From assembly GCF_041431415.1 (NCBI RefSeq), contig NZ_CP107845.1, forward strand, positions 7,936,001-8,000,000: a stretch of 64,000 nt of DNA, written 5' to 3'. A program made the translations under genes and the position numbers. The stretch is from Streptomyces sp. NBC_00513 (GTDB lineage Bacteria; Actinomycetota; Actinomycetes; Streptomycetales; Streptomycetaceae). Of this stretch, positions 1 through 64,000 are shown in pieces; the first letter of the stretch is position 1, and every line of letters begins with the position of its first letter. The notes under the pieces are model-generated. The model was not told the origin of the DNA, did not search any database, and saw only the letters and a list, made by a program, of their open reading frames with translations.

Positions 1-47
1 ACACGTGATGCCTCCTGTCCGGAGGGCGGAGCCTCGGATCAGACGGA

Positions 48-137
48 TCAGAACCTCTCGGGCCTGATCAAAGCGGCCACGAGATAGCCGAGCAGGGCGA
101 GGGCGACGATGAGCCCGACCACGTTCTCCGCGTCCAT
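48..137 (-). CDS. kdpF: KdpF, small subunit of the Kdp potassium pump
   Basis: This 29-residue single-span protein starts MDAENVVGLIVALALL and ends ALIRPERF, matching the KdpF consensus in length and in its N- and C-terminal motifs. KdpF stabilises the KdpABC potassium-importing ATPase in the membrane. The longer frame through the same stop would start far upstream in the divergent promoter region, so I chose the ATG at 137. An AGGAGG followed by a GTG at position 4 of the minus strand suggests that kdpA begins in the last bases of the window and continues off the left edge. The operon would then read kdpF-kdpA leftward. Confidence is high for identity and moderate for the kdpA start. Confidence 0.88.
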   Translation of the reverse strand: MDAENVVGLIVALALLGYLVAALIRPERF

Positions 138-380
138 CCGCTGCTTCTCCTTCGACGTGTGCGCTCGGGCTGCGTCGCCCACATCCAGCGTGCCCCCGGA
201 CTCGGGGGCTGCCACGCACCCTGGCGGGCTCTTGACGCACCTCATACGACATTCCCGTCCCGGCGTCAGGAGTGCGTGAAGAGTGGGCCGGTGGGCGTAT
301 GGATCGCGCCAAGCACCCTGGTCATCCGGCCAGGGCATCCGGACGCTGTCCTCACTTTGTCCAACGGAGGAACAGCGAAG
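138..380. promoter_or_regulatory. Divergent promoter region between kdpF and the KimA-like gene
   Basis: This 243-bp divergent intergenic region carries an imperfect inverted repeat: CTCTTGACGCAC at 229-240 and GTGCGTGAAGAG at 272-283, with 11 of 12 positions pairing across a 31-nt spacer. It is a candidate operator or leader element shared by two potassium-related transcription units. I cannot assign it to KdpE or to a c-di-AMP riboswitch by eye. Confidence 0.45.
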
Positions 381-2282
381 ATGGCACTACACATGGGAAA
401 GTCGGCCACGGCAGGGACCCCGAGCACGGAGGAACCTCCTGATACCGGCGTCACGGTGCCCGCCGCGGGGGACCGGCACCGGCTGACCGCCCTCCAGGGC
501 CTGGCCGCGCTGTCGCTCGACGCGATGGCCTCCGTCGCCTACGGGCCCGAGTCGATCGTGCTTGTCCTGGCGGCTGCTGGGGCCTACGGCCTCGGATTCA
601 CTCTCCCCGTCACCCTGGTGATCGCGGCGCTGCTGGCGGTGCTGGTGGCCTCGTACCGGCAGGTGATCGCGGCGTTCCCGGACGGCGGCGGCTCGTACGC
701 CGTCGCCAAGAAGCACCTGGGCCGCCGTACGAGCCTGGTGGCCGCGGCCTCGCTGATCCTCGACTACGTCCTGAACGTGGCCGTCTCCGTCACCGCCGGC
801 GTCGCCGCGCTGACCTCGGCCTTCCCCGAGCTGTACGGCGAGCGGGTGTGGATCTGCCTCGGAGTCCTGGTCCTGGTCACGGCGGTGAACCTGCGGGGTG
901 TCGTCGACTCCGCCAAGGCCTTCCTAGTCCCGACGGCCGTCTTCGTCGGGTCGATCCTGACCATGGTCGCGGTCGGCCTCTTCCGCGAGGGTCCGGTGAG
1001 CACCGCCTCGGCCGCCGGGCACGCCTCCGTCCTGGGGGAGGGCGCCACTACGGTTGGCGCGCTGTTGCTGCTGAAGGCCTTCGCGGCCGGTTGCTCCGCC
1101 CTGACCGGTGTCGAGGCCGTTGCCAACGCCGTACCGTCGTTCCGCACCCCGGCCGCCCGGCGAGCCCAGCGCACCGAGGTCGCCCTCGGCGCCCTCCTCG
1201 GCATCATGCTGATCGGGCTGTCGGTGCTGATCGGCCGTTTCCACCTCCAGCCGGTCGAGGGCGTGACCGTTCTCGCCCAGCTCGCGGACGCCTCGTTCGG
1301 GCACAACGCGGCCTTCTACGTGGTCCAGTTCGCCACCATGGTGCTGCTGGCCCTCGCCGCGAACACCTCCTTCGGAGGTCTTCCGGTGCTCATGAGCCTG
1401 CTCGCGCGCGACAACCACCTGCCGCACGTCTTCGCCCTCAAGGCGGACCGCCAAGTGCACCGCCACGGAGTGGCCTGGCTGGCGCTCGTGTCAGCCGCCC
1501 TGCTCGTGTTCTCCGGCGGCGACACCAACACCCTCGTCCCGCTCTTCGCCATCGGCGTCTTCGTCGGCTTCACGATCTGCCAGGTCGGCATGGTCCGGCA
1601 CTGGCACGGCGAGCGCCCCAAGGGCTGGCAGGCGAAGGCCGTCCTCAACGGCTTCGGCGCCCTGCTCACCGGCGTCGCGGCGGTCGTCGTGACCGCCACC
1701 AAGTTCACCGAGGGCGCCTGGCTGATCGTCCTCGCCCTGCCGCTGCTCGTCCTCGGCTTCGGACGCGTCCGCCGTGCGTACGCGCAGATCGGCGAACGCC
1801 TGGAACTCGGCCGCATCCCGCAGGCGCCACACAGTTCCCGCTCCCTGGTCGTCGTACCCGTCTCCGGGCTCTCCCGGCTCACCTGCCAGGCGCTCACCGC
1901 CGCCCGCTCGCTCGGCGACGAAGTCCGTGCCGTGACCATCACGCACACCGCTCCGGAGGACCGGCAGGCAGCCGAAGCGCTGCGCCGGGACTGGGAGTTG
2001 TGGAAGCCCGGAGTCGAGCTGACCGAGATCACCTCGCAGAGCCGTTCACTCGGCCGACCCGTGTCGGCCTATGTGCGCGAGCTGGCACGGACACACCCGG
2101 ACGCTCAGGTGACCGTACTCATCCCGGAGACCGAACCCGCCCGCCTCTGGCAGCGGATGCTCCAGAACCAGCGCGGCTCCGTCGTCGCCCACGCCGTACG
2201 CCGCGACACCGACGCCGTCATCTGCCGGCTGCGCTTCCGCATCACCGACGACGCACGCCGACCTGCGTTGACGCGCCCTTGA
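381..2282 (+). CDS. KimA-like APC-superfamily transporter, probable potassium importer
   Basis: A 633-residue membrane protein with about 12 hydrophobic segments followed by a cytosolic C-terminal domain from roughly residue 480. Landmarks are LSLDAMASVAYGPE near the start of TM1, FPDGGGSYAVAKKHLG, and SALTGVEAVANAVPSF in the core. These resemble Bacillus KimA (YdaO), a high-affinity potassium:proton symporter, more than typical amino-acid permeases. The ATG at 381 is chosen because GGAGG lies about 10 nt upstream; the reading frame extends further 5' but without a ribosome site. Its position divergent from kdpF supports a role in potassium homeostasis. Annotation pipelines would probably call it an APC permease, and the substrate is inferred from resemblance only. 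Confidence 0.8.
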   Translation: MALHMGKSATAGTPSTEEPPDTGVTVPAAGDRHRLTALQGLAALSLDAMASVAYGPESIVLVLAAAGAYGLGFTLPVTLVIAALLAVLVASYRQVIAAFPDGGGSYAVAKKHLGRRTSLVAAASLILDYVLNVAVSVTAGVAALTSAFPELYGERVWICLGVLVLVTAVNLRGVVDSAKAFLVPTAVFVGSILTMVAVGLFREGPVSTASAAGHASVLGEGATTVGALLLLKAFAAGCSALTGVEAVANAVPSFRTPAARRAQRTEVALGALLGIMLIGLSVLIGRFHLQPVEGVTVLAQLADASFGHNAAFYVVQFATMVLLALAANTSFGGLPVLMSLLARDNHLPHVFALKADRQVHRHGVAWLALVSAALLVFSGGDTNTLVPLFAIGVFVGFTICQVGMVRHWHGERPKGWQAKAVLNGFGALLTGVAAVVVTATKFTEGAWLIVLALPLLVLGFGRVRRAYAQIGERLELGRIPQAPHSSRSLVVVPVSGLSRLTCQALTAARSLGDEVRAVTITHTAPEDRQAAEALRRDWELWKPGVELTEITSQSRSLGRPVSAYVRELARTHPDAQVTVLIPETEPARLWQRMLQNQRGSVVAHAVRRDTDAVICRLRFRITDDARRPALTRP

Positions 2283-2363
2283 CGGCGACCTGACGCGCCT
2301 CGTGCGCCGCCGTCAAGAAGGTGCCAATTCCAATTCCCTTGCCTGGACGGGGGATTGCCCATG

Positions 2364-2388
2364 AACGGGCAGTAGTTTCCTGCCCGTT
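2364..2388 (+). terminator. Intrinsic terminator-like hairpin after the KimA-like gene
   Basis: AACGGGCAG (2364-2372) pairs perfectly with CTGCCCGTT (2380-2388) around a 7-nt loop. It lies 82 bp past the stop codon. No T-run follows, as is usual in Streptomyces. I see nothing else in the roughly 300 bp between the gene and the kdpB remnant. Confidence 0.6.
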
Positions 2389-2579
2389 GCGCCGCCGGGG
2401 ACCTCGATCACTCACATGACGGCCGAGGGGGTCCATGCGAGACAGTCCCCGGCGGCGACACACCTCTTCCGCACCCCGTTGATCTCGTCAGAAGGTCGCT
2501 CCATGCCTCCCGCCGCCGCGCAGCACGTTCCCCCGGGTCTCGGTACACCTCCGCGGACTCCGGTCAATCGTCCGTCCCG

Positions 2580-3557
2580 GACCTCAGCAACCCGCGCTTC
2601 ACCGAGTTCAGCGCCCGTACCCGGATGAGCGGGGTCAACCTGAGCTGGGACAACGGCGCCGGCTGCGCCATCCGCAAGGGCGCGGTGACGCAGGTCTGCG
2701 ACTGGGTGGTGGCCCGCGGCGGCACCGTACCGGCGGAGGCCGCCGCGTGGTCGGCGGCCGTCTCCGAATCCGGCGGCACCCCGCTGCTGGTCGCGGTCCA
2801 CGACTGGGACGGCCCGCGCGTCCTCGGCATCATCCACCTGAAGGACGTCGTCAAGGACGGCATCCGGGAGCGCTTCGCGGAACTCCGGGCCATGGGGATC
2901 CGTACGGTCATGGTCACCGGCGACAACGAGCTGACGGCCCGCGCCATCGCCGCCGAGGCGGGCGTCGACGAGTACCTCGCCGAGGCCACCCCCGAGGACA
3001 AACTGGCCCTCATCAAGCGGGAACAGGCGGGCGGCAAGCTCGTCGCCATGACGGGCGACGGCACCAACGACGCCCCGGCCCTCGCCCAGGCCGATGTCGG
3101 TGTCGCGATGACCACGGGCACCTCGGCCGCCAAGGAGGCCCGGAACATGGTGGACCTCGACTCCAACCCCACCAAGCTCATCGAGATCGTGGAGATCGGC
3201 AAGCAACTCCTCATCACCCAAGGCGCCCTGACCACCTTCTCGATCACGAACGACGTCGCGAAGTACTTCGCCATCATCCCGGCCATGTTCACCGCGGCCT
3301 ACCCCGGCCTGGAGGCCCTCAACATCAGGGGCCTGAGCAGCCCGACCTCCGCGATCACCTCGGCGATCATCTTCAACGCCCTGATCATCCTCGCCCTGAT
3401 CCCGCTCGCCCTGCGCGGGGTCCGCTACCGGCCGGCCTCGGCGCACGACCTGCTGCGCCGCAACCTCGGCGTCTACGGCCTGGGCGGCCTGGTGCTGCCG
3501 TTCGTCGGCATCAAGCTCATCGATCTGGTGGTGTCCACCGTCCCCGGCCTCGGCTGA
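2580..3557 (+). pseudogene. 5'-truncated kdpB remnant (C-terminal half of the potassium-pump ATPase)
   Basis: The open frame gives 310 residues from an internal ATG at 2625. Homology to KdpB extends about 15 codons further upstream ([16 protein letters not shown]). Present are the rest of the nucleotide-binding domain, the hinge motif [12 protein letters not shown], the segment [19 protein letters not shown] and the C-terminal membrane helices. The N-terminal membrane region and the phosphorylated aspartate motif DKTGT, roughly the first 400 residues, are missing, so it cannot work as a P-type ATPase. It lies between two transporter genes on the opposite strand from the kdp operon at the left edge. 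It is either a duplicate that decayed or a rearrangement scar. Confidence 0.85.
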
Positions 3558-3704
3558 TCGGCCCTCCGCCAGTCCGCTGGTTCGTCCGCGTTAAGGACGC
3601 GTCAGTATTGCCTCACTCCCGTGCAAAAAGGATCTCGCTGCGTACGCTGGCCCAGCCGTCGACGCCCATGGCTGATTCTTTGCCGTACGACAGGAGTACC
3701 CACG

Positions 3705-5642
3705 ATGGCCACCCCGGCCCGCTCCTCGCGCCTGCGCGCGTGGATGCTGGAAGGCTTGACCGCCGAGAACAGTTCGCCCGCCGCCAAGGAGGCCGCGGCC
3801 CAGCCCCATGGCCGGCCCTGGTGGCGGGTCATGTGCCTGACGGGTCTCGACTACTTCTCCACCCTCGGCTACCAGCCCGGCATCGCGTTCCTCGCGGCCA
3901 GGCTGCTGTCGCCGCTGGCGACCATCGTGCTCGTGCTGCTCACCCTGTTCGGCGCGCTGCCCGTCTACCGGCGGGTGGCCGAGGAGAGCCCGCACGGCGA
4001 GGGCTCCATCGCCATGCTGGAGCGGCTGCTGACGTTCTGGAAGGGGAAGCTGTTCGTCCTGACCCTCCTCGGGTTCGCCGCGACCGACTTCCTCATCACC
4101 ATCACCCTCTCCGCCGCCGACGCCACCGCGCACCTGGTGGAGAACCCGCACCTCACCAGCACCCTGCACGGCCACGAGGTACTGATCACCCTGATCATGA
4201 TCGCGCTCCTGGGTGCGGTGTTCCTCAAGGGGTTCAGTGAGGCCATCGGCGTGGCGGTGGTCCTGGTCTTCACGTATCTCGGCCTGAACGTGGTCGTGGT
4301 GGCGGTCGGGCTGTGGCACGTGTTCACCGCACCGCAGGTCATCACGGACTGGACGACCGCGCTGACCACCGAGCACGGCAATCCGTTCATGATGATCGCC
4401 ATCGCGCTCGTCGTGTTCCCGAAGCTCGCGCTGGGCCTGTCCGGGTTCGAGACGGGCGTGGCGGTCATGCCGCACGTCAAGGGCGACCCCGACGACGCGG
4501 CTGCGAAGCCCGCCGGCCGGATCCGCGGTGCGAAGAAGCTGCTGACCACGGCTGCCGTCATCATGAGCATCTTCCTGATCTGCTCCAGCCTCATCACCAC
4601 CCTGCTGATCCCGGCCGCCCAGTTCCAGCCGGGCGGCGAGGCCAACGGCCGCGCGCTCGCCTACCTGGCGCACGAGTACCTGGGCTCCGCCTTCGGCACG
4701 GTCTACGACATCTCCACGATCCTCATCCTGTGGTTCGCCGGCTCCTCCGCCATGGCGGGCCTGCTCAACCTGATGCCGCGCTACCTGCCCCGCTACGGCA
4801 TGGCCCCGCACTGGGCCCGCGCCCTGCGCCCCATGGTCATCGTGTTCACCCTCGTCGCGTTCCTCGTCACCTGGATCTTCGACGCCGACGTCGACGCCCA
4901 GGGCGGCGCGTACGCCACCGGTGTTCTCGTCCTGATCACCTCGGCGGCGGTCGCCGTGACCATCGCCGCCCGGCGGGCGGGGGAGCGCGGCTGGACGATC
5001 GGATTCGGCATCATCTCGGTGGTCTTCATCTACACGACCGCGGTCAACATCGTCGAACGCCCCGACGGCGTGAAGATCGGCGCCTGCTTCATCGCCGGCA
5101 TCATGGCCCTCTCCCTCCTCTCCCGTCTCGCCCGCGTCTTCGAGCTGCGCGTCACGCACGTGGAGTTCGACGACATGGCCCAGCGGTTCATCCGCGACAC
5201 CGCCAACCGCACGATCCGTTTCATCGCGAACGAGCCCGACAACCGGGACCGCGAGGAGTACCGGCAGAAGAAGGAACAGATCCGCGCGGACAACGACATC
5301 CCCGCCGGGGACGACGTGATGTTCGTGGAGGTCACCGTCCTGGACGCCTCCGAGTTCGAATCCGGCATGCGCGTACGCGGCGAAGTGCTCCACGACCGCT
5401 ACCGCGTCCTGACCCTGGAGAGTTCCAGCATCCCCAACGCATTGGCCGCCCTCCTCCTCCACGTACGTGATGCGACCGGCCAGCGGCCGCACATCTACTT
5501 CGAGTGGACCGAGGGCAACCCGTTCGCCAACTTCTTCCGCTTTTTCCTGTTCGGCCAGGGCGAGGTCGCGCCAGTCACCCGCGAGGTCATCCGCGAGGCC
5601 GAACCAGACCGCTCCCGCCGCCCGCACGTTCACGCCGGCTGA
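3705..5642 (+). CDS. APC-superfamily permease with cytosolic C-terminal domain
   Basis: A 645-residue protein with about 12 transmembrane segments and a soluble C-terminal region after about residue 480. The first helix contains [24 protein letters not shown] and the core has [20 protein letters not shown]. It belongs to the APC or KUP-like transporter group and is distantly similar to the gene at 381-2282. The start at 3705 follows CAGGAG; a longer frame from 3621 lacks a ribosome site. A potassium or amino-acid substrate is possible and cannot be decided from the sequence. A strong hairpin follows its stop codon. Confidence 0.75.
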
Positions 5643-5676
5643 CCCTGGATCCCGCGTCAAGATGCCGACAGGAATC

Positions 5677-5710
5677 GCGCCGGCCCCTCGCCAAGGCGAG
5701 GGGCCGGCGC
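5677..5710 (+). terminator. Perfect 16-bp stem terminator
   Basis: Sixteen bases at 5677-5692 pair perfectly with 5695-5710, leaving a 2-nt AA centre. It lies 34 bp beyond the stop of the APC permease and 12 bp before the small ORF at 5723. Confidence 0.8.
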
Positions 5711-5722
5711 GATGCTCATGAT

Positions 5723-5896
5723 GTGACCATCGACTGGCTTCCCGACCGAGGTATCCGCCGGGCGATTCTCGCCCTCGGCGCGGCGGGCCTGACCGTCATC
5801 GCCACCGGGGCCCTCCTTGAGGCCCTCTGGCTGCTCGGCCTCGGTGTCTGGGCGGTGATCGCCGCGATGATGATCGAGCTTGTCTACCGACCCTAG
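5723..5896 (+). CDS. Small two-helix membrane protein
   Basis: A GTG-initiated 57-residue ORF reading MTIDWLPDRGIRRAILALGA and ending MMIELVYRP. Two hydrophobic stretches (about residues 14-30 and 33-50) separated by a short turn suggest a helical hairpin in the membrane. There is no clear ribosome site because the 16-bp terminator stem lies directly upstream, so expression may be leaderless or low. I do not recognise the family. Coding is supported only by the hydrophobic pattern and the charged ends. Confidence 0.4.
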   Translation: MTIDWLPDRGIRRAILALGAAGLTVIATGALLEALWLLGLGVWAVIAAMMIELVYRP

Positions 5897-5968
5897 AGAC
5901 CGATGCCCCGGTCGTGGTGCTCCTCAGCCGTTCTGCGCCGTACGAGAGGCTCGACGTGATCGCCCCGG

Positions 5969-6760
5969 CTACTTCGGGTCGCGGTTGAACTGGCGCGTCG
6001 ACCAGCGGTAGCCGAGCGCGATCAGGCCGAGGCACCAAGTGATCGCGAGCCATCCGTTGTTGCCGATCTCGGTGCCGAGGAGGAGGCCGCGCAGGGTCTC
6101 GATGGCGGGGGTGAAGGGCTGGTACTCGGCGATCGGCTGGAACCAGCCGGGCATGGTGTCGGCCGGGATGAAGGCACTGGAGATGAGGGGGAGGAGGATC
6201 AGCGGCATGGCCATGTTGCCGGCGGCCTCGGGGTTCGGGCTGGCCAGCCCCATGCCGACCGCGATCCAGGTCAGCGCCAGGGCGAAGAGCACGATGAGCC
6301 CGAAGGCCGCCAGCCACTCCAGGACGGTCGCGTCAGTGGTGCGGAAGCCGATGGCCACGCCGACGGCGCCGACGAGGACCACGCTCATGACGGACTGCAG
6401 CACGCTGCCGACGACGTGCCCGATGAGTACCGACGGGCGGTAGACCGCCATCGTGCGGAAGCGCGCGATGAGGCCCTCGGCCATATCCATGGAGACGTAC
6501 ACCGCGGCCCCGATCACGGTGCTGCCGATGGTCATCAGCAGCAAGCCCGGGACGATGTAGGCGATGTAGTCGGAGCGGTCGGCGCCGCCGCCACCGATGC
6601 CCGCGCTCATGACGTCGCCGAAGATGTAGACGAAGAGCAGCAGCATCATGATCGGCGTGAGCAGCAGGTTCAGGGTCCCTGACGGGTAGCGCCGCGCGTG
6701 CAGCAGGTTGCGGCGCAGCATCGTGTTGGAGTCGCCTACAGCGAGAGAGAGGGCGCTCAT
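5969..6760 (-). CDS. ABC-2 type exporter permease, DrrB-like
   Basis: A 263-residue protein with six predicted membrane segments and ABC-2 permease motifs (RRNLLHARRYPSGTLNLLLTPIMM near the N-terminus, MAVYRPSVLIGHVV and LILLPLISSAFIPADTMPGWFQPIAEYQPFTP). It forms the membrane half of a daunorubicin-resistance-type drug or lipid exporter. Its ATG overlaps the stop of the ATPase gene by 4 nt, so the two are translationally coupled. Exported substrate unknown. Confidence 0.88.
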   Translation of the reverse strand: MSALSLAVGDSNTMLRRNLLHARRYPSGTLNLLLTPIMMLLLFVYIFGDVMSAGIGGGGADRSDYIAYIVPGLLLMTIGSTVIGAAVYVSMDMAEGLIARFRTMAVYRPSVLIGHVVGSVLQSVMSVVLVGAVGVAIGFRTTDATVLEWLAAFGLIVLFALALTWIAVGMGLASPNPEAAGNMAMPLILLPLISSAFIPADTMPGWFQPIAEYQPFTPAIETLRGLLLGTEIGNNGWLAITWCLGLIALGYRWSTRQFNRDPK

Positions 6761-7758
6761 CGGGTTGTCTCCTTGGACTGGTTGGGGGCGTTGGCCGGGC
6801 TGGTCAGGGCGAAGAAGACGTCGTCGAGGTCGGGGGTGTGGATGGTCAGTTCGTCCGCCTCGATGCCGGCGGAGTCGAGCCGGTCGAGAAGGGAGCGCAG
6901 TTCGCGCTGACTGCCGTCGCTGGGGATGGACAGCGACAGTGCCTCGTCGTCCCGGGTGACCTCGCGCAGGGCCTCAGAGGCGGACTGGTACGCGACCGGG
7001 TCGGTGAAGCGGAGCCGGACGTGCCCGCCCGGGATGAGCCGCTTGAGCTCTTCGGCCGTGCCCTCGGCGGCGATCTTTCCGTCGTTCAACACGGCGATGC
7101 GGTCGGCCAGTTCGTCGGCCTCCTCCAGGTACTGGGTGGTGAGGAGGACGGTCACGCCGTTGGAGACGAGGCCGCGGATGATGCCCCACATGTTGTGGCG
7201 GGAGCGCGGGTCGAGCCCTGTCGTCGGCTCATCGAGGAAGATGATCCGCGGGCCGCCGACCAGCGTCATCGCGAGGTCGAGGCGGCGCTTCATGCCGCCG
7301 GAGTAGGTGGAGGCGGGCTTCTTGGCGGCTTCCGTCAGGCCGAAGCGCTCCAGCAGTTCAGTGGCGACCCGCCGCCCCTCGCGCTTGGGCAGGTGGTGCA
7401 GGTCCGCCATGAGGAGCATGTTCTCCTCGCCGGTGATCAGGCCGTCGACGGCGGAGAACTGCCCGGTGACACCGATCGCGGCACGTACCGCCTGCGGGTC
7501 GGCGGCCAGGTCGTGCCCGCCTACGTGCAGCTCGCCGGCGTCGGCGGTGATGAGCGTGGAAAGGATCTTCACGGCGGTGGTCTTGCCGGCGCCGTTCGGT
7601 CCGAGCAGCGCGAACACTGATCCGGCAGGGATGTGCAGATCGATACCGTCGAGGACGAGCTTCTCGCCGTAGGACTTGCGTAGACCGACGGCGGAGACAG
7701 CGGTCGGCGACGGGCGACCGTCCACCCGCTTGGATGTGGGCATGACAAATGAAGTCAT
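6757..7758 (-). CDS. ABC exporter ATPase, DrrA-like
   Basis: A 333-residue ATPase with Walker A GPNGAGKTTA, signature YSGGMKRRLDLAMTLV, Walker B IIFLDEPTTGLDPRSR and a C-terminal extension typical of DrrA-type drug-export ATPases. The start at 7758 is preceded by AAGGGAAG about 8 nt upstream. It pairs with the permease at 5969-6760 to form an exporter at the cytoplasmic membrane. The nearby PadR operon, transcribed toward it, may share its regulator. Confidence 0.9.
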   Translation of the reverse strand: MTSFVMPTSKRVDGRPSPTAVSAVGLRKSYGEKLVLDGIDLHIPAGSVFALLGPNGAGKTTAVKILSTLITADAGELHVGGHDLAADPQAVRAAIGVTGQFSAVDGLITGEENMLLMADLHHLPKREGRRVATELLERFGLTEAAKKPASTYSGGMKRRLDLAMTLVGGPRIIFLDEPTTGLDPRSRHNMWGIIRGLVSNGVTVLLTTQYLEEADELADRIAVLNDGKIAAEGTAEELKRLIPGGHVRLRFTDPVAYQSASEALREVTRDDEALSLSIPSDGSQRELRSLLDRLDSAGIEADELTIHTPDLDDVFFALTSPANAPNQSKETTR

Positions 7759-8075
7759 GGTGACTTCCCTTTCGAAGGCAGGAGGCGCAGGGGATGCTGT
7801 TTCGGAACTCGGCTCAAGCGAACGTCTGTGACGGCGCGTCAGTCATGCCGCATCGTCTTGGGGAGGGTGTCGATCGCGCTGCCGCGCAGACCTGCCCGTC
7901 GACGGTGCCGCCCGCGTTGGCGGGGCCGAGTCGGGCCTCGCCGGGGCTGCTCGGCCACCTCGGTGGGCAGGATCCGCGGCGACCTCTGGTGGTCGGTCGG
8001 AACGCCTTTGTCCGCGCCGCGCCGAAGCGATGAGCCGCGCGTGCGCGCTATGCCCACTGACGTGAGCGGTTGAGG
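7759..8075. other. Intergenic region without a recognised gene
   Basis: 317 bp between the DUF1048 gene and the ABC ATPase. Short frames exist on both strands, but none has a plausible start or product. Read-through from the PadR operon into the exporter genes is possible because no strong hairpin is visible. Confidence 0.4.
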
Positions 8076-8402
8076 CTACTTCCCGGTCGTGCCGGGTTTC
8101 CTGTCTAGGGATTCCTGGTAGGCGTCCGCATACGTGGGGGAGTCCTTGATCAGGTCGTCACAGAACGCCGCGACGTCGCTGCCGATGAGTTGCAGGACGC
8201 CCTTGCCCGACGAGGCGCCCTCCTCGAAGAAGTCGACGATCCCGGGGAGCAGGGGGCCGTCGGACAGGTCGACGGGTCCGACCTTGAACAGGTACTTCTG
8301 CATCTCCTTGTAGACGATCTGGTAGTCCGGTGGAAGGGCCTTGACCCGAGCCGTGTGCGCCCGCCACTGCTTCTTGCCCTCGATGATGTCCTGGATGCCC
8401 AT
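8076..8402 (-). CDS. DUF1048 family protein (second copy)
   Basis: A 108-residue soluble protein starting MGIQDIIEGKKQWRAH, with the acidic segment LLPGIVDFFEEGASSGKGVLQLIGSDVAAFCDDLI. It is similar to the neighbour at 8404-8760 and to the DUF1048 family, which commonly accompanies PadR regulators. One base separates its start from the stop of the preceding gene. The biochemical role of the family is not known to me. Confidence 0.8.
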   Translation of the reverse strand: MGIQDIIEGKKQWRAHTARVKALPPDYQIVYKEMQKYLFKVGPVDLSDGPLLPGIVDFFEEGASSGKGVLQLIGSDVAAFCDDLIKDSPTYADAYQESLDRKPGTTGK

Positions 8403-8403
8403 G

Positions 8404-8760
8404 TCAGCCTCCCAGCCTGCTCAGTTTCCTGGCGACGTTCCTGTTCAACTGCTCGCGCCAGCGGTCGCGATAGGTTCGGGCCCCTTCGCCGCCGGCCAGG
8501 GCCGTGCAGAAGCCCCGGATGTCGTCGCCGAGCACCTCGTGGACGCTCTGCCCGTCCGTCGCTGTTTCTTCGAGGAGTCCCAGGGCTGCGTCGAGGATCG
8601 GCATCAGGTTGCGGCCGGTGAAGTCCCCGTGGGGGAGGAGGTCGACCTTGATCTGTTCCCACGCCTCCCGGTAGTCGCCCGGCAGGGCGGCGGCCCGGGC
8701 CTCGAACGCCTTCCATTCCCTGGTGAGATCGCTGCCTGTGATGGTCTCCCAGAAGTTCAT
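8404..8760 (-). CDS. DUF1048 family protein (first copy)
   Basis: 118 residues starting MNFWETITGSDLTREWKAF. The alignable core (REWKAFEARAAALPGDYREAWEQIK, then VLGDDIRGFCTAL) matches the second copy, so the pair probably arose by tandem duplication. The ATG at 8760 overlaps the padR stop by 4 nt, which marks this start over longer upstream frames. Confidence 0.82.
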   Translation of the reverse strand: MNFWETITGSDLTREWKAFEARAAALPGDYREAWEQIKVDLLPHGDFTGRNLMPILDAALGLLEETATDGQSVHEVLGDDIRGFCTALAGGEGARTYRDRWREQLNRNVARKLSRLGG

Positions 8761-9083
8761 CGCCCGTCCTCCTTGAGCTTGTCGATGCGTGATGAGACGT
8801 ACCGCCATTTCGCCCAGAACCTTGCGAGCTCCTCGCGGCCCGCGTCGTTGAGCGCGTAGAACTTGCGCGGGGGGCCGACCCCAGATGGCCGCTTCGTCAC
8901 CTGGACGAGTCCGTTCCTCTCCAGCCGCAGCAAGATGGTGTACACCGTCCCCTCGATGACGTCGGTGAAGCCCAGCTCGTTCAGCTGACGGGTGATGGCG
9001 TACCCATAGGTTTCCTCGCTGCCGATGATCTCGAGTACGCACCCTTCGAGCGTGCCCTTCAGCATCTCCGTCAGGTCGTCCAT
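8757..9083 (-). CDS. PadR family transcriptional regulator
   Basis: A 108-residue winged-helix protein (MLKGTLEGCVLEIIGSEETYGYAITRQLNELG, then EGTVYTILLRLERNGLV and GPPRKFYALNDAGREEL), a canonical small PadR-s1 regulator. It is first in an operon with two DUF1048 genes and is followed by a DrrAB-like exporter on the same strand. PadR proteins commonly repress such exporters and respond to lipophilic drugs. The promoter region upstream carries several dyads. Confidence 0.92.
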   Translation of the reverse strand: MDDLTEMLKGTLEGCVLEIIGSEETYGYAITRQLNELGFTDVIEGTVYTILLRLERNGLVQVTKRPSGVGPPRKFYALNDAGREELARFWAKWRYVSSRIDKLKEDGR

Positions 9084-9099
9084 CTCAAGCCTTCCTCCT

Positions 9100-9149
9100 C
9101 GGTGTCACCGGTACTGCGTAGTACCGAGTACAGCTATACGGTATCACCG
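9100..9149. promoter_or_regulatory. Cluster of dyad operators upstream of padR
   Basis: CGGTGTCACCG at 9100-9110 is a perfect dyad. GGTACTGCGTAGTACC at 9110-9125 is a perfect 6+6 inverted repeat with a 4-nt centre. CGGTATCACCG follows at 9139-9149. The spacing immediately upstream of padR fits autoregulation by PadR. Confidence 0.65.
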
Positions 9150-9255
9150 AGTAGTGGAGGGTGCCAGCGATCGGCCAGTCGCGTTCACGGGGTGCCCGGG
9201 GCGCAGCCGACTGCGTCGGGATGCGCGCCGCGCAGGTCGCTCCAGGGTGCTCACG

Positions 9256-9650
9256 TCATGCGTTCAGTTGGGCGCGGATGAGCGAGTCGAGTCGTTCCCA
9301 TGCCGGGGACGAGGCGTTGACCGTCCCGTGGATGAGGGCGGGGATCTCGAAGTCCGCATCCAGGCCGGGCGGCTCGTTGGACCCGTAGCGCTCCCGGTTC
9401 GCCTCGGCGATGCGGCGGGCGAGGTCGTCGAGGCGCGGGTCGTCGGCGCCGAGGTCGTACGCGTGGTCGTAGGCGAGGAAGAGCTGCCGTAGCGTCGGGT
9501 CGGCCAAGACGTCGGGCTGATCGTGAAACCGGATTAGATGGGAGGCGACTTCGTCGGGCAGCGGCAGCGGCAGCGGCAGCAGGCGTCCGGCGGCGAGCCG
9601 GCGCAGGTGGCCCTGTGTTTCCCGCAGGCTGCGGATGCGTACGGCCACGG
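9256..9650 (-). pseudogene. C-terminal fragment of a MerR-type regulator
   Basis: The frame encodes VRIRSLRETQGHLRRL followed by an acidic effector-domain tail ending WERLDSLIRAQLNA, like the region after the winged-helix domain of MerR-family regulators. The DNA-binding half is missing. Around 9640-9660 the sequence switches to the tail of a different gene on the other strand, a clear recombination junction. I judge it non-functional. Confidence 0.55.
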
Positions 9651-9769
9651 TCGTCGGGCGGCACTGCGAGGCGGGCGACATCCTCGCCTCCGACGTCCAA
9701 CTGCCGGGCGACATCCGCCCCGGCGACCTGCTCGCCGTACCGGTGGCCGGCGCCTACCAGCTGTGGTGA
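9641..9769 (+). pseudogene. C-terminal fragment of a LysA-type decarboxylase
   Basis: The last 42 codons read VVGRHCEAGDILASDV, then a GDLLAVPVAGAYQLW end at the TGA of 9767-9769. This is the conserved C-terminus of diaminopimelate decarboxylase and relatives (HCESGD, GDLLAVPVTGAY). Everything upstream is absent. It overlaps the start of the MerR fragment tail-to-tail, so two unrelated truncated genes were joined here. Confidence 0.7.
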
Positions 9770-9846
9770 CCCTCAGTCGAACTGTGTGGAGGCTGCTCCA
9801 TGGGACAACCGTCCCGGGGTTCCGTTTCTCCCCGCATGTGGTGCTA

Positions 9847-10240
9847 GGCAGCGTATTGAGTCGTGATCAATCTGCGGGATTCGTCTGCGCGGCGGGTCGG
9901 GGCCCGGTAGGTGTTCCTGCGTGACGCGAGTGCAACTGGCTTATGCGGAGTGGCAGTTCATCGGTCCGTACTTGCCGATCGGTGAGTACGGTCAGCATCG
10001 ACTCCACCACCGCCCGTGCCCACCACGATGCTGCCGGGATACACCTGGGCCCCGACGTCGTCGTGCTGGGGCGCATCCGGGTCCGCGGGCTGATCAACAG
10101 GCGGAAAGCCTCGCGAGGTATCGGCACCCGGTACGGCAAAACCCCAGACAGCCACCTCGCCGGACTCCACCTGCGCGCCTCGATGATCTGGCTCAAGGAC
10201 CTCACCCGAACCACGTGATGACGCAACTCAATACGCTGCC
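9847..10240 (+). mobile_element. Internally deleted IS5-family element (MITE-like)
   Basis: Perfect 15-bp terminal inverted repeats (GGCAGCGTATTGAGT at 9847-9861, its complement at 10226-10240) are flanked by a TA direct repeat (9845-9846 and 10241-10242), as for the IS427 group of IS5. Inside are the transposase start (VTRVQLAYAEWQFIGPYLP), then after a jump the segment SIDSTTARAHHDAAG and the tail LRASMIWLKDLTRTT. At 394 bp it has lost more than half of a normal ~900-bp element. Intact ends mean it could still be mobilised in trans. Confidence 0.82.
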
Positions 10241-10321
10241 TAATCCCGTCCGCTCCCTGCGCCGACGCGAGTCGTTCCGTCCCGGCGGAACCGATTCGAG
10301 CAGGCGAGCTCCCGGCAACGC

Positions 10322-10693
10322 TCAGGACACCTGGAGGCCCTGGATCTCGTCAAGGTGGTTCTCGACCCAGTCCCGCAGCTGCCCCAAGGGTTCCGCCACG
10401 CTGTGGCCGAGCGCCGTGAGTGCATACTCGACGTGCAGCGGCACCGCCGGGTACACGGTCCGATCGACGAACCCCTTCTCCTCCAAGCGGCGCAGCGTGT
10501 TCGTCAGAACCTTCGGGCTGACGCCCTCGAGGCGGCGCAGCAGAGCACCAAAGCGCTGCGGCCCGTCACTCATGGCTCCGATGGCCAGCGCGGACCACTT
10601 GTTGGCCAGGAGGTCGAGCACCTCGCGGCACGGGCATTGCGCCGCGTAGACGTCGTGCTGGTCGTGCCGCTCCGACGTGCAGCCCATGACCAT
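10322..10693 (-). CDS. HxlR family transcriptional regulator
   Basis: About 123 residues with the HxlR winged-helix signature: CPCREVLDLLANKWSALAIGAM, RFGALLRRLEGVSPKVLTNTLRRLEEKGFV and an ALTALGHSVAEPL tail. The ATG at 10693 has GGAG 8 nt upstream; a GTG at 10702 would sit on top of it. The Cys of CPCREV may sense thiol-reactive electrophiles, as in HypR and QorR relatives. It is divergent from a DJ-1/alcohol-dehydrogenase/monooxygenase operon that it probably controls through the dyad at 10727-10751. Confidence 0.9.
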   Translation of the reverse strand: MVMGCTSERHDQHDVYAAQCPCREVLDLLANKWSALAIGAMSDGPQRFGALLRRLEGVSPKVLTNTLRRLEEKGFVDRTVYPAVPLHVEYALTALGHSVAEPLGQLRDWVENHLDEIQGLQVS

Positions 10694-10726
10694 GGCTTCC
10701 ACTCCTCTCTGATACGCCTTCCACCT

Positions 10727-10751
10727 GGCTACTTCCCATTGGGAAGTAGCC
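10727..10751. promoter_or_regulatory. Perfect 11-bp inverted repeat, probable HxlR operator
   Basis: GGCTACTTCCC pairs with GGGAAGTAGCC around an ATT centre. It sits between hxlR and the divergent DJ-1-family gene, where an autoregulating HxlR protein would bind. Confidence 0.8.
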
Positions 10752-10866
10752 TCCCTTGCAGGTTACTACGCCCCCAGGGGTAGCGTCCTGAACGGGTGAC
10801 CGGCTTCCTCGTCGGCGCCCCGCCCGGACCCCGGTCAGGAGCCCGGAACGTCGGAAGAAGGACACG

Positions 10867-11571
10867 ATGAGCACCACGAACACCCCGCGCCGGCACCGTG
10901 CCCTGCTGGTGATAACCAGCCATGCGCGGCTGGGTGACTCGGGCAGAGCCACCGGCTACACCGTCTCCGAGGCCGCCGACGCATGGAGCGTCTTCGCCGC
11001 CGCGGGATGGCAGACGGACGTCACCACCGTGCGCGGCGGTCGTCCCCCGGAAGACGAGTTCGGTGACCCCTCCCGGCCCGGACACGCCGCGTGGGCGGCC
11101 GACCCGGTCGTCCAGGCGAAGCTGGACTCGGCGCCGGCCGTCCATGACACCGACCCTGCCGGCTATGACGTCGTCTACTTCGTCGGTGGACACGGCACGA
11201 TGTGGGACTTCCCCGGCAACGCCCAGTTGTCCAGGCTGGCCGCCCACGTGTATGAGCGGGGCGGCGTGGTGGCCTCGGTCTGCCACGGGGCGTCCGCGCT
11301 CACCTCGCTGCGGCTGTCCGACGGTTCGCTGCTCGTAGCGAACCGTCGGATCGCGGCGTTCACGGACAGCGAGGAGCGCGCCATAGGCCTCGACGGCGTC
11401 GTTCCCTTCCTGCTGCAGTCCCGGCTGGAGGACCTCGGGGCCGATGTCGTCGCCGCAGGCCTCTGGGAGTACCAGGTCGTCACCGACGGCCGGCTGGTCA
11501 CCGGGCAGAACCCGGCCAGCGCCGCCGGCGTCGCCGAGCAGGCCGTCGCCGCCGTCGCCGGATGGCAGTGA
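10867..11571 (+). CDS. DJ-1/PfpI family protein, Hsp31/glyoxalase III-like
   Basis: A 234-residue class I glutamine amidotransferase-like protein with the nucleophile elbow VASVCHGASAL and the upstream GGHGTMWDFP motif typical of Hsp31-type glyoxalases and deglycases. Likely role: detoxification of methylglyoxal or glycated groups in the cytosol. A ribosome site (GAAGAAGGA) precedes the ATG. It starts an operon with a quinone-reductase-type dehydrogenase and a small monooxygenase, fitting an electrophile or quinone stress response under the divergent HxlR protein. Confidence 0.85.
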   Translation: MSTTNTPRRHRALLVITSHARLGDSGRATGYTVSEAADAWSVFAAAGWQTDVTTVRGGRPPEDEFGDPSRPGHAAWAADPVVQAKLDSAPAVHDTDPAGYDVVYFVGGHGTMWDFPGNAQLSRLAAHVYERGGVVASVCHGASALTSLRLSDGSLLVANRRIAAFTDSEERAIGLDGVVPFLLQSRLEDLGADVVAAGLWEYQVVTDGRLVTGQNPASAAGVAEQAVAAVAGWQ

Positions 11572-11624
11572 CTCGACGCCGGGCGGCCGCCCCGGGGGAC
11601 AAGACCACCGTGAGAGGAAGCGGG

Positions 11625-12662
11625 ATGAACGAGATGCCGAACGAGATGATGCGGGCGGTGGCTTACCGCGCCAGCCTGCCGGTCGAGGACGACGAGAGCC
11701 TGGTGGACGTCGAGCTGCCCGTGCCGCGGCCCGGCCCGCACGACCTCCTCGTCCGGGTCGAGGCCGTCGCGGTCAACCCGGTCGATTACAAAGTGCGCCG
11801 CAACAGCGACCCGGGCGGCCGGCCCAAGGTGCTGGGCTGGGACGCGGCCGGCACCGTCGTCGCGGTCGGCGAACGGGTCGAGCTGTTCACGGTCGGCGAC
11901 GAGGTCTACTACGCCGGCGCGATCGACCGCCCCGGCACCAACGCCCAGTACCACGTCGTCGACGAGAGCATCGTCGGGCCCAAGCCGGCCACCCTTTCCT
12001 TCACCGACGCCGCAGCCCTGCCGTTGACCTCCCTCACCGCCTGGGAGGGCCTTTTCGAACGCCTCGGCCTGGGTGAGGGAGATGCCGGACGCGAGACCGG
12101 CACGATGCTGGTGACAGCGGCCGCCGGCGGCGTCGGGGCCATGGTGGCACAACTGGCACGCGCTCTCACCGACCTGACGGTGATCGGTACCGCCTCGCGA
12201 CCGGAGAGCGCCGAGTTCGCACGCCGCATGGGCGTCACGCACACCGTCGACCACAACCGTCCGTTGCCGCAGCAGGTGGCCGAGGTCGCACCCGGCGGCC
12301 TGGATCACATCTTCAGCACGGTCGGAACGGACCGCAGCCTCGCCGCCTACGCGGACATGCTGCGGCCCTTCGGCGGCATCGTAGCCATCGACGACTTCGG
12401 CCCCGTGGAGATCGGGCTGCTGAAGTCCAAGAGCATCTCCTTCCACTGGGAGCTGATGTTCACCCGGTCGCTGTACCGGACCGCGGACAGGGTGCGACAG
12501 CACCACATCCTCACCCGCGTCGCCGAGCTCGTTGACCGCGGCGCCCTCGCGACGACCGCCACCACGGACCTCGGCACGGTCAACGCAGCCCACCTGCGAG
12601 AGGCCCACCGGATCCTGGAATCCGGCACCGCCATCGGCAAGATCACCCTCACCGGATTCTGA
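11625..12662 (+). CDS. MDR-type zinc-less NADPH:quinone oxidoreductase / alcohol dehydrogenase
   Basis: 345 residues of the medium-chain dehydrogenase superfamily: GroES-like domain with VEAVAVNPVDYKVRR and KVLGWDAAGTVVAVG, Rossmann segment LVTAAAGGVGAMVAQLAR. The catalytic zinc cysteine ligands are not evident, so a quinone or enone reductase of the ZADH2/YogA type is more likely than a true alcohol dehydrogenase. The start at 11625 follows AGAGGAAGC; an upstream frame from 11562 overlaps the previous gene. Confidence 0.87.
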   Translation: MNEMPNEMMRAVAYRASLPVEDDESLVDVELPVPRPGPHDLLVRVEAVAVNPVDYKVRRNSDPGGRPKVLGWDAAGTVVAVGERVELFTVGDEVYYAGAIDRPGTNAQYHVVDESIVGPKPATLSFTDAAALPLTSLTAWEGLFERLGLGEGDAGRETGTMLVTAAAGGVGAMVAQLARALTDLTVIGTASRPESAEFARRMGVTHTVDHNRPLPQQVAEVAPGGLDHIFSTVGTDRSLAAYADMLRPFGGIVAIDDFGPVEIGLLKSKSISFHWELMFTRSLYRTADRVRQHHILTRVAELVDRGALATTATTDLGTVNAAHLREAHRILESGTAIGKITLTGF

Positions 12663-12723
12663 ACCGACCGACCAGACCCCACCCATCGCGCCGCCCGGCG
12701 CCGCCCGACCCCAGGAGAAGGCC

Positions 12724-13053
12724 ATGTCCCCCCAGTCCCACCCGCTCGTCGCCCTCGCTCGTGTACGCGCGAAGCCGGAGCGGCGCGAAGCACTGCGGGA
12801 AGTCCTGTCCGCGCTGGTCGAACCGTCCCGCGCCGAGACGGGCTGCTTCGACTACACGCTGTTTGAACTACTTGAGGAGCTCGGCACCTTCTACGTACGC
12901 GAGACCTGGGCCGACCAGGAAGCCCTCGACTACCACATGGCCACGCCCCACTTCCAGGCCTTCGCGGCCCGCTTCGCAGACCTCCTCGCGGAACCGATCA
13001 GACTGATCCCGCTGCGCGAGGTGACTGTCACCGCAGCAGCCGGCCCGGCCTGA
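12724..13053 (+). CDS. Antibiotic biosynthesis monooxygenase (ABM/YgiN) domain protein
   Basis: A 109-residue single-domain protein with the ABM pattern: KPERREALREVLSALVEPSRAETGCFDYTLFE, then FYVRETWADQEALDYHMATPHFQAF. YgiN-type members are cofactor-free quinol monooxygenases, a good partner for the quinone reductase 60 bp upstream. Ribosome site AGGAGA precedes the ATG. Last gene of the HxlR-linked operon. Confidence 0.88.
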   Translation: MSPQSHPLVALARVRAKPERREALREVLSALVEPSRAETGCFDYTLFELLEELGTFYVRETWADQEALDYHMATPHFQAFAARFADLLAEPIRLIPLREVTVTAAAGPA

Positions 13054-13197
13054 GGGCCGCCCTCGTACGACGCGGGCCGCCGGTCCGCGTCGTACCGTAG
13101 GCGGCGGGCGATCACGGACCGTTACCGGACGTAACTCACCGGATCCCAGGCCACCCCCATCCCGCTTCACCCAATCCCCGCAAGCCGAGGAGCTCTC

Positions 13198-13647
13198 ATG
13201 CCTCGCATAGTCCCCACCACCTCAGCCGCCCTCCGCTCCTGCGGGATCACCGCGTGCGCCCACCACTACGAGCTCGCCGCCGACATCAAGGCCCCGCGCC
13301 TGCTGCGCACCTGGATCACGGCCCGGCTCGCCGGATGGCACCTGCACGGGCTCAGCGACGACCTCACCCTGATCGCGACCGAACTGGCCACCAACGCCGT
13401 GCGCCACGGCGGCACCCCAGCCCGGATCACCCTGGCCCTGCGCGATCCCAGCACCGGCCCACGACGAGTGGTACGGCTGGAAGTCGAGGACTCCGGCCCG
13501 GGCTTTTCCTACCGCTCCCACACCCGGCCGGTCCCCGTCGAGAACTGCACGGGCCGCGGCCTCTTGCTGGTGGACACGCTGAGCAGCGCCTGGGGCACCG
13601 GGCCGACAGCCACCGGACAACTAGTCTGGGCGGAGCTGTGGGCCTGA
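13198..13647 (+). CDS. Anti-sigma-factor-like HATPase protein
   Basis: 149 residues with one GHKL ATPase domain: N-box LTLIATELATNAVRHGGTPA, G1 box VEDSGPGF and G2 region CTGRGLLLVDTLSSAWG. This is the RsbW/SpoIIAB-like stand-alone kinase type that is abundant in Streptomyces, acting on sigma factors or STAS antagonists. No partner gene is adjacent. AGGAG precedes the ATG. Confidence 0.87.
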   Translation: MPRIVPTTSAALRSCGITACAHHYELAADIKAPRLLRTWITARLAGWHLHGLSDDLTLIATELATNAVRHGGTPARITLALRDPSTGPRRVVRLEVEDSGPGFSYRSHTRPVPVENCTGRGLLLVDTLSSAWGTGPTATGQLVWAELWA

Positions 13648-13849
13648 CTCGGCTACTCGCCATCGTGGAGGCCCAGGCCGTGCGCCTCCGCCTCGGCCGC
13701 GATCACCCGCAGCTGTTCCTGAAGGCGATTGGCAACCCGCGCCGCGATGCTGCCGACGCCCGACAGTGAGAGGAGGCCAAGGTCCTCAGGCACAGGTGCG
13801 GCGCGCGGCGCGGGAGCAGGGGGCGACGAGGGCAGCCGAGCGTGAGGCG

Positions 13850-14115
13850 TGCCGTCCCGTCTGCGCGAGCTGTTGACTCCTCGAGCACGGCGAACGACGC
13901 GTCGCTCAGCTTTGGACGGGACGCCGGGCCACGGGAACGAACTTGGCCCTGACCGGCCGCCAGGCTTGCCGCCACCGCCGGGCCGCCCGGACGCCGATCC
14001 GTAACTCCTTCGCGATCTCCGTACTGCCCGTCGGCGAACATCGCGACCGCTTCCATCCGGATCCGCTCACGGAAACGCTTGCCTCTCCGCAGTCAGACCC
14101 CCGCCCTGCGGATAC
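13850..14115 (-). pseudogene. IS630-family transposase N-terminal remnant
   Basis: Reading leftward, three frames together spell the start of a Streptomyces IS630 transposase: YPQGGGLTAERQAF, RERIRMEAVAMFADGQ, then STEIAKELRIGVRAARRWRQAW and RSRGPASRPKLSDASFAVLEE. Each piece is separated by a frameshift and no catalytic domain follows. Left of it (13648-13850) the minus strand holds an unidentified C-terminal-looking segment ending EAHGLHDGE, and nothing else I recognise. Confidence 0.65.
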
Positions 14116-14180
14116 CTCATACACGTGGCATGCCGCGACGATCACCGATCGTCAGCCCCTACGACAAGACAACTTGAAAG

Positions 14181-14819
14181 TCAGTAACGGATGACGTGGC
14201 TCTCGATGTGGTCGATCACCGCTGACACGGCGTGTCGGTAGGCGGTGCTCGACCGGCGGACCTGGGACAGCAGCATGCCGCCCTGGATGGCGGCCATCAA
14301 GGCGGTGGCGAGCGCGGCCACGTCCGCGTTCTCGCTCAGCTCTCCGCGCGCCTGCATGCGCGCGAGTCCCGACCTGATCGGGCCTTCCCACCGATCGAAC
14401 GCCGCGACGAGGACCATCCGCGCCGCCTGATCGCCGTCGGCGAGTTCGCTGGCGAGCGAGCCGATCTCACAGCCGCCCTCGCATCCCAGGGCGTCCTGCC
14501 GATCCCCTGCCGTGTCGCACCACGCGCGAAGGGCCTCGATGCTGTCCAGGCTGTCCAGCAGTGGTCGCTGCCGGACGAGCTTCGAGTCCGTCTGGTGGTC
14601 GATGACCGCCAACACCAAGCCCTGCTTGTCGCCGAAGTAGTGATAGATCTGCGACGCGCTTACCCCGGCGGCCGCCTGGATGTCCGGGATGCTCGTGCCC
14701 CCCGCACCGCGGTGGAACATCAGCTCCGCGGCGGTCTCGACGATGCGTTCGCGTGTCCTGCGGCCGGCCTTGGTGAGTCGGCGCTTCTCCGGCTCTTTGG
14801 CCTCAAGTGGTGTGCTCAC
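14181..14819 (-). CDS. TetR/AcrR family repressor
   Basis: 212 residues with the TetR helix-turn-helix ERIVETAAELMFHRGAGGTSIPDIQAAAGVSASQIYHYFGDKQGL and an all-helical ligand domain with a C-terminal AcrR-like tail. GTG start at 14819. It is divergent from an alpha/beta hydrolase gene, and the intervening region carries repeated TTGGAAT-type half sites it probably binds. Confidence 0.9.
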   Translation of the reverse strand: MSTPLEAKEPEKRRLTKAGRRTRERIVETAAELMFHRGAGGTSIPDIQAAAGVSASQIYHYFGDKQGLVLAVIDHQTDSKLVRQRPLLDSLDSIEALRAWCDTAGDRQDALGCEGGCEIGSLASELADGDQAARMVLVAAFDRWEGPIRSGLARMQARGELSENADVAALATALMAAIQGGMLLSQVRRSSTAYRHAVSAVIDHIESHVIRY

Positions 14820-14837
14820 CCAGCCACGTTACCAAAG

Positions 14838-14888
14838 TTGGAATTGACATTCCAATAATGCGCTACGGATATTGGAGAAGTCATTCCA
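14838..14888. promoter_or_regulatory. TetR operator region with two dyads
   Basis: TTGGAAT/ATTCCAA form a perfect 7-bp inverted repeat at 14838-14855 with a TGAC centre. A second, looser TTGGA...TTCCA pair lies at 14872-14888. Both are between the divergent tetR and hydrolase genes. Confidence 0.7.
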
Positions 14889-14924
14889 GCTCGGGATGGT
14901 CGTCCCTTCAGGCAGGTGTGCCTC

Positions 14925-15864
14925 ATGCCCATTGACCCTCAGATCGAGATCCTGCTCAGGCAATTGGCCGCGGAAGGCGGGCCCGCCCCCGAAAGTCGGA
15001 CGGTGGCGGAGAACCGCGCCGCCGGGCGCGCTTTCGCCACCCTGGCCGGCGCTGCCGAACCGGTCGCCGACGTCCTGGACACCACCGCCCCCGCCGGCGA
15101 CCTTGAGATACCGGTCCGTATCTATCGGCCCGTCACCGAGCCGGATGCCGGGCCGCTGCCCGTGACGCTCTACTTTCACGGCGGCGGGTGGGTCTTCGGC
15201 GACCTGGACACCCAGGACCACATCGCCCGCACCGTGGCCGGCCGCTCCGGCACGATCGTGGTCTCCGTCGACTACAGATTGGCGCCCGAGCATCGCTTCC
15301 CGGCCGCCATCGACGACGCGTACGCCGTCCTGACCTGGGTCGCGGACAACGCCGCACGCCTCGGGGGAGACGGAGAACGCATCGCCGTGTTCGGCGAAAG
15401 CGCCGGCGGCAACCTTGCCGCGACTCTCGCACAGGAATCCCTGCGCCGCGGGGGACCCCGCATCACGGTCCAGGTGCTCGCCTACCCGGCAGTCGACCGG
15501 TTCGACGACAGCCCCTCGATGTACGAGTACACGACCGGGCCGATCCTCTCCCGCTCGTACCTCGAATGGTTCTGGGGCACCTATCTCAGCAGTCCTGACC
15601 AGGGTGCCGATCCGCGCGTCTCTCCGGCGCGATCCAGGGAACTGGCCGGGCTCCCTCCCGCCGTCATCGCCACTGCCGAGCACGACCCCCTGCGCGACCA
15701 AGGGGACCTCTACGCACGCAAGTTGGCCGAAGCGGGCGTCGCGGTCCAGCACTTCCCGGGTTGACGGAGCCGTTCACGGTTTTCTTTCGTTCACCGGCTC
15801 GGTGCAACTCTCACGGACCGTACTGAATCAGCTCTCGGACGCCGTGGCCGCAGCCTTCAACTGA
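14925..15864 (+). pseudogene. HSL-type alpha/beta hydrolase with a frameshift near the C-terminus
   Basis: The first frame gives an esterase of the hormone-sensitive-lipase group: oxyanion motif YFHGGGWVFGD, nucleophile elbow FGESAGGNLAA and the acid region IATAEHDPLRDQGDLY. It stops at 15762-15764 directly after VQHFPG. The rest (VDGAVHGFLSF...AVAAAFN) continues in another frame to 15864 and contains the catalytic histidine in VHGF. One frameshift near 15760 therefore separates the His from Ser and Asp. It is either a recent pseudogene or a sequencing error. The start at 14925 has GGCAGG upstream. Confidence 0.8.
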
Positions 15865-16679
15865 CCCGGCCCGCGCCGCATCGAGGACTTCCCCAAAGCG
15901 GATCACGCCGCAGCGGAGAACGGACCTTCCCATCAGGAGGTGCCCTCGCCGCGACGCCCGGGCGCCGCGACGGTTGTCTGGGGCGAGATGTTTCATTCTG
16001 CCGGTTTCCTGCCGTTACCGCCGCAGAGCTTCGGTACCTGCGGTGGCTGTGGCGACCACCCGCGTTGCGGCACGTCGCTCGGGTGCACCGCGGTGCCCGG
16101 GCCTCTGGGTTGCGGGCGTTCGGCCGCAGCGCGATGGCTGGTCCGGGAGCCTTGCGAGGGGACGGCGTGGGTGGATTGTCGGACTGAGTCGTTGCAGGGC
16201 CCGTGACCATCGCTTTCGATCTTCGTTTCAAAAGTGCGGGTGATCACCGCCTTTGACGTGTGGGAAGGATTGGTTTGGCCAGGAAGTCGGCGGCCGCGAC
16301 CGCCTTGGCCCTTCGCGGTCGCCGGCTGTGTGGTGCCCGGTCCTGTTGCCTCATTCTGCGACCGTGCGGTTCGCACCGGGATGCTCGCCCGGGATCACCG
16401 GTGCCGCGTGTGGGCGGTGGGCAGATCTCGCCGTCGACACGATGGTCGGCCTGCCGGGTTCCACTGCCGGTAGGGGCCTGCATCCAGCACCCCCGCCGAA
16501 GCCCACCGGCTGTCGCGGCGTTCGAAGGCTCCCCTCCCACCGGCGTGACATCCATTGTCGATGCGATGCCGCGGCGCCCCTTCGCCGGTCGCGGCCACCG
16601 CGACTTGTGGCCCGAGCCGCCAGGCGACGCGTCGAATCGGTTCAGTGGCGCTGCCTCCCGCACGCGACCGGCGTACGTC
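15865..16679. other. About 815 bp with no gene I can support
   Basis: Several overlapping frames occur on both strands, but none has a ribosome site, domain or consistent codon pattern. The stretch 16180-16260 is locally lower in GC. It may be the decayed end of a mobile element. Confidence 0.35.
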
Positions 16680-17570
16680 CTACCCGAGCGGATGGCTTTG
16701 GGACGGCGAGCGGGCCGCCCTGTTGTCTGCCGGGAGGCAGCCGGCAGGGACACCGACCGGGTTGTGTCCGGCCGCAGCCGTCTGTCTGAGCTGGGTGGGG
16801 GCGGAGGGCGCCGGGTTTCGGTGTCGTGGGATGGCTTGGCGAGGCGGTCGCGTGAGTGTGATCTGGCGGACCAGCTGTTGGAAGCAGGCCAGCGCCGCGA
16901 CGGCGGGGAGGGCGGAGGCCGCCGCCGCGGCGATCGTTCTGGGTGCCTGGGCAACGCACAGGAGTGTCGCCAGGGTGGAGAACAACAGCACGATGGACCA
17001 GGAATGAAGCGCGCGGCGCTGGTGCAGGGCGGATCTGAGGATGGACAGGGAGGCGACCATCCAGGGGCCGTAGATCAACAGGGGCCACCAGATGACGACT
17101 TCACGGGCGGTGTGGGGTGCGGCGCTGTGACGCAGGGCGTCGCAGATGGCCAGCCCGCTGAGAATGCTGACCACGGCGGCGATCACGGCAACCAGTACGG
17201 CGGTGAACAGGCTCCCCGTCTGCAGCAGGGTCATCACCGGCCTCTTCGACTGGTTCCGGCGGTGTCCGCCTGTGGCCTGTGTCGAGGGACGCTCGCCGGG
17301 GTTGTGCTCCAGTCCCGCGACGAAGCCGAGGGTGGCGGCCGTGTCACCGATACCGTCGAAAGGCTTCGGGGTGAAGGGCTCCGGCTGCCCGAGTGCAGCG
17401 CCCTCCTGGAGAAGGATCGCGAGTTCCTCCGCCGGATCCCAGGGCTGGTGCGCCTGGTTGGGTGCGCCGAGCTGCCCGGGGGAGGCGTGCTGAACCTGTT
17501 GTGGTACGCCCCAGAACGCGGAGGGCTCCGGCTGGCCGTGGATGTCGGAGTACCCGTACGGCTCATACAC
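16680..17570 (-). CDS. DUF2637-like multi-span membrane protein
   Basis: About 296 residues: a hydrophilic, Pro/Gln-rich N-terminal third (YEPYGYSDIHGQPEP), then four hydrophobic segments (LFTAVLVAVIAAVVSILSG; VVIWWPLLIYGPWMVASLSIL; WSIVLLFSTLATLLCVA; IAAAAASALPAVAALACF) and a basic C-terminal tail. The LIYGPWMVASLSILRSALHQRR block resembles the actinomycete DUF2637 (SpdB-like) group as I recall it. I chose the GTG at 17570, where it overlaps the previous ORF by 8 nt; a TTG at 17597 is possible. Confidence 0.6.
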   Translation of the reverse strand: MYEPYGYSDIHGQPEPSAFWGVPQQVQHASPGQLGAPNQAHQPWDPAEELAILLQEGAALGQPEPFTPKPFDGIGDTAATLGFVAGLEHNPGERPSTQATGGHRRNQSKRPVMTLLQTGSLFTAVLVAVIAAVVSILSGLAICDALRHSAAPHTAREVVIWWPLLIYGPWMVASLSILRSALHQRRALHSWSIVLLFSTLATLLCVAQAPRTIAAAAASALPAVAALACFQQLVRQITLTRPPRQAIPRHRNPAPSAPTQLRQTAAAGHNPVGVPAGCLPADNRAARSPSQSHPLG

Positions 17571-17886
17571 GGGAGCGGCCACCCGAGCAGTCGACAACAG
17601 CCGTCGCGTACGTTGCCGCGGCAGCGAACCGCCTGCTGAACTCGGTCTGGATCACGTTCATCGTGTAAAGGAAGTCCTCAAGGATCGAGGACGAGTACCT
17701 GAGATCGATTTCCAGACTTTCGTGTCCCAGCGTCGCGTGACGGGTCTCGCCACGGTTGGTTGAGCGTGGCGTGAAAGTCCACTTTCCGACCCGAGTGGAC
17801 CGAGTGGCCCCGGAGTCGAAGCGACCTTCCCGTTCCTCTCCTTCCGCGGTCTGGCCGAGGAGGAAGAGGAGATTTGGTGTTGTCAT
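17563..17886 (-). CDS. Hypothetical protein upstream of the DUF2637-like gene
   Basis: 107 residues, MTTPNLLFLLGQTAEGEERE... with the pattern SLEIDLRYSSSILEDFLYTM before a polar tail. The ATG at 17886 has GGGAG 12 nt upstream, and the stop overlaps the next start by 8 nt, which suggests translational coupling. No family recognised. Codon bias is weaker than in neighbours, so the call is tentative. Confidence 0.35.
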   Translation of the reverse strand: MTTPNLLFLLGQTAEGEEREGRFDSGATRSTRVGKWTFTPRSTNRGETRHATLGHESLEIDLRYSSSILEDFLYTMNVIQTEFSRRFAAAATYATAVVDCSGGRSRV

Positions 17887-18136
17887 GTGCCGTAAACGCT
17901 CCCGATGCTGGTCAGGGTGTGTGCCATCCGGGTGAGGCCGGCCGACAATGAGCGTTGGCCCTGTCTTGCCTTCCAAATAGTCAGACCGGGAGCACGGCAC
18001 GGCCCCGCCCCGCAGCTCAAGGAGACGATGCGCCGCAGCCCGATGGGGGCCGAGCACGACCGGCTCACCGCCCCTACAGCATGCGCCGGGCGGGGTCGAC
18101 GACAGCCAGGTCGCTCCGGGCCTCTTGGCCGGCGGA

Positions 18137-18481
18137 TCACTGCCCGGCTCCGGGCGGACGGTTGGACCGTGTTGCCGCTGGAGAGGCTACGGCAGGCACG
18201 ACTCGGTTGGCCAGGGAAGAGAGACGCTGCTGTGCGGGGACCGTATGCGATGGTTTCGACGGCTGGGTCTTGCCACGATCCGTACGGTGGATGTCGTCGG
18301 CTCGTAGCCCCCCACTGTCCAGGGTGATGTTGAAGAGGACTTCCTCGCCTTGGTGGAGGTGGCGATCCTTTCCGTGGATCGCGGAGGCTTCCACGGAGAC
18401 GTCAGGTCCGGCGCCTTGCCGGCTGATGAGACCGATGCCCCGGTCAGGGTCGAACCACTTCACGACACCGCAGGGCGACAC
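18137..18481 (-). CDS. Divergent cold-shock-domain protein with C-terminal extension
   Basis: 114 residues, GTG start. The first 60 form a cold-shock fold: VVKWFDPDRGIGLISR, DVSVEASAIHGKDRHLHQGEEVLFNI, GGLRADDIHRT. Typical CspA proteins have the RNP1 motif KGFGFI; here it reads RGIGLI, so two stacking aromatics are lost and nucleic-acid binding may be altered. A basic tail of about 50 residues follows the domain, unlike normal 67-residue Csp proteins. Confidence 0.7.
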   Translation of the reverse strand: MSPCGVVKWFDPDRGIGLISRQGAGPDVSVEASAIHGKDRHLHQGEEVLFNITLDSGGLRADDIHRTDRGKTQPSKPSHTVPAQQRLSSLANRVVPAVASPAATRSNRPPGAGQ

Positions 18482-19139
18482 GTTTCCCGCTCTCCGCTCG
18501 CATCGGATCCGGAACTCGACACTGTCCGCCCGATCTCAACCGGTGGGCAGGGCTTGAGCAGGGGCGTGGAACAGCGGACCCCGGCGTGAGCGCAACCGGC
18601 GGGCGCCTGCGGGGAACGACGCACCCGCGCGACGCGACCGCGGGGGGCCGGTACCGACAGCGCAGGGCAAGCAGGTGGGAGCCAGCCCGCACCCGGCGGT
18701 GACGGGATTGGGCCGGCGGGGGAGCTGTCGGAGTTCGAGCGGATCGTGCGGGTGGGTTCAGGTGGCTGGTGGGGGGGCGAGGGTGAAGAGGGTGAGGGCT
18801 CCGGTGCGGTGCAGGAGTTTGAGGAGTTGGGGGTGGTCATGCTCGGTCACGGTTTCCCCGTCGTCGATGTTCCTGCTGCGACCGAAGCCCCCTGTGCCGT
18901 ACCGAACCCCACGGAGAGCCGGCTCGGCGGACTCTGACCTGTGGCTCGGTCGCCGCCGCGTCCCCTCAGACCGTCCCCTGCGGCGCCCCGTCGGGTCGCG
19001 GCGAGCGCCTGTGTTCCATCGCGATCGATTACCTCTGTGCCTACCGCGCGAAAATCTGTGTCGGCTGGAGTAGACATCGGCCAGTGCTGTGGTTATGGTT
19101 TCTCTCGTAGCCCAGAGAGGCCGCAAGCCTGGCAGAGAC
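18482..19139. other. Region without supported genes
   Basis: About 650 bp holding only shadow frames. No ribosome sites or recognisable domains. Confidence 0.35.
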
Positions 19140-19600
19140 GAACTGCCGGGCAGCAGCACCGCAGTACAGGTAGGTGCAGTACAGCAGGACGGTGCGGTGA
19201 TGGAGTGTCGAAGCCAGAGTGGTTGAAGGACGGCGACGGGGCTGATCACCGGACCGGTTGGCCCGCGGTCATCAGGGGCCACCACAGGTAGTACCAGCAG
19301 TTGACGCAGTGGTGCAGTACCCGTAGTTCGTAGTACCAGCAGTGAAGTGAATGAGTAGCACCTCGGTGAAGGCGTCGGCTGCGGGCGCGCGCATCGGGAG
19401 GTTCGGCAGTGGGGTTCCAAGCCAGAGCGGACGCAGGATGGGCGACGGGGCTGGCTGCCGAAAGTGTGGCGCTGGGTCAGGCCGCGAGCAGTACAAGCAG
19501 TTCGCATCACCAGCAGTACCAGCAGTACCAGTAGTTCCGAGTGGAGCAGTACCAGCAGTTCGCAGCACCAGTGGTTCCCGCAGGTATGCAGTTGATCATC
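19140..19600. repeat. Tract of TACCAGCAGT-type repeats in a ~208-bp duplicated unit
   Basis: Short variants of AGTACCAGCAGT recur at about 19288, 19330, 19505-19530 and 19545. They are embedded in a larger imperfect duplication: AAGCCAGAG at 19211 and again at 19419, each followed within 30 bp by GCGACGGGGCTG. Base composition is clearly lower in GC than the surroundings. On the minus strand an open frame passes through with a Leu-Leu-Val periodicity, which I regard as spurious. Confidence 0.6.
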
Positions 19601-19796
19601 CGAGGGATGAACGGAGGGATTGGGCATCATCGGGATCGCCCGGACGCCACGCGGGTCCGGGTACCGCAGGACATCGTGAGTGAGGTGGTCTCCGGTCGAA
19701 CAACCGCGATCCCCGCACCACCCGTCGCTTCCAGGCGGGTGTGCGGAATGAGGCCGGCGCAGTATCAGGGCCGGTAGATGGTGTAGCAGTTCCTTC

Positions 19797-19827
19797 GGGG
19801 CCCTGGCGCGACACGTGCCAGGGCCCC
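19797..19827 (+). promoter_or_regulatory. Perfect hairpin just upstream of the MerR-like gene
   Basis: GGGGCCCTGGC (19797-19807) pairs with GCCAGGGCCCC (19817-19827) around a 9-nt loop. It lies 23 bp before the ATG at 19851, close to the ribosome site. It could be a terminator for upstream transcription or an attenuator for the MerR-STAS pair. Confidence 0.6.
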
Positions 19828-19850
19828 TCCGCGTTCCACAGAGAGGTGAA

Positions 19851-20201
19851 ATGACTGCAGACAATCCGACCGGCCCGAGTGTCGGTCATCTGGACGACGA
19901 TGAATACCCCGCCTTCACGATGGGCGGGGCCGCCGACATGCTCGGCACCACCCAGGGCTTCCTCCGCGCGATCGGCGAGGCCCGCCTGATTACTCCGTTC
20001 CGCTCGCCCGGCGGGCACCGGCGTTACTCCCGACACCAGCTGAGGCTCGCGGCCCGCGCCCGCGAACTCGTCGACCAGGGACTGCCCGTGGAGGCGGCCT
20101 GCCGCATCGTCGCCTTGGAGGACCAGCTCCAAGAAGCCCGGCGTATCAACGCCGACAACCTCAGCGCCTCCCGATCGGCCACCCCACCGACCGCGGCCTG
20201 A
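19851..20201 (+). CDS. MerR-type helix-turn-helix protein
   Basis: 116 residues with a MerR winged helix: AFTMGGAADMLGTTQGFLRAIGEARLITPFRSPGGHRRYSRHQL, then a short coiled region (ARELVDQGLPVEAACRIVALEDQLQEARRI). It lacks a ligand-binding domain, like small BldC/HspR-type regulators. GAGAGG precedes the ATG. It lies 14 bp upstream of a STAS-domain gene and is probably co-transcribed, a recurrent Streptomyces pairing in stress-sigma control. Confidence 0.88.
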   Translation: MTADNPTGPSVGHLDDDEYPAFTMGGAADMLGTTQGFLRAIGEARLITPFRSPGGHRRYSRHQLRLAARARELVDQGLPVEAACRIVALEDQLQEARRINADNLSASRSATPPTAA

Positions 20202-20215
20202 GGAGGCGGCAACAG

Positions 20216-20665
20216 ATGCACCTCGAGACAGCAGACTCACGAAAGCCGGACCTGATTCCATCGCCTCGGCGACACGCCCGCACGGTGGTCCTCGCCGGCC
20301 GATACGGCCTCATCCCCCTCGCCGGTGAACTCGACCTGAAGACCGCCCCGGCCGTCCGCGGTGCGGTCCGTGCATGCCTCGACAGCAATCCCGCGCTGCT
20401 GCGCGTCGACATCAGCGGGGTGTCCTTCTGTGACTGCTCAGGGCTGGGTGCCCTGCTGTGGGCGAGGGCGGAAGCGGCCCGCGCGGGAGTCGGTTTCCAT
20501 CTCAGTGGCCCGTTCCAACCCATCGTGGCCCGCGTTCTGCAAGCCACCGGCACCGCCGCCCACCTCGGCCTGGCGCCCCAACCGGCACAGCGGGCAGGCG
20601 AGCAGCGGGAGGGACGCGGGCAGAGGCGGACTCCGGCAGCGCCCGTCAGGGCCAGGTTCGGGTAA
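20216..20665 (+). CDS. STAS-domain anti-anti-sigma factor
   Basis: 149 residues. The STAS core runs from LAGRYGLIPLAGELDLKTAPAVRGAV to ATGTAAHLGL, with the phosphorylation-site motif DISGVSFCDCSGLGALLWA. This is the SpoIIAA/RsbV type that sequesters an anti-sigma kinase when dephosphorylated. A basic, disordered C-terminal tail of about 30 residues is extra. It sits behind the MerR-like gene with a good ribosome site (GAGGAGG). Confidence 0.9.
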   Translation: MHLETADSRKPDLIPSPRRHARTVVLAGRYGLIPLAGELDLKTAPAVRGAVRACLDSNPALLRVDISGVSFCDCSGLGALLWARAEAARAGVGFHLSGPFQPIVARVLQATGTAAHLGLAPQPAQRAGEQREGRGQRRTPAAPVRARFG

Positions 20666-20887
20666 CCGGCCGGGCGGTTGCGCGTTGAACGGAGAATGAC
20701 CACGACGATGCGGCTCACCACGGTCATCACAGGGCAGCCGGAACGCGGAGAAACGCTTCCTCGCCCCGGCCTGCCACTGATCCGCGCCGCTCTCGTCGGG
20801 GAGTAACGGGTCGCCGGACGGCCCGTCCCGGGCGGGCGTGAGGAGAAAGGGATCCTCCTGGCCCGCCGGCCCCTTGGCTTCCCTCGC

Positions 20888-21000
20888 GTGGTGTCCGTCC
20901 CGAGCCGGACACCACACCCCGGGGGGGTGCGCCCGCGTATCGGAGCGCACCCCCCGACTGCCGGAGCGGCGCACCGTGGTTGGGCCCGCCGCTCCGGCAG
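20888..21000. repeat. Three consecutive perfect hairpins
   Basis: Stem 1: 10 bp, 20888-20897 with 20906-20915 (GTGGTGTCCG). Stem 2: 11 bp, 20922-20932 with 20945-20955 (GGGGGGTGCGC). Stem 3: 13 bp, 20958-20970 with 20988-21000 (CTGCCGGAGCGGC). All are perfect and occupy 113 bp between convergent genes. It may be a tandem bidirectional terminator or a structured RNA. The 220 bp before it (20666-20887) hold no supported gene. Confidence 0.75.
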
Positions 21001-21028
21001 TCACCCCAAGCCAGGCCGACCGGACTTG

Positions 21029-21238
21029 TCAGATGGTGTGGGGTGGGCGGGCTGCCGGTTCGCCTTCGCGTCGGTTGGGACAGGTCCTCTCGTGCACGAT
21101 GACTCCGCCTTCGGGGCCACCTATCGCCAGGGCCCGGGCTCCACACCGCCGGCAGGTGGGCGGCCGGTCCTCGTCGTCGCCGGTGGGATGTTCGGCGCGC
21201 GCGTTCATGAGGCGGGCCTTGTCCTGGGGCAGGCTCAC
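21029..21238 (-). CDS. Small zinc-ribbon-like hypothetical protein
   Basis: 69 residues, GTG start overlapping the previous stop by 4 nt (GTGA). CRRCGARALAIGG and HERTCPNRREG form a plausible Cys/His zinc site. Resembles short accessory proteins carried by Streptomyces integrative elements; the specific family is not recognised. It is convergent with the STAS gene across the three hairpins. Confidence 0.5.
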   Translation of the reverse strand: MSLPQDKARLMNARAEHPTGDDEDRPPTCRRCGARALAIGGPEGGVIVHERTCPNRREGEPAARPPHTI

Positions 21239-21372
21239 ACCTCGATGTCGGTGTTGTGGACTCCTTGCCGGCTGGAGATCGTTCCGCGAGGGACGGCACC
21301 GGCGGTGAGTTTCTTGCCGCAGGCGACGCAGGCCCGGCCCACGCCGACCGCCCAGGGCAGGCCCCGTGACCG
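21235..21372 (-). pseudogene. C-terminal part of a CxxC small protein
   Basis: The frame ends VGRACVACGKKLTAGAVPRG...HNTDIEV, with a CVAC knuckle typical of small actinobacterial accessory proteins, and is translationally coupled to the next gene. Its 5' portion merges with the IstB remnant at 21417, so the start has probably been lost. Confidence 0.4.
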
Positions 21373-21416
21373 TGGGGGGTCGCGGGGCCGTGGATGGGTT
21401 GGCTTGTGGTCGGGAG

Positions 21417-21612
21417 TCAGCTGGCGGCCTTCTGTGCCGCGGCCTGTTGGCTGCCGCGGGCCCGGGTGACGGCCAGTCGGTAGGAGTCGGTGTCGGTCTC
21501 GATGATGTTGCCTCCGAACGTCAGCCGCTCGACGATGGCCGCCCAGAGCCTCGGGTCGGTGAACGTCTTGGTCCATCCTCCGAAGGATTCGTTGGAGGCG
21601 ATGGCCACGCTG
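21417..21612 (-). pseudogene. IstB (IS21 helper ATPase) C-terminal remnant
   Basis: About 60 codons: SVAIASNESFGGWTKTFTDPRLWAAIVERLTFGG, then IIETDTDSYRLA and an Ala-rich tail ending at 21417. This is the sensor-II end of IstB ATPases. The Walker motifs are absent here. The N-terminal part of an IstB occurs separately at 49226-49339. Confidence 0.72.
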
Positions 21613-21748
21613 TTCTTCTCCGGGGTGGGGGACAGTCGAGCAGCCATTGGCGGTAGCGCGCCGGTTCGCTGCCGCACCCAAGCCGGGGGAACTGGAGCCG
21701 TTCCGGGCCGGTTGTTGGGGCTGGCCCGGTACGGCCCGGACACAGCAA

Positions 21749-21776
21749 AGCCCCGCCGGTCAAAGCCGGCGGGGCT
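21749..21776. terminator. Perfect 11-bp terminator hairpin
   Basis: AGCCCCGCCGG (21749-21759) pairs with CCGGCGGGGCT (21766-21776) with a TCAAAG loop. On the minus strand it directly follows the ricin-like remnant and was probably that gene's terminator. Confidence 0.7.
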
Positions 21777-21783
21777 CCGTGGG

Positions 21784-21935
21784 CACTGATCAGCGAGGCG
21801 AAAGTGCTGGTTGGGCTTGTCCTTGTCGGTCCACTGGACGAGCCTCGCGCCGTCGGCGGTGTCCTCGCTGATCACGGACATGACGGCGGCCAGTCCAGAT
21901 TCCCCAGGTACGGCCAGTTGAGACGTCACGCTCCG
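21784..21935 (-). pseudogene. Possible ricin-type lectin domain remnant
   Basis: The minus strand reads ...VISEDTADGARLVQWTDKDKPNQHFRLADQ, close to the final QxW repeat of secreted RICIN-domain proteins (RLVQW, NQHFRL). No upstream domain, signal peptide or in-frame stop remains. Confidence 0.4.
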
Positions 21936-22036
21936 TGACACAACTTTGGTCTTAAGAGGTTGCTCACCCGTTTGGGGGAGGGGGATCGTTCCGGTGGCCG
22001 ACGCCACTCCGCCGCGGTCGATGCGACGTTCGGAAC

Positions 22037-23068
22037 ATGACCAGTGTTGAACGGACGATGAAGGCGCTCTGGAGCGCCTGGTGGCAGCGATGGCCGCGCT
22101 GGGTGGCCTGGGCAACGATGCTGTGGGCGGTGCTGTATGCCGGCTTCGGCCTGGCGTGCGCGCTGAGTGGGACCTCCTTGCTCCACCTCGGCGGTGACTC
22201 AGGAACGTCCGGGCTGGGTTGGGCGGTCATGGCGGTGGGTGCGCTGGCGATGCTGGTCAGCGGAGCGGTGGTGTTGTACGGGCTTCGGCCGGCGATACGG
22301 GTGCTGCTCTGGGTGGTCTGCGGGCTGGCCGGGATCACCGCGTTCAGCCTGCTGATGGATGCGATCACGCTGATGCTCGGTCAGGGAGTGGACAGCCAGG
22401 CCTCCGCTGCGAACAAGGCCTTGGCGGCGGTCGGGGCGGTCCTGCTCGCGGCCACGGCCCGGTCCGACCACCGGCCCGCCGGTACTGCTGTACGAGCGCC
22501 GTCCGCCGCTCCGCAGCTCGTCCAACTCGCCGCCTGGGCAGGGACACTGGCCTTTGTTCCATACGCGGCGATGAAGCTGGTCTGGGCGTCGGGCGGCACG
22601 TTCGCGGGGATCACTGGTGAGGAGATGCTCGCGGTCTCGGAGCGCAACGGCGCCTCGGGGATCTTTCTCACCCTGGAGTCCTGGGGCCTGGATCCCACCG
22701 CGCTGCTGTCCGTGCTCGGCGTTTTCCTGCTCTGGGGCCTGGTCCGCCCGTGGGGGCAGGTCTTCCCGCGCTGGACACTGTTCCTGCGCGGCCGACGGGT
22801 GCCGCGCTGGCTCCCGCTCGCCCCGGCTCTGCTCGGCGCTGCCACGCTAGCCCCGTACGGCGTTGTGGGGGCCGGATACTTGACCCTGGCCACGGCCGGC
22901 GTAGTGACGATGCGGCGCGGCGACTTCCACTCCTCGGGCGACGCCCTGCTGGTCGGCTGGATCGGGATGGTCGCCTTCGCCGCTTACGGCATCGCCCTGA
23001 CCATCGCGGCCGTCTCGTACTGGCTTCGGACCCGTCCCGCCTCCCGGATGAGTATCACCAAAGAGTGA
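22037..23068 (+). CDS. Multi-span membrane protein, DUF3995-like
   Basis: 343 residues with about eight hydrophobic segments in two similar halves, each containing a PY/YA...KL/LW pattern (PYAAMKLVWASGGTFAGITG in the second half). This is reminiscent of duplicated DUF3995 membrane proteins. No enzymatic motif is visible. The GC-rich coding pattern is strong and there is no overlapping competitor. Start at 22037, with an internal ATG at 22064 as an alternative. Confidence 0.7.
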   Translation: MTSVERTMKALWSAWWQRWPRWVAWATMLWAVLYAGFGLACALSGTSLLHLGGDSGTSGLGWAVMAVGALAMLVSGAVVLYGLRPAIRVLLWVVCGLAGITAFSLLMDAITLMLGQGVDSQASAANKALAAVGAVLLAATARSDHRPAGTAVRAPSAAPQLVQLAAWAGTLAFVPYAAMKLVWASGGTFAGITGEEMLAVSERNGASGIFLTLESWGLDPTALLSVLGVFLLWGLVRPWGQVFPRWTLFLRGRRVPRWLPLAPALLGAATLAPYGVVGAGYLTLATAGVVTMRRGDFHSSGDALLVGWIGMVAFAAYGIALTIAAVSYWLRTRPASRMSITKE

Positions 23069-23401
23069 CCGTCTGCGGTCAGTTAGATCCCCGTCAACTG
23101 GCCACCCATGGGGAATTTCAACTGGCCACCAACACGTTCGCCCCCGGCTTGCGGACGGCACGCGTCGGGACGTTCAGCTCCGCCTTGAGGCTCGGCCACG
23201 CAGGCGTCACCGCAGTACCGACGCCGGGCCCCCACCCCCGGCCGCACCCCGGCACCGAGCAGACGCACAGCCGACGTCGGGCCATACCCCCAGGATCCCC
23301 CCGGCCGGGTGTCACTATGCGCAGTCGATGCCGGGGTTGGCCACGCGTTCGCGCTGCTCGACGCTCGGCCGTTCCCAGCCCAGGCGTTGGGTGGCCGGCC
23401 A
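23069..23401. other. Intergenic region, no supported gene
   Basis: About 330 bp of mixed-frame sequence between the membrane gene and repeat copy A. No domains seen. Confidence 0.35.
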
Positions 23402-23685
23402 CTGCCCGAACGGTCTCGCTGCGCATGGTCCCCCGGGTGTGACGTCGCCCTGCGCCGTCCCGGTCGCGGGACAGCGTCTGTCGATTGCGGAGGTCGCTCA
23501 CTGATCGAGCCGCCCACCCCGCGTGTATCGGGCCGGCTCACCGCCGAGTCGGCGGGGTGGTCACCGGGACGGGCGGACAGATTCATTCGGCGGCACGGTT
23601 TCCGTATGTGTGTGCGAAGGAACGTGCATAACCGTAGTTACGGAATGCTGTGCTCCGGTTGGGTGATGGGGCGGTCGAGTGCGCC
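23402..23685 (+). repeat. Dispersed ~280-bp repeat, copy A
   Basis: About 80 percent identical by eye to copy B at 33907-34186. Identical blocks include TCTCGCTGCGCATGGTC near the left end, TCACTGATCGAGCCG in the middle, and 39 bases from about 23633 containing the dyad CCGTAGTTACGG. The copy ends at GTCGAGTGCGCC, 69 bp before the lamin-tail fragment. It encodes nothing I recognise. Confidence 0.75.
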
Positions 23686-23753
23686 GGGTGGTGCGCCGGT
23701 GTGCGTTGATCGATTGTGTCGTGCGCGCTTTGGGTGGGTGCAGCGGTCAGTGA

Positions 23754-24062
23754 ATGTCAGGGTCACGATCACGTGAACCGCGGAACGGCGAGTGGGTCGA
23801 GATCCGCAACACGACCCGCCAGGCCGTGAACCTTCGTACTTGGGCGCTGCGTGACTCCGACGGCAACCGTTACCGCTTCAACAACGTCCGCATCGGCGGC
23901 CGCGCCACCATCCGGATCCACACCGGATCCGGCCGCGACACCCGCACTGACCTCTTCCAGGGCAAGCGCGACCACGTCTGGGACAACCGCGCCGGCACTG
24001 CCACCCTGCGCGACGACCGCGGCCGCACCGTTGACACCGAGGCCTGGGGCCGCCGGCGCTAA
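23754..24062 (+). pseudogene. Lamin-tail-domain protein, N-terminally truncated
   Basis: 102 codons covering one lamin tail (LTD) domain: GEWVEIRNTTRQAVNLRTWALRDSDGNRYRF, IHTGSGRDTRTDLFQG, DDRGRTVDTEAWGRRR. Streptomyces homologues have a signal peptide and linker before this domain. Here it begins within about 10 residues of the frame start and no secretion signal is present. Upstream lies repeat copy A, so the 5' end was probably replaced. Could still be translated as a cytosolic domain. Confidence 0.6.
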
Positions 24063-24463
24063 CCCGGGCCGCCCGTGAACGTGGGGTAGCCGAACCCGCA
24101 GTGATCGTGTGCCGGGCAGTCCGCCAGCCGCCCGGCACAGGCCAATGTCCGGCCTCGGTCAAGCGCCCCGGTGTTCTACGCGCCCGGCGCGACAGATGTC
24201 GAGGGCCCGGCTCCGTGGCAACCCGGGCGAGTCTGGTGTCGAGCCGGCGGCGGACTATAGACGCGCGAACGCGAGTCGTTTGCTGACGACTTCGGGGGTG
24301 GCTTCGGGTGTCGCCTCCGTGATCAATGTCGTTGGGTTCGGGAGTCACTCATGGCGGTCGGACGCGTCGCGCGGTTTGTGTCAGGGCTGTCGCGCCGCCG
24401 AAGCGGAGCGAGGGTTGGCGGCGATCCGGGCACTTGCCGCACCTTGTGATCGTTGGGAGGGTT
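24063..24463. other. Intergenic region, no supported gene
   Basis: About 400 bp with moderately lower GC after 24250. Nothing coding could be supported. It contains the promoter and ribosome site (GGGAGG) for the secreted protein. Confidence 0.35.
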
Positions 24464-25033
24464 GTGATCGAACTCAAGCGCGTCATCGTGACCCTCGCAG
24501 TTGCCCTTGTCGGCGCCGCGACGCTCACCTCGCCCAGTGCGGCCGCCGGTATCGCCCCGTATGAGCCCACCCACGCAGGGCCGCACCTGGTGAGCGGCCT
24601 GGCGGCACCCGCCCGCGCGACGGTCACGGAGGGGCAGGTCAAAGAGGTCGCGCCTGGGGGTGTGATGACCTATCCGAGCGTCACCAGCTGCCTCACTGTG
24701 ACGGTGCGGGTCAGGGGCGGCGGCCTCGTCGGTGCTCACGCCAGCCTGTTTCAGGTACCGGGTGAACGGCGATCCGATGAGATTCTGGGCGCGCTCAAGC
24801 AACTCGTCGGCGGGCGCCCTGTGGCCGCGATCGAGGTCAGGGGGGCCGTTGGCGCCTGGCATCCGAGCTACTTCGTGAAGGCGCTGGAGAGCTACGGCGA
24901 GGGGGAGCAGGTCCCGATCCCGCAAGGCCCGGACTTCGACGGGATTGCCCAGGCGGTGTCGCGGGGACTCGGGCTGCCCCGCGGCCTCGTCACGGTCCAG
25001 GACCTGCCTGACGGGGACCAGATCATCAGATGA
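24464..25033 (+). CDS. Secreted protein of unknown function with a conserved-looking Cys/His pair
   Basis: 189 residues from a GTG with GGGAGG 5 nt upstream. Residues 1-27 form a Sec signal peptide (basic MIELKR, hydrophobic VIVTLAVALVGAATLT, SAAAG cleavage region). The mature part has TSCLTVTVRVRGGGLVGAHASLF, in which a Cys and a His lie on adjacent predicted strands, a spacing reminiscent of CheD/CNF1-type deamidase folds. That resemblance is weak and inferred. The remaining sequence is well-formed alpha/beta. Function unknown. Confidence 0.72.
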   Translation: MIELKRVIVTLAVALVGAATLTSPSAAAGIAPYEPTHAGPHLVSGLAAPARATVTEGQVKEVAPGGVMTYPSVTSCLTVTVRVRGGGLVGAHASLFQVPGERRSDEILGALKQLVGGRPVAAIEVRGAVGAWHPSYFVKALESYGEGEQVPIPQGPDFDGIAQAVSRGLGLPRGLVTVQDLPDGDQIIR

Positions 25034-25290
25034 CGAAGCCGATCATCACGCCAAGGGGCGGTGCGCCCCGCTGCTGCCCGAGTACCGGAGCTGCTTCACG
25101 CGAGGGTTACGGCCGCTGAGCAGAGCCCGGGTGACCGCCTCCCGTTCTCGGGTTCTGGCTCACTTTTCGTGAATCACTACGCGGAGTGACGCTTGTCGGG
25201 CGGGCGGGACCTCGGGAAGCTGCCTGAAAACGATTCGTCCCCAGTGCGGTGTGGCTGACAGTTCGGCCCGTGGAAGAAGTAGTGCTCTGA

Positions 25291-26858
25291 TTGGAGGAGT
25301 TACTGTTCCCGTCGATCGCGGACATGGCTGTGCTGTCGGTCGACGTGAACGACGAGGCGGTACGTATCGAGGCCCAGAGCACGGTGGCCGGGTCCGATTG
25401 CTCTGGCTGTGGAGGCTGGTCGCGGCGGATTCACAGCTTTCTACCTGCGGTTTCCCGCTGATGTGCCCAGCGGTGGCAGACGGGTCGTCCTCTGCCTGCG
25501 TGTCCGCAGGGTCCTCTGCCCGGTCATCTCGTGCGGGCGCCGGACCTTCGCCGAGCAGATGCCGGAGCTGACTCGTCGATACGGCCGGCGGACCGAGCGC
25601 CTGCGGTCGACGTCGGCCTCGCGCTCGCCGGTCGGGCCGGCCCGCATGGCGAGAGCCTTTGGCGTGTCCGTCAGCCGCAGCACGGTGCTGCGGCTGGTCG
25701 AATCCTTGCCCAACCCGGAAGTTCCCGCCCCGCGCGTCGTCGGCGTCGATGAGTACGCGACCCGCAAAGGCCGCCACTACGGGACCGTCCTGGTCGACGT
25801 CGAAAGCCGACGCCCGGTGGACCTGCTGCCCGACCGGGAAGCCTCCACCCTGGCCGCTTGGCTCGCGAAGCGTCCCGGGGTAGAGGTGGTCTGCCGCGAT
25901 CGAGCACCGTTCTTCGCAGAAGGGGCCACCGCCGGGGCCCCCAGGCGGTGCAGGTGGCGGACAGGTGGCATCTCTGGCACAACCTGAGCGAAGCCGCCGA
26001 GCGTTGTGTCGCAGACCACCGCGGATGCCTGCGGGTGCCGGCCCCAGATCCAGCCCAGCCTGCCGCCGAGGTGGAGAAGTTCGAAGACCCCTCCGGCTCG
26101 CCCTGGCCAAGGGGCCACCGCTTCGCCGACCGCACCCGCGCCAACCACGCGACCGTCCACGAACTGCTGACCGCCGGGCTCAGTCGGAGGGCGATCGGCC
26201 GCCAACTCCGCATGACCTCGCGCACCGTCAAACTCTTCGCCGACGCAGCCACCCCGGAGGACCTCTTCCGAGGCCAGTGGCAGGGCCGGCCGTCCAAGCT
26301 TGACGCGTTCAAGCCCTACCCGGATGACCGCCGGAACCAGGGCTGCACCAACGCCTGGACGGTGGGGGAGGAGATCGTGCCACTCGGCTACCAGGGCAGC
26401 TACCAGCGCGTTCGCGCCTACTTCCGGGCGAAGAGGACCTCTCCCAACCCGATCACAGCTCGGCCACCGTCACCCCGCGTCGTCGCTGGCTGGATCCTCC
26501 GCCGCCCCGGGACTCTCCCAGAGATCGACCACCTTCGGCTCAAGGCCGTCCTGGTCCACTGCCCCGAACTCAACGCCCTCACCACTCACGTTCGCTCCTT
26601 CGCCCAGATACTCGCCGAGCGCCAGGGCGAACGGCTGCCGCAGCGGCTCGACGCCGTCCGGCGAGACGCCCCCCAGCCTCCGCACCCTCGCCGCAGGCAT
26701 CGAACGTTACCGCGATTGCCGTCATCGCCGGGCTCACCCTGCCCTGGAACTCCGGCCTCGTCGAAGGACACGTCAACCGGATCAAGATGCTCAAACGCCA
26801 GATGTTCGGCCGTGCCGGCTTCGCTCTCCTGCGGAAGAGGGTTCTCCTGGCCAGCTGA
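25291..26858 (+). pseudogene. ISL3-family transposase, frameshifted
   Basis: A near full-length but broken transposase. Frame 1: LEELLFPSIADMAVLSVDV..., zinc finger CSGCG. Frame 2: helix-turn-helix [21 protein letters not shown] start [21 protein letters not shown]. Frame 3: [19 protein letters not shown]..., insertion domain LLTAGLSRRAIGRQLRMTSRTVKLFA. A last frame: LPWNSGLVEGHVNRIKMLKRQMFGRAGFALLRKRV with the catalytic Glu. At least three frameshifts make it inactive. I could not fix the terminal inverted repeats. Confidence 0.85.
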
Positions 26859-26901
26859 CCACCGCCACCCATAGGGTGACGGGGACGAGAGAAGATGCAC
26901 C

Positions 26902-27489
26902 ATGGATCCCCGCATACCCCGCCTGCGCCGCAAGCTGGCCGCGATCCCGTTCCAACCACTGCGCAGCCACTCCTTCGGGGAAGAACAGCACAAGTTCTCC
27001 CTCGGTCCGAAGCTGGCAGAAGCACGCGTCGCTGCGTTCGAGGCCGAGCACGACATCGTCCTGCCCGACGCCTACTTGCAGTTCCTCACGCACATCGGCG
27101 GCTCAGGCGCGGCACCGTTCTACGGCCTCATGCCGCTGGAACGGTGTTCCCTGATGGTCATGAATCCGCGCGGAGAACCAGGGACACCTCGAGGCTTCGA
27201 CGGCACAGGAGCCGGGAACCACGGACACGACCTCTTCCTCCACATCATCGAGATGGGTTGCACCGACGTATGCGTCATCGCAGTGACCGGTCCCCTCACC
27301 GGCCGCGTGCTCATCGGTAACAGCGACGGGTTCTGGGGCCCCAACGTCTCCTCAGCCACCGACTTCCTCGACTGGTACGAACGCTGGCTCAACCACATGA
27401 GCGCCGGACGCGACAACCGGGCCCTGGAACTCACATCACCTCGACTCCGCGCCCATCCAGACCGTCATCGCATGGCCCCGAAGATCTGA
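26902..27489 (+). CDS. SMI1/KNR4 (SUKH) family protein
   Basis: 195 residues with the SUKH pattern: AEARVAAFEAEHDIVLPDAYLQFLTHIGGSGAAPFYGLMPLE, VTGPLTGRVLIGNSDGFWGPN, SATDFLDWYERWL. SUKH proteins are often immunity proteins against polymorphic toxins but also occur as orphans. No toxin gene is adjacent; an ISL3 remnant lies upstream, so it may be an orphan immunity gene left after rearrangement. Confidence 0.8.
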   Translation: MDPRIPRLRRKLAAIPFQPLRSHSFGEEQHKFSLGPKLAEARVAAFEAEHDIVLPDAYLQFLTHIGGSGAAPFYGLMPLERCSLMVMNPRGEPGTPRGFDGTGAGNHGHDLFLHIIEMGCTDVCVIAVTGPLTGRVLIGNSDGFWGPNVSSATDFLDWYERWLNHMSAGRDNRALELTSPRLRAHPDRHRMAPKI

Positions 27490-27674
27490 CGCTCCGTAAC
27501 CACTCCACGGAAAATGGGCCAGAACCGTTCTCGTGAACACCGCCAGTTCGCGCGAGCGTACGACGCCCAATATCGCGTCAGAACGACGTCTTTAGGCTCC
27601 CCATCCCAGACTCGCTCCAGCGCGGCAACGACCGCCAGTATGCCCGAGGCCAACATCGACTTACGGGACAGCCT

Positions 27675-28673
27675 TCAGGAGGCGTCCGCCCCGGCCAGGT
27701 CTTCCGCCCGGGCCTGCCCGCGGAAGGCCGCGGGCGGCAGGCCGTAGGCCTCGCGGAACGCCCGGCTGAACGCGGACGCGTGCCGGAAGCCCCGCCGGGC
27801 GCCGATGACGTGCACGGGCACCCCTTGGTGCAGAGGGTCCACCAGGTCCTGGCGTGCCCGCGCGAGCCGCTGGCCCTGAAGGAAGGCCGCGACCGTTGCC
27901 CCGTCCCCCTCCTGCTGGAAAACCCGGTGGAGATAGCTGACGGAGATGTGGTGGGCGGCGGCGATCGCGGGGACGTCCAGCAGCGGATCGTCGGCGTTGT
28001 CCCGGATGAAGGCCATCACGCGGAGTGCCAGGGCCCGCCGGTGCGTCTCCGGGGTCAAGGACCGGTCCGCTTCGAGGACGCCGGCGAAGAGCGAGGCGAC
28101 GAGATCGGCCAGTACGCCGCTCAGGCGCGGGCCATCGGCCGGCCGGTAGGACCGGCTGTCCTTGGTCACCTGGTCGAGGAAGGTGGCCAGCAGGGCCCCC
28201 ATTCCCTCCCGGGCCGAGATGCGCTTGCCGATGACCCGGCCGGCGGTGTGAGGGGGCAGCGGCAGCAGCGCCTTGGGTACCTCGACCCCGATGATCTCGA
28301 CGGAATGCGGGCCGGAACTGATCTCGAACGGCCGTGACGTGTCACTGGTGTGGATGTCGAACACGCCGTGCACCACGGTGTCCTTGCCCAGGGTGACCGC
28401 TCCCGCCCCGCGCTTGATCAGCGAGAGGTGGAACGCCTCGGGGTCCGACCTCGCTATCAGCTTCGGTGTGCGCTGGAAGGTCAGGGGACGGCATTCCATC
28501 GGATAGACCGTGATCCCGCCGAGCGAGATGACGCGCTGGTTCACCCAGAAGTCGGCGGCGTGCTCACTGCGCATCTCCATGGGCGCATGCGTCTCCGACA
28601 TCAGGGCTCGCCAGCTCTCGAAACGGTCGGCGGGCGCTAGTTCCGCGCTGCGGAACGTTCTCTCGGGCAGCAT
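27675..28673 (-). CDS. AraC family regulator
   Basis: 332 residues: an N-terminal cupin-like AraC-binding domain (FRSAELAPADRFESWRALMSETHAPMEM...) and a C-terminal double helix-turn-helix (DNADDPLLDVPAIAAAHHISVSYLHRVFQQEG and GFRHASAFSRAFREAYGLPPAAFR). Of the NphR/ThnR-like type found beside catabolic or secondary-metabolite genes. Start taken at the ATG of 28673, where the LPERTF domain begins; a GTG at 28679 is equally good. No target operon adjoins it. Confidence 0.88.
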   Translation of the reverse strand: MLPERTFRSAELAPADRFESWRALMSETHAPMEMRSEHAADFWVNQRVISLGGITVYPMECRPLTFQRTPKLIARSDPEAFHLSLIKRGAGAVTLGKDTVVHGVFDIHTSDTSRPFEISSGPHSVEIIGVEVPKALLPLPPHTAGRVIGKRISAREGMGALLATFLDQVTKDSRSYRPADGPRLSGVLADLVASLFAGVLEADRSLTPETHRRALALRVMAFIRDNADDPLLDVPAIAAAHHISVSYLHRVFQQEGDGATVAAFLQGQRLARARQDLVDPLHQGVPVHVIGARRGFRHASAFSRAFREAYGLPPAAFRGQARAEDLAGADAS

Positions 28674-28877
28674 GATCACGGGTTTACACCGGCCGTGGCG
28701 GCCCGCGCAACAAGAGCCGGGGCCCGGGACGCGGGCGGCGGGGCGACTCTCCGTCAAGACACTGTGCACGCCAGGCCAATGCCCGGTGCTCCGGGGCTTG
28801 GCAGAGTGGTCGCCGGAGGGTCGGTGAGGGGAAGGGAAACCGGAGCCCCCGCCGACGACCGGGGTCCTCTCGCGGTC

Positions 28878-28938
28878 CCGGCACTGAGCTGACGCCGCCC
28901 GAGGACGGGGGTTTCGGGCGACGTCAGCTCAGTGCCGG
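28878..28938. repeat. 61-bp near-perfect palindrome (25-bp stem)
   Basis: Bases 28878-28902 pair with 28914-28938 with a single mismatch around an 11-nt loop (outer arm CCGGCACTGAGCTGACG). It lies exactly at the border between unique sequence and a relaxase remnant. Possible roles: a very strong terminator, the dyad of a transfer origin, or a recombination end. Confidence 0.75.
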
Positions 28939-29600
28939 AACCAGCGGCCTGCCGGTGGAGCGCGGTGCGGCACGCGGAGGACCACATCCACATCGCGGCG
29001 ACCCTGGCATGTCCCCGCTGGACCGGAGCGCGCGCTGGCGGCCGGTCACCGGCGAGGCCGAGAACGGCCGCCCGCCGGGCGGCCTCGCCGAGACCGCCCG
29101 GAGTCCCTGCAGCGCACCGTCCGTCAGGCCGCGGCCGTGGCCCACGGCGACACCGACTTCCTCGACCGGCTCTGCGACGCGGGCTTGCGCGTGCGCGAAC
29201 GCCGCGGCGACCCCGACGCCCACTCCGTGTACGCGGTCGCGCTGCCGGGGGACTGCCTGCCGGCGGCACCCGCCCCGTCTGGTTCGCCGGATCCCCGGCC
29301 CTGGTCCGCGACCGCGTCCAGGCGGCGGCCGACGCCTTCGAGCAAGGTGCCCGCGCCTCCGGCGCCCGTAGCCTCGAAGGTCGGGCCCGTGCCGGCCGGC
29401 GCGCCTCGGACCGGGTACTGGAGCGGGCCCCCGCACAGCCCGAGGCGGCGGCGCGGTCGGCCTCACGCTGCTGCTGGCCCTCGTGGAGGCGGTGGAGGCC
29501 GCCGCCGCCCGCCACCGGGCACAGGAGTACCGGGCGCAGGCGAAAGCCGCCTCCGAGGCCGCCGTTCTGCTGCGGGCGGCTCACAGGTCCCGACCACGAG
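28935..29600 (+). pseudogene. Relaxase / mobilization protein remnant
   Basis: Pieces in different frames match Streptomyces relaxases: AVRHAEDHIHIAATLA (the HxDxxHxH-like metal motif), then TDFLDRLCDAGLRVRERR, YAVALPGDCLPAGGTRPVWFAG, VQAAADAFEQGARASGARSLE and a final hydrophobic stretch LTLLLALVEAVEAAAARHRAQ. At least three frameshifts and loss of the N-terminal catalytic tyrosine region make it dead. Evidence of a former plasmid or integrative element. Confidence 0.7.
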
Positions 29601-30757
29601 AACTCGACACGTCGCAGCCGGCCGCCGAGCACGAGTCCGCCCGCCTCGATGACGGCCGCCTCCACCGCGAATGGATCCCGGCCGACGAGGCCCTCGACCT
29701 CCGCGAGTTCCACCCCGCCGGCCGCCGACGAGGCACTCGTACGGCGCTCCACCCCGGCCGGATCCGCGCAGCCGATCAACCGGGCGCCGTCGCCCTCTCC
29801 GAAGAGCGCGGCGTCGAACAGCTCCACCACCTCGCCCGTGCGCAGCGTCAGGCGCCCTGCGGGGGCCATGGGCCCGGGGATGGTGATCTTGTCGTGGGCG
29901 AGCAGCCACGCGCCCACCGTGCCCCGCTCGAAGGCCGGTGTGGTGGAGGTACCGCCGGCGGGTGCGGGGAAGTCATCGTGTCGCCGGCGCCAGGCCGCGA
30001 CCGCGGCCCACCCCACTCCCGCGATCCGCGCCACGTCCGCCAACGTCACGACGCCGCCCACCCCGGTCGGCGCCGGGGCCAGGCGGGCGAGTGGGGACCG
30101 GGCACCCGGACTGAGGAACCGGAGCCGCGCCCAGCCGATTTCGGGGTGCATGGTCGGGAGCAGGGCGACGTCCAGGCCCCGGTACAGGGACACCTCCACC
30201 TCCCCGCCGCGGGCCCGCCCGTAGTCCACGGACCGGTTCGGGCCGGGCGCAGCATCGCGAGCCGCACGAGGTGGTCGAAGTCGGTTCGGCGCAGCCCGAG
30301 GAGTACGGCGCTCTGGTCCGGGCCGAGGAAGGTGTGTCGGTCGAGCAGGGCGGCGAGGTCGCGTCGGCGGGTGAGCGCGGCGACCTGGTCCGCGTGGACC
30401 ACCGGGGTCTCGCGGGGGCCTTCCAGGGCGGAGCAGGATGCCGGCCGCCGTCAGGTCCCCGATCATCCGGCCCGTCACCGCGGGCCGCAGCGGCGGCAAC
30501 GGGACGCCGAGCGCGGCCGTCAGACGCTCCGCCGCCTCGAACGCGGACACTGACACCAGTCCCGCCGGCACCCCCTCGACGTCGGCGCGCTCGACCACGG
30601 CCCGCGACCACAACCCCTCGCCCGCGTCCGCCGCCAGGACCACACCGGTGGCCACCGCCCACCGCCACGCCCCCACCGACCCCGAGACGGCCCGCCGCGG
30701 CGAACTCCGACAACGCCTCGACCGATTCACGCACCACCATGCGCACTCCAATCGCAC
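29600..30757 (-). pseudogene. Helix-turn-helix protein, frameshifted
   Basis: Reading leftward: SVSAFEAAERLTAALGVPLPPLRP (frame 1), DRHTFLGPDQSAVLLGLRRTDFDHLVRLAMLRPAR (frame 2), then frame 1 again with GEVEVSLYRGLDVALLP and a HTH VTLADVARIAGVGWAAVAAWRRRHDDFPAPAGGT, followed by AWLLAHDKI. This HTH-plus-FPAPVGGT block is familiar from actinobacterial DNA-modification and regulatory proteins. The two frame changes indicate a pseudogene. It meets the relaxase remnant tail-to-tail near 29600. Confidence 0.6.
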
Positions 30758-31037
30758 ATCGAAATGCCCCGACTACCGAGCCGCGCCCGAAACATGCCGG
30801 TATGGCACGATGTGTGTCAAGTGCGCGTCTCATGACGGCAGTTGGGGGAGTGCCGTTGGATCCGCGTCCGCGTACGCGAGGAACGGCTTCACCCGGGCGG
30901 GTGAACCACCGCCCCGCTCCCGCCGGTGCGTGGTGTGGAGTCGCCGCCGCGCCGGCGGTGCCCCCGTTAAGTTTTTCGCGGTCCTGCAATGGGGCCGCTG
31001 GCCTCCGGGCCCGGTATGACTGTGTCCCTACGACGCC

Positions 31038-31668
31038 GTGCTCTGTGACATCGACGGCATGCTTCGGCACTGGCCCGTCCCCGGACACGCCGATCTCGAC
31101 CGCCTCCACGGACTCCCCGCAGGCACGCTCGCGGCTGCCGCCTTCACACCATCTCGACTGCACCCCGCAATCACGGGCAAGATCACCGATGAGCAATGGC
31201 GTTCTACGGTGACCGCAGACATCGCCGAAGCGTGTGGATCAATGGACCGCGCCCGCGCCGTGGTCACCGCCTGGTCCGACCTCATGCCACGCGTTGATCA
31301 AGAGGTCGTCGCCCTGCTCAAGCGCGCCCGCAAGGCCGTCACCGTCGCCCTGGTCTCCAACGCGACCACGCAGCTGGATTCGGATCTCGCTCGGCAGGGG
31401 CTGGACGTCCTCGCCGACGCCGTGGTGAACACCGCCCACATCGGTGTCGCGAAGCCAGACCCGCGTGTCTACCTCATCGCCGCCGAACGAGTCGGGGCGC
31501 CAGTCCACCGCTGCCTGTTCATCGACGACACCGCCGCCGACGTCACCGCCGCCCGCGAAGTGGGGATGACTGCCCTCCACTACCGAGAGCCCGAAGAATC
31601 TCCGAGACGCCTTCTCTCCGCTCCTCGATCCCCAGGCTCCCCAGAGCGTTCAATCCCCAACCAGCTGA
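31038..31668 (+). pseudogene. HAD-family hydrolase with a C-terminal frameshift
   Basis: HAD phosphatase motifs: LCDIDGMLRHW (motif I, DxD), VALVSNATTQLD (motif II), the Lys in VAKPDPRVYLIAAERV and FIDDTAADVTAA (motif IV). The frame leaves the family at about 31595, after HYREPE. The expected ending (NLRDAFSPLLDPQAP...) continues in another frame to a TGA at 31666-31668. All catalytic motifs lie before the shift, so activity might be retained. PYDAV precedes the GTG in frame, with only a CTG as an earlier start. Confidence 0.7.
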
Positions 31669-31716
31669 GGGGAAGAGCGACCCTGGGGATCCTCGCGAAT
31701 CCTCATCAGCACCCCG

Positions 31717-32175
31717 TTGCCGTGTTCGCCCGCCGCTCTCGACGCCGAGCTGCACGCCGCCCTGGCCGCTTTCGACGCTGCGGCCGCTCCGTGGCGTGAG
31801 GCCCTCGAGGACCTGGACGAAGACGTCCTCGCCGAGGCCGCCGCCGAAGCGCGGGCCTTCGGCGCCGGCCCGGCGGCCGCCGTCGGCGAGCTGGGCCGCG
31901 CGCTCACCACGGCAACTGAAGGCCGCCCGCTACCCGGCTGGTCCACCGACGCCGGCCGCACCGAGGACATCGGGTGGCGCCAGGCCCGCCCCACGCTGCT
32001 CGAGGCCGTCGCACGCCACCCCCACGCTCACCTGCTCGTCGCCATCGTCGAGCTCGGCGGTGAGCTGGAGCTCCCAGCTACCCGTAACGGGCGCTTCAGG
32101 GGCGCGGTCATCCCAGAAGGCTGCGCGGTCAGCGCCGGCCGCCGCCGATGCGGCGGTCGTCGGCCAGTGCGGTAA
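31717..32175 (+). CDS. Hypothetical Ala/Glu-rich protein
   Basis: A TTG-initiated frame of 152 residues: AAFDAAAAPWREALEDLDEDVLAEAAAEARAFG, GRPLPGWSTDAGRTEDIGWRQARPTLLEAVARHPHAHLLVAIVELGGELEL. Helical and acidic, with good third-position GC. No family recognised. The start is uncertain and may be truncated by the preceding rearrangement. It overlaps the 3' end of a convergent gene. Confidence 0.4.
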   Translation: MPCSPAALDAELHAALAAFDAAAAPWREALEDLDEDVLAEAAAEARAFGAGPAAAVGELGRALTTATEGRPLPGWSTDAGRTEDIGWRQARPTLLEAVARHPHAHLLVAIVELGGELELPATRNGRFRGAVIPEGCAVSAGRRRCGGRRPVR

Positions 32176-32518
32176 GCGGGCCGAACTCGCGGGCAAGCTG
32201 GTTCCACGTCAGAACCTCGCCACAGCGGGCCGGGAACTCCTTCGGGTTGAACTCGGGCATGGTCCAGGTGCCAGTGCCCCGGTCCCGCAGCCACAGGTCC
32301 CCGTCACCGTCGACTACAGTCGGCGGGGCCGGTACGGGCTCGGCCTGATCGGTGGGCTCCCAGGTGACCCGGCCCGGGTGGGAAACGCGGCGCAGGTCGG
32401 TGGTGGCCAGCCGCGCGGCCAAGTCACGGGTGGACTCTTCGGCGCCCTTGACCGACTCGAGTCGGAATGCGTCGTCAAGTACGGGCAGAGCTGGATTCTT
32501 GCTGCGCTTTGAACTCAT
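32129..32518 (-). CDS. Hypothetical protein of a mobile-element type
   Basis: 129 residues, MSSKRSKNPALPVLDDAFRL..., with WLRDRGTGTWTMP and NPKEFPARCGEVLTWNQLAREFGPL. ATG at 32518 with GGAGG 10 nt upstream. Unrecognised family. Confidence 0.5.
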   Translation of the reverse strand: MSSKRSKNPALPVLDDAFRLESVKGAEESTRDLAARLATTDLRRVSHPGRVTWEPTDQAEPVPAPPTVVDGDGDLWLRDRGTGTWTMPEFNPKEFPARCGEVLTWNQLAREFGPLTALADDRRIGGGRR

Positions 32519-32699
32519 ACGCTTGCTACCTCCGGTGGGGGGCGTCACATCCGTTATGGCACCCCGTAGAGGAACACGGTATCCGAGGCGGGAGCCGGGC
32601 CGGCCACGACCACTGTCCAGGTGGAGGCGCCGGCACACCGGGCGGTGGGGCTAGGTGGTGAGCTGGTCCTGGACGTGACGCAATTCGTGGTGGTAGCGC

Positions 32700-32909
32700 T
32701 CAGATATGGCGGTCCGGGTCTGAGAAGGTGAGGCCGCCGGGGGCGAGTGGACGTCGGGCCGGGGCGGGCTCGGGCTCGCCGGGCGGCTGGCGGAAGTAGG
32801 CGCCCTGCTCGACCGGCATCAGCCGGCGCCCACCCGCCTGGGCGGGTACGGGAGCGTCGGAAGCGGGCTCGGAGAAGGCGGGCAGCGAGAGCGGTCGACG
32901 GTCGGTCAT
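32700..32909 (-). CDS. Small Pro-rich hypothetical protein
   Basis: 69 residues: MTDRRPLSLPAFSEPASDAP...FSDPDRHI. Pro/Ala-rich and likely disordered. GGGAG about 10 nt before the ATG. Little else can be said. Confidence 0.35.
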   Translation of the reverse strand: MTDRRPLSLPAFSEPASDAPVPAQAGGRRLMPVEQGAYFRQPPGEPEPAPARRPLAPGGLTFSDPDRHI

Positions 32910-32971
32910 GATCCCTAGTCTCCCAGGTCCGGCCCTGCGGGTAGGGCCAGGCCGCTTTTTATGCCGCTGTT

Positions 32972-33560
32972 TCATCCCGGAATCAGGTGTTGTGTGGCCT
33001 TCTTTGGGTCGCGCCAGGAGATGGTGTTCTCGTTGGTGAGGCGGCGGGCCATGAGGTCGGTCATGGCGATGTGGATGACGGCTTCGGAGCGGATGGGCAG
33101 GGTTTCGTAGTCGCGGGCCAAGCGGCGGTGGAGCATGAGCCGGCCGTAGGTGCGCTCGACCGCCCACCGTTTGGGTATGGGGATGAATCCCCTGGTCCCG
33201 GGCTTGCGGGTGGTGATCTCCATGTCGATGCCGAGTGTGGCGGCATGCTCAACAAGGTGCTGACGGTAGCCGCCGTCGACCCACACCTTGCGGATGCGGG
33301 GGTGCTCGGCGGCGACCTGGTCGAGCAGCGCGGTGCCGGCCACGGAGTCCTGCACGCTGGCCGCGGTGACCAACACTGCGAGGAGAAGGCCGAGTGTGTC
33401 GGTGACGATGCTCCGCTTCCGTCCGACGATCTTCTTCCCGGCGTCGATGCCCTGGCCCGCCGCGGGGACGCTGGTGGAGGTCTTGACGCTCTGGGCGTCG
33501 ATCACGCAGGCCGACGACTCCGCGTCCCGGCCTTCCGTCCGACCCTGCGTCCGCGCGCGA
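32972..33560 (-). pseudogene. IS5-family transposase, N-terminally truncated
   Basis: The C-terminal DDE half of an IS5 (IS1647-like) transposase: CVIDAQSVKTSTSVPA, GKKIVGRKRSIVTDTLGLLLAVLVTAASVQD, VWVDGGYR and KRWAVERTYGRLMLHRRLARDYE. In-frame homology extends upstream of the nominal start (EGRDAESSAC) to about 33560 and then ends, so about 100 N-terminal residues are missing. A GGCCCT/AGGGCC hairpin near 32940 may be its terminator. Confidence 0.85.
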
Positions 33561-33601
33561 CATGCCGAGGACCGGCCGACCCTCAGGATGCGGTCGGTGT
33601 G

Positions 33602-33823
33602 TCAGGGCGGGCCGGCTTGCTCGTCGCCGAGTTGGCGTGCGGCTTGGATGCGGTGTCGTGCGCTGCGGATGCCGATCTGGTCGCGGGCCGCGAGGTCGGC
33701 CGCGCTGGGCTGGTGGTTGTCGGGTCCGGTGAGTTCGGCGACCAGGTATCGAACGGCGGTTTCGCCGGGGGTGCTTCGCTGGTCACCGGCCGTGTGGCGG
33801 GTGTCGATGTCGCGGCGGTCCAC
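33602..33823 (-). pseudogene. C-terminal helix-turn-helix-like fragment
   Basis: 73 codons ending ETAVRYLVAELTGPDNHQPSAADLAARDQIGIRSARHRIQAARQLG. The last 40 residues look like a HTH (SAADLAARDQIGIRSARHRI). Probably the end of a larger regulator from an integrative element. Confidence 0.35.
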
Positions 33824-33906
33824 CAGCGGCGCCTGTGGAGTTCCGGGCCGAGGGGAAGGTGCTCGCGCGATTCAGCCGTTTCCAGTTCCGGCGTCGGTGG
33901 CTGCTG

Positions 33907-34186
33907 CTGCCCAAACGTTCTCGCTGCGCATGGTCACCCGGGTGCGACGTCGCCCTGCGCCGTCCCGGTCGTGGCACAGGGCCTGTCGGCCTCGAATGCC
34001 GCTCACTGATCGAGCCGCGCATCCCGCGTGAATCGGGCCTGCTGGGTGCCGTCGGCAAGGTGTCACCAGGTCGGGCGGGCAAATTCGTGTGGAGCTGCGA
34101 TTTCCGTGTGTCTGTGCGAAGAAGTGCGCATAGCCGTAGTTACGGAATGCTGTGCTCCGGTTGGGTGATGGGGTGATCGAGTGCGC
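33907..34186 (+). repeat. Dispersed ~280-bp repeat, copy B
   Basis: Counterpart of copy A (23402-23685), in the same orientation and about 10.5 kb away. The same conserved 39-base block near the right end, including CCGTAGTTACGG, is present from about 34134. It ends 40-70 bp upstream of another degraded gene. Confidence 0.75.
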
Positions 34187-34229
34187 CTGTGAGCGTTCAC
34201 GTTTTTCGGCTCTGTCGGGGATCTTGTGA

Positions 34230-34792
34230 TGTCGCAGGGCCGAGCTGGGCAGTCTCCGGGTGTTGACGCCTGCGGGGTTGGAGGCGGCCGCGGTGGTCCT
34301 GGACCGGGCGTTCCTGCAGACCCTGCCCGAACCGACCGCGCCCGTGGTCCGCAAGGGCGCCGTGCCGGCGCCGACTCCGACGCCGGTGGAGCGCCCGCCG
34401 GGCCTGGGCCCGATCGGAGCCTGGTCGACGGAAGTGCCCTCGCCGGTGACCGGGAGCTTCGCGGCGCCGGGTCGAGGCAGTGTCCGCGCCGACATGGTGT
34501 TCACCGCAGCCCCACACTGCGCTGCCGTTGTTGTTCGTGGAGGTCGACAACGGCACGGAGTCCCCGCCGATCTTGGCGGAGAAGATCGCCCGTTGCGGCC
34601 GCTTCCTCGGCCGCAGCATCCCGCAAACCGGACGTGCCACGGTGGGGGGTGACGTCGCGTTGTGGCGCACGATGTGGGCGGCGCCCGCACCGCAAACACG
34701 GGAGGAGCATCCGCCGTTGGCGTTGTTCGAAGCGATCGACCGGATCCCGGTCGCGGACGAGCGGCCCTGCTGCGGGCGCGGGAACTGGTGAG
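34230..34792 (+). pseudogene. Replication-relaxation family protein, degraded
   Basis: Frame 1: LTPAGLEAAAVVLDRAF..., PTPVERPPGLGPIGAWSTEVPSPVTGSFAAPGRGSVRADMVFTA. After a frameshift near 34505: LLFVEVDNGTESPPILAEKIARCGRFLGR, GDVALWRTMW, HPPLALFEAI. This is the core of the replication-relaxation proteins of Streptomyces plasmids and integrative elements, with the N-terminal winged helix and the C-terminus missing. Confidence 0.75.
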
Positions 34793-34884
34793 GCGACCAC
34801 TGCGCAACTGGCTGGCGGGCGGGTTGACTCGCAGGGAAGTGTGGACGTACGGCAGGGGGAGGAGCAAGGTCATGGCGGGACCCG

Positions 34885-35086
34885 ATCGGATGGATGAGCT
34901 CTGCGGGCCTTGCGGCTGGTGGAGGCCCAGCGGATGGCTCAGGCCGTCCTGGTCGAGGTCGCGGCGGGCGGTCTGGTCTTGGCTGGCCGCACCGTGTGCG
35001 AGGTGGACGACGGGATATGGGGCGTGGCTCGGGATGTCTTCGGCCGGGCGCACAACCAAGGTGACCCGGACGTCGACGATGCCTGA
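34885..35086 (+). pseudogene. Unidentified C-terminal remnant
   Basis: One frame reads ALRLVEAQRMAQAVLVEVAAGGLVLAGRTVCEVDDGIWGVARDVFGRAHN...DVDDA and stops at about 35086. Coherent protein-like sequence without a start; likely the end of another mobile-element gene. 35087-35372 shows nothing coding. Confidence 0.35.
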
Positions 35087-35372
35087 AGCCGCTCGAGGGC
35101 CTTCGCCCCGGCCGCCGGGGTGCAGCGCGGCCGCCGCGCGGCCGTCGCTGCCGAACGCTGCCTGTGGGTGTGTCCAGCGCCCGGGGGCACCGGGCCGTCG
35201 GCCCACAGAATCCGGCGTCAGCACCATCAGCAGCAGACCGACCGACCTGATCCGCGGTCGTGCCCGGCCCGCACGTCCGGCGAGCAGTCCGGCCGGATCG
35301 GCGTCTTTGTCTCGTGTGGCATGCGTGGTGAGCCCTGGAGTGCCTCGCTGATCGGGGCGCGGGTCAGTGCGT

Positions 35373-35894
35373 TCATGCCGCCCCGTACGTCTGCAGGGCG
35401 GCGTCGCGGACCGCGCACGGTGGCCTGGGTGTGGGCGTCGTCGGTTTCCCGGGGCTTGCCTGGAAGGGGCCGTGTCCGATTCCGTGGGGTGTGGGGGGCG
35501 GCGGTGTCATCTCGAACCACACGGCTTTTCCTGTCGGGGTGGGTGTGGTGCCCCAGTCGGTGGCGATGGCGGCGATCAGCATGAGGCCCCGGCCGCTCTC
35601 GGCGTGGTGTGTGCATCCTCGCGGAGAGGGAAACTCGGGTGCGGTGTCTGTGACCTCGACGCGTAGACGTGTGCCGGTCCACCGGACGGTGACGGTGGAT
35701 GGTCCGGTGGTGTGTCGTACGGCGTTGGCGATGATCTCGCTGCACAGCAGGGCGAGTTCGTCGAGTGTTTCGCCGGTGAGTCGCAGGTTCCATCCGCGGA
35801 CGACGGCGAGTACGAGTCGGCGGGTTTTCGGTACTGCTTGTATGTCCGCGGCTATCGGGAAGCTGCGGGAGTGTGACGGTCCGGTGGCGCACAT
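35373..35894 (-). CDS. Anti-sigma-factor-like HATPase protein
   Basis: 173 residues, GHKL ATPase: ELALLCSEIIANAVRHTTGPSTVTV (N-box), VEVTDTAPEFPSP (degenerate G1) and ESGRGLMLIAAIATDWG (G2). A disordered Pro-rich tail follows. ATG at 35894 with AAGGGTG upstream. Same type as the gene at 13198. Confidence 0.85.
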   Translation of the reverse strand: MCATGPSHSRSFPIAADIQAVPKTRRLVLAVVRGWNLRLTGETLDELALLCSEIIANAVRHTTGPSTVTVRWTGTRLRVEVTDTAPEFPSPRGCTHHAESGRGLMLIAAIATDWGTTPTPTGKAVWFEMTPPPPTPHGIGHGPFQASPGKPTTPTPRPPCAVRDAALQTYGAA

Positions 35895-36053
35895 CGTGAT
35901 CACCCTTGGGGGAGGGCGGCGGTCCGGCACGAGGGCCGGGGAGCGCGGGCGCCCTGGGCAGTGGATCGGGAGGTGGGGGGGAGTGGCTGAACGGTGGTTG
36001 GTGGTCGGGTGGCCGCCGGTCGGGGCCGGGGGCGGGGGCGTGGGGGAGGGCTC

Positions 36054-37067
36054 TCAGGGCGTTTGGGTGAGGGTCTTGAGCGCGTTTGCGGCGCCGGGGT
36101 TGAGGGGGACGGGGGCGGTGTTGCCGGCTTGGGCGGGGTCGATTTCGGTGGCGGCGGCGTTGACTTTCTCAAGGGCGTTCTTCTTGGCGTAGACGAGGTC
36201 GGCGATCTTTCCCGCGAGTTGGGGGTCGAAGCCCTTTTTGACGAGCAGGACGTTGGGGACCACGATCGTGGGCACGTCGGCCGGCTGGTGGTATACGGCC
36301 GCGGGGATGATTCCCTTTTGGTAGACGCCGCCGTGGGTGTTGCTCAGCGCGGGGAGTTGCGTGGTGACGTCGAGGAAGCGGACTTTGTCCTTGAGGCTGG
36401 TGACGAGGTCGGTGACGCCGCCGGTGGGCAGGCCGCCGGACCAGATGAGCGCGTCGATGGTGTTGTCCTTCATGGCGTCCACCGATTCGGGCAGGGCCAG
36501 TCGTTGTGCCGCGACGTCCTTGGCGGGGTCCAGGCCGGCGGCGTTCAGCAGGCGCCTGGCGATGACCTCGGTGCCGGAGTTGGGTGCCCCAGTGGAGACT
36601 CGTTTGCCTTTCATGTCCTGAAGGGAGGTGATCCCGGAGTCTGTTCGGACCAGGATCTGGGTGTAGTTGGGGTACAGGCGGGTGAGGGCTTCGACGGCTT
36701 GTGGTTTGTCGAAGCTGCCTTTGCCTTCGACGGCGTCCTGTGCGGTGTCGAGGAGGGAGAAGGCGATGTCGTAGCTTCCGGCCTGGAGGCCTTGGATGTT
36801 TTGCACGGAGGCGCCGGTGGTGGCGGCGGTGGCCCGGTAGCCGTTGATGTTGTCGGAGATCAGTTCGGCCAGTCCGCCGCCGATTTGGTAGTAGACGCCG
36901 GTGGTGGGTCCGGTGGCGATGGTGAGCCGGCCTCCCTTTCCGCTGTTCGCGGCCCCCTTGTCGTCCTGTTTGCCTCCCGCGCAGGCGGTCGCGGCGAGCG
37001 CGAGGGCCAGTGCCAGGGCGGGGACGGCCAGGCGTGTGGTTCGAGTGGTGCGCGTGGGGTGCTTCAT
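36054..37067 (-). CDS. TAXI-family TRAP transporter substrate-binding lipoprotein
   Basis: 337 residues. Lipoprotein signal peptide (LAVPALALALALAATAC with lipobox), then a TAXI periplasmic-binding fold: LTIATGPTTGVYYQIGGGLAELI, QTGASVQNI-like ATTGASVQNIQGL, VSTGAPNSGTEVIARRLL, DALIWSGGLPTGGV. Captures an organic acid (for example glutamate or a dicarboxylate) outside the membrane and delivers it to the fused permease, whose stop it overlaps by 4 nt. The ATG at 37067 is fixed by that overlap and the signal peptide. Confidence 0.92.
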   Translation of the reverse strand: MKHPTRTTRTTRLAVPALALALALAATACAGGKQDDKGAANSGKGGRLTIATGPTTGVYYQIGGGLAELISDNINGYRATAATTGASVQNIQGLQAGSYDIAFSLLDTAQDAVEGKGSFDKPQAVEALTRLYPNYTQILVRTDSGITSLQDMKGKRVSTGAPNSGTEVIARRLLNAAGLDPAKDVAAQRLALPESVDAMKDNTIDALIWSGGLPTGGVTDLVTSLKDKVRFLDVTTQLPALSNTHGGVYQKGIIPAAVYHQPADVPTIVVPNVLLVKKGFDPQLAGKIADLVYAKKNALEKVNAAATEIDPAQAGNTAPVPLNPGAANALKTLTQTP

Positions 37068-39199
37068 GAGGGGAGGTGTCCTTCCGTGACGGCTTCGGCC
37101 TGAAGGCCGGGACCTGTGGGGAGTGTGGGACTGGTGCGGGGGGTGGGGGAGCGCTGCCCGCGGCGTACCAGGCGGATACCGACGGCGAGGGTCAGGGCGA
37201 TGAGGCCGGCGGTGATCGCGGCGGGTTCGAGGTAGAGCAGGCACAGGGCGGCGATCACGCACAGCCCACGCTCCAAGGGGCCTGCCGGGCCGAGCAGGCG
37301 GCCGCCGGTGGCGGCCGCGAGCGCGGCGACCGCGAGGGCGGAGACAGCGGTCGTCCACAGGACGCCTGTCAGGCCTCCGGTGCCCAGGAGTCGGGAGCCG
37401 TTGTCGGTGAGGACGAACGCGAACGGCACGAGGAACGCGGGCAGTGAGTATTTCCAGGTCGCCACCATGGTGCGCATCGGGTTGCCGCCGGTGATGGCGG
37501 CCGCGGCGGCCGCGGCCAGCGCCGTGGGCGGGCTGACCTCGGACAGTACGGCGTAGTAGAAGATGAACATGTACGCCTCGGGCATGCTCACACCCAAGGT
37601 GAGCAGTGCGGGAGCGATGATGACCGCGGAGATGATGAACGAGGCGGTGACCGGGACCGCGAGCCCGAGGATCGATACGGCGAGGGCGGCGAAGATGACG
37701 GTCACGACCAGTTCCACCGTCGGGTTGTCACCGAACATGCCGGCGGCGTCGACGATGACGGAGGCCAGGTTCAGGCCGAGGCCGGTCTGGGTGACGACGG
37801 CGACGATGATGCCGGCCGCGGCGCAGGTGGCGACCACCGGGAGTACAGACCTGCTGCCCTCGGCGAGCGCCGCGTACAGCCGGCGCGGGGTCATTCGGTG
37901 TCGGGCGTCGAGGAAGGACAGCAGGAACTGCAGGGCGGTGGCGTAGACCACGGCCCGAAAGGGGGGCAGTCCCATCGCCATGAAACCGATGATCATGAAC
38001 AGGGACAGGAAGTGGTAGCCGAACCGGCCCAGCAGCCTCCACGCCGAGACGGCCTCCTCGTCGATCACGGGCCGCGCCTGGTGTTTACGGGCGTCGATCT
38101 CCACGGCCAGGAGGATGCCCAGGTAGTACAGCAGCGTGGGCACCAGGGCGTACAGCAGGACGGTGAGGTAGCTGGTCTTGAGGTACTCGGCGATGATGAA
38201 CGCCGCGGCGCCCAGCGTGGGCGGGGAAAGGATCGCGCCGATGCCCGCGGCGGCCAGGACTCCGCCGCCCGCCTCCTTGCTGTAGCCGGCCCTGCGCAGT
38301 ACGGGCCAGGCGACCGATCCCAGGCTGACGGCGGTGGCGGTGCCGGAGCCCGAGACGGTGCCGAGGAGAAAACCGGCAGCGGTCACGGTGCGGCCGGGCG
38401 CGCTGCGGGAGCCGCGGAACGCCGCGAACGACAGGTCGATGAAGAACCTGCCCGCTCCGGACATGTCGAGCACGGCGCCGAAGATGGTGAACAGCACGAT
38501 GTAGGTGGCGGCCACGTTCAGCGGGACGCCGTACACACCGTCGGTGCTCATGAAGAAGTGGGCGGAGATCGCGTCGACGTCGAAGCCGCCGTGCGCCAGC
38601 GACCACTGGTAGGGGAGCAGCCCGCCGTAGTACGCGTACAGCAGGAACGCCGTACAGAACGCGGGGAGCACCCAGCCGGTGGTCCGCCGGCACGCCTCCA
38701 GCACGAGGAAGATCATGGCGATGCCCATGGCCACGTCGAGCGAGGTGGGCAGCTGACGCCGTTCGATGAAGGCGTCGAACTCCAGCAGCGGGTAGAGGCA
38801 CACCGCCAGGGCGCAGGCGGCCAGCATCCAGTCGAACCAGCCCGGGTCGTCGCGCCGTCCGGTCCCGCCTGCCCCCTTCGCCGCCGCGTCGGTGTCCTTC
38901 GTGCCGTCACCCCGGCGCCACGGCAGCGCCCAAGGCGGCACCCGAACCGTTCCGCGGTGGGTCAGGAAGATCAGCGGCAGCGTCGCGGCGAGGAACAGCG
39001 TGAGGTAGTACTGGCCGCCCTTGGCGACGGGGAAGAAGATCGCGTACAGCACGAATACGGACAACACGGCACACACCACGGACACGGCCCCCGACACCGC
39101 GGGGGACAGCTTGCGGGCCGGCCGCTCCTGGTCGAACTCGGCCACCAGCTCATCCGCTGACCGCTGTCCCGGTTCGGACGGCGCTTCCACCATGCCCAT
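37064..39199 (-). CDS. TRAP transporter fused small and large permease
   Basis: 711 residues with about 16-18 membrane segments: an N-terminal DctQ-like four-helix part followed by a DctM-like part (HFFMSTDGVYGVPLNVAATYIVLFTIFGAVLDMSGAG, GTVSGSGTATAVSLGSVAWPVL, FFYYAVLSEVSPPTALAAAAAAAI). The fused form is typical of TRAP-TAXI systems, driving import with the sodium or proton gradient. GAGGAGG lies 5 nt before the ATG. First gene of the operon, divergent from a two-component system. Confidence 0.93.
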   Translation of the reverse strand: MGMVEAPSEPGQRSADELVAEFDQERPARKLSPAVSGAVSVVCAVLSVFVLYAIFFPVAKGGQYYLTLFLAATLPLIFLTHRGTVRVPPWALPWRRGDGTKDTDAAAKGAGGTGRRDDPGWFDWMLAACALAVCLYPLLEFDAFIERRQLPTSLDVAMGIAMIFLVLEACRRTTGWVLPAFCTAFLLYAYYGGLLPYQWSLAHGGFDVDAISAHFFMSTDGVYGVPLNVAATYIVLFTIFGAVLDMSGAGRFFIDLSFAAFRGSRSAPGRTVTAAGFLLGTVSGSGTATAVSLGSVAWPVLRRAGYSKEAGGGVLAAAGIGAILSPPTLGAAAFIIAEYLKTSYLTVLLYALVPTLLYYLGILLAVEIDARKHQARPVIDEEAVSAWRLLGRFGYHFLSLFMIIGFMAMGLPPFRAVVYATALQFLLSFLDARHRMTPRRLYAALAEGSRSVLPVVATCAAAGIIVAVVTQTGLGLNLASVIVDAAGMFGDNPTVELVVTVIFAALAVSILGLAVPVTASFIISAVIIAPALLTLGVSMPEAYMFIFYYAVLSEVSPPTALAAAAAAAITGGNPMRTMVATWKYSLPAFLVPFAFVLTDNGSRLLGTGGLTGVLWTTAVSALAVAALAAATGGRLLGPAGPLERGLCVIAALCLLYLEPAAITAGLIALTLAVGIRLVRRGQRSPTPRTSPTLPTGPGLQAEAVTEGHLPS

Positions 39200-39402
39200 G
39201 ACGGCCTCCTCGGACTGAACGCTGCGATACCTCAGACCGTGGCAGCCGTGCAGAGACGGCGACAGAGAACGCCCGCCCTCTTAACGTAGGTTTAGGATTC
39301 AGTGACCTGGATCACTCCTACGCTGGTATCAAAGGCCGCACCCTGCCCCGCACACATTTCCCCCGGGCGCAGGACCAGCCAGGAAAGCACCGGGAGGACG
39401 CG
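39200..39402. promoter_or_regulatory. Divergent promoter region between TRAP operon and response regulator
   Basis: Nested inverted repeats: CGTAGG (39285-39290) with CCTACG (39317-39322), and inside them AGTGA (39301-39305) with TCACT (39312-39316). A likely binding site for the adjacent OmpR-type regulator. Confidence 0.55.
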
Positions 39403-40113
39403 TTGCGCATACTCGTCGTCGAAGACGACAACCGAGTCGCCGAAGCCCTCGCCGGCGCCCTGCGCCGCAACGGCTACGACGTCCAGCGCGCCGCGAACGC
39501 CGCCCAGGCTCTCTCCGCACCCCCCGTCGACCTCGTCCTGCTCGACCTGGGCCTGCCCGACCGCGACGGAATCGAGGTCTGCCGGGAACTACGAGCCCGC
39601 GGCGGCGTCCCCGTCATCGCCGTCACCGCCCGGGGGAGCGAACCCGACCGCGTCCGAGGACTACGCAGCGGCGCCGACGACTACGTGGTGAAACCCTTCG
39701 GCACCGCCGAACTCCTCGCCCGCATCGAAGCCGTCCTACGGCGCAGCATGAACCACCAACCCCGCCAAGAACCCCCCCTCACCCTCGACGGCGGACTCGC
39801 CATCGACCTCGCACAACGCACAGTCACCCTCGACGGACAGCCCGTACCCCTGACCCGCAAGGAATACGACATCCTCGCCGTCCTGGTCCGCGCCGGCGGC
39901 GCCGCCGTATCCCGCGACCGGATCCTCGTCGAGGTGTGGCAGACCGCCTACGACGGAATGTCACGCACCCTCGACGTCCACGTCGCGACCCTGCGCGGCA
40001 AACTCGGACGCACCGGAAGCCTCGTGCGCACCGTCCGCGGCTTCGGCTACCGCCTCACCACCGACCCCGCCACCCCACCCCCCATCCCGCCGCCCGCGGC
40101 GGCAGGCTGCTGA
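39403..40113 (+). CDS. OmpR/TctD-type response regulator
   Basis: 236 residues from a TTG with GGGAGG upstream. Receiver domain ILVVEDD, phospho-Asp in LVLLDLGLPDRDG, Thr in VIAVTARG and Lys in DDYVVKPFG; then a winged helix (LTRKEYDILAVLVRAGGAAVSRDRILVEVW, RTLDVHVATLRGKLG, VRGFGYRL). It probably activates the divergent TRAP-TAXI operon, as TctD does for tricarboxylate transport. Confidence 0.92.
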   Translation: MRILVVEDDNRVAEALAGALRRNGYDVQRAANAAQALSAPPVDLVLLDLGLPDRDGIEVCRELRARGGVPVIAVTARGSEPDRVRGLRSGADDYVVKPFGTAELLARIEAVLRRSMNHQPRQEPPLTLDGGLAIDLAQRTVTLDGQPVPLTRKEYDILAVLVRAGGAAVSRDRILVEVWQTAYDGMSRTLDVHVATLRGKLGRTGSLVRTVRGFGYRLTTDPATPPPIPPPAAAGC

Positions 40114-40120
40114 GCCCCCC

Positions 40121-41599
40121 GTGCACCGCCGGCTCCTCGTCATCGTCTGCGCCCTCGTCGCCGGCCTCATCGTCGCCCTCAGCGTGCCCCTCGTGCGCGC
40201 CACCGCCGACCGCACCATCCAAACCTCCTTCACGGGACGAGTCCAGGACAGCACCTGGTTCGCCGACATGGCCGCCACCGCCCTGGAAACGGGACGAACA
40301 GCCCGCCTTCAAGCCGCCGCCGACCGCTACACCACCCTCTACGACTCACAAGTCGCCATCGTCGACGCCGACCGCAAAACAGCCGTCGTCGCCCCCCACC
40401 CCGTCAACCTCGAAGAACCCGCCGTGCGCTCCGCACTCCTCCAAGCCCTCGCCGACCGACCCCCCGAACGCCCCAGCGTCGTGTGGCCATGGGACCACCG
40501 TCCCTTCATCCACGCCGACGCCATCAAACGAGACGGCCACATCCTCGGCGCCGTACTGATCGTCTCCCCCACCGACCAGGCCCGCTCCGACGTCGCGGAC
40601 TACCTCACCCTCGTCATACTCGCCAGCCTCACGGCCCTTGCCATCGTCCTCATCGCCGTCGCCACCCCCGTCGTCCGCTGGGTCCTGCGCCCCGTCCACG
40701 AACTCGACCGCGCCACCCACGAAGTCGCCCTCGGGCGCCTGAAGACCCACGTCTCCGACCGCGCCGGCGCTCCGGAACTACGCCGCCTCGCGAACAGCTT
40801 CAACGCCATGGCCGACAGCATGCACGCCTCCCAGGAGCAACAGCGTGCCTTCGTCGCGCAAGCCTCCCACCAGCTACGCAACCCCCTCACCGCCCTCCGG
40901 CTTCGCGTGGAGAACCTGGAAGACTTCGTGAACGACCCCGAAGGCCTCCACGAACTCCACAGCGCGGTGGAAGAAGCAGACCGGTTCGGCCAGATGCTCG
41001 ACGGACTGCTGCGCATGGCCCGAGCGGAGGCATCCGAGGCAGAACGGACACCCGTCGACGTATCCACTGTGGTCGCCCACCGCGCCGACGCCTGGCGGGC
41101 CGCCTTCGCCGCCGAAGGCGTCCCCCTCACCACACGCATTCCCCCCGGCATCAGCGCACTGTCCCTGCCCGAGTGCCTCGACCAGGCCCTGGACACCCTC
41201 CTGGACAACGCCCTCAAATTCGCCGACGGCTCACCCGTGGACATCCGCGTCACACGCGCCCCCCACGACCCGGGTCGCGACACCACCGGCCTGCCGCACA
41301 GCCAACCGGCGGACAACGAACACGGCATCGTGGAGGTGAGCGTCGAAGACCAGGGCTCCGGACTCACGACGGAAGAACTCGCCCAGGCGGGCAGCAGATT
41401 CTGGCGCAGCACACGCCACCAGAACGTCCCCGGTACCGGCCTCGGACTCGCCCTCACCCGCATCCTCGTGGAAGCCGGAGGCGGCGAACTCCGCCTCGCA
41501 GCGGCACACCCCCACGGACTCACCGTCACCATACGACTACCCGCAGCCCCCCAGGCGTCCCCCACCACAGATCCCCAGCCCCCCGCAGGCACCCCCTGA
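40121..41599 (+). CDS. Sensor histidine kinase partner
   Basis: 492 residues. TM1 at about 4-24, an extracytoplasmic sensing domain of about 130 residues, TM2 at about 163-188, HAMP (RPVHELDRATHEVALGRL), HisKA with QASHQLRNPLTALRLRVENLE, and HATPase (LDNALKFADGSPVDI, VEDQGSGL, GTGLGLALTRIL). The GTG start lies 7 nt after the response-regulator stop. The sensed ligand may be the TRAP substrate, perhaps presented by the orphan TAXI protein encoded convergently next door. Confidence 0.92.
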   Translation: MHRRLLVIVCALVAGLIVALSVPLVRATADRTIQTSFTGRVQDSTWFADMAATALETGRTARLQAAADRYTTLYDSQVAIVDADRKTAVVAPHPVNLEEPAVRSALLQALADRPPERPSVVWPWDHRPFIHADAIKRDGHILGAVLIVSPTDQARSDVADYLTLVILASLTALAIVLIAVATPVVRWVLRPVHELDRATHEVALGRLKTHVSDRAGAPELRRLANSFNAMADSMHASQEQQRAFVAQASHQLRNPLTALRLRVENLEDFVNDPEGLHELHSAVEEADRFGQMLDGLLRMARAEASEAERTPVDVSTVVAHRADAWRAAFAAEGVPLTTRIPPGISALSLPECLDQALDTLLDNALKFADGSPVDIRVTRAPHDPGRDTTGLPHSQPADNEHGIVEVSVEDQGSGLTTEELAQAGSRFWRSTRHQNVPGTGLGLALTRILVEAGGGELRLAAAHPHGLTVTIRLPAAPQASPTTDPQPPAGTP

Positions 41600-41604
41600 C
41601 CCTC

Positions 41605-42561
41605 TCAGGGATGCGACTGCCGATACCAACGGGCAGCACCCGGATGCAGCTCCAACGGATGCGTGGCGATCGCCGACCGCCGGTCAAGACGCCGCGCCTC
41701 CGGATGCGCCCCGATCAACTGCGTCTGGCCGTCGAACAGCAACCGCGTCAGCCAGTACGCCTCCGAATCCGCCATGTCGCGCCGCACCACCAGGAAATTC
41801 GGCACACTCACCGTCGTCACCGCACTCTGCGCCCCATAGACGACAGCAGGCACCGTGGTCTCGGTATACAGCTCGCCATAGGCCCGCGTCAGCTCACCCA
41901 CCACGTCACCCAGGTCCACCAGCCGGATCTCCGTACCCCGGCGCAGCTCGGTGATCGCCCCCGTCGGCAAGCCACCACTCCAGAAGAACGCATCGATCCG
42001 CCCAGCCGCCAAAGCGGCCGCCGACTCGCGCACATTCAGCCGCAACGACTTCACATCCGACTCCGACGAAAGCCCCGCGACCTTCAGAATGCGTTCAGCG
42101 ATCAACGCCGTCCCTGAACCGTCCGAACCCACCGACACGCGCAACCCCCGTAGCGCCTTCGCACTGCGCACCGGGCTGTCCGCACGGACCACCAGCTGCA
42201 CATAGTTGTCGTACAACGCGGCCAGCGCCACCACCGACAGTGGCCGGGAGAACGGCGGACTCCCGGCGACGGCGTCAGCGCCCGCGTCGGCAAGAGCGAA
42301 ACCCACCTGCGCCCGACCGTCCTCCACCATGCGCAGATTCTCCACGCTCCCACCGGTGTGCAAGACCCGCGCCGAGGTCTCAGGCAACCGCTGCCCGATG
42401 ACGGAGGCATAGCCGGCCCCGTACTCCGCGTACACACCGCCCGGATTACCGGTGGCCACCGCAATCCGGCCGGACGGGCGATCCGGTACATCACTCCCCG
42501 CGCACGAAGTGGGCAGCACCACCAAAACGAGCGCGGCCACCAGCAGACGCGCCATCCGCAT
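41605..42561 (-). CDS. Second TAXI-family binding lipoprotein, without its own permease
   Basis: 318 residues. Lipoprotein signal (LLVAALVLVVLPTSCAGS) and a TAXI fold (IAVATGNPGGVYAEYGAGYASVI, LHTGGSVENLRM, VSVGSDGSGTALIAERIL, DAFFWSGGLPTGAI). It is clearly paralogous to the TAXI protein at 36054-37067 but diverged. Its stop is 6 bp from the kinase stop, convergent. It could supply a second substrate to the same permease, or act as the ligand receptor for the kinase. AGAGGTGG precedes the ATG. Confidence 0.88.
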   Translation of the reverse strand: MRMARLLVAALVLVVLPTSCAGSDVPDRPSGRIAVATGNPGGVYAEYGAGYASVIGQRLPETSARVLHTGGSVENLRMVEDGRAQVGFALADAGADAVAGSPPFSRPLSVVALAALYDNYVQLVVRADSPVRSAKALRGLRVSVGSDGSGTALIAERILKVAGLSSESDVKSLRLNVRESAAALAAGRIDAFFWSGGLPTGAITELRRGTEIRLVDLGDVVGELTRAYGELYTETTVPAVVYGAQSAVTTVSVPNFLVVRRDMADSEAYWLTRLLFDGQTQLIGAHPEARRLDRRSAIATHPLELHPGAARWYRQSHP

Positions 42562-43099
42562 GAGACCACCTCTTTCGAACAGCGCCCCGACCAGACAGGC
42601 CCACGGGCACCGAAACAAGCGCGTAGTCAGCCTATCCCCGCCACGCCAGGCAACAACCTCACGTTTCCCACAGGCGGCGATGCCCCTCCGCGGGCCCTTC
42701 ATGCGCGGACACCCGCCAATCCGCACAGTCGAAGCACCCGCACCCGCACCCGCACCCGCGTCCCCTCGGTGCTGTCGGCGAGCAAGAGACTCCCACGTTC
42801 CACGAGCGGCTACGTCATTGAGCCACCTGTCGCGCACAACTGCCCTGCCAGGGCGACGCTTTGGGAACGAGGGAGCAGCAGCATGGTGCAAACACACAGA
42901 ACCCTCGCGAGACTTATCCAAGGGTGACAAGTTCCCGCTCGCCTCTCGGCACATCGACCAATCCGGAAGATCCTCCTACAACGAGGCAACGCCGCGCCCC
43001 CACCACCCCACACAACGGCGACGCACACGAAACAGCCACACGGCAGCGGCCCCGGCACCGAGCCCTCCAAGATCCACACCAGGGGACCTCTCTCGCACC
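42562..43099. other. Intergenic region with a short hexamer repeat
   Basis: About 540 bp without a supported gene. Around 42735-42760 CACCCG is repeated four times in tandem. The minus strand carries the promoter of the orphan TAXI gene. Confidence 0.4.
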
Positions 43100-43300
43100 A
43101 ATCAACCCCGCCGTAGCGGCACCGCAACAAGCACCTCACCCATCAGTTCACAGCCCTGCGCTACTTCACCCTCGACGGCACGGACCACGCCGACCACAAG
43201 GAAACAGGGCAGCATGATCCGCCGGTACATCATCTGGCGAAACCGCCAGGTCGACGACCAGCGCCTACGCGCCATCTTCGACAGGGCAAACGTTGCTTGA
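43100..43300 (+). pseudogene. IS630-family transposase C-terminal remnant
   Basis: Frame 1: NKHLTHQFTALRYFTLDGTDHADHKE; after a one-base shift near 43203: GSMIRRYIIWRNRQVDDQRLRAIFDRANVA with stop at 43300. This is the conserved tail of Streptomyces IS630 transposases. The DDE core is absent. Confidence 0.72.
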
Positions 43301-43307
43301 TCCGGCG

Positions 43308-44825
43308 CTATTTGTGCGGGTCGCCGAGCCAGTGGGTCGCGGCTTGCTGGAATGCTGCGGGGTCGGCGTGGTGGTCGGCCCACGCCACGATGCCGTCCGG
43401 ACGGACGAACACTGCGGTGAGTCCGAGGTCGTTGTGCACCGATCCAGCCGCGTAGTGGACCCGGTCCTGCCAGCCCTTGGCCGCAGTCTGAAGCACGCGG
43501 TCGAGGGTGAAGTCCAGGAGCACGCCCTGGCCTCGGCGCAGCAGATCGCCGAGGCGTGTGCCGTTGGTGAAGCGGAAGTCGGGGGCGCTGCGGCCGACGA
43601 GTGGCTGTTCGCTGCCCAGGTCGTAACGGTTGAACAGCCCCGAGGTCTGCCGGTACACGTGGGTGACGCCGTCAGGGGTGTTCATCAGGTCGAGGATGAG
43701 TTTGCGCAGGGCGGGGGCGTGGGAGCCCGGCTTCATGGTGGCGACCTGGGCGCGGGACCAGTCGAGGACGGCGGCGCCGACGGGGTGGCGCTCGTCGGTG
43801 TAGGTGTCGAGGAGGCCCTCGGGTGCGGTGCCGTGGACGGTGGCGGCGAGCTTCCAGCCGAGGTTGACGGCGTCGCCGATGCCGAGGTTGAGGCCCGGGC
43901 CGCCGAGGGGCGAGTGGATGTGCGCGGCGTCACCGGCGAGCAGCACGCGGCCCATCTTGTAGCTGCTGACCTGCATCGCGCGGTCGGTGAAGCTGGAGGC
44001 GAGCTCGACGCCGGTCAGCGTCACGTCGGTGTCGGAGATGCGGCGCAGGACCGCCTGAAGGTGCTCGCGGGTCAGCGGCTGGGAGCGGTCGAAGGTACCG
44101 CCGTCGAAGTCGTTCATGCCCAGGTACCCCCAGGGCGTACGCAGGTACATGCCGTTCGGTGTCACGTTGAAGCCGAACGGCAACTGCTCGGGGTCGGCGA
44201 AGGTGACCTTGGCGACGTAGCCGGTGAACAGCGGGTCGGTGCCGACGAAGTCGAAGCCGACGAGTTCACGCACGGCGCTGCGTCCGCCGTCGCAGCCCAC
44301 CAGCCAGCGTCCCTGGTACTTCTGCCCGCCGGCGGTGGCGGTGACGCCGTCGTCGTCCTGTGTCACGGCGGTGACCGGAACGCCCCGAATGACTTTCACT
44401 CCGAGCGTGTCGGCCCGCTCGGCCAGCACCGTGGAGACGGCTTCCAGGCTCGTCATGAACCCTTCCATCGCCGGGCTGGGCAGCCTGAGCGGCAGAGCGG
44501 GCGCGTGGATGCCGGCCGCGTCCAGGCTCATGCCCGCGAAATGGGACACGTCGCGGGGCGCGGGTGCCTCGACTGCGTGGGGATCTGCGCCGACCTCCTT
44601 GGCGTCGACGCCGGAGGCGTCCAGCATCGCGTCCAACAGGCCGCGGCGGTGGAACGTCTCGGCCGAGCCGGCGTTCAGGCCCCGCATCCCGAGCGGGAGC
44701 GCCTTCAGCGGCGAGGAGATTCCCTGGTCTCGTTCAAGGACCAGGACCGAGCAGCCGGCCAGGGCCAGTTCGCCGGCCAGGAACAGGCCGACCGGTCCGC
44801 CGCCCGCGACTATGACGTCATGCAT
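43308..44825 (-). CDS. FAD-dependent aromatic monooxygenase (PheA/TfdB, RdmE-like)
   Basis: 505 residues. FAD fold VIVAGGGPVGLFLAGELALAGCSVLVLER, the DG motif LVGCDGGRSAVRELVG, the GD motif GRVLLAGDAAHIHSPLGGPGLNLGIGDAVNLGWKLA, and a C-terminal thioredoxin-like domain (VHNDLGLTAVFVRPDGIVAWADH) typical of this group. Hydroxylates phenols, polyketides or antibiotics such as rifampicin and tetracyclines; substrate unknown. Probably co-transcribed downstream of, or controlled by, the TetR gene at 44881 on the same strand. Confidence 0.92.
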   Translation of the reverse strand: MHDVIVAGGGPVGLFLAGELALAGCSVLVLERDQGISSPLKALPLGMRGLNAGSAETFHRRGLLDAMLDASGVDAKEVGADPHAVEAPAPRDVSHFAGMSLDAAGIHAPALPLRLPSPAMEGFMTSLEAVSTVLAERADTLGVKVIRGVPVTAVTQDDDGVTATAGGQKYQGRWLVGCDGGRSAVRELVGFDFVGTDPLFTGYVAKVTFADPEQLPFGFNVTPNGMYLRTPWGYLGMNDFDGGTFDRSQPLTREHLQAVLRRISDTDVTLTGVELASSFTDRAMQVSSYKMGRVLLAGDAAHIHSPLGGPGLNLGIGDAVNLGWKLAATVHGTAPEGLLDTYTDERHPVGAAVLDWSRAQVATMKPGSHAPALRKLILDLMNTPDGVTHVYRQTSGLFNRYDLGSEQPLVGRSAPDFRFTNGTRLGDLLRRGQGVLLDFTLDRVLQTAAKGWQDRVHYAAGSVHNDLGLTAVFVRPDGIVAWADHHADPAAFQQAATHWLGDPHK

Positions 44826-44880
44826 GAGAGGTTTCCCTTCAAGGAATGATCAATTGGCGGACCCGGTTGGGTGCGGCGGG

Positions 44881-45570
44881 TCAACGCAGGTGGGTGAGGC
44901 CGTCGAGGACGACGGAGATCCCGGTGAGGAACTGCTCGCGGTCGTCGTGCTCCCTGACCTGGCCGACGATGGCGTGCAGGAACGGGTAGGCCTCGGCATC
45001 GAGGTCCTGCCAGGTCTGCGAGGTCGCCTCGAAGAATTCCTCGCGGTCCGCCTTGGGGCCGACGCCCAAGGTGTCGCCCTCGACGCGGGCGTTCTGGCTG
45101 ACCGCGCCGAGGATGTAGTGGACGAGCGTCGAGGCCGCAGAGAACCAGCGAGCCTGCGGGACGCCCAGGGCGCTCACCTGCTGGCCGAGCCTTTCGAAGA
45201 TCCCCACCGTCACCGGGCCAACGGGGTTGCGGATGATCTGGAGGGTCAGCCGCGTGGCGAGCCAGTGGTGTTCGGCGATGGCGTCGAACAAGGCCAGGGA
45301 GACCGCGCGGATCTCATCCTCGGGTGTCGACGCGGGCCGGGCGGCCAGGGCGGCGATGATGACGGTTTCCGCCGCCGCGTCCAGCAGCTCGTCCCGGTTG
45401 CCGACGTGGTAGTAGATCGCCCCTGACCCGGTGGCGAGGCGATCAGTCATCGCCCGGACGGTCAGAGCCCCCTCGCCACCGGTGTCGAGAAGGTCGATCG
45501 CGGTGGCGATGATCTGCTCGCGGGAGAGCACCTGGTTACGCCGCTGAGTGGGGCGTGCTCGTGTTGGCAT
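44881..45570 (-). CDS. TetR family regulator (TetR_C type)
   Basis: 229 residues. N-terminal HTH (SREQIIATAIDLLDTGGEGALTVRAMTDRLATGSGAIYYHVGNRDELL) and a TetR_C-type ligand domain. It lies 55 bp upstream of the monooxygenase on the same strand, a common arrangement for a drug-inducible repressor. Upstream, TTGGAAC and GTTCCA half sites around 45602-45650 may be its operator. Start at 45570. Confidence 0.9.
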   Translation of the reverse strand: MPTRARPTQRRNQVLSREQIIATAIDLLDTGGEGALTVRAMTDRLATGSGAIYYHVGNRDELLDAAAETVIIAALAARPASTPEDEIRAVSLALFDAIAEHHWLATRLTLQIIRNPVGPVTVGIFERLGQQVSALGVPQARWFSAASTLVHYILGAVSQNARVEGDTLGVGPKADREEFFEATSQTWQDLDAEAYPFLHAIVGQVREHDDREQFLTGISVVLDGLTHLR

Positions 45571-45786
45571 GCTCAAATATGACAGATTTGGAGCGCCGAG
45601 CCAAATTGGAACATCGCACCATCTTGGCCTGTCGTTCCACTTTGGAACTGTGCACCGAATGGGTCGGTGGACCACGCCGCCCCCGCTCGCGAAGGAGGAA
45701 CGATGCACCCCGTGAGGGGCTGTTCGTTGAGCGGCTCCGTCCCGTAATCGGTGGTAGCGAAGCGTGACTGTCGTCGTTGGCATGGC

Positions 45787-46124
45787 ATGTGGTTGAGGTC
45801 AACGAGCTTGTGGGTGTGGTGTTTCGGGACTGTCGGCCCTCGTCGTCGAGGGCGTGACGGGCGAGGGCGGGGCCATCCGGGTGTCCGCGCGGACCCGAGG
45901 GGATCCAGTGCCGTGCCCGGCGTGCGGGCAGGCGACGGGGCGGGTGCACGGCTTCCACGGGTGGGTGATCGCGGACGTGCCGGTGGAAGGGCGGCGGGTC
46001 GTGGCGTCGGTGCGGGTCCGGCGCCTGGTCTGCCCGGTGCTCGGCTGCCCGCGGCAGACGTTCCGTGAACAGGTCCTCGGCGTCGTGGAGCGCTACCAGC
46101 GCCGCACCAACCGCCTGCCAACCA
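45787..46124 (+). pseudogene. ISL3-family transposase N-terminal remnant
   Basis: VVEVNELVGVVF, then after a frameshift LSALVVEGVTGEGGAIRVSARTRGDPVPCPACGQATGRVHGFHGWVIADVPVEGRRVVASVRVRRLVC and the CPRQTFREQV zinc motif. The sequence stops matching at about 46124, before the HTH and DDE parts. Different subtype from the ISL3 at 25291. Confidence 0.75.
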
Positions 46125-46138
46125 ACTTGACTCAGTGG

Positions 46139-46585
46139 TCAAGGAGTTACAGCAGTGGTGTCCTGCGGGGTGGCGGCGTACATGGTGTGGACGGTCTCCA
46201 TGGCCTGGGAGGCTCGGGGGTACCCGATGTAGCCGGCCAGCAGGGTCATGAGGGTGGTGAGCGCCTGGTTGTCGAGTCCGTGGCGTCGCGCCAGCGCGAG
46301 GTGGGTGAGAAGGCGGTCCCCGCTGACCCCTTGGGCGGCCAGGGCGGTGATGATGGCGATGCTGCGGTCGCGTCCAGTGAGAGCGGGATGCGACCAGGCG
46401 GCTCCGCCGGCGGCGTGCAGCGCCTCCTCGGCGAACGGGGTGCCGACGCGGGTGGCGAAGGAGTGGGCGACGTCCTGTTCGGGGACGTCGAAGATCCTGG
46501 CGTAGGCCGTGATGCCGTGCTCCCGGCGATTGCCTGGGGCACGCTCCTCGGCCAGTGGCCGGCCGGGGTCAAGTGGAGTGGACAC
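46139..46585 (-). CDS. Carboxymuconolactone decarboxylase family protein
   Basis: 148 residues ending RDRSIAIITALAAQGVSGDRLLTHLALARRHGLDNQALTTLMTLLAGYIGYPRASQAMETVHTMY, a CMD helical fold. No CxxC peroxidase pair is seen, so a decarboxylase-like or lactonase-like role is likelier than AhpD. GTG at 46585 with AGGAAAGG upstream; a longer frame would be low-quality sequence. It lies downstream of an MBL hydrolase on the same strand. Confidence 0.78.
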   Translation of the reverse strand: MSTPLDPGRPLAEERAPGNRREHGITAYARIFDVPEQDVAHSFATRVGTPFAEEALHAAGGAAWSHPALTGRDRSIAIITALAAQGVSGDRLLTHLALARRHGLDNQALTTLMTLLAGYIGYPRASQAMETVHTMYAATPQDTTAVTP

Positions 46586-46881
46586 GAAATCTGGTGCCTT
46601 TCCTCGTGGGGTGGCCTGAAGCCCGGATGGGTTGTTTCCGCGTCGGTGCGCGCGGACGCACGGGCGTGTCGCTGGAGCGGGGGCTTCGCTCGTCGGCGTC
46701 ACCGGCAGCAGGTGCCGGCCGGAATTCCTGGGGCGGGGGCAGAACGTACGCGGTCGCCACGGGATCTCTCCGTGCGATTTCCGGGCGCCCGCTCCGGAGC
46801 CAGGTGGGTCGTGATGGTGGTGCCGGGTTCCTCGGCGCTGAGGCTCAGGGCCTGAGTGGTGATGACGGCGGGTGGCGGGGT

Positions 46882-47814
46882 TCAGGCCGGTGCGTTGGTG
46901 TCGTAGAAGGCGCGGGCGGCGAGGCCGATCCACTCGGGGCGTTCCCAGGAAGGCCAGCGGGTACGGGCGTTCTCGGCGATGGTGGCGGCCGTCTTGTCGG
47001 CGGTGGCGCCGCGCTCGCGCAGCCGCAGGGCCTCGTCGCGGACGTAGGTGAGGTAGTCGCGGACGTCGTGGATGAGCGAGGCGTCGGTGACCTCGCCGTG
47101 GCCGGGAACGATGGTCTGCGGGGCGAGTGCGGCGAGCTGGTCGAGCACGCCGATCCAGCCCTCGCCGTCCACGTCGGTGTCGTGGGGCGGGAAGTACGGC
47201 GCGATCGGGAAGATACGGGTCTCCAGCAGATCGCCGGCGAACAGCACCCGGCCGTCCACAAGGACGATCTGGTCGGACCCGGTGTGCGCGGGACCGACCT
47301 CACGCAGCAGCACGGTACGGCCTCCGAGGTCGATCTCGGCCTCGCCCTCGTAGACCAGATCGGGGTCGACCAGTTCGACTCCTTCGAGTTCGGCAGCGAC
47401 TGCGGGGCTCAGGCCCTTGAACATGCCGAGGTAGCCGGCTCCCTTGCGCCGCAGTTCGGCGCGCTGGCCGCTGTTGTAGACGATCGTGGCGGCACCCTTG
47501 AACGCCTGCGCGCCGAAGCCGTGCTCAGGATGGAAGTGGGTCAGGGTCAGGTACAGGCGGCGGTCGCCGGCCAGGCGCCGGGCCTGCTCCAGCACCAGTG
47601 CACCGTTGCGGGGGCCGATGCCGGTGTCGATGACCAGCGCGGCCTTCTCCCCGAGGACGATGCCGATGTTGGGGACCAACTCGACGCGGCGGTCCGGGAT
47701 GACGAAAACGCCCTCGGACACTTCGACGGGAGATCCCGATATGACGGGCGGGGGGCTGTGCAGGACATCCGGCGCGCCGTCGGAGGCGAGAGGCGTGGGG
47801 TCGGTGGGACACAT
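46882..47814 (-). CDS. Metallo-beta-lactamase-fold hydrolase
   Basis: 310 residues. Metal motif LTLTHFHPEHGFGAQAF (H93, H95, E97, H98: HxHxEH instead of HxHxDH), then GPAHTGSDQIVLVDGRVLFAGDLL and VPGHGEVTD. Similar to quinoprotein-relay or lactonase-like SoxH-type MBL proteins. The HxHxEH variant probably still binds one or two metals. It is divergent from a TetR regulator across an 83-bp gap. Confidence 0.88.
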   Translation of the reverse strand: MCPTDPTPLASDGAPDVLHSPPPVISGSPVEVSEGVFVIPDRRVELVPNIGIVLGEKAALVIDTGIGPRNGALVLEQARRLAGDRRLYLTLTHFHPEHGFGAQAFKGAATIVYNSGQRAELRRKGAGYLGMFKGLSPAVAAELEGVELVDPDLVYEGEAEIDLGGRTVLLREVGPAHTGSDQIVLVDGRVLFAGDLLETRIFPIAPYFPPHDTDVDGEGWIGVLDQLAALAPQTIVPGHGEVTDASLIHDVRDYLTYVRDEALRLRERGATADKTAATIAENARTRWPSWERPEWIGLAARAFYDTNAPA

Positions 47815-47897
47815 GGCACAACTCCAGATCAATCTGAACAGCGTTGAGATTTCGATCCGAGCGTAACACTCAATCAGAGCACCGCTAAGATGAAGAC

Positions 47898-48587
47898 ATG
47901 GCAAAGGAGCGATATCACCACGGGGACCTGCGCGGCGCGCTGCTCGACGCGGCGGAGACCCTCGTACGAGAGCGGGGTGCCGACGGCTGGTCACTGCGTG
48001 AGGCATCGGCACGGGTCGGTGTCAGCCCCAGCGCCGCCTACCACCACTTCGGCTCGCGTGACGCACTCGCATCCGCCCTGTCCGAGGTCGTGCTGGCCCG
48101 GCTGGGGAATCGCCTGCGCGACACCATGGACGCGGCGCCGGAGCAGGGCCCCGAACGTCTCGCCGCATGCGGGCGCGCTTATGTCACCTGGGCCGTCGAG
48201 GACCCGGCCGTCGCCCGGCTCGTCTTCCGCGGCGGCGCCACAACGGCGCAGTCCGCCATCTCACCCCACCCGCACGAAGTGCTCACCACCGAACTCGACC
48301 GTCTGACCGACACGGGCCACCTGCCCGCGGGAGCCCGCCCGGGCGCCGAATTCGTGGTCTGGGCCGCCATCCACGGCCTGGCTGTCCTGCTCATCGACGG
48401 TCTCGTACACATCGACGACCGGCAAGGCGTCGAATGCCAGACCGAACGTCTGGTCTTCGCCACCTTCAACGGCCTGGCGCAGGAAACCGCCCCTGAGCCG
48501 GACCGGCCCATGCCCACCACCACGCACACACAGCGCCTCACCCAGAGCCCGGCCCCCGGCCCGGCACCACACGCGCCCTCACCCTGA
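47898..48587 (+). CDS. TetR family regulator
   Basis: 229 residues. HTH (HHGDLRGALLDAAETLVRERGADGWSLREASARVGVSPSAAYHHFGSRDALASAL) and a TetR_C_33-like helical domain with a disordered Pro/Thr tail. Divergent from the MBL hydrolase gene, which it probably represses. ATG at 47898. Confidence 0.9.
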   Translation: MAKERYHHGDLRGALLDAAETLVRERGADGWSLREASARVGVSPSAAYHHFGSRDALASALSEVVLARLGNRLRDTMDAAPEQGPERLAACGRAYVTWAVEDPAVARLVFRGGATTAQSAISPHPHEVLTTELDRLTDTGHLPAGARPGAEFVVWAAIHGLAVLLIDGLVHIDDRQGVECQTERLVFATFNGLAQETAPEPDRPMPTTTHTQRLTQSPAPGPAPHAPSP

Positions 48588-48769
48588 AGTCCCACGGAAC
48601 GACGCAGGCCAGAAGGGGCCGCCCCGGAGGCAACGGCAGTCCCCTGGGGCGGCTCACCGTTGAACTCCGATCCGTGACGCGGTCCGACTCGGCCCGGCTG
48701 ACGATGCCCATCGCGGTGACCGCTGCCCAGCCCCGTGACTCGTCGAACGATTCATCCGGGCAGGTCAGT

Positions 48770-49192
48770 GTCGCCTGGCGAGCCGGACATCGTGATCGCG
48801 ACCGATGCCGGGTGCGACGTGACCGGGCTGGCCTGGGTGCTTCGGGACCTGCCCGTCGAGCTGGTGGGGCGCGTCCGCGGTGACCGAGTGATGCGACTGC
48901 CGAAGCCTGCAAGGGTTCACGATCCCAGGGGCGGCCGGCCGCCGAAGCGCGGGCCGGAGTTCCGCTTCGCCAAGCCCGAGACCTGGCCCGAGCTGCCGTC
49001 ATCACCCGCACCGCCACGACGAACCACGGCAAGGCGGTCACGCAGGCGTGGCACCGGGTCCACCCGCGGCTGACCCACCGGGCCGCCTGGTTCGACCATG
49101 CAGGCGAACTCCCGCTGTTCGAGGGCACGTTGATCCGGCTGGAGGCCGAGCGCCTGTCGAAGGACCGGGCAGCCCCGGTCGTGTGGTTGTGA
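48770..49192 (+). pseudogene. Transposase remnant (NF041680/IS701-like)
   Basis: Frame 1: VIATDAGCDVTGLAWVLRDLPVELVGRVRGDRVMRLPKPARV, GGRPPKRGPEFRFAKPETWPEL; after a frameshift near 49000: TRTATTNHGKAVTQAWHRVHPRLTHRAAWFD, LPLFEGTLIRLEAERL ending APVVWL. The N-terminal catalytic part and the C-terminus are missing. Confidence 0.75.
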
Positions 49193-49225
49193 CTGGCCCG
49201 GCTCCGCGCGAGCGGGCCCGCATAG

Positions 49226-49339
49226 ACCCATCTTGGCCTTGTCAGCCCGCTGAGCGTACTGAGTCAGAGCCTCGGCCAAGTGGGGCAGCCCCAGCTTGCC
49301 GGCCGTGTTGCGGATGCGGGTGGAGACCAGCTCACTCAA
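49226..49339 (-). pseudogene. IstB N-terminal remnant
   Basis: 38 codons: MSELVSTRIRNTAGKLGLPHLAEALTQYAQRADKAKMG, the N-terminal helix region of IS21 IstB ATPases. Homology ends abruptly before the Walker A motif, where the transposase remnant at 48770-49192 begins. Confidence 0.72.
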
Positions 49340-49385
49340 GACGTTCCCCTCGTGATCGGCTTGGTGGTGAAGGGTCGGGTGCCGG

Positions 49386-50045
49386 TCAGTTCGTCATGGA
49401 CCGACAAAGGCGGCGGCCGACCTCGACCTGGGTGACCGCGGTCCGGTTCAGCAGGGCCGCCAGCGGCCCGGATTCGGTGCCTGCGTTCTGCCGGCGGGAC
49501 AGAGGAAGGCTTCCGTCGCCGGTTGTGACGCGACGTACGGACCCCGTGGGCAGGCCGTCCCAGTGCCTCTGATCCACGACCCGGGCGCCCCGACCGAGAG
49601 CCCGTGCATGGGTGGCCAGCAAGGTCTCGCCGCTGTGACCGGGCACCGTGGAATGCAGCATGATCTGGGACTTCGTGGCCCTGACCTCGACCAGCTGGCG
49701 CGGCCGGACCCTGCGGGCAGGCACGGAGTAGAGGTTCGCGTCGAAGGCGACGAGGCAGTCCTTGCCGACGTGGCGAAGGTGTCGCTGTGTGACTACATAA
49801 GGCGTCTGTGGCAGCGGCCGCAGGGCCACGTGGTCGCGGACCGCCCGCAGACCGATGATCTCGCCGTGGGTGCCGTGGACCTGCGCCCGCCGCAGCGGCA
49901 CCCAGGCGGTGAACGCGGCGTTCATTTCCTCGATGGACGAGAAGGCGCGTCCGCCAGAACATGATCGCGGACGATCAGCACCTGCCGCTCGACTCGGCCT
50001 TTCCCCGTGGGCCGGTAGGAGGCCAGCACGTCGGGGTCGAAGTCG
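49386..50045 (-). pseudogene. IstA (IS21 transposase) C-terminal remnant
   Basis: Reading leftward: DFDPDVLASYRPTGKGRVERQVLIVRDHVLA (end of the DDE core with catalytic Glu), a frameshift near 49930, then SSIEEMNAAFTAWVPLRRAQVHGTHGEIIG, VTQRHLRHVGKDCLVAFDANLYSVPARRV and a final QVEVGRRLCRSM. The N-terminal HTH and the first catalytic residues are missing. Confidence 0.8.
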
Positions 50046-50210
50046 TAGTGCCCGCCATCGTCGGCTGCGGCGGCAGCGGCAAGTCCCACATGGCCCGCGA
50101 ACTGGGCAGAATCCTCAACGCCCCGGTGACGCACCTGGACGCAGCGTTCTACGACGACGAGTGGAACGGGCCTCCCATGGACAAGTTCACCGAGGTGACT
50201 CTGCGGACCG
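50046..50210 (+). pseudogene. P-loop kinase fragment (adenylate-kinase/topology-modulation type)
   Basis: VPAIVGCGGSGKSHMARELGRILNAPVTHLDAAFYDDEWN followed by MDKF: a Walker A motif and the LID-proximal region of small nucleotide kinases. Both ends are cut: by the IstA remnant on the left and by the end of the LuxR gene on the right. Confidence 0.65.
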
Positions 50211-50229
50211 CAACGTCTGGCAGGGGCAG

Positions 50230-51360
50230 TCAGGACAGGGTGGGCCCGTTGTCGGGGGCGTCGAGGAGACCGGTGCGGGTGGCGATGACGGCGGCCTGGA
50301 AGCGGTTCTCGGCGCCGAGGCGTTCGAGCAGGTCTGCGACACGACGTCGGATGGTGCGCAGCGACAGGCCCAGGCGGCGGGCGATTGTTTCGTCCTTGAG
50401 GCCTGCGGCGAGCAGTCTCAGCAGGGTGGCGTCGATGTCGCGGGCAGCCCGTTCGAGGCCTTCGGAGCCGAGAGTGGTGGGGTCGACGAAGACCGTGGCG
50501 TGGGTCCAGGCCTGCTCGAAGATGCCACGAAGGTAAGCGATGAGGTGGGGTTCTCGGACGACGACGGCGCCCCAGGTGGTGGTGTCGGCGGGCAGGAACG
50601 CGACAGTGTCATCAAAGATGATGAGCCGGCCGAAGAGTTCGTGGGCGGTGCGGTACTCGCCGCCCAGGGCGGTGGCCGCGGCGACGTAGGCCTGGGTGGG
50701 GCCGTGGAAGCGGACCGAGTGCTGCTGCAAGGTACGCATGCGGACACCGCGTTCGAGGAGGGCGCGGTCGCGGGCCAGGGCCGGTTCGAGGTTGGCGGGG
50801 TTGCGGGAGACGTCGCCGGGCTGACAGGCGATGACCTCGTCGCGACAGGCGGCGGCCTCCTGCTCCAGCAGTGCGTGGACTGCCGTGATGTCGGGCAGGA
50901 CTGTCACCGCGCCCGGGTCGGTATCCGGTATGTCGGAGTGGCTCATGCGTGTGAAGCGATGGATGTCCTCACACAGGGCGGCCAGGCGCTGCCGATGGGC
51001 GGCGGTTTCGGCAGCGATGCGGGCCTCGACTTCGGCGGTGAGGTCTGTGAGGGCTGTCTGCGGCAACAGGGCGCGTCCCTGATGGGGAGCTGTCGGGTTG
51101 AAGCGGACCAGGTGCCGCGTGGCCAGTCGGTCCAGTGCTGCGCCGGCTTCTCGTTCATCGATGTCGAGGTCTCCGGCGAGGGCAGAGGGATCTAGGTGGC
51201 CGTGCGCACGCACATGGTCATAGACGCGCCAGTCCAACTCCCAGTCGTCAGAGACGCCCGGAGTGTTTGGGAGGGGGGCACGCCCGGCGCTTTGCGCGGT
51301 CGCCGCCACCCCTCTTGCCATCGATGCATCTAAGTTGCCAGTTATGTCCGTATGAGGCAT
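50230..51360 (-). CDS. LuxR-type regulator with TrmB-like N-terminal domain
   Basis: 376 residues. An N-terminal winged-helix region (WRVYDHVRAHGHLDPSALAGDLDIDEREAGAALDRLATRHLVRF), a central helical and PLD-like sensor domain, and a C-terminal LuxR HTH (RLLAAGLKDETIARRLGLSLRTIRRRVADLLERLGAENRFQAAVIATRTG). This architecture is frequent next to Streptomyces peptide natural-product clusters. AGGGGG lies before the ATG at 51360. It is divergent from the small secreted protein and mini-ORF locus and is the best candidate for its pathway regulator. Confidence 0.9.
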   Translation of the reverse strand: MPHTDITGNLDASMARGVAATAQSAGRAPLPNTPGVSDDWELDWRVYDHVRAHGHLDPSALAGDLDIDEREAGAALDRLATRHLVRFNPTAPHQGRALLPQTALTDLTAEVEARIAAETAAHRQRLAALCEDIHRFTRMSHSDIPDTDPGAVTVLPDITAVHALLEQEAAACRDEVIACQPGDVSRNPANLEPALARDRALLERGVRMRTLQQHSVRFHGPTQAYVAAATALGGEYRTAHELFGRLIIFDDTVAFLPADTTTWGAVVVREPHLIAYLRGIFEQAWTHATVFVDPTTLGSEGLERAARDIDATLLRLLAAGLKDETIARRLGLSLRTIRRRVADLLERLGAENRFQAAVIATRTGLLDAPDNGPTLS

Positions 51361-51524
51361 TTCGTCCCCCTGTCCTCTGTAGATCTGACACTTTAATGAC
51401 GGGCATCATGCCTGGTCCAGCGGGGGCGTACAGGAAAGAATCCTGACATCGGCAGGAACGACGCCACTATCCGTAGGGCCACTGTTCGCTCCTCTTCGAC
51501 GCCTATGTCATGAAGGATCTCGTT

Positions 51525-51872
51525 GTGAACCGTTTTCTCCGCACTGCTGTCGGCGCCGCTGCGACCATGACCGCTCTGTATGCCCTCGCGACACCTGCCG
51601 GCGCCAGCGGACCGGCACCGCTCACGTCACCGAGCGGCGCGGGCGTGTCAACGGTCACCCGAGGGCTCCAGGCCGACCCATATCAGTCGCTCGGCGTCGC
51701 GCTCCTCAACACGTCCTGGGGTAACGACGACCCCGCCCCTCCGCGCCCCCTCGCGGACAGTGAACCCGCCCCCATTGAGGGCGCGGCCCCTGACGGCGGG
51801 CCCCACGGACGCCCCCCAGAGTTCGGATCCCCTCGGCGGCCGGCCGCCGGAGGGACCGGTACGCCGGAGTGA
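51525..51872 (+). CDS. Small secreted protein at the head of the peptide cluster
   Basis: 115 residues from a GTG with AAGGA 7 nt upstream (an ATG at 51510 is possible). A signal peptide of about 30 residues (MNRFLRTAVGAAATMTALYALATPAGA) is followed by a Pro/Gly/Ala-rich, low-complexity mature part with one compact segment (DPYQSLGVALLNTSWGNDD). No Cys. Family unknown. It lies between the LuxR gene and the mini-ORFs and may be co-induced with them. Confidence 0.6.
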   Translation: MNRFLRTAVGAAATMTALYALATPAGASGPAPLTSPSGAGVSTVTRGLQADPYQSLGVALLNTSWGNDDPAPPRPLADSEPAPIEGAAPDGGPHGRPPEFGSPRRPAAGGTGTPE

Positions 51873-51961
51873 GGCTTTCCGATTCTCCCGGAACGCACTC
51901 CGGATGACGGGCCAGAATTCCCGTCGATCAATCCAGCGAGAGCGAAAGGGGGTGTAGATAA

Positions 51962-52018
51962 ATGATCCGCGAGAACGCTCGCGCTCTTGGCCAGCTGATG
52001 GGCAAGTGCACCTCCTGA
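51962..52018 (+). CDS. 18-residue candidate precursor peptide, copy 1
   Basis: Encodes MIRENARALGQLMGKCTS. AAAGGGGGTG lies 8 nt upstream of the ATG, one of the strongest ribosome sites in the window. Codon use is normal for the genome. The peptide is amphipathic (RENARALGQLMGK) with a C-terminal Cys-Thr-Ser and has no aromatic residue, so it differs from the YYH/WxY precursors usual for P450-modified mini-RiPPs. A substrate or signalling role is inferred from the downstream genes. Confidence 0.72.
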   Translation: MIRENARALGQLMGKCTS

Positions 52019-52059
52019 ACCAAGTTCTTCAACGAAACCCCGAAAGGGGGTGTAGATAA

Positions 52060-52116
52060 ATGATCCGCGAGAACGCTCGCGCTCTTGGCCAGCTGATGGG
52101 CAAGTGCACCTCCTGA
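52060..52116 (+). CDS. 18-residue candidate precursor peptide, copy 2
   Basis: Identical in DNA and peptide sequence to copy 1, with its own identical ribosome site. Perfect identity at third positions means a very recent duplication or continued gene conversion, which would raise peptide dose. Followed after 9 bp by a strong hairpin. Confidence 0.72.
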   Translation: MIRENARALGQLMGKCTS

Positions 52117-52125
52117 GTCAACGAA

Positions 52126-52158
52126 AATGGCGGGGGCTCTTCCCGGGCCCCCGCCATT
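52126..52158 (+). terminator. Attenuator-type hairpin after the peptide genes
   Basis: AATGGCGGGGGC (52126-52137) pairs perfectly with GCCCCCGCCATT (52147-52158), 12 bp with a 9-nt loop, followed by TTCCTGTTC. It separates the mini-ORFs from the long operon on the same strand and would give far more peptide transcript than enzyme transcript, as in many RiPP clusters. Confidence 0.85.
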
Positions 52159-52223
52159 TCCTGTTCAATTCCCAGAATGCTCGCGTCGGCGTGCAAGAAC
52201 GTAAAAGAATACGAAGAGGCCAT

Positions 52224-53444
52224 ATGTCGCAGGGCTACCCCATCCCGTACAACCGTACGCTGAGCGAACAACCATTCCGCGAAGCCAAGCGCCTGGACGT
52301 CTCGGCCCTACAGAGCATGTGGCTCCCTTGGATCACGCTCGAGTCGGACCCAGCGAGCCATCTCCTCGCCCTCAATGCCTCCCTCACCTGGCACCAGTCG
52401 CGCAAGCGCGACGCCGCGGACACCCTCTCGCGGCCCTGGTTCTCGACTTACGCCGCGGGCGGTCTGCGGCCATGGGTCCTCGGTCAGGCGCGGGCCGCGG
52501 ACCAGATCGGATCCGACGTCGAGCTGTCGCCCGCCATGGCCGAACTGCGAGAGACGTGGCACGAGGAGCTGCACGGAGCCTCCCCGCTGCGCCGCCTACA
52601 GGCCACAGCCGTGCTGGGTAGCCTGACCGCCAGCCTGCCCCTGCTGGAAGCGCCGCGCCCGAACCCGGAGAGCCCCGACCCCCTGGAGCAGCACTACTGC
52701 TACGAGCACTCCAGGGTCGTACGGCAGCGCGACCTCCACCACGAGCCCAGCGTGTCCGCGCTGCGGATCCTCAGCAACAAGGCGACGGAGCCGGCGCTGC
52801 GCCTCCTTGTGACGGTCAGCTTCGCCGGCCACGTGCTGCGTAAGGAAAGCGACTTCGTCAGGGTCGATGAGGAACTCGCCCGGGCCGAGAGGATGTTGGG
52901 GCAGCTCGACGTGCACGAGCCGTGGCTCGCCGCTCTGGTGACCAGCCGGTTCCACCGGATGAAGGCACTCAGGTCGTGGCGGATGGAAGAGCGGGACACC
53001 ACACTGCTGGACCTGCGGTCGACACGCGATGCCGACAAGGCCCTCGCGGCGGAAGCTGAGAAGTCCGGCGACGAGCTCATCCGCCACCTGTGGCAGGAGA
53101 ACCACCGGCTTCTGCTGGAAGTCACCGTCAAGAACCAGGTTGGCCATGACCCGGACGAGATCGCGGATGTGATCGCGGAGATCGACAAGATCGAGCCGCA
53201 CTACGCCGAGAGCCAGTACTACATCGGCGAGGTGTTCGCCCAGGCCGGCCGGCTCTCTGAAGCGGCGGACCATTTCGTCCGCAGTGCTCAGGGCGGCGAA
53301 GCACGGGGCGCCGTGGGAGCTTTCAGGGCCTACGAATGCCAGCGGGAGCTTGGTGACCGTGAATCTGCGATCGAGTGTCTTGACCTCTTGGAAGACCTCG
53401 ACCCGGCCGCCGACGCACAGGCTTATCGAACCGAATTGAACTGA
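52224..53444 (+). CDS. Helical, TPR-ending protein of unknown function
   Basis: 406 residues. The N-terminal half is all-helical without a recognised domain (MSQGYPIPYNRTLSEQPFRE...; PLEQHYCYEHSRVVRQRD). The last about 100 residues contain tetratricopeptide-like repeats (PHYAESQYYIGEVFAQAGRLSEAADHFVRSAQ; GAFRAYECQRELGDRESAIECLDLLEDLDP). GAAGAGG precedes the ATG. As the first gene after the attenuator it may be a peptide-binding scaffold or leader-recognition protein for the 18-mer. That role is inferred from position and TPR content only. Confidence 0.75.
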   Translation: MSQGYPIPYNRTLSEQPFREAKRLDVSALQSMWLPWITLESDPASHLLALNASLTWHQSRKRDAADTLSRPWFSTYAAGGLRPWVLGQARAADQIGSDVELSPAMAELRETWHEELHGASPLRRLQATAVLGSLTASLPLLEAPRPNPESPDPLEQHYCYEHSRVVRQRDLHHEPSVSALRILSNKATEPALRLLVTVSFAGHVLRKESDFVRVDEELARAERMLGQLDVHEPWLAALVTSRFHRMKALRSWRMEERDTTLLDLRSTRDADKALAAEAEKSGDELIRHLWQENHRLLLEVTVKNQVGHDPDEIADVIAEIDKIEPHYAESQYYIGEVFAQAGRLSEAADHFVRSAQGGEARGAVGAFRAYECQRELGDRESAIECLDLLEDLDPAADAQAYRTELN

Positions 53445-53489
53445 CCCTGGCCGGTCGAACCGGCCGCAGCGAATGTATTGGGTGAGAGA

Positions 53490-54776
53490 ATGATTTCACC
53501 AAAGATGTGGTGGACCCAGAACGTTCCGCGCTCCGCTACTCAGCGCAGGTTCGTTCTGGCCAGTCTTATTGACAGCGCGGGTACGGGGGTCCACTTCACG
53601 ATCTTCCCTCTCTACCTCATCCTTATCGTCCACATCTCCGCCGTGCAGGTCGGCACCGGGCTGCTCCTGGCGAGCCTCGTCGGGATGCTGATGAACATCC
53701 CGGTCGGCAGGGCCTGCGACCTCGTAGGGCCGCGAGCAGTGCTGGCGCTCGGCTATGCCGCTCAGGCGCTGGTGGCCGGTCTCCTCATCCTCATCAGGGA
53801 TGTGGTGGCGTTCACCCTGCTGGTCACGCTCGGCAAAGTTGCGTCCCAGGCGGTGCGCCTGGGACGCAACGTATTGGTGGCCGGCGCGGGAGGCGACCAG
53901 CGCAACGTCCTACGCGCACAGATGAACGCGTCGTCCAATATCGGTCTCGCCGCGGGGATGGGAATCAGCGCGATCATCCTGGTCGACGCCTCGCCGGCCG
54001 CCTTCGAGGTCGGCTTCCTGATCAACTGCGCCAGCTTCGTGTCGGCGGCCGTGGTCCAGTGCTGGGCCAAGGTCCCTGCCAAGGTCCCTGCCACGGCACC
54101 GCGCGACCGGGCCGGAGGGCGGGTGCGCGCCGCGCTCAAGGACGTCAAGTACTGCTCGGTCGGCCTGCTCAACGGTCTTCTGGGCTTCCACCAGCAGGTG
54201 TTCTTCCTGGGCCTTCCACTGTGGATCGCCGCGCACGGCGGTGTACCGCGCTCGCTCACGTCGCTGGTGTTCTTCGTGAACTTCGTACTCACCGTGCTCC
54301 TGCAGGTGCGTGCTTCCTCCACTGTCCACAACTATCGCGACGCCCTGGGTGCCTGGAGGAAGTCCGGCCTGTGGCTGGCGCTCGGGTTCGGAATACTGGC
54401 CGCCTTCTCGCATTCCTCTCCCTGGCTGGTGGCCTTGGCCGTTGTCGTCATGGGAACGCTCCTCACCTTCGGCGAGATCTGGTACGGGGCCGCGGAGTTC
54501 GAGCTGTCGGTGGCGCTGGCCCCGCGTACCAGCCTCGGCCTATACCAAGGGGTCTTCGAACTCGGCTCGGACGCGTTCGCGATGGCAGGACCGCTCCTCG
54601 CCACGCTCGTGTGCGTCTCCATGGGACAGGCGGGTTGGGCCACTCTCGCCTTGGTGTATCTGGCCTTCGCCCTCCTGGCTCCACGCGTCGTCGAATGGGC
54701 TGCTCGTGGCAGAGAGCAGGCGGAACAGCCCCTGGACCAAGCGGTGACGGCCCCAGGCGCGGGAGCGGCCGCGTGA
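53490..54776 (+). CDS. MFS transporter, probable exporter
   Basis: 428 residues with 12 predicted membrane helices (LASLIDSAGTGVHFTIFPLYLILI as TM1; MNIPVGRACDLVGPRAVLALGY covering the MFS motif A region, partly degenerate). Similar to multidrug or peptide-natural-product exporters of the DHA1 type. ATG at 53490 with GGTGAGAG upstream. Its stop overlaps the next GTG by one codon frame (GTGA). Likely exports the mature product or gives self-resistance. Confidence 0.85.
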   Translation: MISPKMWWTQNVPRSATQRRFVLASLIDSAGTGVHFTIFPLYLILIVHISAVQVGTGLLLASLVGMLMNIPVGRACDLVGPRAVLALGYAAQALVAGLLILIRDVVAFTLLVTLGKVASQAVRLGRNVLVAGAGGDQRNVLRAQMNASSNIGLAAGMGISAIILVDASPAAFEVGFLINCASFVSAAVVQCWAKVPAKVPATAPRDRAGGRVRAALKDVKYCSVGLLNGLLGFHQQVFFLGLPLWIAAHGGVPRSLTSLVFFVNFVLTVLLQVRASSTVHNYRDALGAWRKSGLWLALGFGILAAFSHSSPWLVALAVVVMGTLLTFGEIWYGAAEFELSVALAPRTSLGLYQGVFELGSDAFAMAGPLLATLVCVSMGQAGWATLALVYLAFALLAPRVVEWAARGREQAEQPLDQAVTAPGAGAAA

Positions 54777-55387
54777 GAGGGCCGCGTAGCGTGGTGACGC
54801 TCGGACCGGCGGACACCGACGCCCACCACGTCGCCCGCGCCCTCGGCCCTGTCCAGCTCGTCGAGTCCTTTCCACGCGCCATGGAGGTCGCGTGGCAGGA
54901 GGACTCATACGCCCTGATCTGCGCCGGCTACACGGCCCGCGACGACCGAGCGATATCCGACTCATGGGTCGGCCTGCACTTCCGGTACGTCGGGCGGATG
55001 GAGATCTCGCGCACCTGGGTGCGCAGGACGAAGCCGATGTGCGTCGCTGTCAACCGCGACCGCGTGGTGCACCCCGACGAAGTCGGCTCCGTGGCACTGC
55101 ACCCCTCCACGACGGTCTTCGCGGACCTGCACCTCCCCGCCGCGGCCGACAGGACGTTCGTCGACGCCAAACCCCTCGCCGTCGACCTCGCGGCCTCCGG
55201 CGCCGTCGACGCGTGCATCGGCTCGGTCGACGTGGTCCGCAGGGTCCGACACCTGGAGATCACCGAGGTCTTCGAGCCCCAGATGCTCTGGTGCCTGTAT
55301 CGGCGGGCGAGCGGCCACGCACCGAAGGCCTCCACGACTACGACGCCCACCGCTGAGCCGGCAGGAAGGCAGGAGACCGGCGCATGA
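54773..55387 (+). CDS. Prephenate-dehydratase-like (type II periplasmic-binding-fold) protein
   Basis: 204 residues: VVTLGPADTDAHHVARALG near the start (compare the LGPxGTxS entry of PheA), ...DSWVGLHFRY..., HPSTTVFAD, then FVDAKPLAVDLAASGAVDACIGSVDV. The overall order resembles prephenate dehydratase domains, but the catalytic Thr-Arg-Phe motif is not present, so it is unlikely to dehydrate prephenate. The GTG overlaps the MFS stop. A ligand-binding or novel lyase role is possible. Confidence 0.6.
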   Translation: MRGPRSVVTLGPADTDAHHVARALGPVQLVESFPRAMEVAWQEDSYALICAGYTARDDRAISDSWVGLHFRYVGRMEISRTWVRRTKPMCVAVNRDRVVHPDEVGSVALHPSTTVFADLHLPAAADRTFVDAKPLAVDLAASGAVDACIGSVDVVRRVRHLEITEVFEPQMLWCLYRRASGHAPKASTTTTPTAEPAGRQETGA

Positions 55388-56352
55388 ACACCAGCGACAC
55401 CCCCGGGCGCGACGGCGGATCCCCGAGCGTCGCAGTCCTCGGAGGCGGCCTGATGGCCACCGAGATCATCAACTGTCTCGCACGGTCCGGGTTGACCGTG
55501 CGGGTCTTCAACCGGTCGCCCGAGCGGGTCCAGCACCTCGCAGCAGAGCGCGTGACCATCTGGCCAACGGCCGCACAGGCCGCCGACGAGGCGGATGCCG
55601 TCCTCTCGTGTGTGGCCGATGACGAGGCCAGTCAGGCGGTGTGGACGGGCCCGGCCGGTGCGCTGGCCGTGATGCGCGCCGGCACTATCGCAGTCGAACT
55701 GTCCACCGTCTCGGCAGACCATGTGTCGACCTGGGCAGCGGTCTGCCGCAGCCACGGAGTGCGCCCTCTCGACGTTGCCGTGACCGGGAGCGTGCCACGA
55801 GCGCGCCAGGGCACCCTCATCGGGTTCGCCGGAGGCGACGCGGAGGACCTCACCCAGGCACGCCCGGTGATCGCGGCCTTCACCGAACATGTCATCCATT
55901 TCGGAGCCTCCGGCGCGGGCATGCGCTACAAGCTGGCCCACAACCTCGCCGCGGCAACAGCGCTGCTGGGCCTCGCCGAGTCCCTGAGCCTCGCTGCGGC
56001 GGCCGGCCTCGACACCGCTCAGGCGCTCACCACGCTCAGCACGTACGGCTGGGCGGCGCCGGTGGCCCAATCCATGGGCCCCCGCATGCTCTCCGGCGAC
56101 CACAGCACCATCATGTGCAGCCTTGACACCATCGCCAAGGACATCCGCTATGCACTGCGCTCGCTCGCCGACCGCGGGGGCGATGACGCGGGCAAGGCCA
56201 GTCTGCCGCTCACGCGGACGGTTCTGGACCGGATGGAGACCGCTATCCGTGCCGGCGGCACCGGCCAGGAGATGAGCGCCGTCTGCCTCGCCTACGAGCC
56301 GTGGCTGCCGGCACCTCTGCAGAGCGCCGTACGGCCGGAGTTCGCCGTATGA
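55384..56352 (+). CDS. 3-hydroxyisobutyrate-dehydrogenase-like NAD(P) oxidoreductase
   Basis: 322 residues. Rossmann start VAVLGGGLMATEIINCLARSG (residues 16-36; the canonical GxGxMG ends with Ala), ELSTVSADHV, the substrate loop DVAVTGSVPRARQGTLIGFAGG and the catalytic region GMRYKLAHNLAAA with Lys183 and Asn187 conserved. Acts on a beta-hydroxy acid or, as in related imine reductases, on an imine. ATG overlaps the previous stop (ATGA). Confidence 0.87.
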   Translation: MNTSDTPGRDGGSPSVAVLGGGLMATEIINCLARSGLTVRVFNRSPERVQHLAAERVTIWPTAAQAADEADAVLSCVADDEASQAVWTGPAGALAVMRAGTIAVELSTVSADHVSTWAAVCRSHGVRPLDVAVTGSVPRARQGTLIGFAGGDAEDLTQARPVIAAFTEHVIHFGASGAGMRYKLAHNLAAATALLGLAESLSLAAAAGLDTAQALTTLSTYGWAAPVAQSMGPRMLSGDHSTIMCSLDTIAKDIRYALRSLADRGGDDAGKASLPLTRTVLDRMETAIRAGGTGQEMSAVCLAYEPWLPAPLQSAVRPEFAV

Positions 56353-57521
56353 CGCTACGCACGGAACAGACCTGGCACGGGTCGTTCTTCGACCGCACCC
56401 GCTACGTGCCCGAAGAGGCGCGCGAACAGATCAGCGGACGCCTGCACAGCTACCTTGATGAGGCAGCGGGGTTCATCAGCCGCGCGTCGGATAAGGCCGG
56501 GCTCTTCCTGGCCGGCTCGCTGGCCCGCTCCGAGGCTGCCGTCGTACAGAACTCCACTGGCGCTTACGAGTTGGCCTCCGACCTCGATTTCGTCCTCGTG
56601 GTACCCAGCAACGACGAGGAGTCGGGTCTGGTCCAGCTGCTCATAGACCACCTGCGCCGCGTCGATGCCGGCTTCCTGCCGACGTGCTTCCGCGTCCACG
56701 AGGGCCACCTTCACCGTGTCCGCTCCTACTTCGGAAACGACCTGTGGCACGGCGCGCGACGCCCGCTGCGAACCCGCCCCGGTTCTCCTGCGCCCGTGCG
56801 TCCCCCGGTCGGCACACAGGAAGCCATCGAGGTGGTGACCCACCAGCTGGGCAACTACCTCCTGCTGCCAGAGCCCGGCATGCGTGGAGCCGCCGTCGTC
56901 CGAGACTCCCGTGTGCATCAGCTCAGGAAACTTCTTCTGGAGCTTCTGCGCGCCACTGCACCGGGCATCGAGCTGCGCGAGAGCCGATACGCGGACCTCC
57001 TCGACGCCTATACCCGCCCTGTGGGACCGGTCCCGGCAGCTGTGGTCAGCGCCCTGGTCAGAGCCCGGGAGCTGTCCTTGGCTAACCCCTTCGGCCCCGA
57101 GGAGGGCCACGCACTGGTGCGACATCTGCTGATCGCGCTGCTGGGTGGCGACTTGGGCACGAACAGGCGCGATGGGCAACTGCCGAGTCTGCTGCGTGAA
57201 CGGGCCCGCCGGACAGACGAGTTGCTGCACCTCTACCAGCTCTGCCTGATCGGTCACTTCTTCGAGCTCTTCGCCGAGCCCGTCACGGCCCGCGAGGCGC
57301 ACAGGGCCACCACCGACATCCTGCGCAAGCTCGATCCCGGGGAGCTGTTCGAGGCACGACAGGCGATCACGCGCATCCAGAACACCCCAGACACACCGGC
57401 GGCGCTCGGCGACACCCTCACGCTCCTGCGTCTGGACTACTACCACTATCTGGGCCCGTACAACTTCGGTCGCACCGATCGGCCCGGCTACACCACCGCC
57501 ACTCGAAAGGCCACTCGATGA
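56349..57521 (+). CDS. Nucleotidyltransferase-fold protein
   Basis: 390 residues. The N-terminal part has FLAGSLARSEAAV...ELASDLDFVLVV: Gly56-Ser57 and Asp78/Asp80 form the GS...DxD signature of polymerase-beta-type nucleotidyltransferases (aminoglycoside adenylyltransferases, GlnE-like AMPylases). The rest is helical. It probably transfers a nucleotide to the peptide, a pathway intermediate or a protein. ATG at 56349 overlaps the previous stop; a longer frame upstream is excluded by that coupling. Confidence 0.72.
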   Translation: MTLRTEQTWHGSFFDRTRYVPEEAREQISGRLHSYLDEAAGFISRASDKAGLFLAGSLARSEAAVVQNSTGAYELASDLDFVLVVPSNDEESGLVQLLIDHLRRVDAGFLPTCFRVHEGHLHRVRSYFGNDLWHGARRPLRTRPGSPAPVRPPVGTQEAIEVVTHQLGNYLLLPEPGMRGAAVVRDSRVHQLRKLLLELLRATAPGIELRESRYADLLDAYTRPVGPVPAAVVSALVRARELSLANPFGPEEGHALVRHLLIALLGGDLGTNRRDGQLPSLLRERARRTDELLHLYQLCLIGHFFELFAEPVTAREAHRATTDILRKLDPGELFEARQAITRIQNTPDTPAALGDTLTLLRLDYYHYLGPYNFGRTDRPGYTTATRKATR

Positions 57522-57871
57522 ACCAAGCCACGACCACGGCGTTCCCGGCGTGGATACGGACGATGCCACAGGCGGATGTGACGTTCCCCGGCGCGGTGGG
57601 CAACCTCCTCTCGGGCCGACACGGACAGGTCGTCTTCTGGACCTTCGACCAGGGCGGCGAGGTTCCCCCGCACGCACACGGGCCGCAGCTGGGCGTCGTA
57701 CTCACCGGTGGCATCCGCATGAGCCGGGGAGGCACGGAGGTGGAGTACCGGGCAGGCCAGTGGTTCGACCTCGCCGACGGGGAGACCCACGCGGCGCACA
57801 TCCGTCCCGGCACCCTCGTCATCGAGGTCTTCGAGGAAGCGGACAGGCACCGTGAACGTACGGCCAACTGA
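57518..57871 (+). CDS. Single-domain cupin
   Basis: 117 residues. Metal-binding motif 1 PPHAHGPQLG (His52, His54) and motif 2 around DGETHAAHIRPG (His91), with FTGGIRMSRGGTEVEYRAGQWFDL between them. Could be an isomerase, epimerase or metal-dependent lyase on a small substrate. Overlaps the preceding stop by 4 nt and the next start by 20 nt. Confidence 0.82.
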   Translation: MNQATTTAFPAWIRTMPQADVTFPGAVGNLLSGRHGQVVFWTFDQGGEVPPHAHGPQLGVVLTGGIRMSRGGTEVEYRAGQWFDLADGETHAAHIRPGTLVIEVFEEADRHRERTAN

Positions 57872-59114
57872 GCCCGCCGAGCAGGCCGGCCCGCAGCTCA
57901 CCCTCCTGACGGCCGACCGTGTGATCGTCGGCAGAGACTCCCGCGTCATCGCTAACGGTGCCGTCCTCGTCAGCGGCGCGAGCATCGCCTGGGTAGGTGA
58001 GCGGAACCGCGCCCCGCACATGGGCGCCGGTACGACCGAGATCCCGCTGCCCGGCTGCACTCTCATGCCAGGCCTCGTCGAAGGCCATGCCCACCTCTGC
58101 CTGGACGGCGGTACCGACCCGTTCGGAACCTTGGCCAGCTCAAGTCCCGGTGTCCGTGACGAAGTCGTCCGCAGGGCGGCCGAGCGCATGATCCGGGCCG
58201 GTATCACGTCCGTACGGGATCTCGGGTGCCCGGCGGGAGCAGACACGGTACTGCGGGAGGCCGTCCTGGCCGGTCGGTTCGACGGCCCGGCCTTGTACAG
58301 CTCCGGCGTTCCGCTCACTTCGGTGGGCGGCCACTGCTCCGTCATGGGTGGCGCCATCGCCGGGGTCGAGGACGTCGCGGACCTGGTGGCCGCGAACCAC
58401 AGTGGCGGGGCAACCTGGACCAAGGTCATGGCGACAGGCGGCTTTCTGACATCCCCCGTCTCCTCGCCCTACCTCCCGCAGCTCCCCGCCGACATCCTGC
58501 GAGCGGCCGTGGCCGCGTCGAGGCGCCTGGGCATGCGCGTCGCCGCCCACGCTCACGGCAGAGCGGGCATCGAGGCGGCATTCGCGGTTGGGGTCGACTC
58601 GATCGAGCACTGCACGTGGATGACCGAGGGCGGATTCGACGTTGACGAAGCACTCGTGGCCAAGCTGGCCAGGCACGGCGTCGCCGTGGGCGCGACGGTC
58701 AACTCGAAGGCGTGCGCGGCCACCGGGCGGCTGCCCTGGCACGAGCGCCGACGCCAACTGCGCCTGATGCGCGCGGCGGGAGTACGCCTGATCGTCAGCA
58801 CCGACTGCGGGATCTCGGGAACCCCGCACGACGACCTTCCGGCATCACTGGTCTGCTACCTGGACGCCGGATTCACCACGCTGCAGATCCTCGAGGCGGC
58901 CACCGCCGGCAACGCGGATGCCCTCGGTATCGGCGCCGACGCCGGTCGGCTCGCACCCGGTCTCCGCGCTGACGTCCTCGCCGTGCGCGGAAACCCCCTC
59001 GAAGACCTGGATCGCCTCAGGGGCACGATGCTCGTCATGGGCGGCGGCCGTCTGATCCCCAGCCCGACCGAGCACCTCAGCGCCCCTCCCGGAGGAGTTT
59101 TCGAATGTCAGTGA
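57852..59114 (+). CDS. Metal-dependent amidohydrolase, dipeptidase/prolidase-like
   Basis: 420 residues, GTG start. Amidohydrolase fold with VEGHAHL (His79, His81), carboxylated-lysine candidate Lys191 in WTKVMATGG, HAHG (His233, His235), His253 in IEHC and catalytic Asp318 in VSTDCG. This set matches the Xaa-Arg/Xaa-Pro dipeptidase and carboxypeptidase branch (Sgx9260/Cc2672-type) that cleaves N-acyl or dipeptidyl substrates. In this operon it could remove flanking residues from a processed peptide. Overlaps the cupin gene by 20 nt. Confidence 0.85.
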   Translation: MNVRPTEPAEQAGPQLTLLTADRVIVGRDSRVIANGAVLVSGASIAWVGERNRAPHMGAGTTEIPLPGCTLMPGLVEGHAHLCLDGGTDPFGTLASSSPGVRDEVVRRAAERMIRAGITSVRDLGCPAGADTVLREAVLAGRFDGPALYSSGVPLTSVGGHCSVMGGAIAGVEDVADLVAANHSGGATWTKVMATGGFLTSPVSSPYLPQLPADILRAAVAASRRLGMRVAAHAHGRAGIEAAFAVGVDSIEHCTWMTEGGFDVDEALVAKLARHGVAVGATVNSKACAATGRLPWHERRRQLRLMRAAGVRLIVSTDCGISGTPHDDLPASLVCYLDAGFTTLQILEAATAGNADALGIGADAGRLAPGLRADVLAVRGNPLEDLDRLRGTMLVMGGGRLIPSPTEHLSAPPGGVFECQ

Positions 59115-59887
59115 AGCAGGAGTACGCGAACCTCAGTCCGCTACAGACCCGCATCAAGATCCACAGCGAGTACAGCGAGCGCCAGGACGACGTCGAGGAG
59201 GCGGTGTACCACGTCATCCGCCCCTCCCTTTCCGACAGCCTCCTGGACGTCGGATGCGGCACCGGCAGCTTCCTCAAGCGCCTCAGGGCCTGGGGGGTCG
59301 GCGGGGAATTGGTCGCCTTGGACAGCTCCGACGCTGCCGTGAGCGCGGTCGCGGCCCTCGGGGTTGCAGACGCGGTGTGTGCCGACGCAACGCGACTGCC
59401 CTTCAGCGACGGTTGGTTCGGCATACTGACCGCCCGTCACATGCTGTATCACGTGGAGGAACCTGACACCGCCCTGCACGAGTTCGCCCGCGTGCTGCGG
59501 CCCGGTGGCCGGGTCGCGGTGAGCGTCAACCACGCCCGAACCGTGCCCTTGACTACCGAGCTGGTCTTCGCCGCCATGGAGGAGGCGGGTGCGCATCCGG
59601 TGTCCTCGGCGGCCCACGTCAGCTCGGACGACCTGGCCCACCGCATGACAGCCGTCTTCCACGACGTCCAGTCGGAGCGCTTCGACAACGCCCTGGTGTT
59701 CGATCAGCCGGCCCCGCTTATCGCCTTCGCGCGTGCGCTCCTCGGCATCTACGGTCTGCACCCGGACGACGAGCGCCACTCCGAGGCAGCTGCGGGCATC
59801 GGCCGCCGGGCGGAACGGTGGTTTGCGGACCACCAGGGCCCCTTGCGCGACCCGAAGGGCTACACGATCTGCCACGGAAGGGCCTGA
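59105..59887 (+). CDS. Class I SAM-dependent methyltransferase
   Basis: 260 residues. SAM motif SLLDVGCGTGSFLKRLRAWG (Gly50-Gly54), motif II/III region VCADATRLPFSDGWFGILTARHMLYHVEEPDTALHEFARVLRPGGRVAVSVNH, as in Methyltransf_11 enzymes. O-, N- or C-methylation of the pathway intermediate. Good ribosome site GGAGGAG; overlaps the preceding gene by 10 nt. Confidence 0.9.
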   Translation: MSVKQEYANLSPLQTRIKIHSEYSERQDDVEEAVYHVIRPSLSDSLLDVGCGTGSFLKRLRAWGVGGELVALDSSDAAVSAVAALGVADAVCADATRLPFSDGWFGILTARHMLYHVEEPDTALHEFARVLRPGGRVAVSVNHARTVPLTTELVFAAMEEAGAHPVSSAAHVSSDDLAHRMTAVFHDVQSERFDNALVFDQPAPLIAFARALLGIYGLHPDDERHSEAAAGIGRRAERWFADHQGPLRDPKGYTICHGRA

Positions 59888-59888
59888 C

Positions 59889-61133
59889 ATGAGTGTGTCC
59901 ACTTCCCCCATGACGTGCCCGGTCACCGGCGCGGGTGGGCCGAGCGCCCCTGCGTACCCGTTCTCGGACCTCCACACACTCGACCTGGAGCCGGAGTATG
60001 CACAGCTGCACCAGCAAGGCGGCGGTCTGCACCGGGCTACTATGCCCTACGGCGGTCAGGCGTGGCTCGCGATCCGCTACGAGGATGTACGGCAGATCCT
60101 GGCCGACCCCCGGTTCTCGCGCTCCGCCGCCAACACCGGGCAGGCGCCGCGGCTGTCCTCCGAGGTACTGCCCAGCAGTTCCATGATGGCCATGGACGCC
60201 CCCGAGCACACACGGATACGCCGCATCCTGGCCAAGCACTTCACCGTTCCCCGGATCGAAGCGCTCCGCGGACGGGCCACCACCCTTGTCGACCAGCTGA
60301 TCGACAACATGACCGGCAGCAAGCCTGCTGATCTGCTGACAGGCCTCGCTCTGCCGTTCCCCCTCCTCATGGTCTGCGAGCTCCTCGGCGTCCCGGCGGA
60401 GGGACGGGACACGTTCGCGGACTTCTCCGCCGCCCTGCGGTCGAGGACCATGTCCCAGCGGCACCGTGAAGCCGCCAGGAATCAGTTCGAGGAGTGGACG
60501 GCCCGGCATCTGCTCTTCGCGCGGGGCGCGGAGGCCGGCGGCAGCCTTCTCCACGAGCTCCTCGAACCCGACGCCGTCGGCCGAAGCCCACTGGACGTGC
60601 GCGAGGCCGTCGACGTGGCCATCGCCTTACTGGTCGGTGGTGTCGGCAGCCCCAGCACCCTGCTAGCCAGCGGAATCTGCACCCTCCTTCGCCGCCCGGA
60701 CGTCGTCCGCGCCATCGTCGCCGACGAGGCCCTGATCCCAGCCGCGGTCGAGGAACTCATGCGGCTGGTACCGGTGGGTGTCGGCGGCGGGTTCGTCCGT
60801 GTGGCGACCGAGGACCTTACGCTCTCCGGCACCCTCGTCAGACGCGGCGAGGCGGTGGTTCCCGCCATGCCCGCGGCCAACCGTGACCCCAGCGTCTTCC
60901 CCGACCCCGACGACTTCAAGCTCGACCGGCCGACCACTCCCCGCCACCTGGGCCTCGGCCACGGGACCCACCACTGCATCGGCGCACACCTGGCCCGGGT
61001 CGAACTCCAGACGGCCATCGGCCGTTTGTTCTCACGGCTGCCCGGGCTGCGTCTGGCAGTGCCCGAGGACCAACTGCGCTGGCACCGCGGCCTCGTCGTT
61101 CGTGAACTCAAGGAGCTTCCGGTCACATGGTGA
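59889..61133 (+). CDS. Cytochrome P450 with a TTA codon and atypical I helix
   Basis: 414 residues. C-helix HTRIR (107-111), ExxR at E289-R292, heme ligand Cys363 in LGHGTHHCIGAHLARVE; the usual Phe seven residues before the Cys is Leu. The I-helix reads ALLVGGVGSPSTLL, so the oxygen-activating acid-alcohol pair (usually D/E-T) is replaced by Gly-Ser-Pro-Ser. Codon 247 (60627-60629) is TTA, the bldA-dependent leucine codon, which ties expression to development. It starts one base after the methyltransferase stop; a ferredoxin follows. Confidence 0.92.
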   Translation: MSVSTSPMTCPVTGAGGPSAPAYPFSDLHTLDLEPEYAQLHQQGGGLHRATMPYGGQAWLAIRYEDVRQILADPRFSRSAANTGQAPRLSSEVLPSSSMMAMDAPEHTRIRRILAKHFTVPRIEALRGRATTLVDQLIDNMTGSKPADLLTGLALPFPLLMVCELLGVPAEGRDTFADFSAALRSRTMSQRHREAARNQFEEWTARHLLFARGAEAGGSLLHELLEPDAVGRSPLDVREAVDVAIALLVGGVGSPSTLLASGICTLLRRPDVVRAIVADEALIPAAVEELMRLVPVGVGGGFVRVATEDLTLSGTLVRRGEAVVPAMPAANRDPSVFPDPDDFKLDRPTTPRHLGLGHGTHHCIGAHLARVELQTAIGRLFSRLPGLRLAVPEDQLRWHRGLVVRELKELPVTW

Positions 61134-61372
61134 CGCACGCACAGGAAACGTCGTGGCGGATCCACCTCGACTCGGCACGCTGCACCGGTGCGGGGACCTG
61201 CTCAGCCCTGGCAGGGCACGTGTTCCAGATGGATCTGCGGGAGACCAGAGTCATCGCCGCGGTAACAGCACCGGACTCAAGGACGCTGGACGCCACCCAG
61301 TGCTGCCCCACCGCAGCCATCACGATCCGGGACGGCCGCACCGGCGCACTGATCGCAGGCGAGGACGGCTGA
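61127..61372 (+). CDS. [3Fe-4S] ferredoxin, P450 partner
   Basis: 81 residues. Cys19 and Cys25 in CTGAGTC, and Cys59-Cys60-Pro61 in CCPTAAI, give the Cys set of small Streptomyces 3Fe-4S ferredoxins. The CX5C spacing and the Cys59 alternative are typical. Starts inside the P450 stop region (7-nt overlap) and surely transfers electrons to the P450. Confidence 0.92.
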   Translation: MVTHAQETSWRIHLDSARCTGAGTCSALAGHVFQMDLRETRVIAAVTAPDSRTLDATQCCPTAAITIRDGRTGALIAGEDG

Positions 61373-61374
61373 CG

Positions 61375-62526
61375 ATGACGGACAATCCACACTCCTACAA
61401 GTGGACGATGTACCCCGGGAAGATCCCCCTCAGCTTCGGGGACATGGACTTCGATCCGGACCCGAGGGTGCTGGACGCGATCCAGGAACGCATGAAATGG
61501 CCGCTCGCCTACCCTCCCCCGCATCGTTCGAGCGGGGTGGCGAAGCGCATCGGCGACTACTACCTCGACCACTACGGACTGCACATTCCCTCCGACTCCC
61601 TCTGGCTGGGAACAGGCTGTCTGTCGCAGAGCTTCCACGTCCTCCGCTCCCTCGCCGCACAAGGAGACGAAGTCCTCTACTGGTCACCGGCGTTCAAGCA
61701 CATCCGCAGCGCGATCGAGGCGTCGGGAGCGACCCCCGTCCCGCTCGACGCCGGCCCTGCCATCAGCCACACCTCGCTGGAGGAGGCGATCACTCCGCGG
61801 ACGAGAGCCGTCTATCTCGTCAATCCGCACAACCCGACGGGGCGAAGCTACTCCCGCCCGGAACTGGAAGCCGTCCGAGACGTGGCCGAGCGCCATGGGC
61901 TGGTCGTGGTGACCAATGAACTGCACAGCCGTCTCGTCCTCGACGGGCAGCACGTGCCCTTCGCCTCGCTCGGCGGGACCGCCGCAGAGCTGAGTATCAC
62001 TCTCTCTGGCGCTTCGAAGTCCCACAACCTCGCAGCGGTCGGCGGCTCCTTCGCCTTCTCGCACTCCTCCGTGTTGCTCGGCAAGGTGATGGCCGACTCG
62101 GCTCACTACTGCCAAGAGGCAACAGGCCTGCAACAGGCCGCGTTGAGCGCGGCATACGACGGCGACAGCCCCTGGCTGCTCGACGCGCGCGACCGGCTGA
62201 GGCAGGCCCGTGACCACCTGATATCCGCCCTGCATACAGGGCTGCCGCGCCTGAAGATCAGAGTCCCGCAGGCCACGTACTTCATCTGGGCGGACTTCAG
62301 CGCTTATTTGAGCGCGGGGGAGTCGGCCCACCAGGTGCTCGACGAGCAGTGCGGTGTCATCGCTGCCGCGGGGGAGTCCTTCGGCGCGCCACCGACCTGG
62401 GCCCGGCTCTCCTACTCCCTGACGGACGATGTACTGGCCCGAGCTGCCAGACTGATCATCGCAGGGCTCACACACCCTTCCCGCAGTCCGGAACCCACAA
62501 CAGCTTCCCACAAGGAGGACAAATGA
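61375..62526 (+). CDS. PatB/MalY-type PLP enzyme with an Asp-to-Asn change
   Basis: 383 residues. Fold-type I aminotransferase/C-S lyase with FGDMDFDPDPRVLDAIQERM, NPHNPTGRSYS (150-156) and PLP lysine Lys215 in SGASKSHNLAAVGG. In MalY/PatB the PLP pyridine nitrogen is held by Asp in SDEIH; here residues 180-184 read TNELH, so the Asp is Asn181 (AAT at 61915). This should weaken quinonoid chemistry and favour another reaction, or regulation. ATG 2 bp after the ferredoxin stop. Confidence 0.87.
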   Translation: MTDNPHSYKWTMYPGKIPLSFGDMDFDPDPRVLDAIQERMKWPLAYPPPHRSSGVAKRIGDYYLDHYGLHIPSDSLWLGTGCLSQSFHVLRSLAAQGDEVLYWSPAFKHIRSAIEASGATPVPLDAGPAISHTSLEEAITPRTRAVYLVNPHNPTGRSYSRPELEAVRDVAERHGLVVVTNELHSRLVLDGQHVPFASLGGTAAELSITLSGASKSHNLAAVGGSFAFSHSSVLLGKVMADSAHYCQEATGLQQAALSAAYDGDSPWLLDARDRLRQARDHLISALHTGLPRLKIRVPQATYFIWADFSAYLSAGESAHQVLDEQCGVIAAAGESFGAPPTWARLSYSLTDDVLARAARLIIAGLTHPSRSPEPTTASHKEDK

Positions 62527-63497
62527 AGGTTCTAATTTCCGGCGGAGCCGGATATATCGGCAGCACGATCGCTTCGGCGTGTCTCGACGGAGGGATCACC
62601 CCGGTCATCCTTGACAGCCTCATCACCGGGAAGCGCGAGTTCACGGCGGGTCGTGAATTCTACGAAGGAGACATCGCTGACGGGAAGGTCGTGGATCGCG
62701 TCTTCCGCGACCACCCGGACATCCGAATGGTCATCCACTGTGCCGCCCTCATCGTCGTCCCTGAATCGGTCGCCGACCCGGTCGGATACTACGAGGCGAA
62801 CGTCGCCAAAAGCCTGGCCTTCGTCTCTCATCTCATCCGAAACAACTGCACGCGACTGATCTTCAGCTCCTCGGCGTCCATCTACGGCAGCAGTGATGAC
62901 TTCACCGTCGACGAGCAGTCACCGCTGGACCCGCAGAGTCCGTACGCGCGCACCAAGGCAGTCTGCGAGGGCATGTTCGCCGACATCGCGGAGGCCGGGC
63001 ACCTCCGTGTCCTCTCGCTGCGCTACTTCAACCCCATCGGGGCCGACCCCGCGATGCGTACTGGGCTCCAACTGGAGCGGCCAAGTCATGCTCTGGGCAA
63101 GCTCATTGAAGCGCATGAGGCCGGTACGGCCTTCCAGGTCACCGGTACGAACTACCTGACCAGGGATGGATCCGGTATCCGGGACTACATCCACGTATGG
63201 GATCTGGCCACCGCGCACGTCGCCGCCGCCCGCATGTTCGACGGTTCCGACGACATCACGTCCACAGCCATCAACCTGGGGACCGGCGACGGCACCACGG
63301 TCCGTGAGCTGGTGAACTCTTTCAACGACATCGTCGACACACCGGTAAAGGTGACCGACGCCCCGCCCCGCCCCGGAGACATCGCTGGCGCGTACACACG
63401 CAGCGGCCGCGCGACAGAACTCCTGGCCTGGACACCGAAGTACACCGTCGCCGACGGCATCCGCCACTCCCTCACATGGATGCGCATCCGCTCCTAG
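62523..63497 (+). CDS. UDP-glucose 4-epimerase-like (GalE) SDR enzyme
   Basis: 324 residues, extended SDR: LISGGAGYIGSTIASACLDGG, catalytic Ser/Tyr/Lys in IFSSSASIYGSS and SPYARTKAVCEGM, and a substrate loop with YFNPIGADP. Similar in length to GalE proteins (about 330). AAGGAGG before the ATG; overlaps the preceding stop by 4 nt. Provides a hexose-nucleotide change (glucose/galactose or a related sugar), perhaps for a sugar moiety of the product. Last gene of the operon. Confidence 0.88.
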   Translation: MKVLISGGAGYIGSTIASACLDGGITPVILDSLITGKREFTAGREFYEGDIADGKVVDRVFRDHPDIRMVIHCAALIVVPESVADPVGYYEANVAKSLAFVSHLIRNNCTRLIFSSSASIYGSSDDFTVDEQSPLDPQSPYARTKAVCEGMFADIAEAGHLRVLSLRYFNPIGADPAMRTGLQLERPSHALGKLIEAHEAGTAFQVTGTNYLTRDGSGIRDYIHVWDLATAHVAAARMFDGSDDITSTAINLGTGDGTTVRELVNSFNDIVDTPVKVTDAPPRPGDIAGAYTRSGRATELLAWTPKYTVADGIRHSLTWMRIRS

Positions 63498-63576
63498 ACA
63501 GCCGCCCTTGGTCCAGCAGAGCCGCCGCCCACACCGTAATATTCGAGCGGATCGAGAGACCCCGTTGTCCAATTGC

Positions 63577-64000
63577 TCACGCGGCGAGGTCGAGGGCGGC
63601 GAGGTGTGATGTCCGAGTGGGGGCGAGCGGTTGTCCAGTCCACCAGGCATCGAGTCGGAGCAGGTTGACGGCGGTAGCTGTGAGGACGTGTGCGAGGGTG
63701 GTCTTCCGTAGTCCTGTGTAGCGGGTTCTTCGGGTGCCGGCGGCCGTGACCGCCTGGTGGATCGTGCCTTCGACGCCGGAGCGGATCGCGTAGACGGCCT
63801 TCCATTCCTCGGTGGTCTGCTCGGCGCGGACACGTTCAGGACGGCGTCTTGATCTTGTGGGCGGACGGTGAGCTGACGACCGTAGCGTGTCGAGTCGGCC
63901 CGCGGGAGGGGCAAGGCGCGCAGGTCTCGGTGGCGAAGCGGATGCGGATCGCTGGTTGTTGTCGAGCCCTTCGGTCCAGTAGCGGCTGTGGGCGCCGGCG
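63577..64000 (-). pseudogene. IS1182-family transposase C-terminal remnant, continuing past the window
   Basis: Reading leftward: LPRADSTRYGRQLTVRPQDQDAVL, a frameshift near 63838, then RVRAEQTTEEWKAVYAIRSGVEGTIHQAVTAAG, RRTRYTGLRKTTLAHVLTATAVNLLRLDAWWTGQPL and the end ALDLAA at 63577. This is the conserved tail of IS1182-like transposases. The one-base shift makes it inactive unless it is a sequencing error. It bounds the peptide cluster on the right. Confidence 0.8.

Follow-up and report, generated by a model that had tools for sequence, protein, structure and literature searches.

The region analyzed here, referred to as the window, is a stretch of 64,000 nucleotides from the 8.6 Mb genome of Streptomyces sp. 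NBC_00513 (G000:C1:7936001-8000000). It contains two copies of a mini-gene, a hairpin and a co-directional operon, with a regulator-like gene on the opposite strand, as follows:

50230..51360, minus strand, regulator-like protein (putative role), with relatives beside the TPR loci of genomes G819 (39%) and G825 (33%)
51943..52018, plus strand, mini-gene copy 1: ribosome site (AGGGGG) and 18-codon ORF (ATG at 51962, stop codon at 52016-52018)
52041..52116, plus strand, mini-gene copy 2: ribosome site and identical 18-codon ORF (ATG at 52060, stop codon at 52114-52116)
52125..52159, plus strand, 13-bp perfect hairpin, terminator- or processing-like, with a weak T run (arms 52125-52137 and 52147-52159)
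52224..53444, plus strand, 406-aa TPR-family protein, predicted all-helical solenoid, proposed partner of the peptide
53490..54776, plus strand, MFS transporter, proposed exporter
54740..55387, plus strand, protein of approximately 200 aa with a prephenate-dehydratase-like (PDT-like) fold
55384..56352, plus strand, 3-hydroxyisobutyrate dehydrogenase-like NAD(P) enzyme
56349..57521, plus strand, 390-aa protein with a nucleotidyltransferase-like (NT) motif (Pfam match weak, E 0.035, and limited to one relative)
57518..57871, plus strand, small cupin
57852..59114, plus strand, amidohydrolase of the arginine-carboxypeptidase/Xaa-Pro dipeptidase type
59105..59887, plus strand, class I methyltransferase, with no match in the stretches of Actinobacteria bacterium OK074 that were read
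59889..61133, plus strand, cytochrome P450
61127..61372, plus strand, ferredoxin-like frame (named by sight)
61354..62526, plus strand, PLP aminotransferase/PatB-like C-S lyase fold
62523..63497, plus strand, protein that we take to be sugar-nucleotide epimerase-like, with matches in OK074, G422 and G825

ORF 1 (51962-52018) and ORF 2 (52060-52116) encode the same peptide, MIRENARALGQLMGKCTS. The initial annotation had reported two 76-bp copies encoding one 18-aa peptide, each with a strong ribosome site, and re-reading of positions 51943-52116 confirmed this: the 76 nt from 51943 and 52041 through the stop codon are identical in both copies, within a repeat unit of 81 nt (98% identity) with a start-to-start spacing of 98. 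The block from the ribosome site to the start codon had two matches in the window, which were the mini-gene copies, and two matches were reached by none of 100 shuffles. The perfect hairpin described between the mini-genes and the operon is present but measures 13 bp and not 12 bp; it lies 8 nt 3' of the second mini-ORF stop, with a folding energy of -30.6 kcal/mol (z -4.8). An imperfect palindrome of 27 nt was also seen at 51816-51867, approximately 75 nt 5' of copy 1, and an apparent C-terminal fragment of an IS21-type transposase was recognized by sight at 49386-49925 on the minus strand.

The operon behind the hairpin is co-directional, as had been noted, and has 12 genes instead of the 11 counted before, the ferredoxin-like frame at 61127, between the P450 and PLP enzyme genes, having been added. 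Ten of the 12 operon proteins were scanned against Pfam and NCBIfam, the ferredoxin-like and epimerase-like ones lying outside the scan, and among these 10 no RiPP recognition element and no LanB, YcaO, radical SAM or MNIO protein was found, nor any PEARL/lantibiotic dehydratase or other ligase. Sequence profiles (Pfam, NCBIfam and PDB) gave nothing convincing for the PDT-like protein (two matches only, E 0.05 and 0.14), and its prephenate dehydratase fold was recognized by structural comparison (best match 3mwb, E 4e-9).

At 0.001 the 406-aa protein matched no family, and the TPR matches in its C-terminus were weak. Its AlphaFold model (mean pLDDT 82, from a six-row alignment) is an all-helical solenoid, and the top Foldseek matches of this model are TPR-type proteins, none at E <= 0.001. 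At least 6 proteins, query included, matched it in a word-based search of a database of 5.8 billion proteins, the OK074 relative being absent among the matches listed. Among 392 genomes of the same genus, a full-length relative was found only in the window genome and in OK074 (G014); 11 of the 13 matching genomes matched C-terminal positions only (within 291-394) and were left out. A relative in G825 was upheld in a genome search (E 3.5e-19), and a search of 21 relatives of G825 yielded another full-length relative in G819 (in the same search, G804 was judged generic, with an 845-aa frame, and G797 was left out). Plasmid searches with the window TPR, window NT and OK074 TPR proteins gave no match, and the G825 TPR protein retrieved three records representing two distinct loci, one on a Kitasatospora purpeofusca plasmid and one in Streptomyces NBC_00723/NBC_00015 (hereafter NBC); with the TPR proteins of these two loci as queries, the plasmid searches returned nothing beyond their own records. 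No relative was found in viral contigs. In a blastp comparison, whose E-values are lenient because the set comprised 15 proteins, identity to the window protein was 47% for OK074, 29% for G819 (6e-25), 26% for G825 (2e-10), and 26% for K. purpeofusca (1e-5). The window and NBC proteins did not match directly in this set and were linked through G825 (28%, 2e-23) and OK074 (25%, 4e-5).

A mini-ORF homologue upstream of a relative of the 406-aa protein, which the initial annotation had put forward as a check, was found in OK074, where MIREESRDLTAMLYKACA is encoded at the same place 5' of the TPR gene. This peptide also has 18 aa, shares 7 identities and the MIRE start with the window peptide, and is preceded by the ribosome site GGAAGGGAG and followed, 12 nt past the stop, by a 13-bp hairpin; a single copy was seen, versus two in the window. 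The start-anchored match scored 30 and the best of 4973 control segments 26; because it exceeds all of these controls, we conclude that it is the reading frame of this stretch that is conserved. A pattern search with the mini-ORF recovered both copies in the window, the one in OK074 and a single unrelated site, and of two scans of genome contigs for relatives the former found none and the latter OK074 only. The predicted conservation of the C-terminal CTS did not hold: the OK074 peptide ends in YKACA, those of K. purpeofusca and G819 contain no Cys, that of G825 contains two, and for NBC the outcome varies with the frame selected.

Immediately 5' of its TPR gene, each of the 6 distinct loci opened (the window, OK074, G825, K. 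purpeofusca, NBC and G819) has a short ORF of 15-31 codons with a ribosome-site motif and a strong hairpin, the choice of ORF being ambiguous in NBC (NBC_00723 and NBC_00015 carry the same region and were counted once; the loci of P0002 to P0006 are outside the 6). The hairpin starts 8, 12, 13, 27 or 38 nt after the mini-ORF stop at the 5 clear loci, and 1 or 82 nt after it in NBC, according to the frame. The G825 unit consists of the ORF MEHETWELLEDEVEISTGAADCWTCLIDSGA with the ribosome site AAGGAGG, a 17-bp hairpin, two TPR-family frames and, directly 3' of these, an M17 leucyl aminopeptidase (L032 10474-12021) that is a candidate leader protease; an MFS gene and a PLP-enzyme-like frame (by sight) stand upstream. 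On the K. purpeofusca plasmid, MAEQTQVNDDIYTDLEGTEAISASVHLD is followed by a terminator with a T run, the TPR frame (probably starting at L037:8671), genes for two hypothetical proteins of 96 and 296 aa (L037 9960-11127; weak DoxX match of the 296-aa protein, E 0.018), and an MFS gene. In NBC, the TPR gene is immediately preceded by a terminator of -35 kcal/mol, and there are two candidates for the mini-ORF, of 22 and 23 aa. G819 has the smallest unit, in which MAENKDFDVLMSEDY, with the ribosome site GGAGGGGAGG, is followed by a hairpin of -32.8 kcal/mol, the TPR gene and then an MFS gene, and the operon lacks any modification enzyme. Two frames named by sight lie upstream of it: an aldo-keto-reductase-like one in divergent orientation (L046 5704-6894) and a radical-SAM-like one approximately 5 kb away (L046 542-1873).

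Apart from those of the window and OK074, the peptides share no obvious sequence. When 11 window proteins (the ferredoxin-like one left out) were used as queries, G825 matched at its TPR locus through the TPR protein only, K. purpeofusca through the TPR and MFS proteins, G819 through the TPR protein and a PLP-type match 10 kb away, and NBC through none. An MFS gene lies less than 2 kb from the TPR gene at 5 of the 6 loci; the exception is NBC, where none is annotated within 18 kb in an incomplete annotation. The MFS proteins of the window, OK074 and K. purpeofusca match each other and those of G819 and G825 do not match them; since they fall into such unlike groups, the exporter may not be a strict part of the unit. 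The enzymes nearby also vary, from a P450, a PLP enzyme and an amidohydrolase in the window to the M17 aminopeptidase and PLP-enzyme-like frame of G825.

Hairpins are common in such genomes. The layout was compared with its background: we defined a rule (an ORF of 14-35 codons starting with ATG, with a ribosome-site motif and, at most 40 nt past the stop, one strong single hairpin) and ran it on both strands of 12 sequences (512,714 strand-bases, of which approximately 10 kb were counted twice). There were 187 short ORFs with a ribosome-site motif, 13 of them with a strong hairpin after the stop, and these 13 matches comprised 6 directly 5' of the 6 TPR-family genes and 7 elsewhere; by our arithmetic, the background rate predicts approximately 0.04 matches across the 2.7 kb that precede these TPR genes, for a rule whose thresholds were fixed after all 6 loci were known. 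An earlier, stricter rule run on 10 sequences gave 4 matches, of which 3 lay at TPR genes; it did not pick up K. purpeofusca or NBC. The qualitative pattern had been recorded before the G819 locus was examined, and G819 then fitted it.

The enzyme core of the window operon is separable from the peptide. A core with the PDT-like fold, cupin, dehydrogenase, NT-like protein, amidohydrolase, P450 and epimerase-like protein is common to four genomes (window 54740-63497; L016, L023 and L026). Relatives of the NT protein were found in 2 of 394 genomes of the class (window and G422), 2 of 394 of the family (window and G825) and 2 of 392 of the genus (window and OK074). OK074 shares the MFS, PDT-like, dehydrogenase, NT, cupin, amidohydrolase and epimerase-like genes with the window and has a P450, a ferredoxin-like frame and a PLP enzyme upstream; no methyltransferase match was found in the stretches read. 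The G422 core comprises P450, PDT-like, dehydrogenase, NT, cupin, amidohydrolase, methyltransferase and epimerase-like genes, and the 32 kb read there contain no match to the window TPR or MFS protein and no MIRE-like ORF; the G422 genome has no TPR relative at 1e-5. Likewise, no TPR match and no mini-ORF were found in 20 kb around the G825 core, which adjoins NRPS-like genes (named by sight) and lies approximately 4.6 Mb from the peptide-hairpin-TPR unit of the same genome, and the short-ORF-plus-hairpin rule had zero matches in both core stretches. No core gene was recognized next door at 4 of the 6 TPR loci, with one PLP-type match 10 kb away in G819. Transposase-like remnants and a nitroreductase/SagB-like gene were seen by sight to the right of the cluster on L017 (578-1691 and 2438-3532, both minus strand).

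Since the core occurs elsewhere without TPR gene or peptide, its enzymes are not obligate partners of the peptide. The initial annotation had tied the peptide to the enzymes of the operon, and the G422 and G825 cores, homologous and lacking a recognizable mini-ORF, speak against that tie, being the very kind of counter-evidence that the annotation had named; we thus rejected the peptide as an obligate substrate of the PDT-type core. Candidate modifying enzymes are present in the window operon, belonging to a core that also occurs without the peptide, and none is present in the G819 operon. The peptide travels with the TPR protein and not with the enzyme core. The core is probably a pathway for an unusual amino acid in its own right, and its position beside NRPS-like genes in G825 suggests that such an amino acid may be its product.

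A short ribosomal peptide gene, with predicted translation and a conserved frame, stands in an operon with partner genes, as in RiPP clusters. Of the proposal that the mini-gene encodes a RiPP precursor, the part that survives is supported by the conserved peptide gene in OK074 and by the layout recurring at 6 TPR loci, which suits a precursor produced in excess of its partner; the part that made the peptide the substrate of the whole operon is not supported. The conserved peptide gene in a recurring unit is real, and a precursor role for its product is plausible. A TPR family accompanied by a tiny, variable peptide gene, a usual transporter and changing enzymes would fit a RiPP-like module with a TPR holder, of which the peptide is likely the precursor or scaffold; among the open-licence papers listed in literature searches, none described this TPR family together with a short peptide. 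Judging from sequence, there is about an even chance that the peptide is a TPR-bound, enzyme-matured precursor or scaffold made from the recurring short ORF-hairpin-TPR unit, of which the two window ORFs are likely translated copies of the peptide gene. The strong ribosome sites would give high-dose translation of the 18-mer, to which the duplicated mini-gene would add, and the hairpin would reduce read-through into the TPR gene, leaving the peptide in excess over the TPR protein. The solenoid may then bind and hold the peptide, neighbouring enzymes that differ by locus would modify it, and the MFS protein would export the product.

Other readings of the unit were weighed against this one. A short ORF followed by a terminator-like hairpin and an operon is also the classic anatomy of a transcription attenuator, in which ribosome stalling on the mini-ORF, in response to a cue such as an antibiotic or an amino acid, would set termination at the hairpin before the TPR and MFS genes. 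The great differences among the peptide sequences and the downstream MFS gene would fit such a leader, for which lmrC provides a precedent in the accessible text of PMC8546547. However, no competing antiterminator pairing was found in the 6 leaders: in a simple duplex test against mononucleotide shuffles only, 184, 160, 197, 54, 128 and 89 of 200 shuffles paired at least as well with the 5' arm of the hairpin. Two identical tandem copies would be unusual for a leader peptide, and since the hairpins start 8-38 nt past the stop at the 5 clear loci, the footprint of a ribosome at the stop codon would reach no more than a few of their base pairs. We regard an attenuator as unlikely. TPR solenoids are the peptide receptors of RRNPP systems, and the weak sequence matches and helical solenoid model of the TPR protein agree with a receptor of this type, so that the peptide might be a signal: after export and perhaps cleavage it would re-enter the cell and bind the TPR protein, and this protein would then control the cluster. 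The G819 unit, with peptide, TPR and MFS genes near a SARP-like regulator (by sight), would suit this logic, as would a SARP-like frame close to the OK074 locus (by sight) and, close to the NBC locus, a regulator annotated as BTAD. Signaling is nevertheless quite unlikely: scanning of TPR proteins detected neither a DNA-binding nor a phosphatase domain in those covered, the 5 clear peptides have by sight no hydrophobic export signal, and an M17 aminopeptidase or a P450 operon is not known to belong to RRNPP systems.

For the window operon only, the 18-mer could be a sacrificial scaffold on which the amino acid of the prephenate-type core is assembled, or to which it is joined, as in pearlins. 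The core accompanies the peptide in the window and OK074, the locus tags 17880 (TPR) and 17900 (NT) of Streptomyces sp. NPDC002659 suggest the same order from the tags alone, the amidohydrolase resembles carboxypeptidases, and an unusual amino acid may be what the core makes beside the NRPS-like genes of G825. A pathway of this kind seems improbable, however, with no PEARL/lantibiotic dehydratase or other ligase in 10 of the 12 operon proteins and no recognized core gene next door at 4 of the 6 TPR loci. Finally, the repeat could be an RNA or DNA element with an incidental frame. The window copies are identical at every base and, because of this, show no sign of coding constraint within the window, yet OK074 keeps the length, the start and 7 of the 18 residues in DNA that differs from that of the window, the layout recurs, and Rfam gave no match in the window at gathering scores, making a non-coding element very improbable.

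Returning to the peptide as a TPR-bound precursor or scaffold, a wider proposal, which we make tentatively and consider rather doubtful, is a new class of ribosomal peptides in Streptomycetaceae, with a 15-31-residue peptide, a hairpin, a peptide-holding TPR solenoid, an MFS exporter and interchangeable enzyme sets; the set used here would be for a prephenate-derived amino acid, coupling the 18-mer to chemistry that stands beside an NRPS elsewhere. Peptides of 15-18 residues are easily overlooked by gene calling, and because no known RiPP maturase was recognized beside the mini-gene, mining rules based on maturases would skip such clusters. If the precursor or scaffold reading is right, the TPR gene would be a search handle for hidden peptide products.

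Several known systems resemble parts of the locus. The core has in common with the bacilysin-type prephenate pathway (BacA/BacB) a prephenate-dehydratase-like fold, to which the presumed similarity of the PDT-like protein to BacA would correspond, as well as a cupin, a dehydrogenase, a PLP enzyme and an MFS gene; unlike that pathway, it shows no ligase and adds P450, ferredoxin-like, amidohydrolase and nucleotidyltransferase-like proteins. In Streptomyces lincolnensis, according to the accessible text of PMC8546547, lmrC is controlled by a uORF and a premature terminator in response to antibiotics, and, as in the window, the cluster gene is preceded by short ORFs and a terminator hairpin; antiterminator conformations are predicted for lmrC, whereas no competing pairing was found in the window. 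The biphenomycin (bip) and pbs clusters, as far as described in the portions available of PMC12707348 and PMC12026744, likewise have a short precursor, in several copies in some strains, with an MFS gene and a gene annotated as TPR; no MNIO or radical SAM match was found in the 10 window proteins scanned. The biphenomycin "TPR" protein is described there as a manganese arginase, with EEHxE, DxHxD and DIDLD motifs (PMC12707348, PMC12026744); these motifs are absent from the window 406-aa protein, the one protein checked for them, and a BipC-type arginase identity was therefore ruled out. In the available parts of the cacaoidin and metanodin papers, a TPR protein is mentioned once in each. The ammosamide (amm) pathway, a pearlin system, uses four PEARLs and a TldD/E protease, none of which was seen in the 10 window proteins scanned, and its scaffold peptide AmmA (6756 Da) is far longer than the window 18-mer (PMC12715798, accessible sections). 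Both systems combine a ribosomal peptide with a transporter and with a protein annotated as TPR, which in amm is AmmC2, of unassigned role in those sections and likened to the window protein by description only (PMC12715798). If the peptide and the TPR protein act together as proposed, TPR proteins of scaffold-peptide pathways, AmmC2 among them, would gain a role that can be tested.
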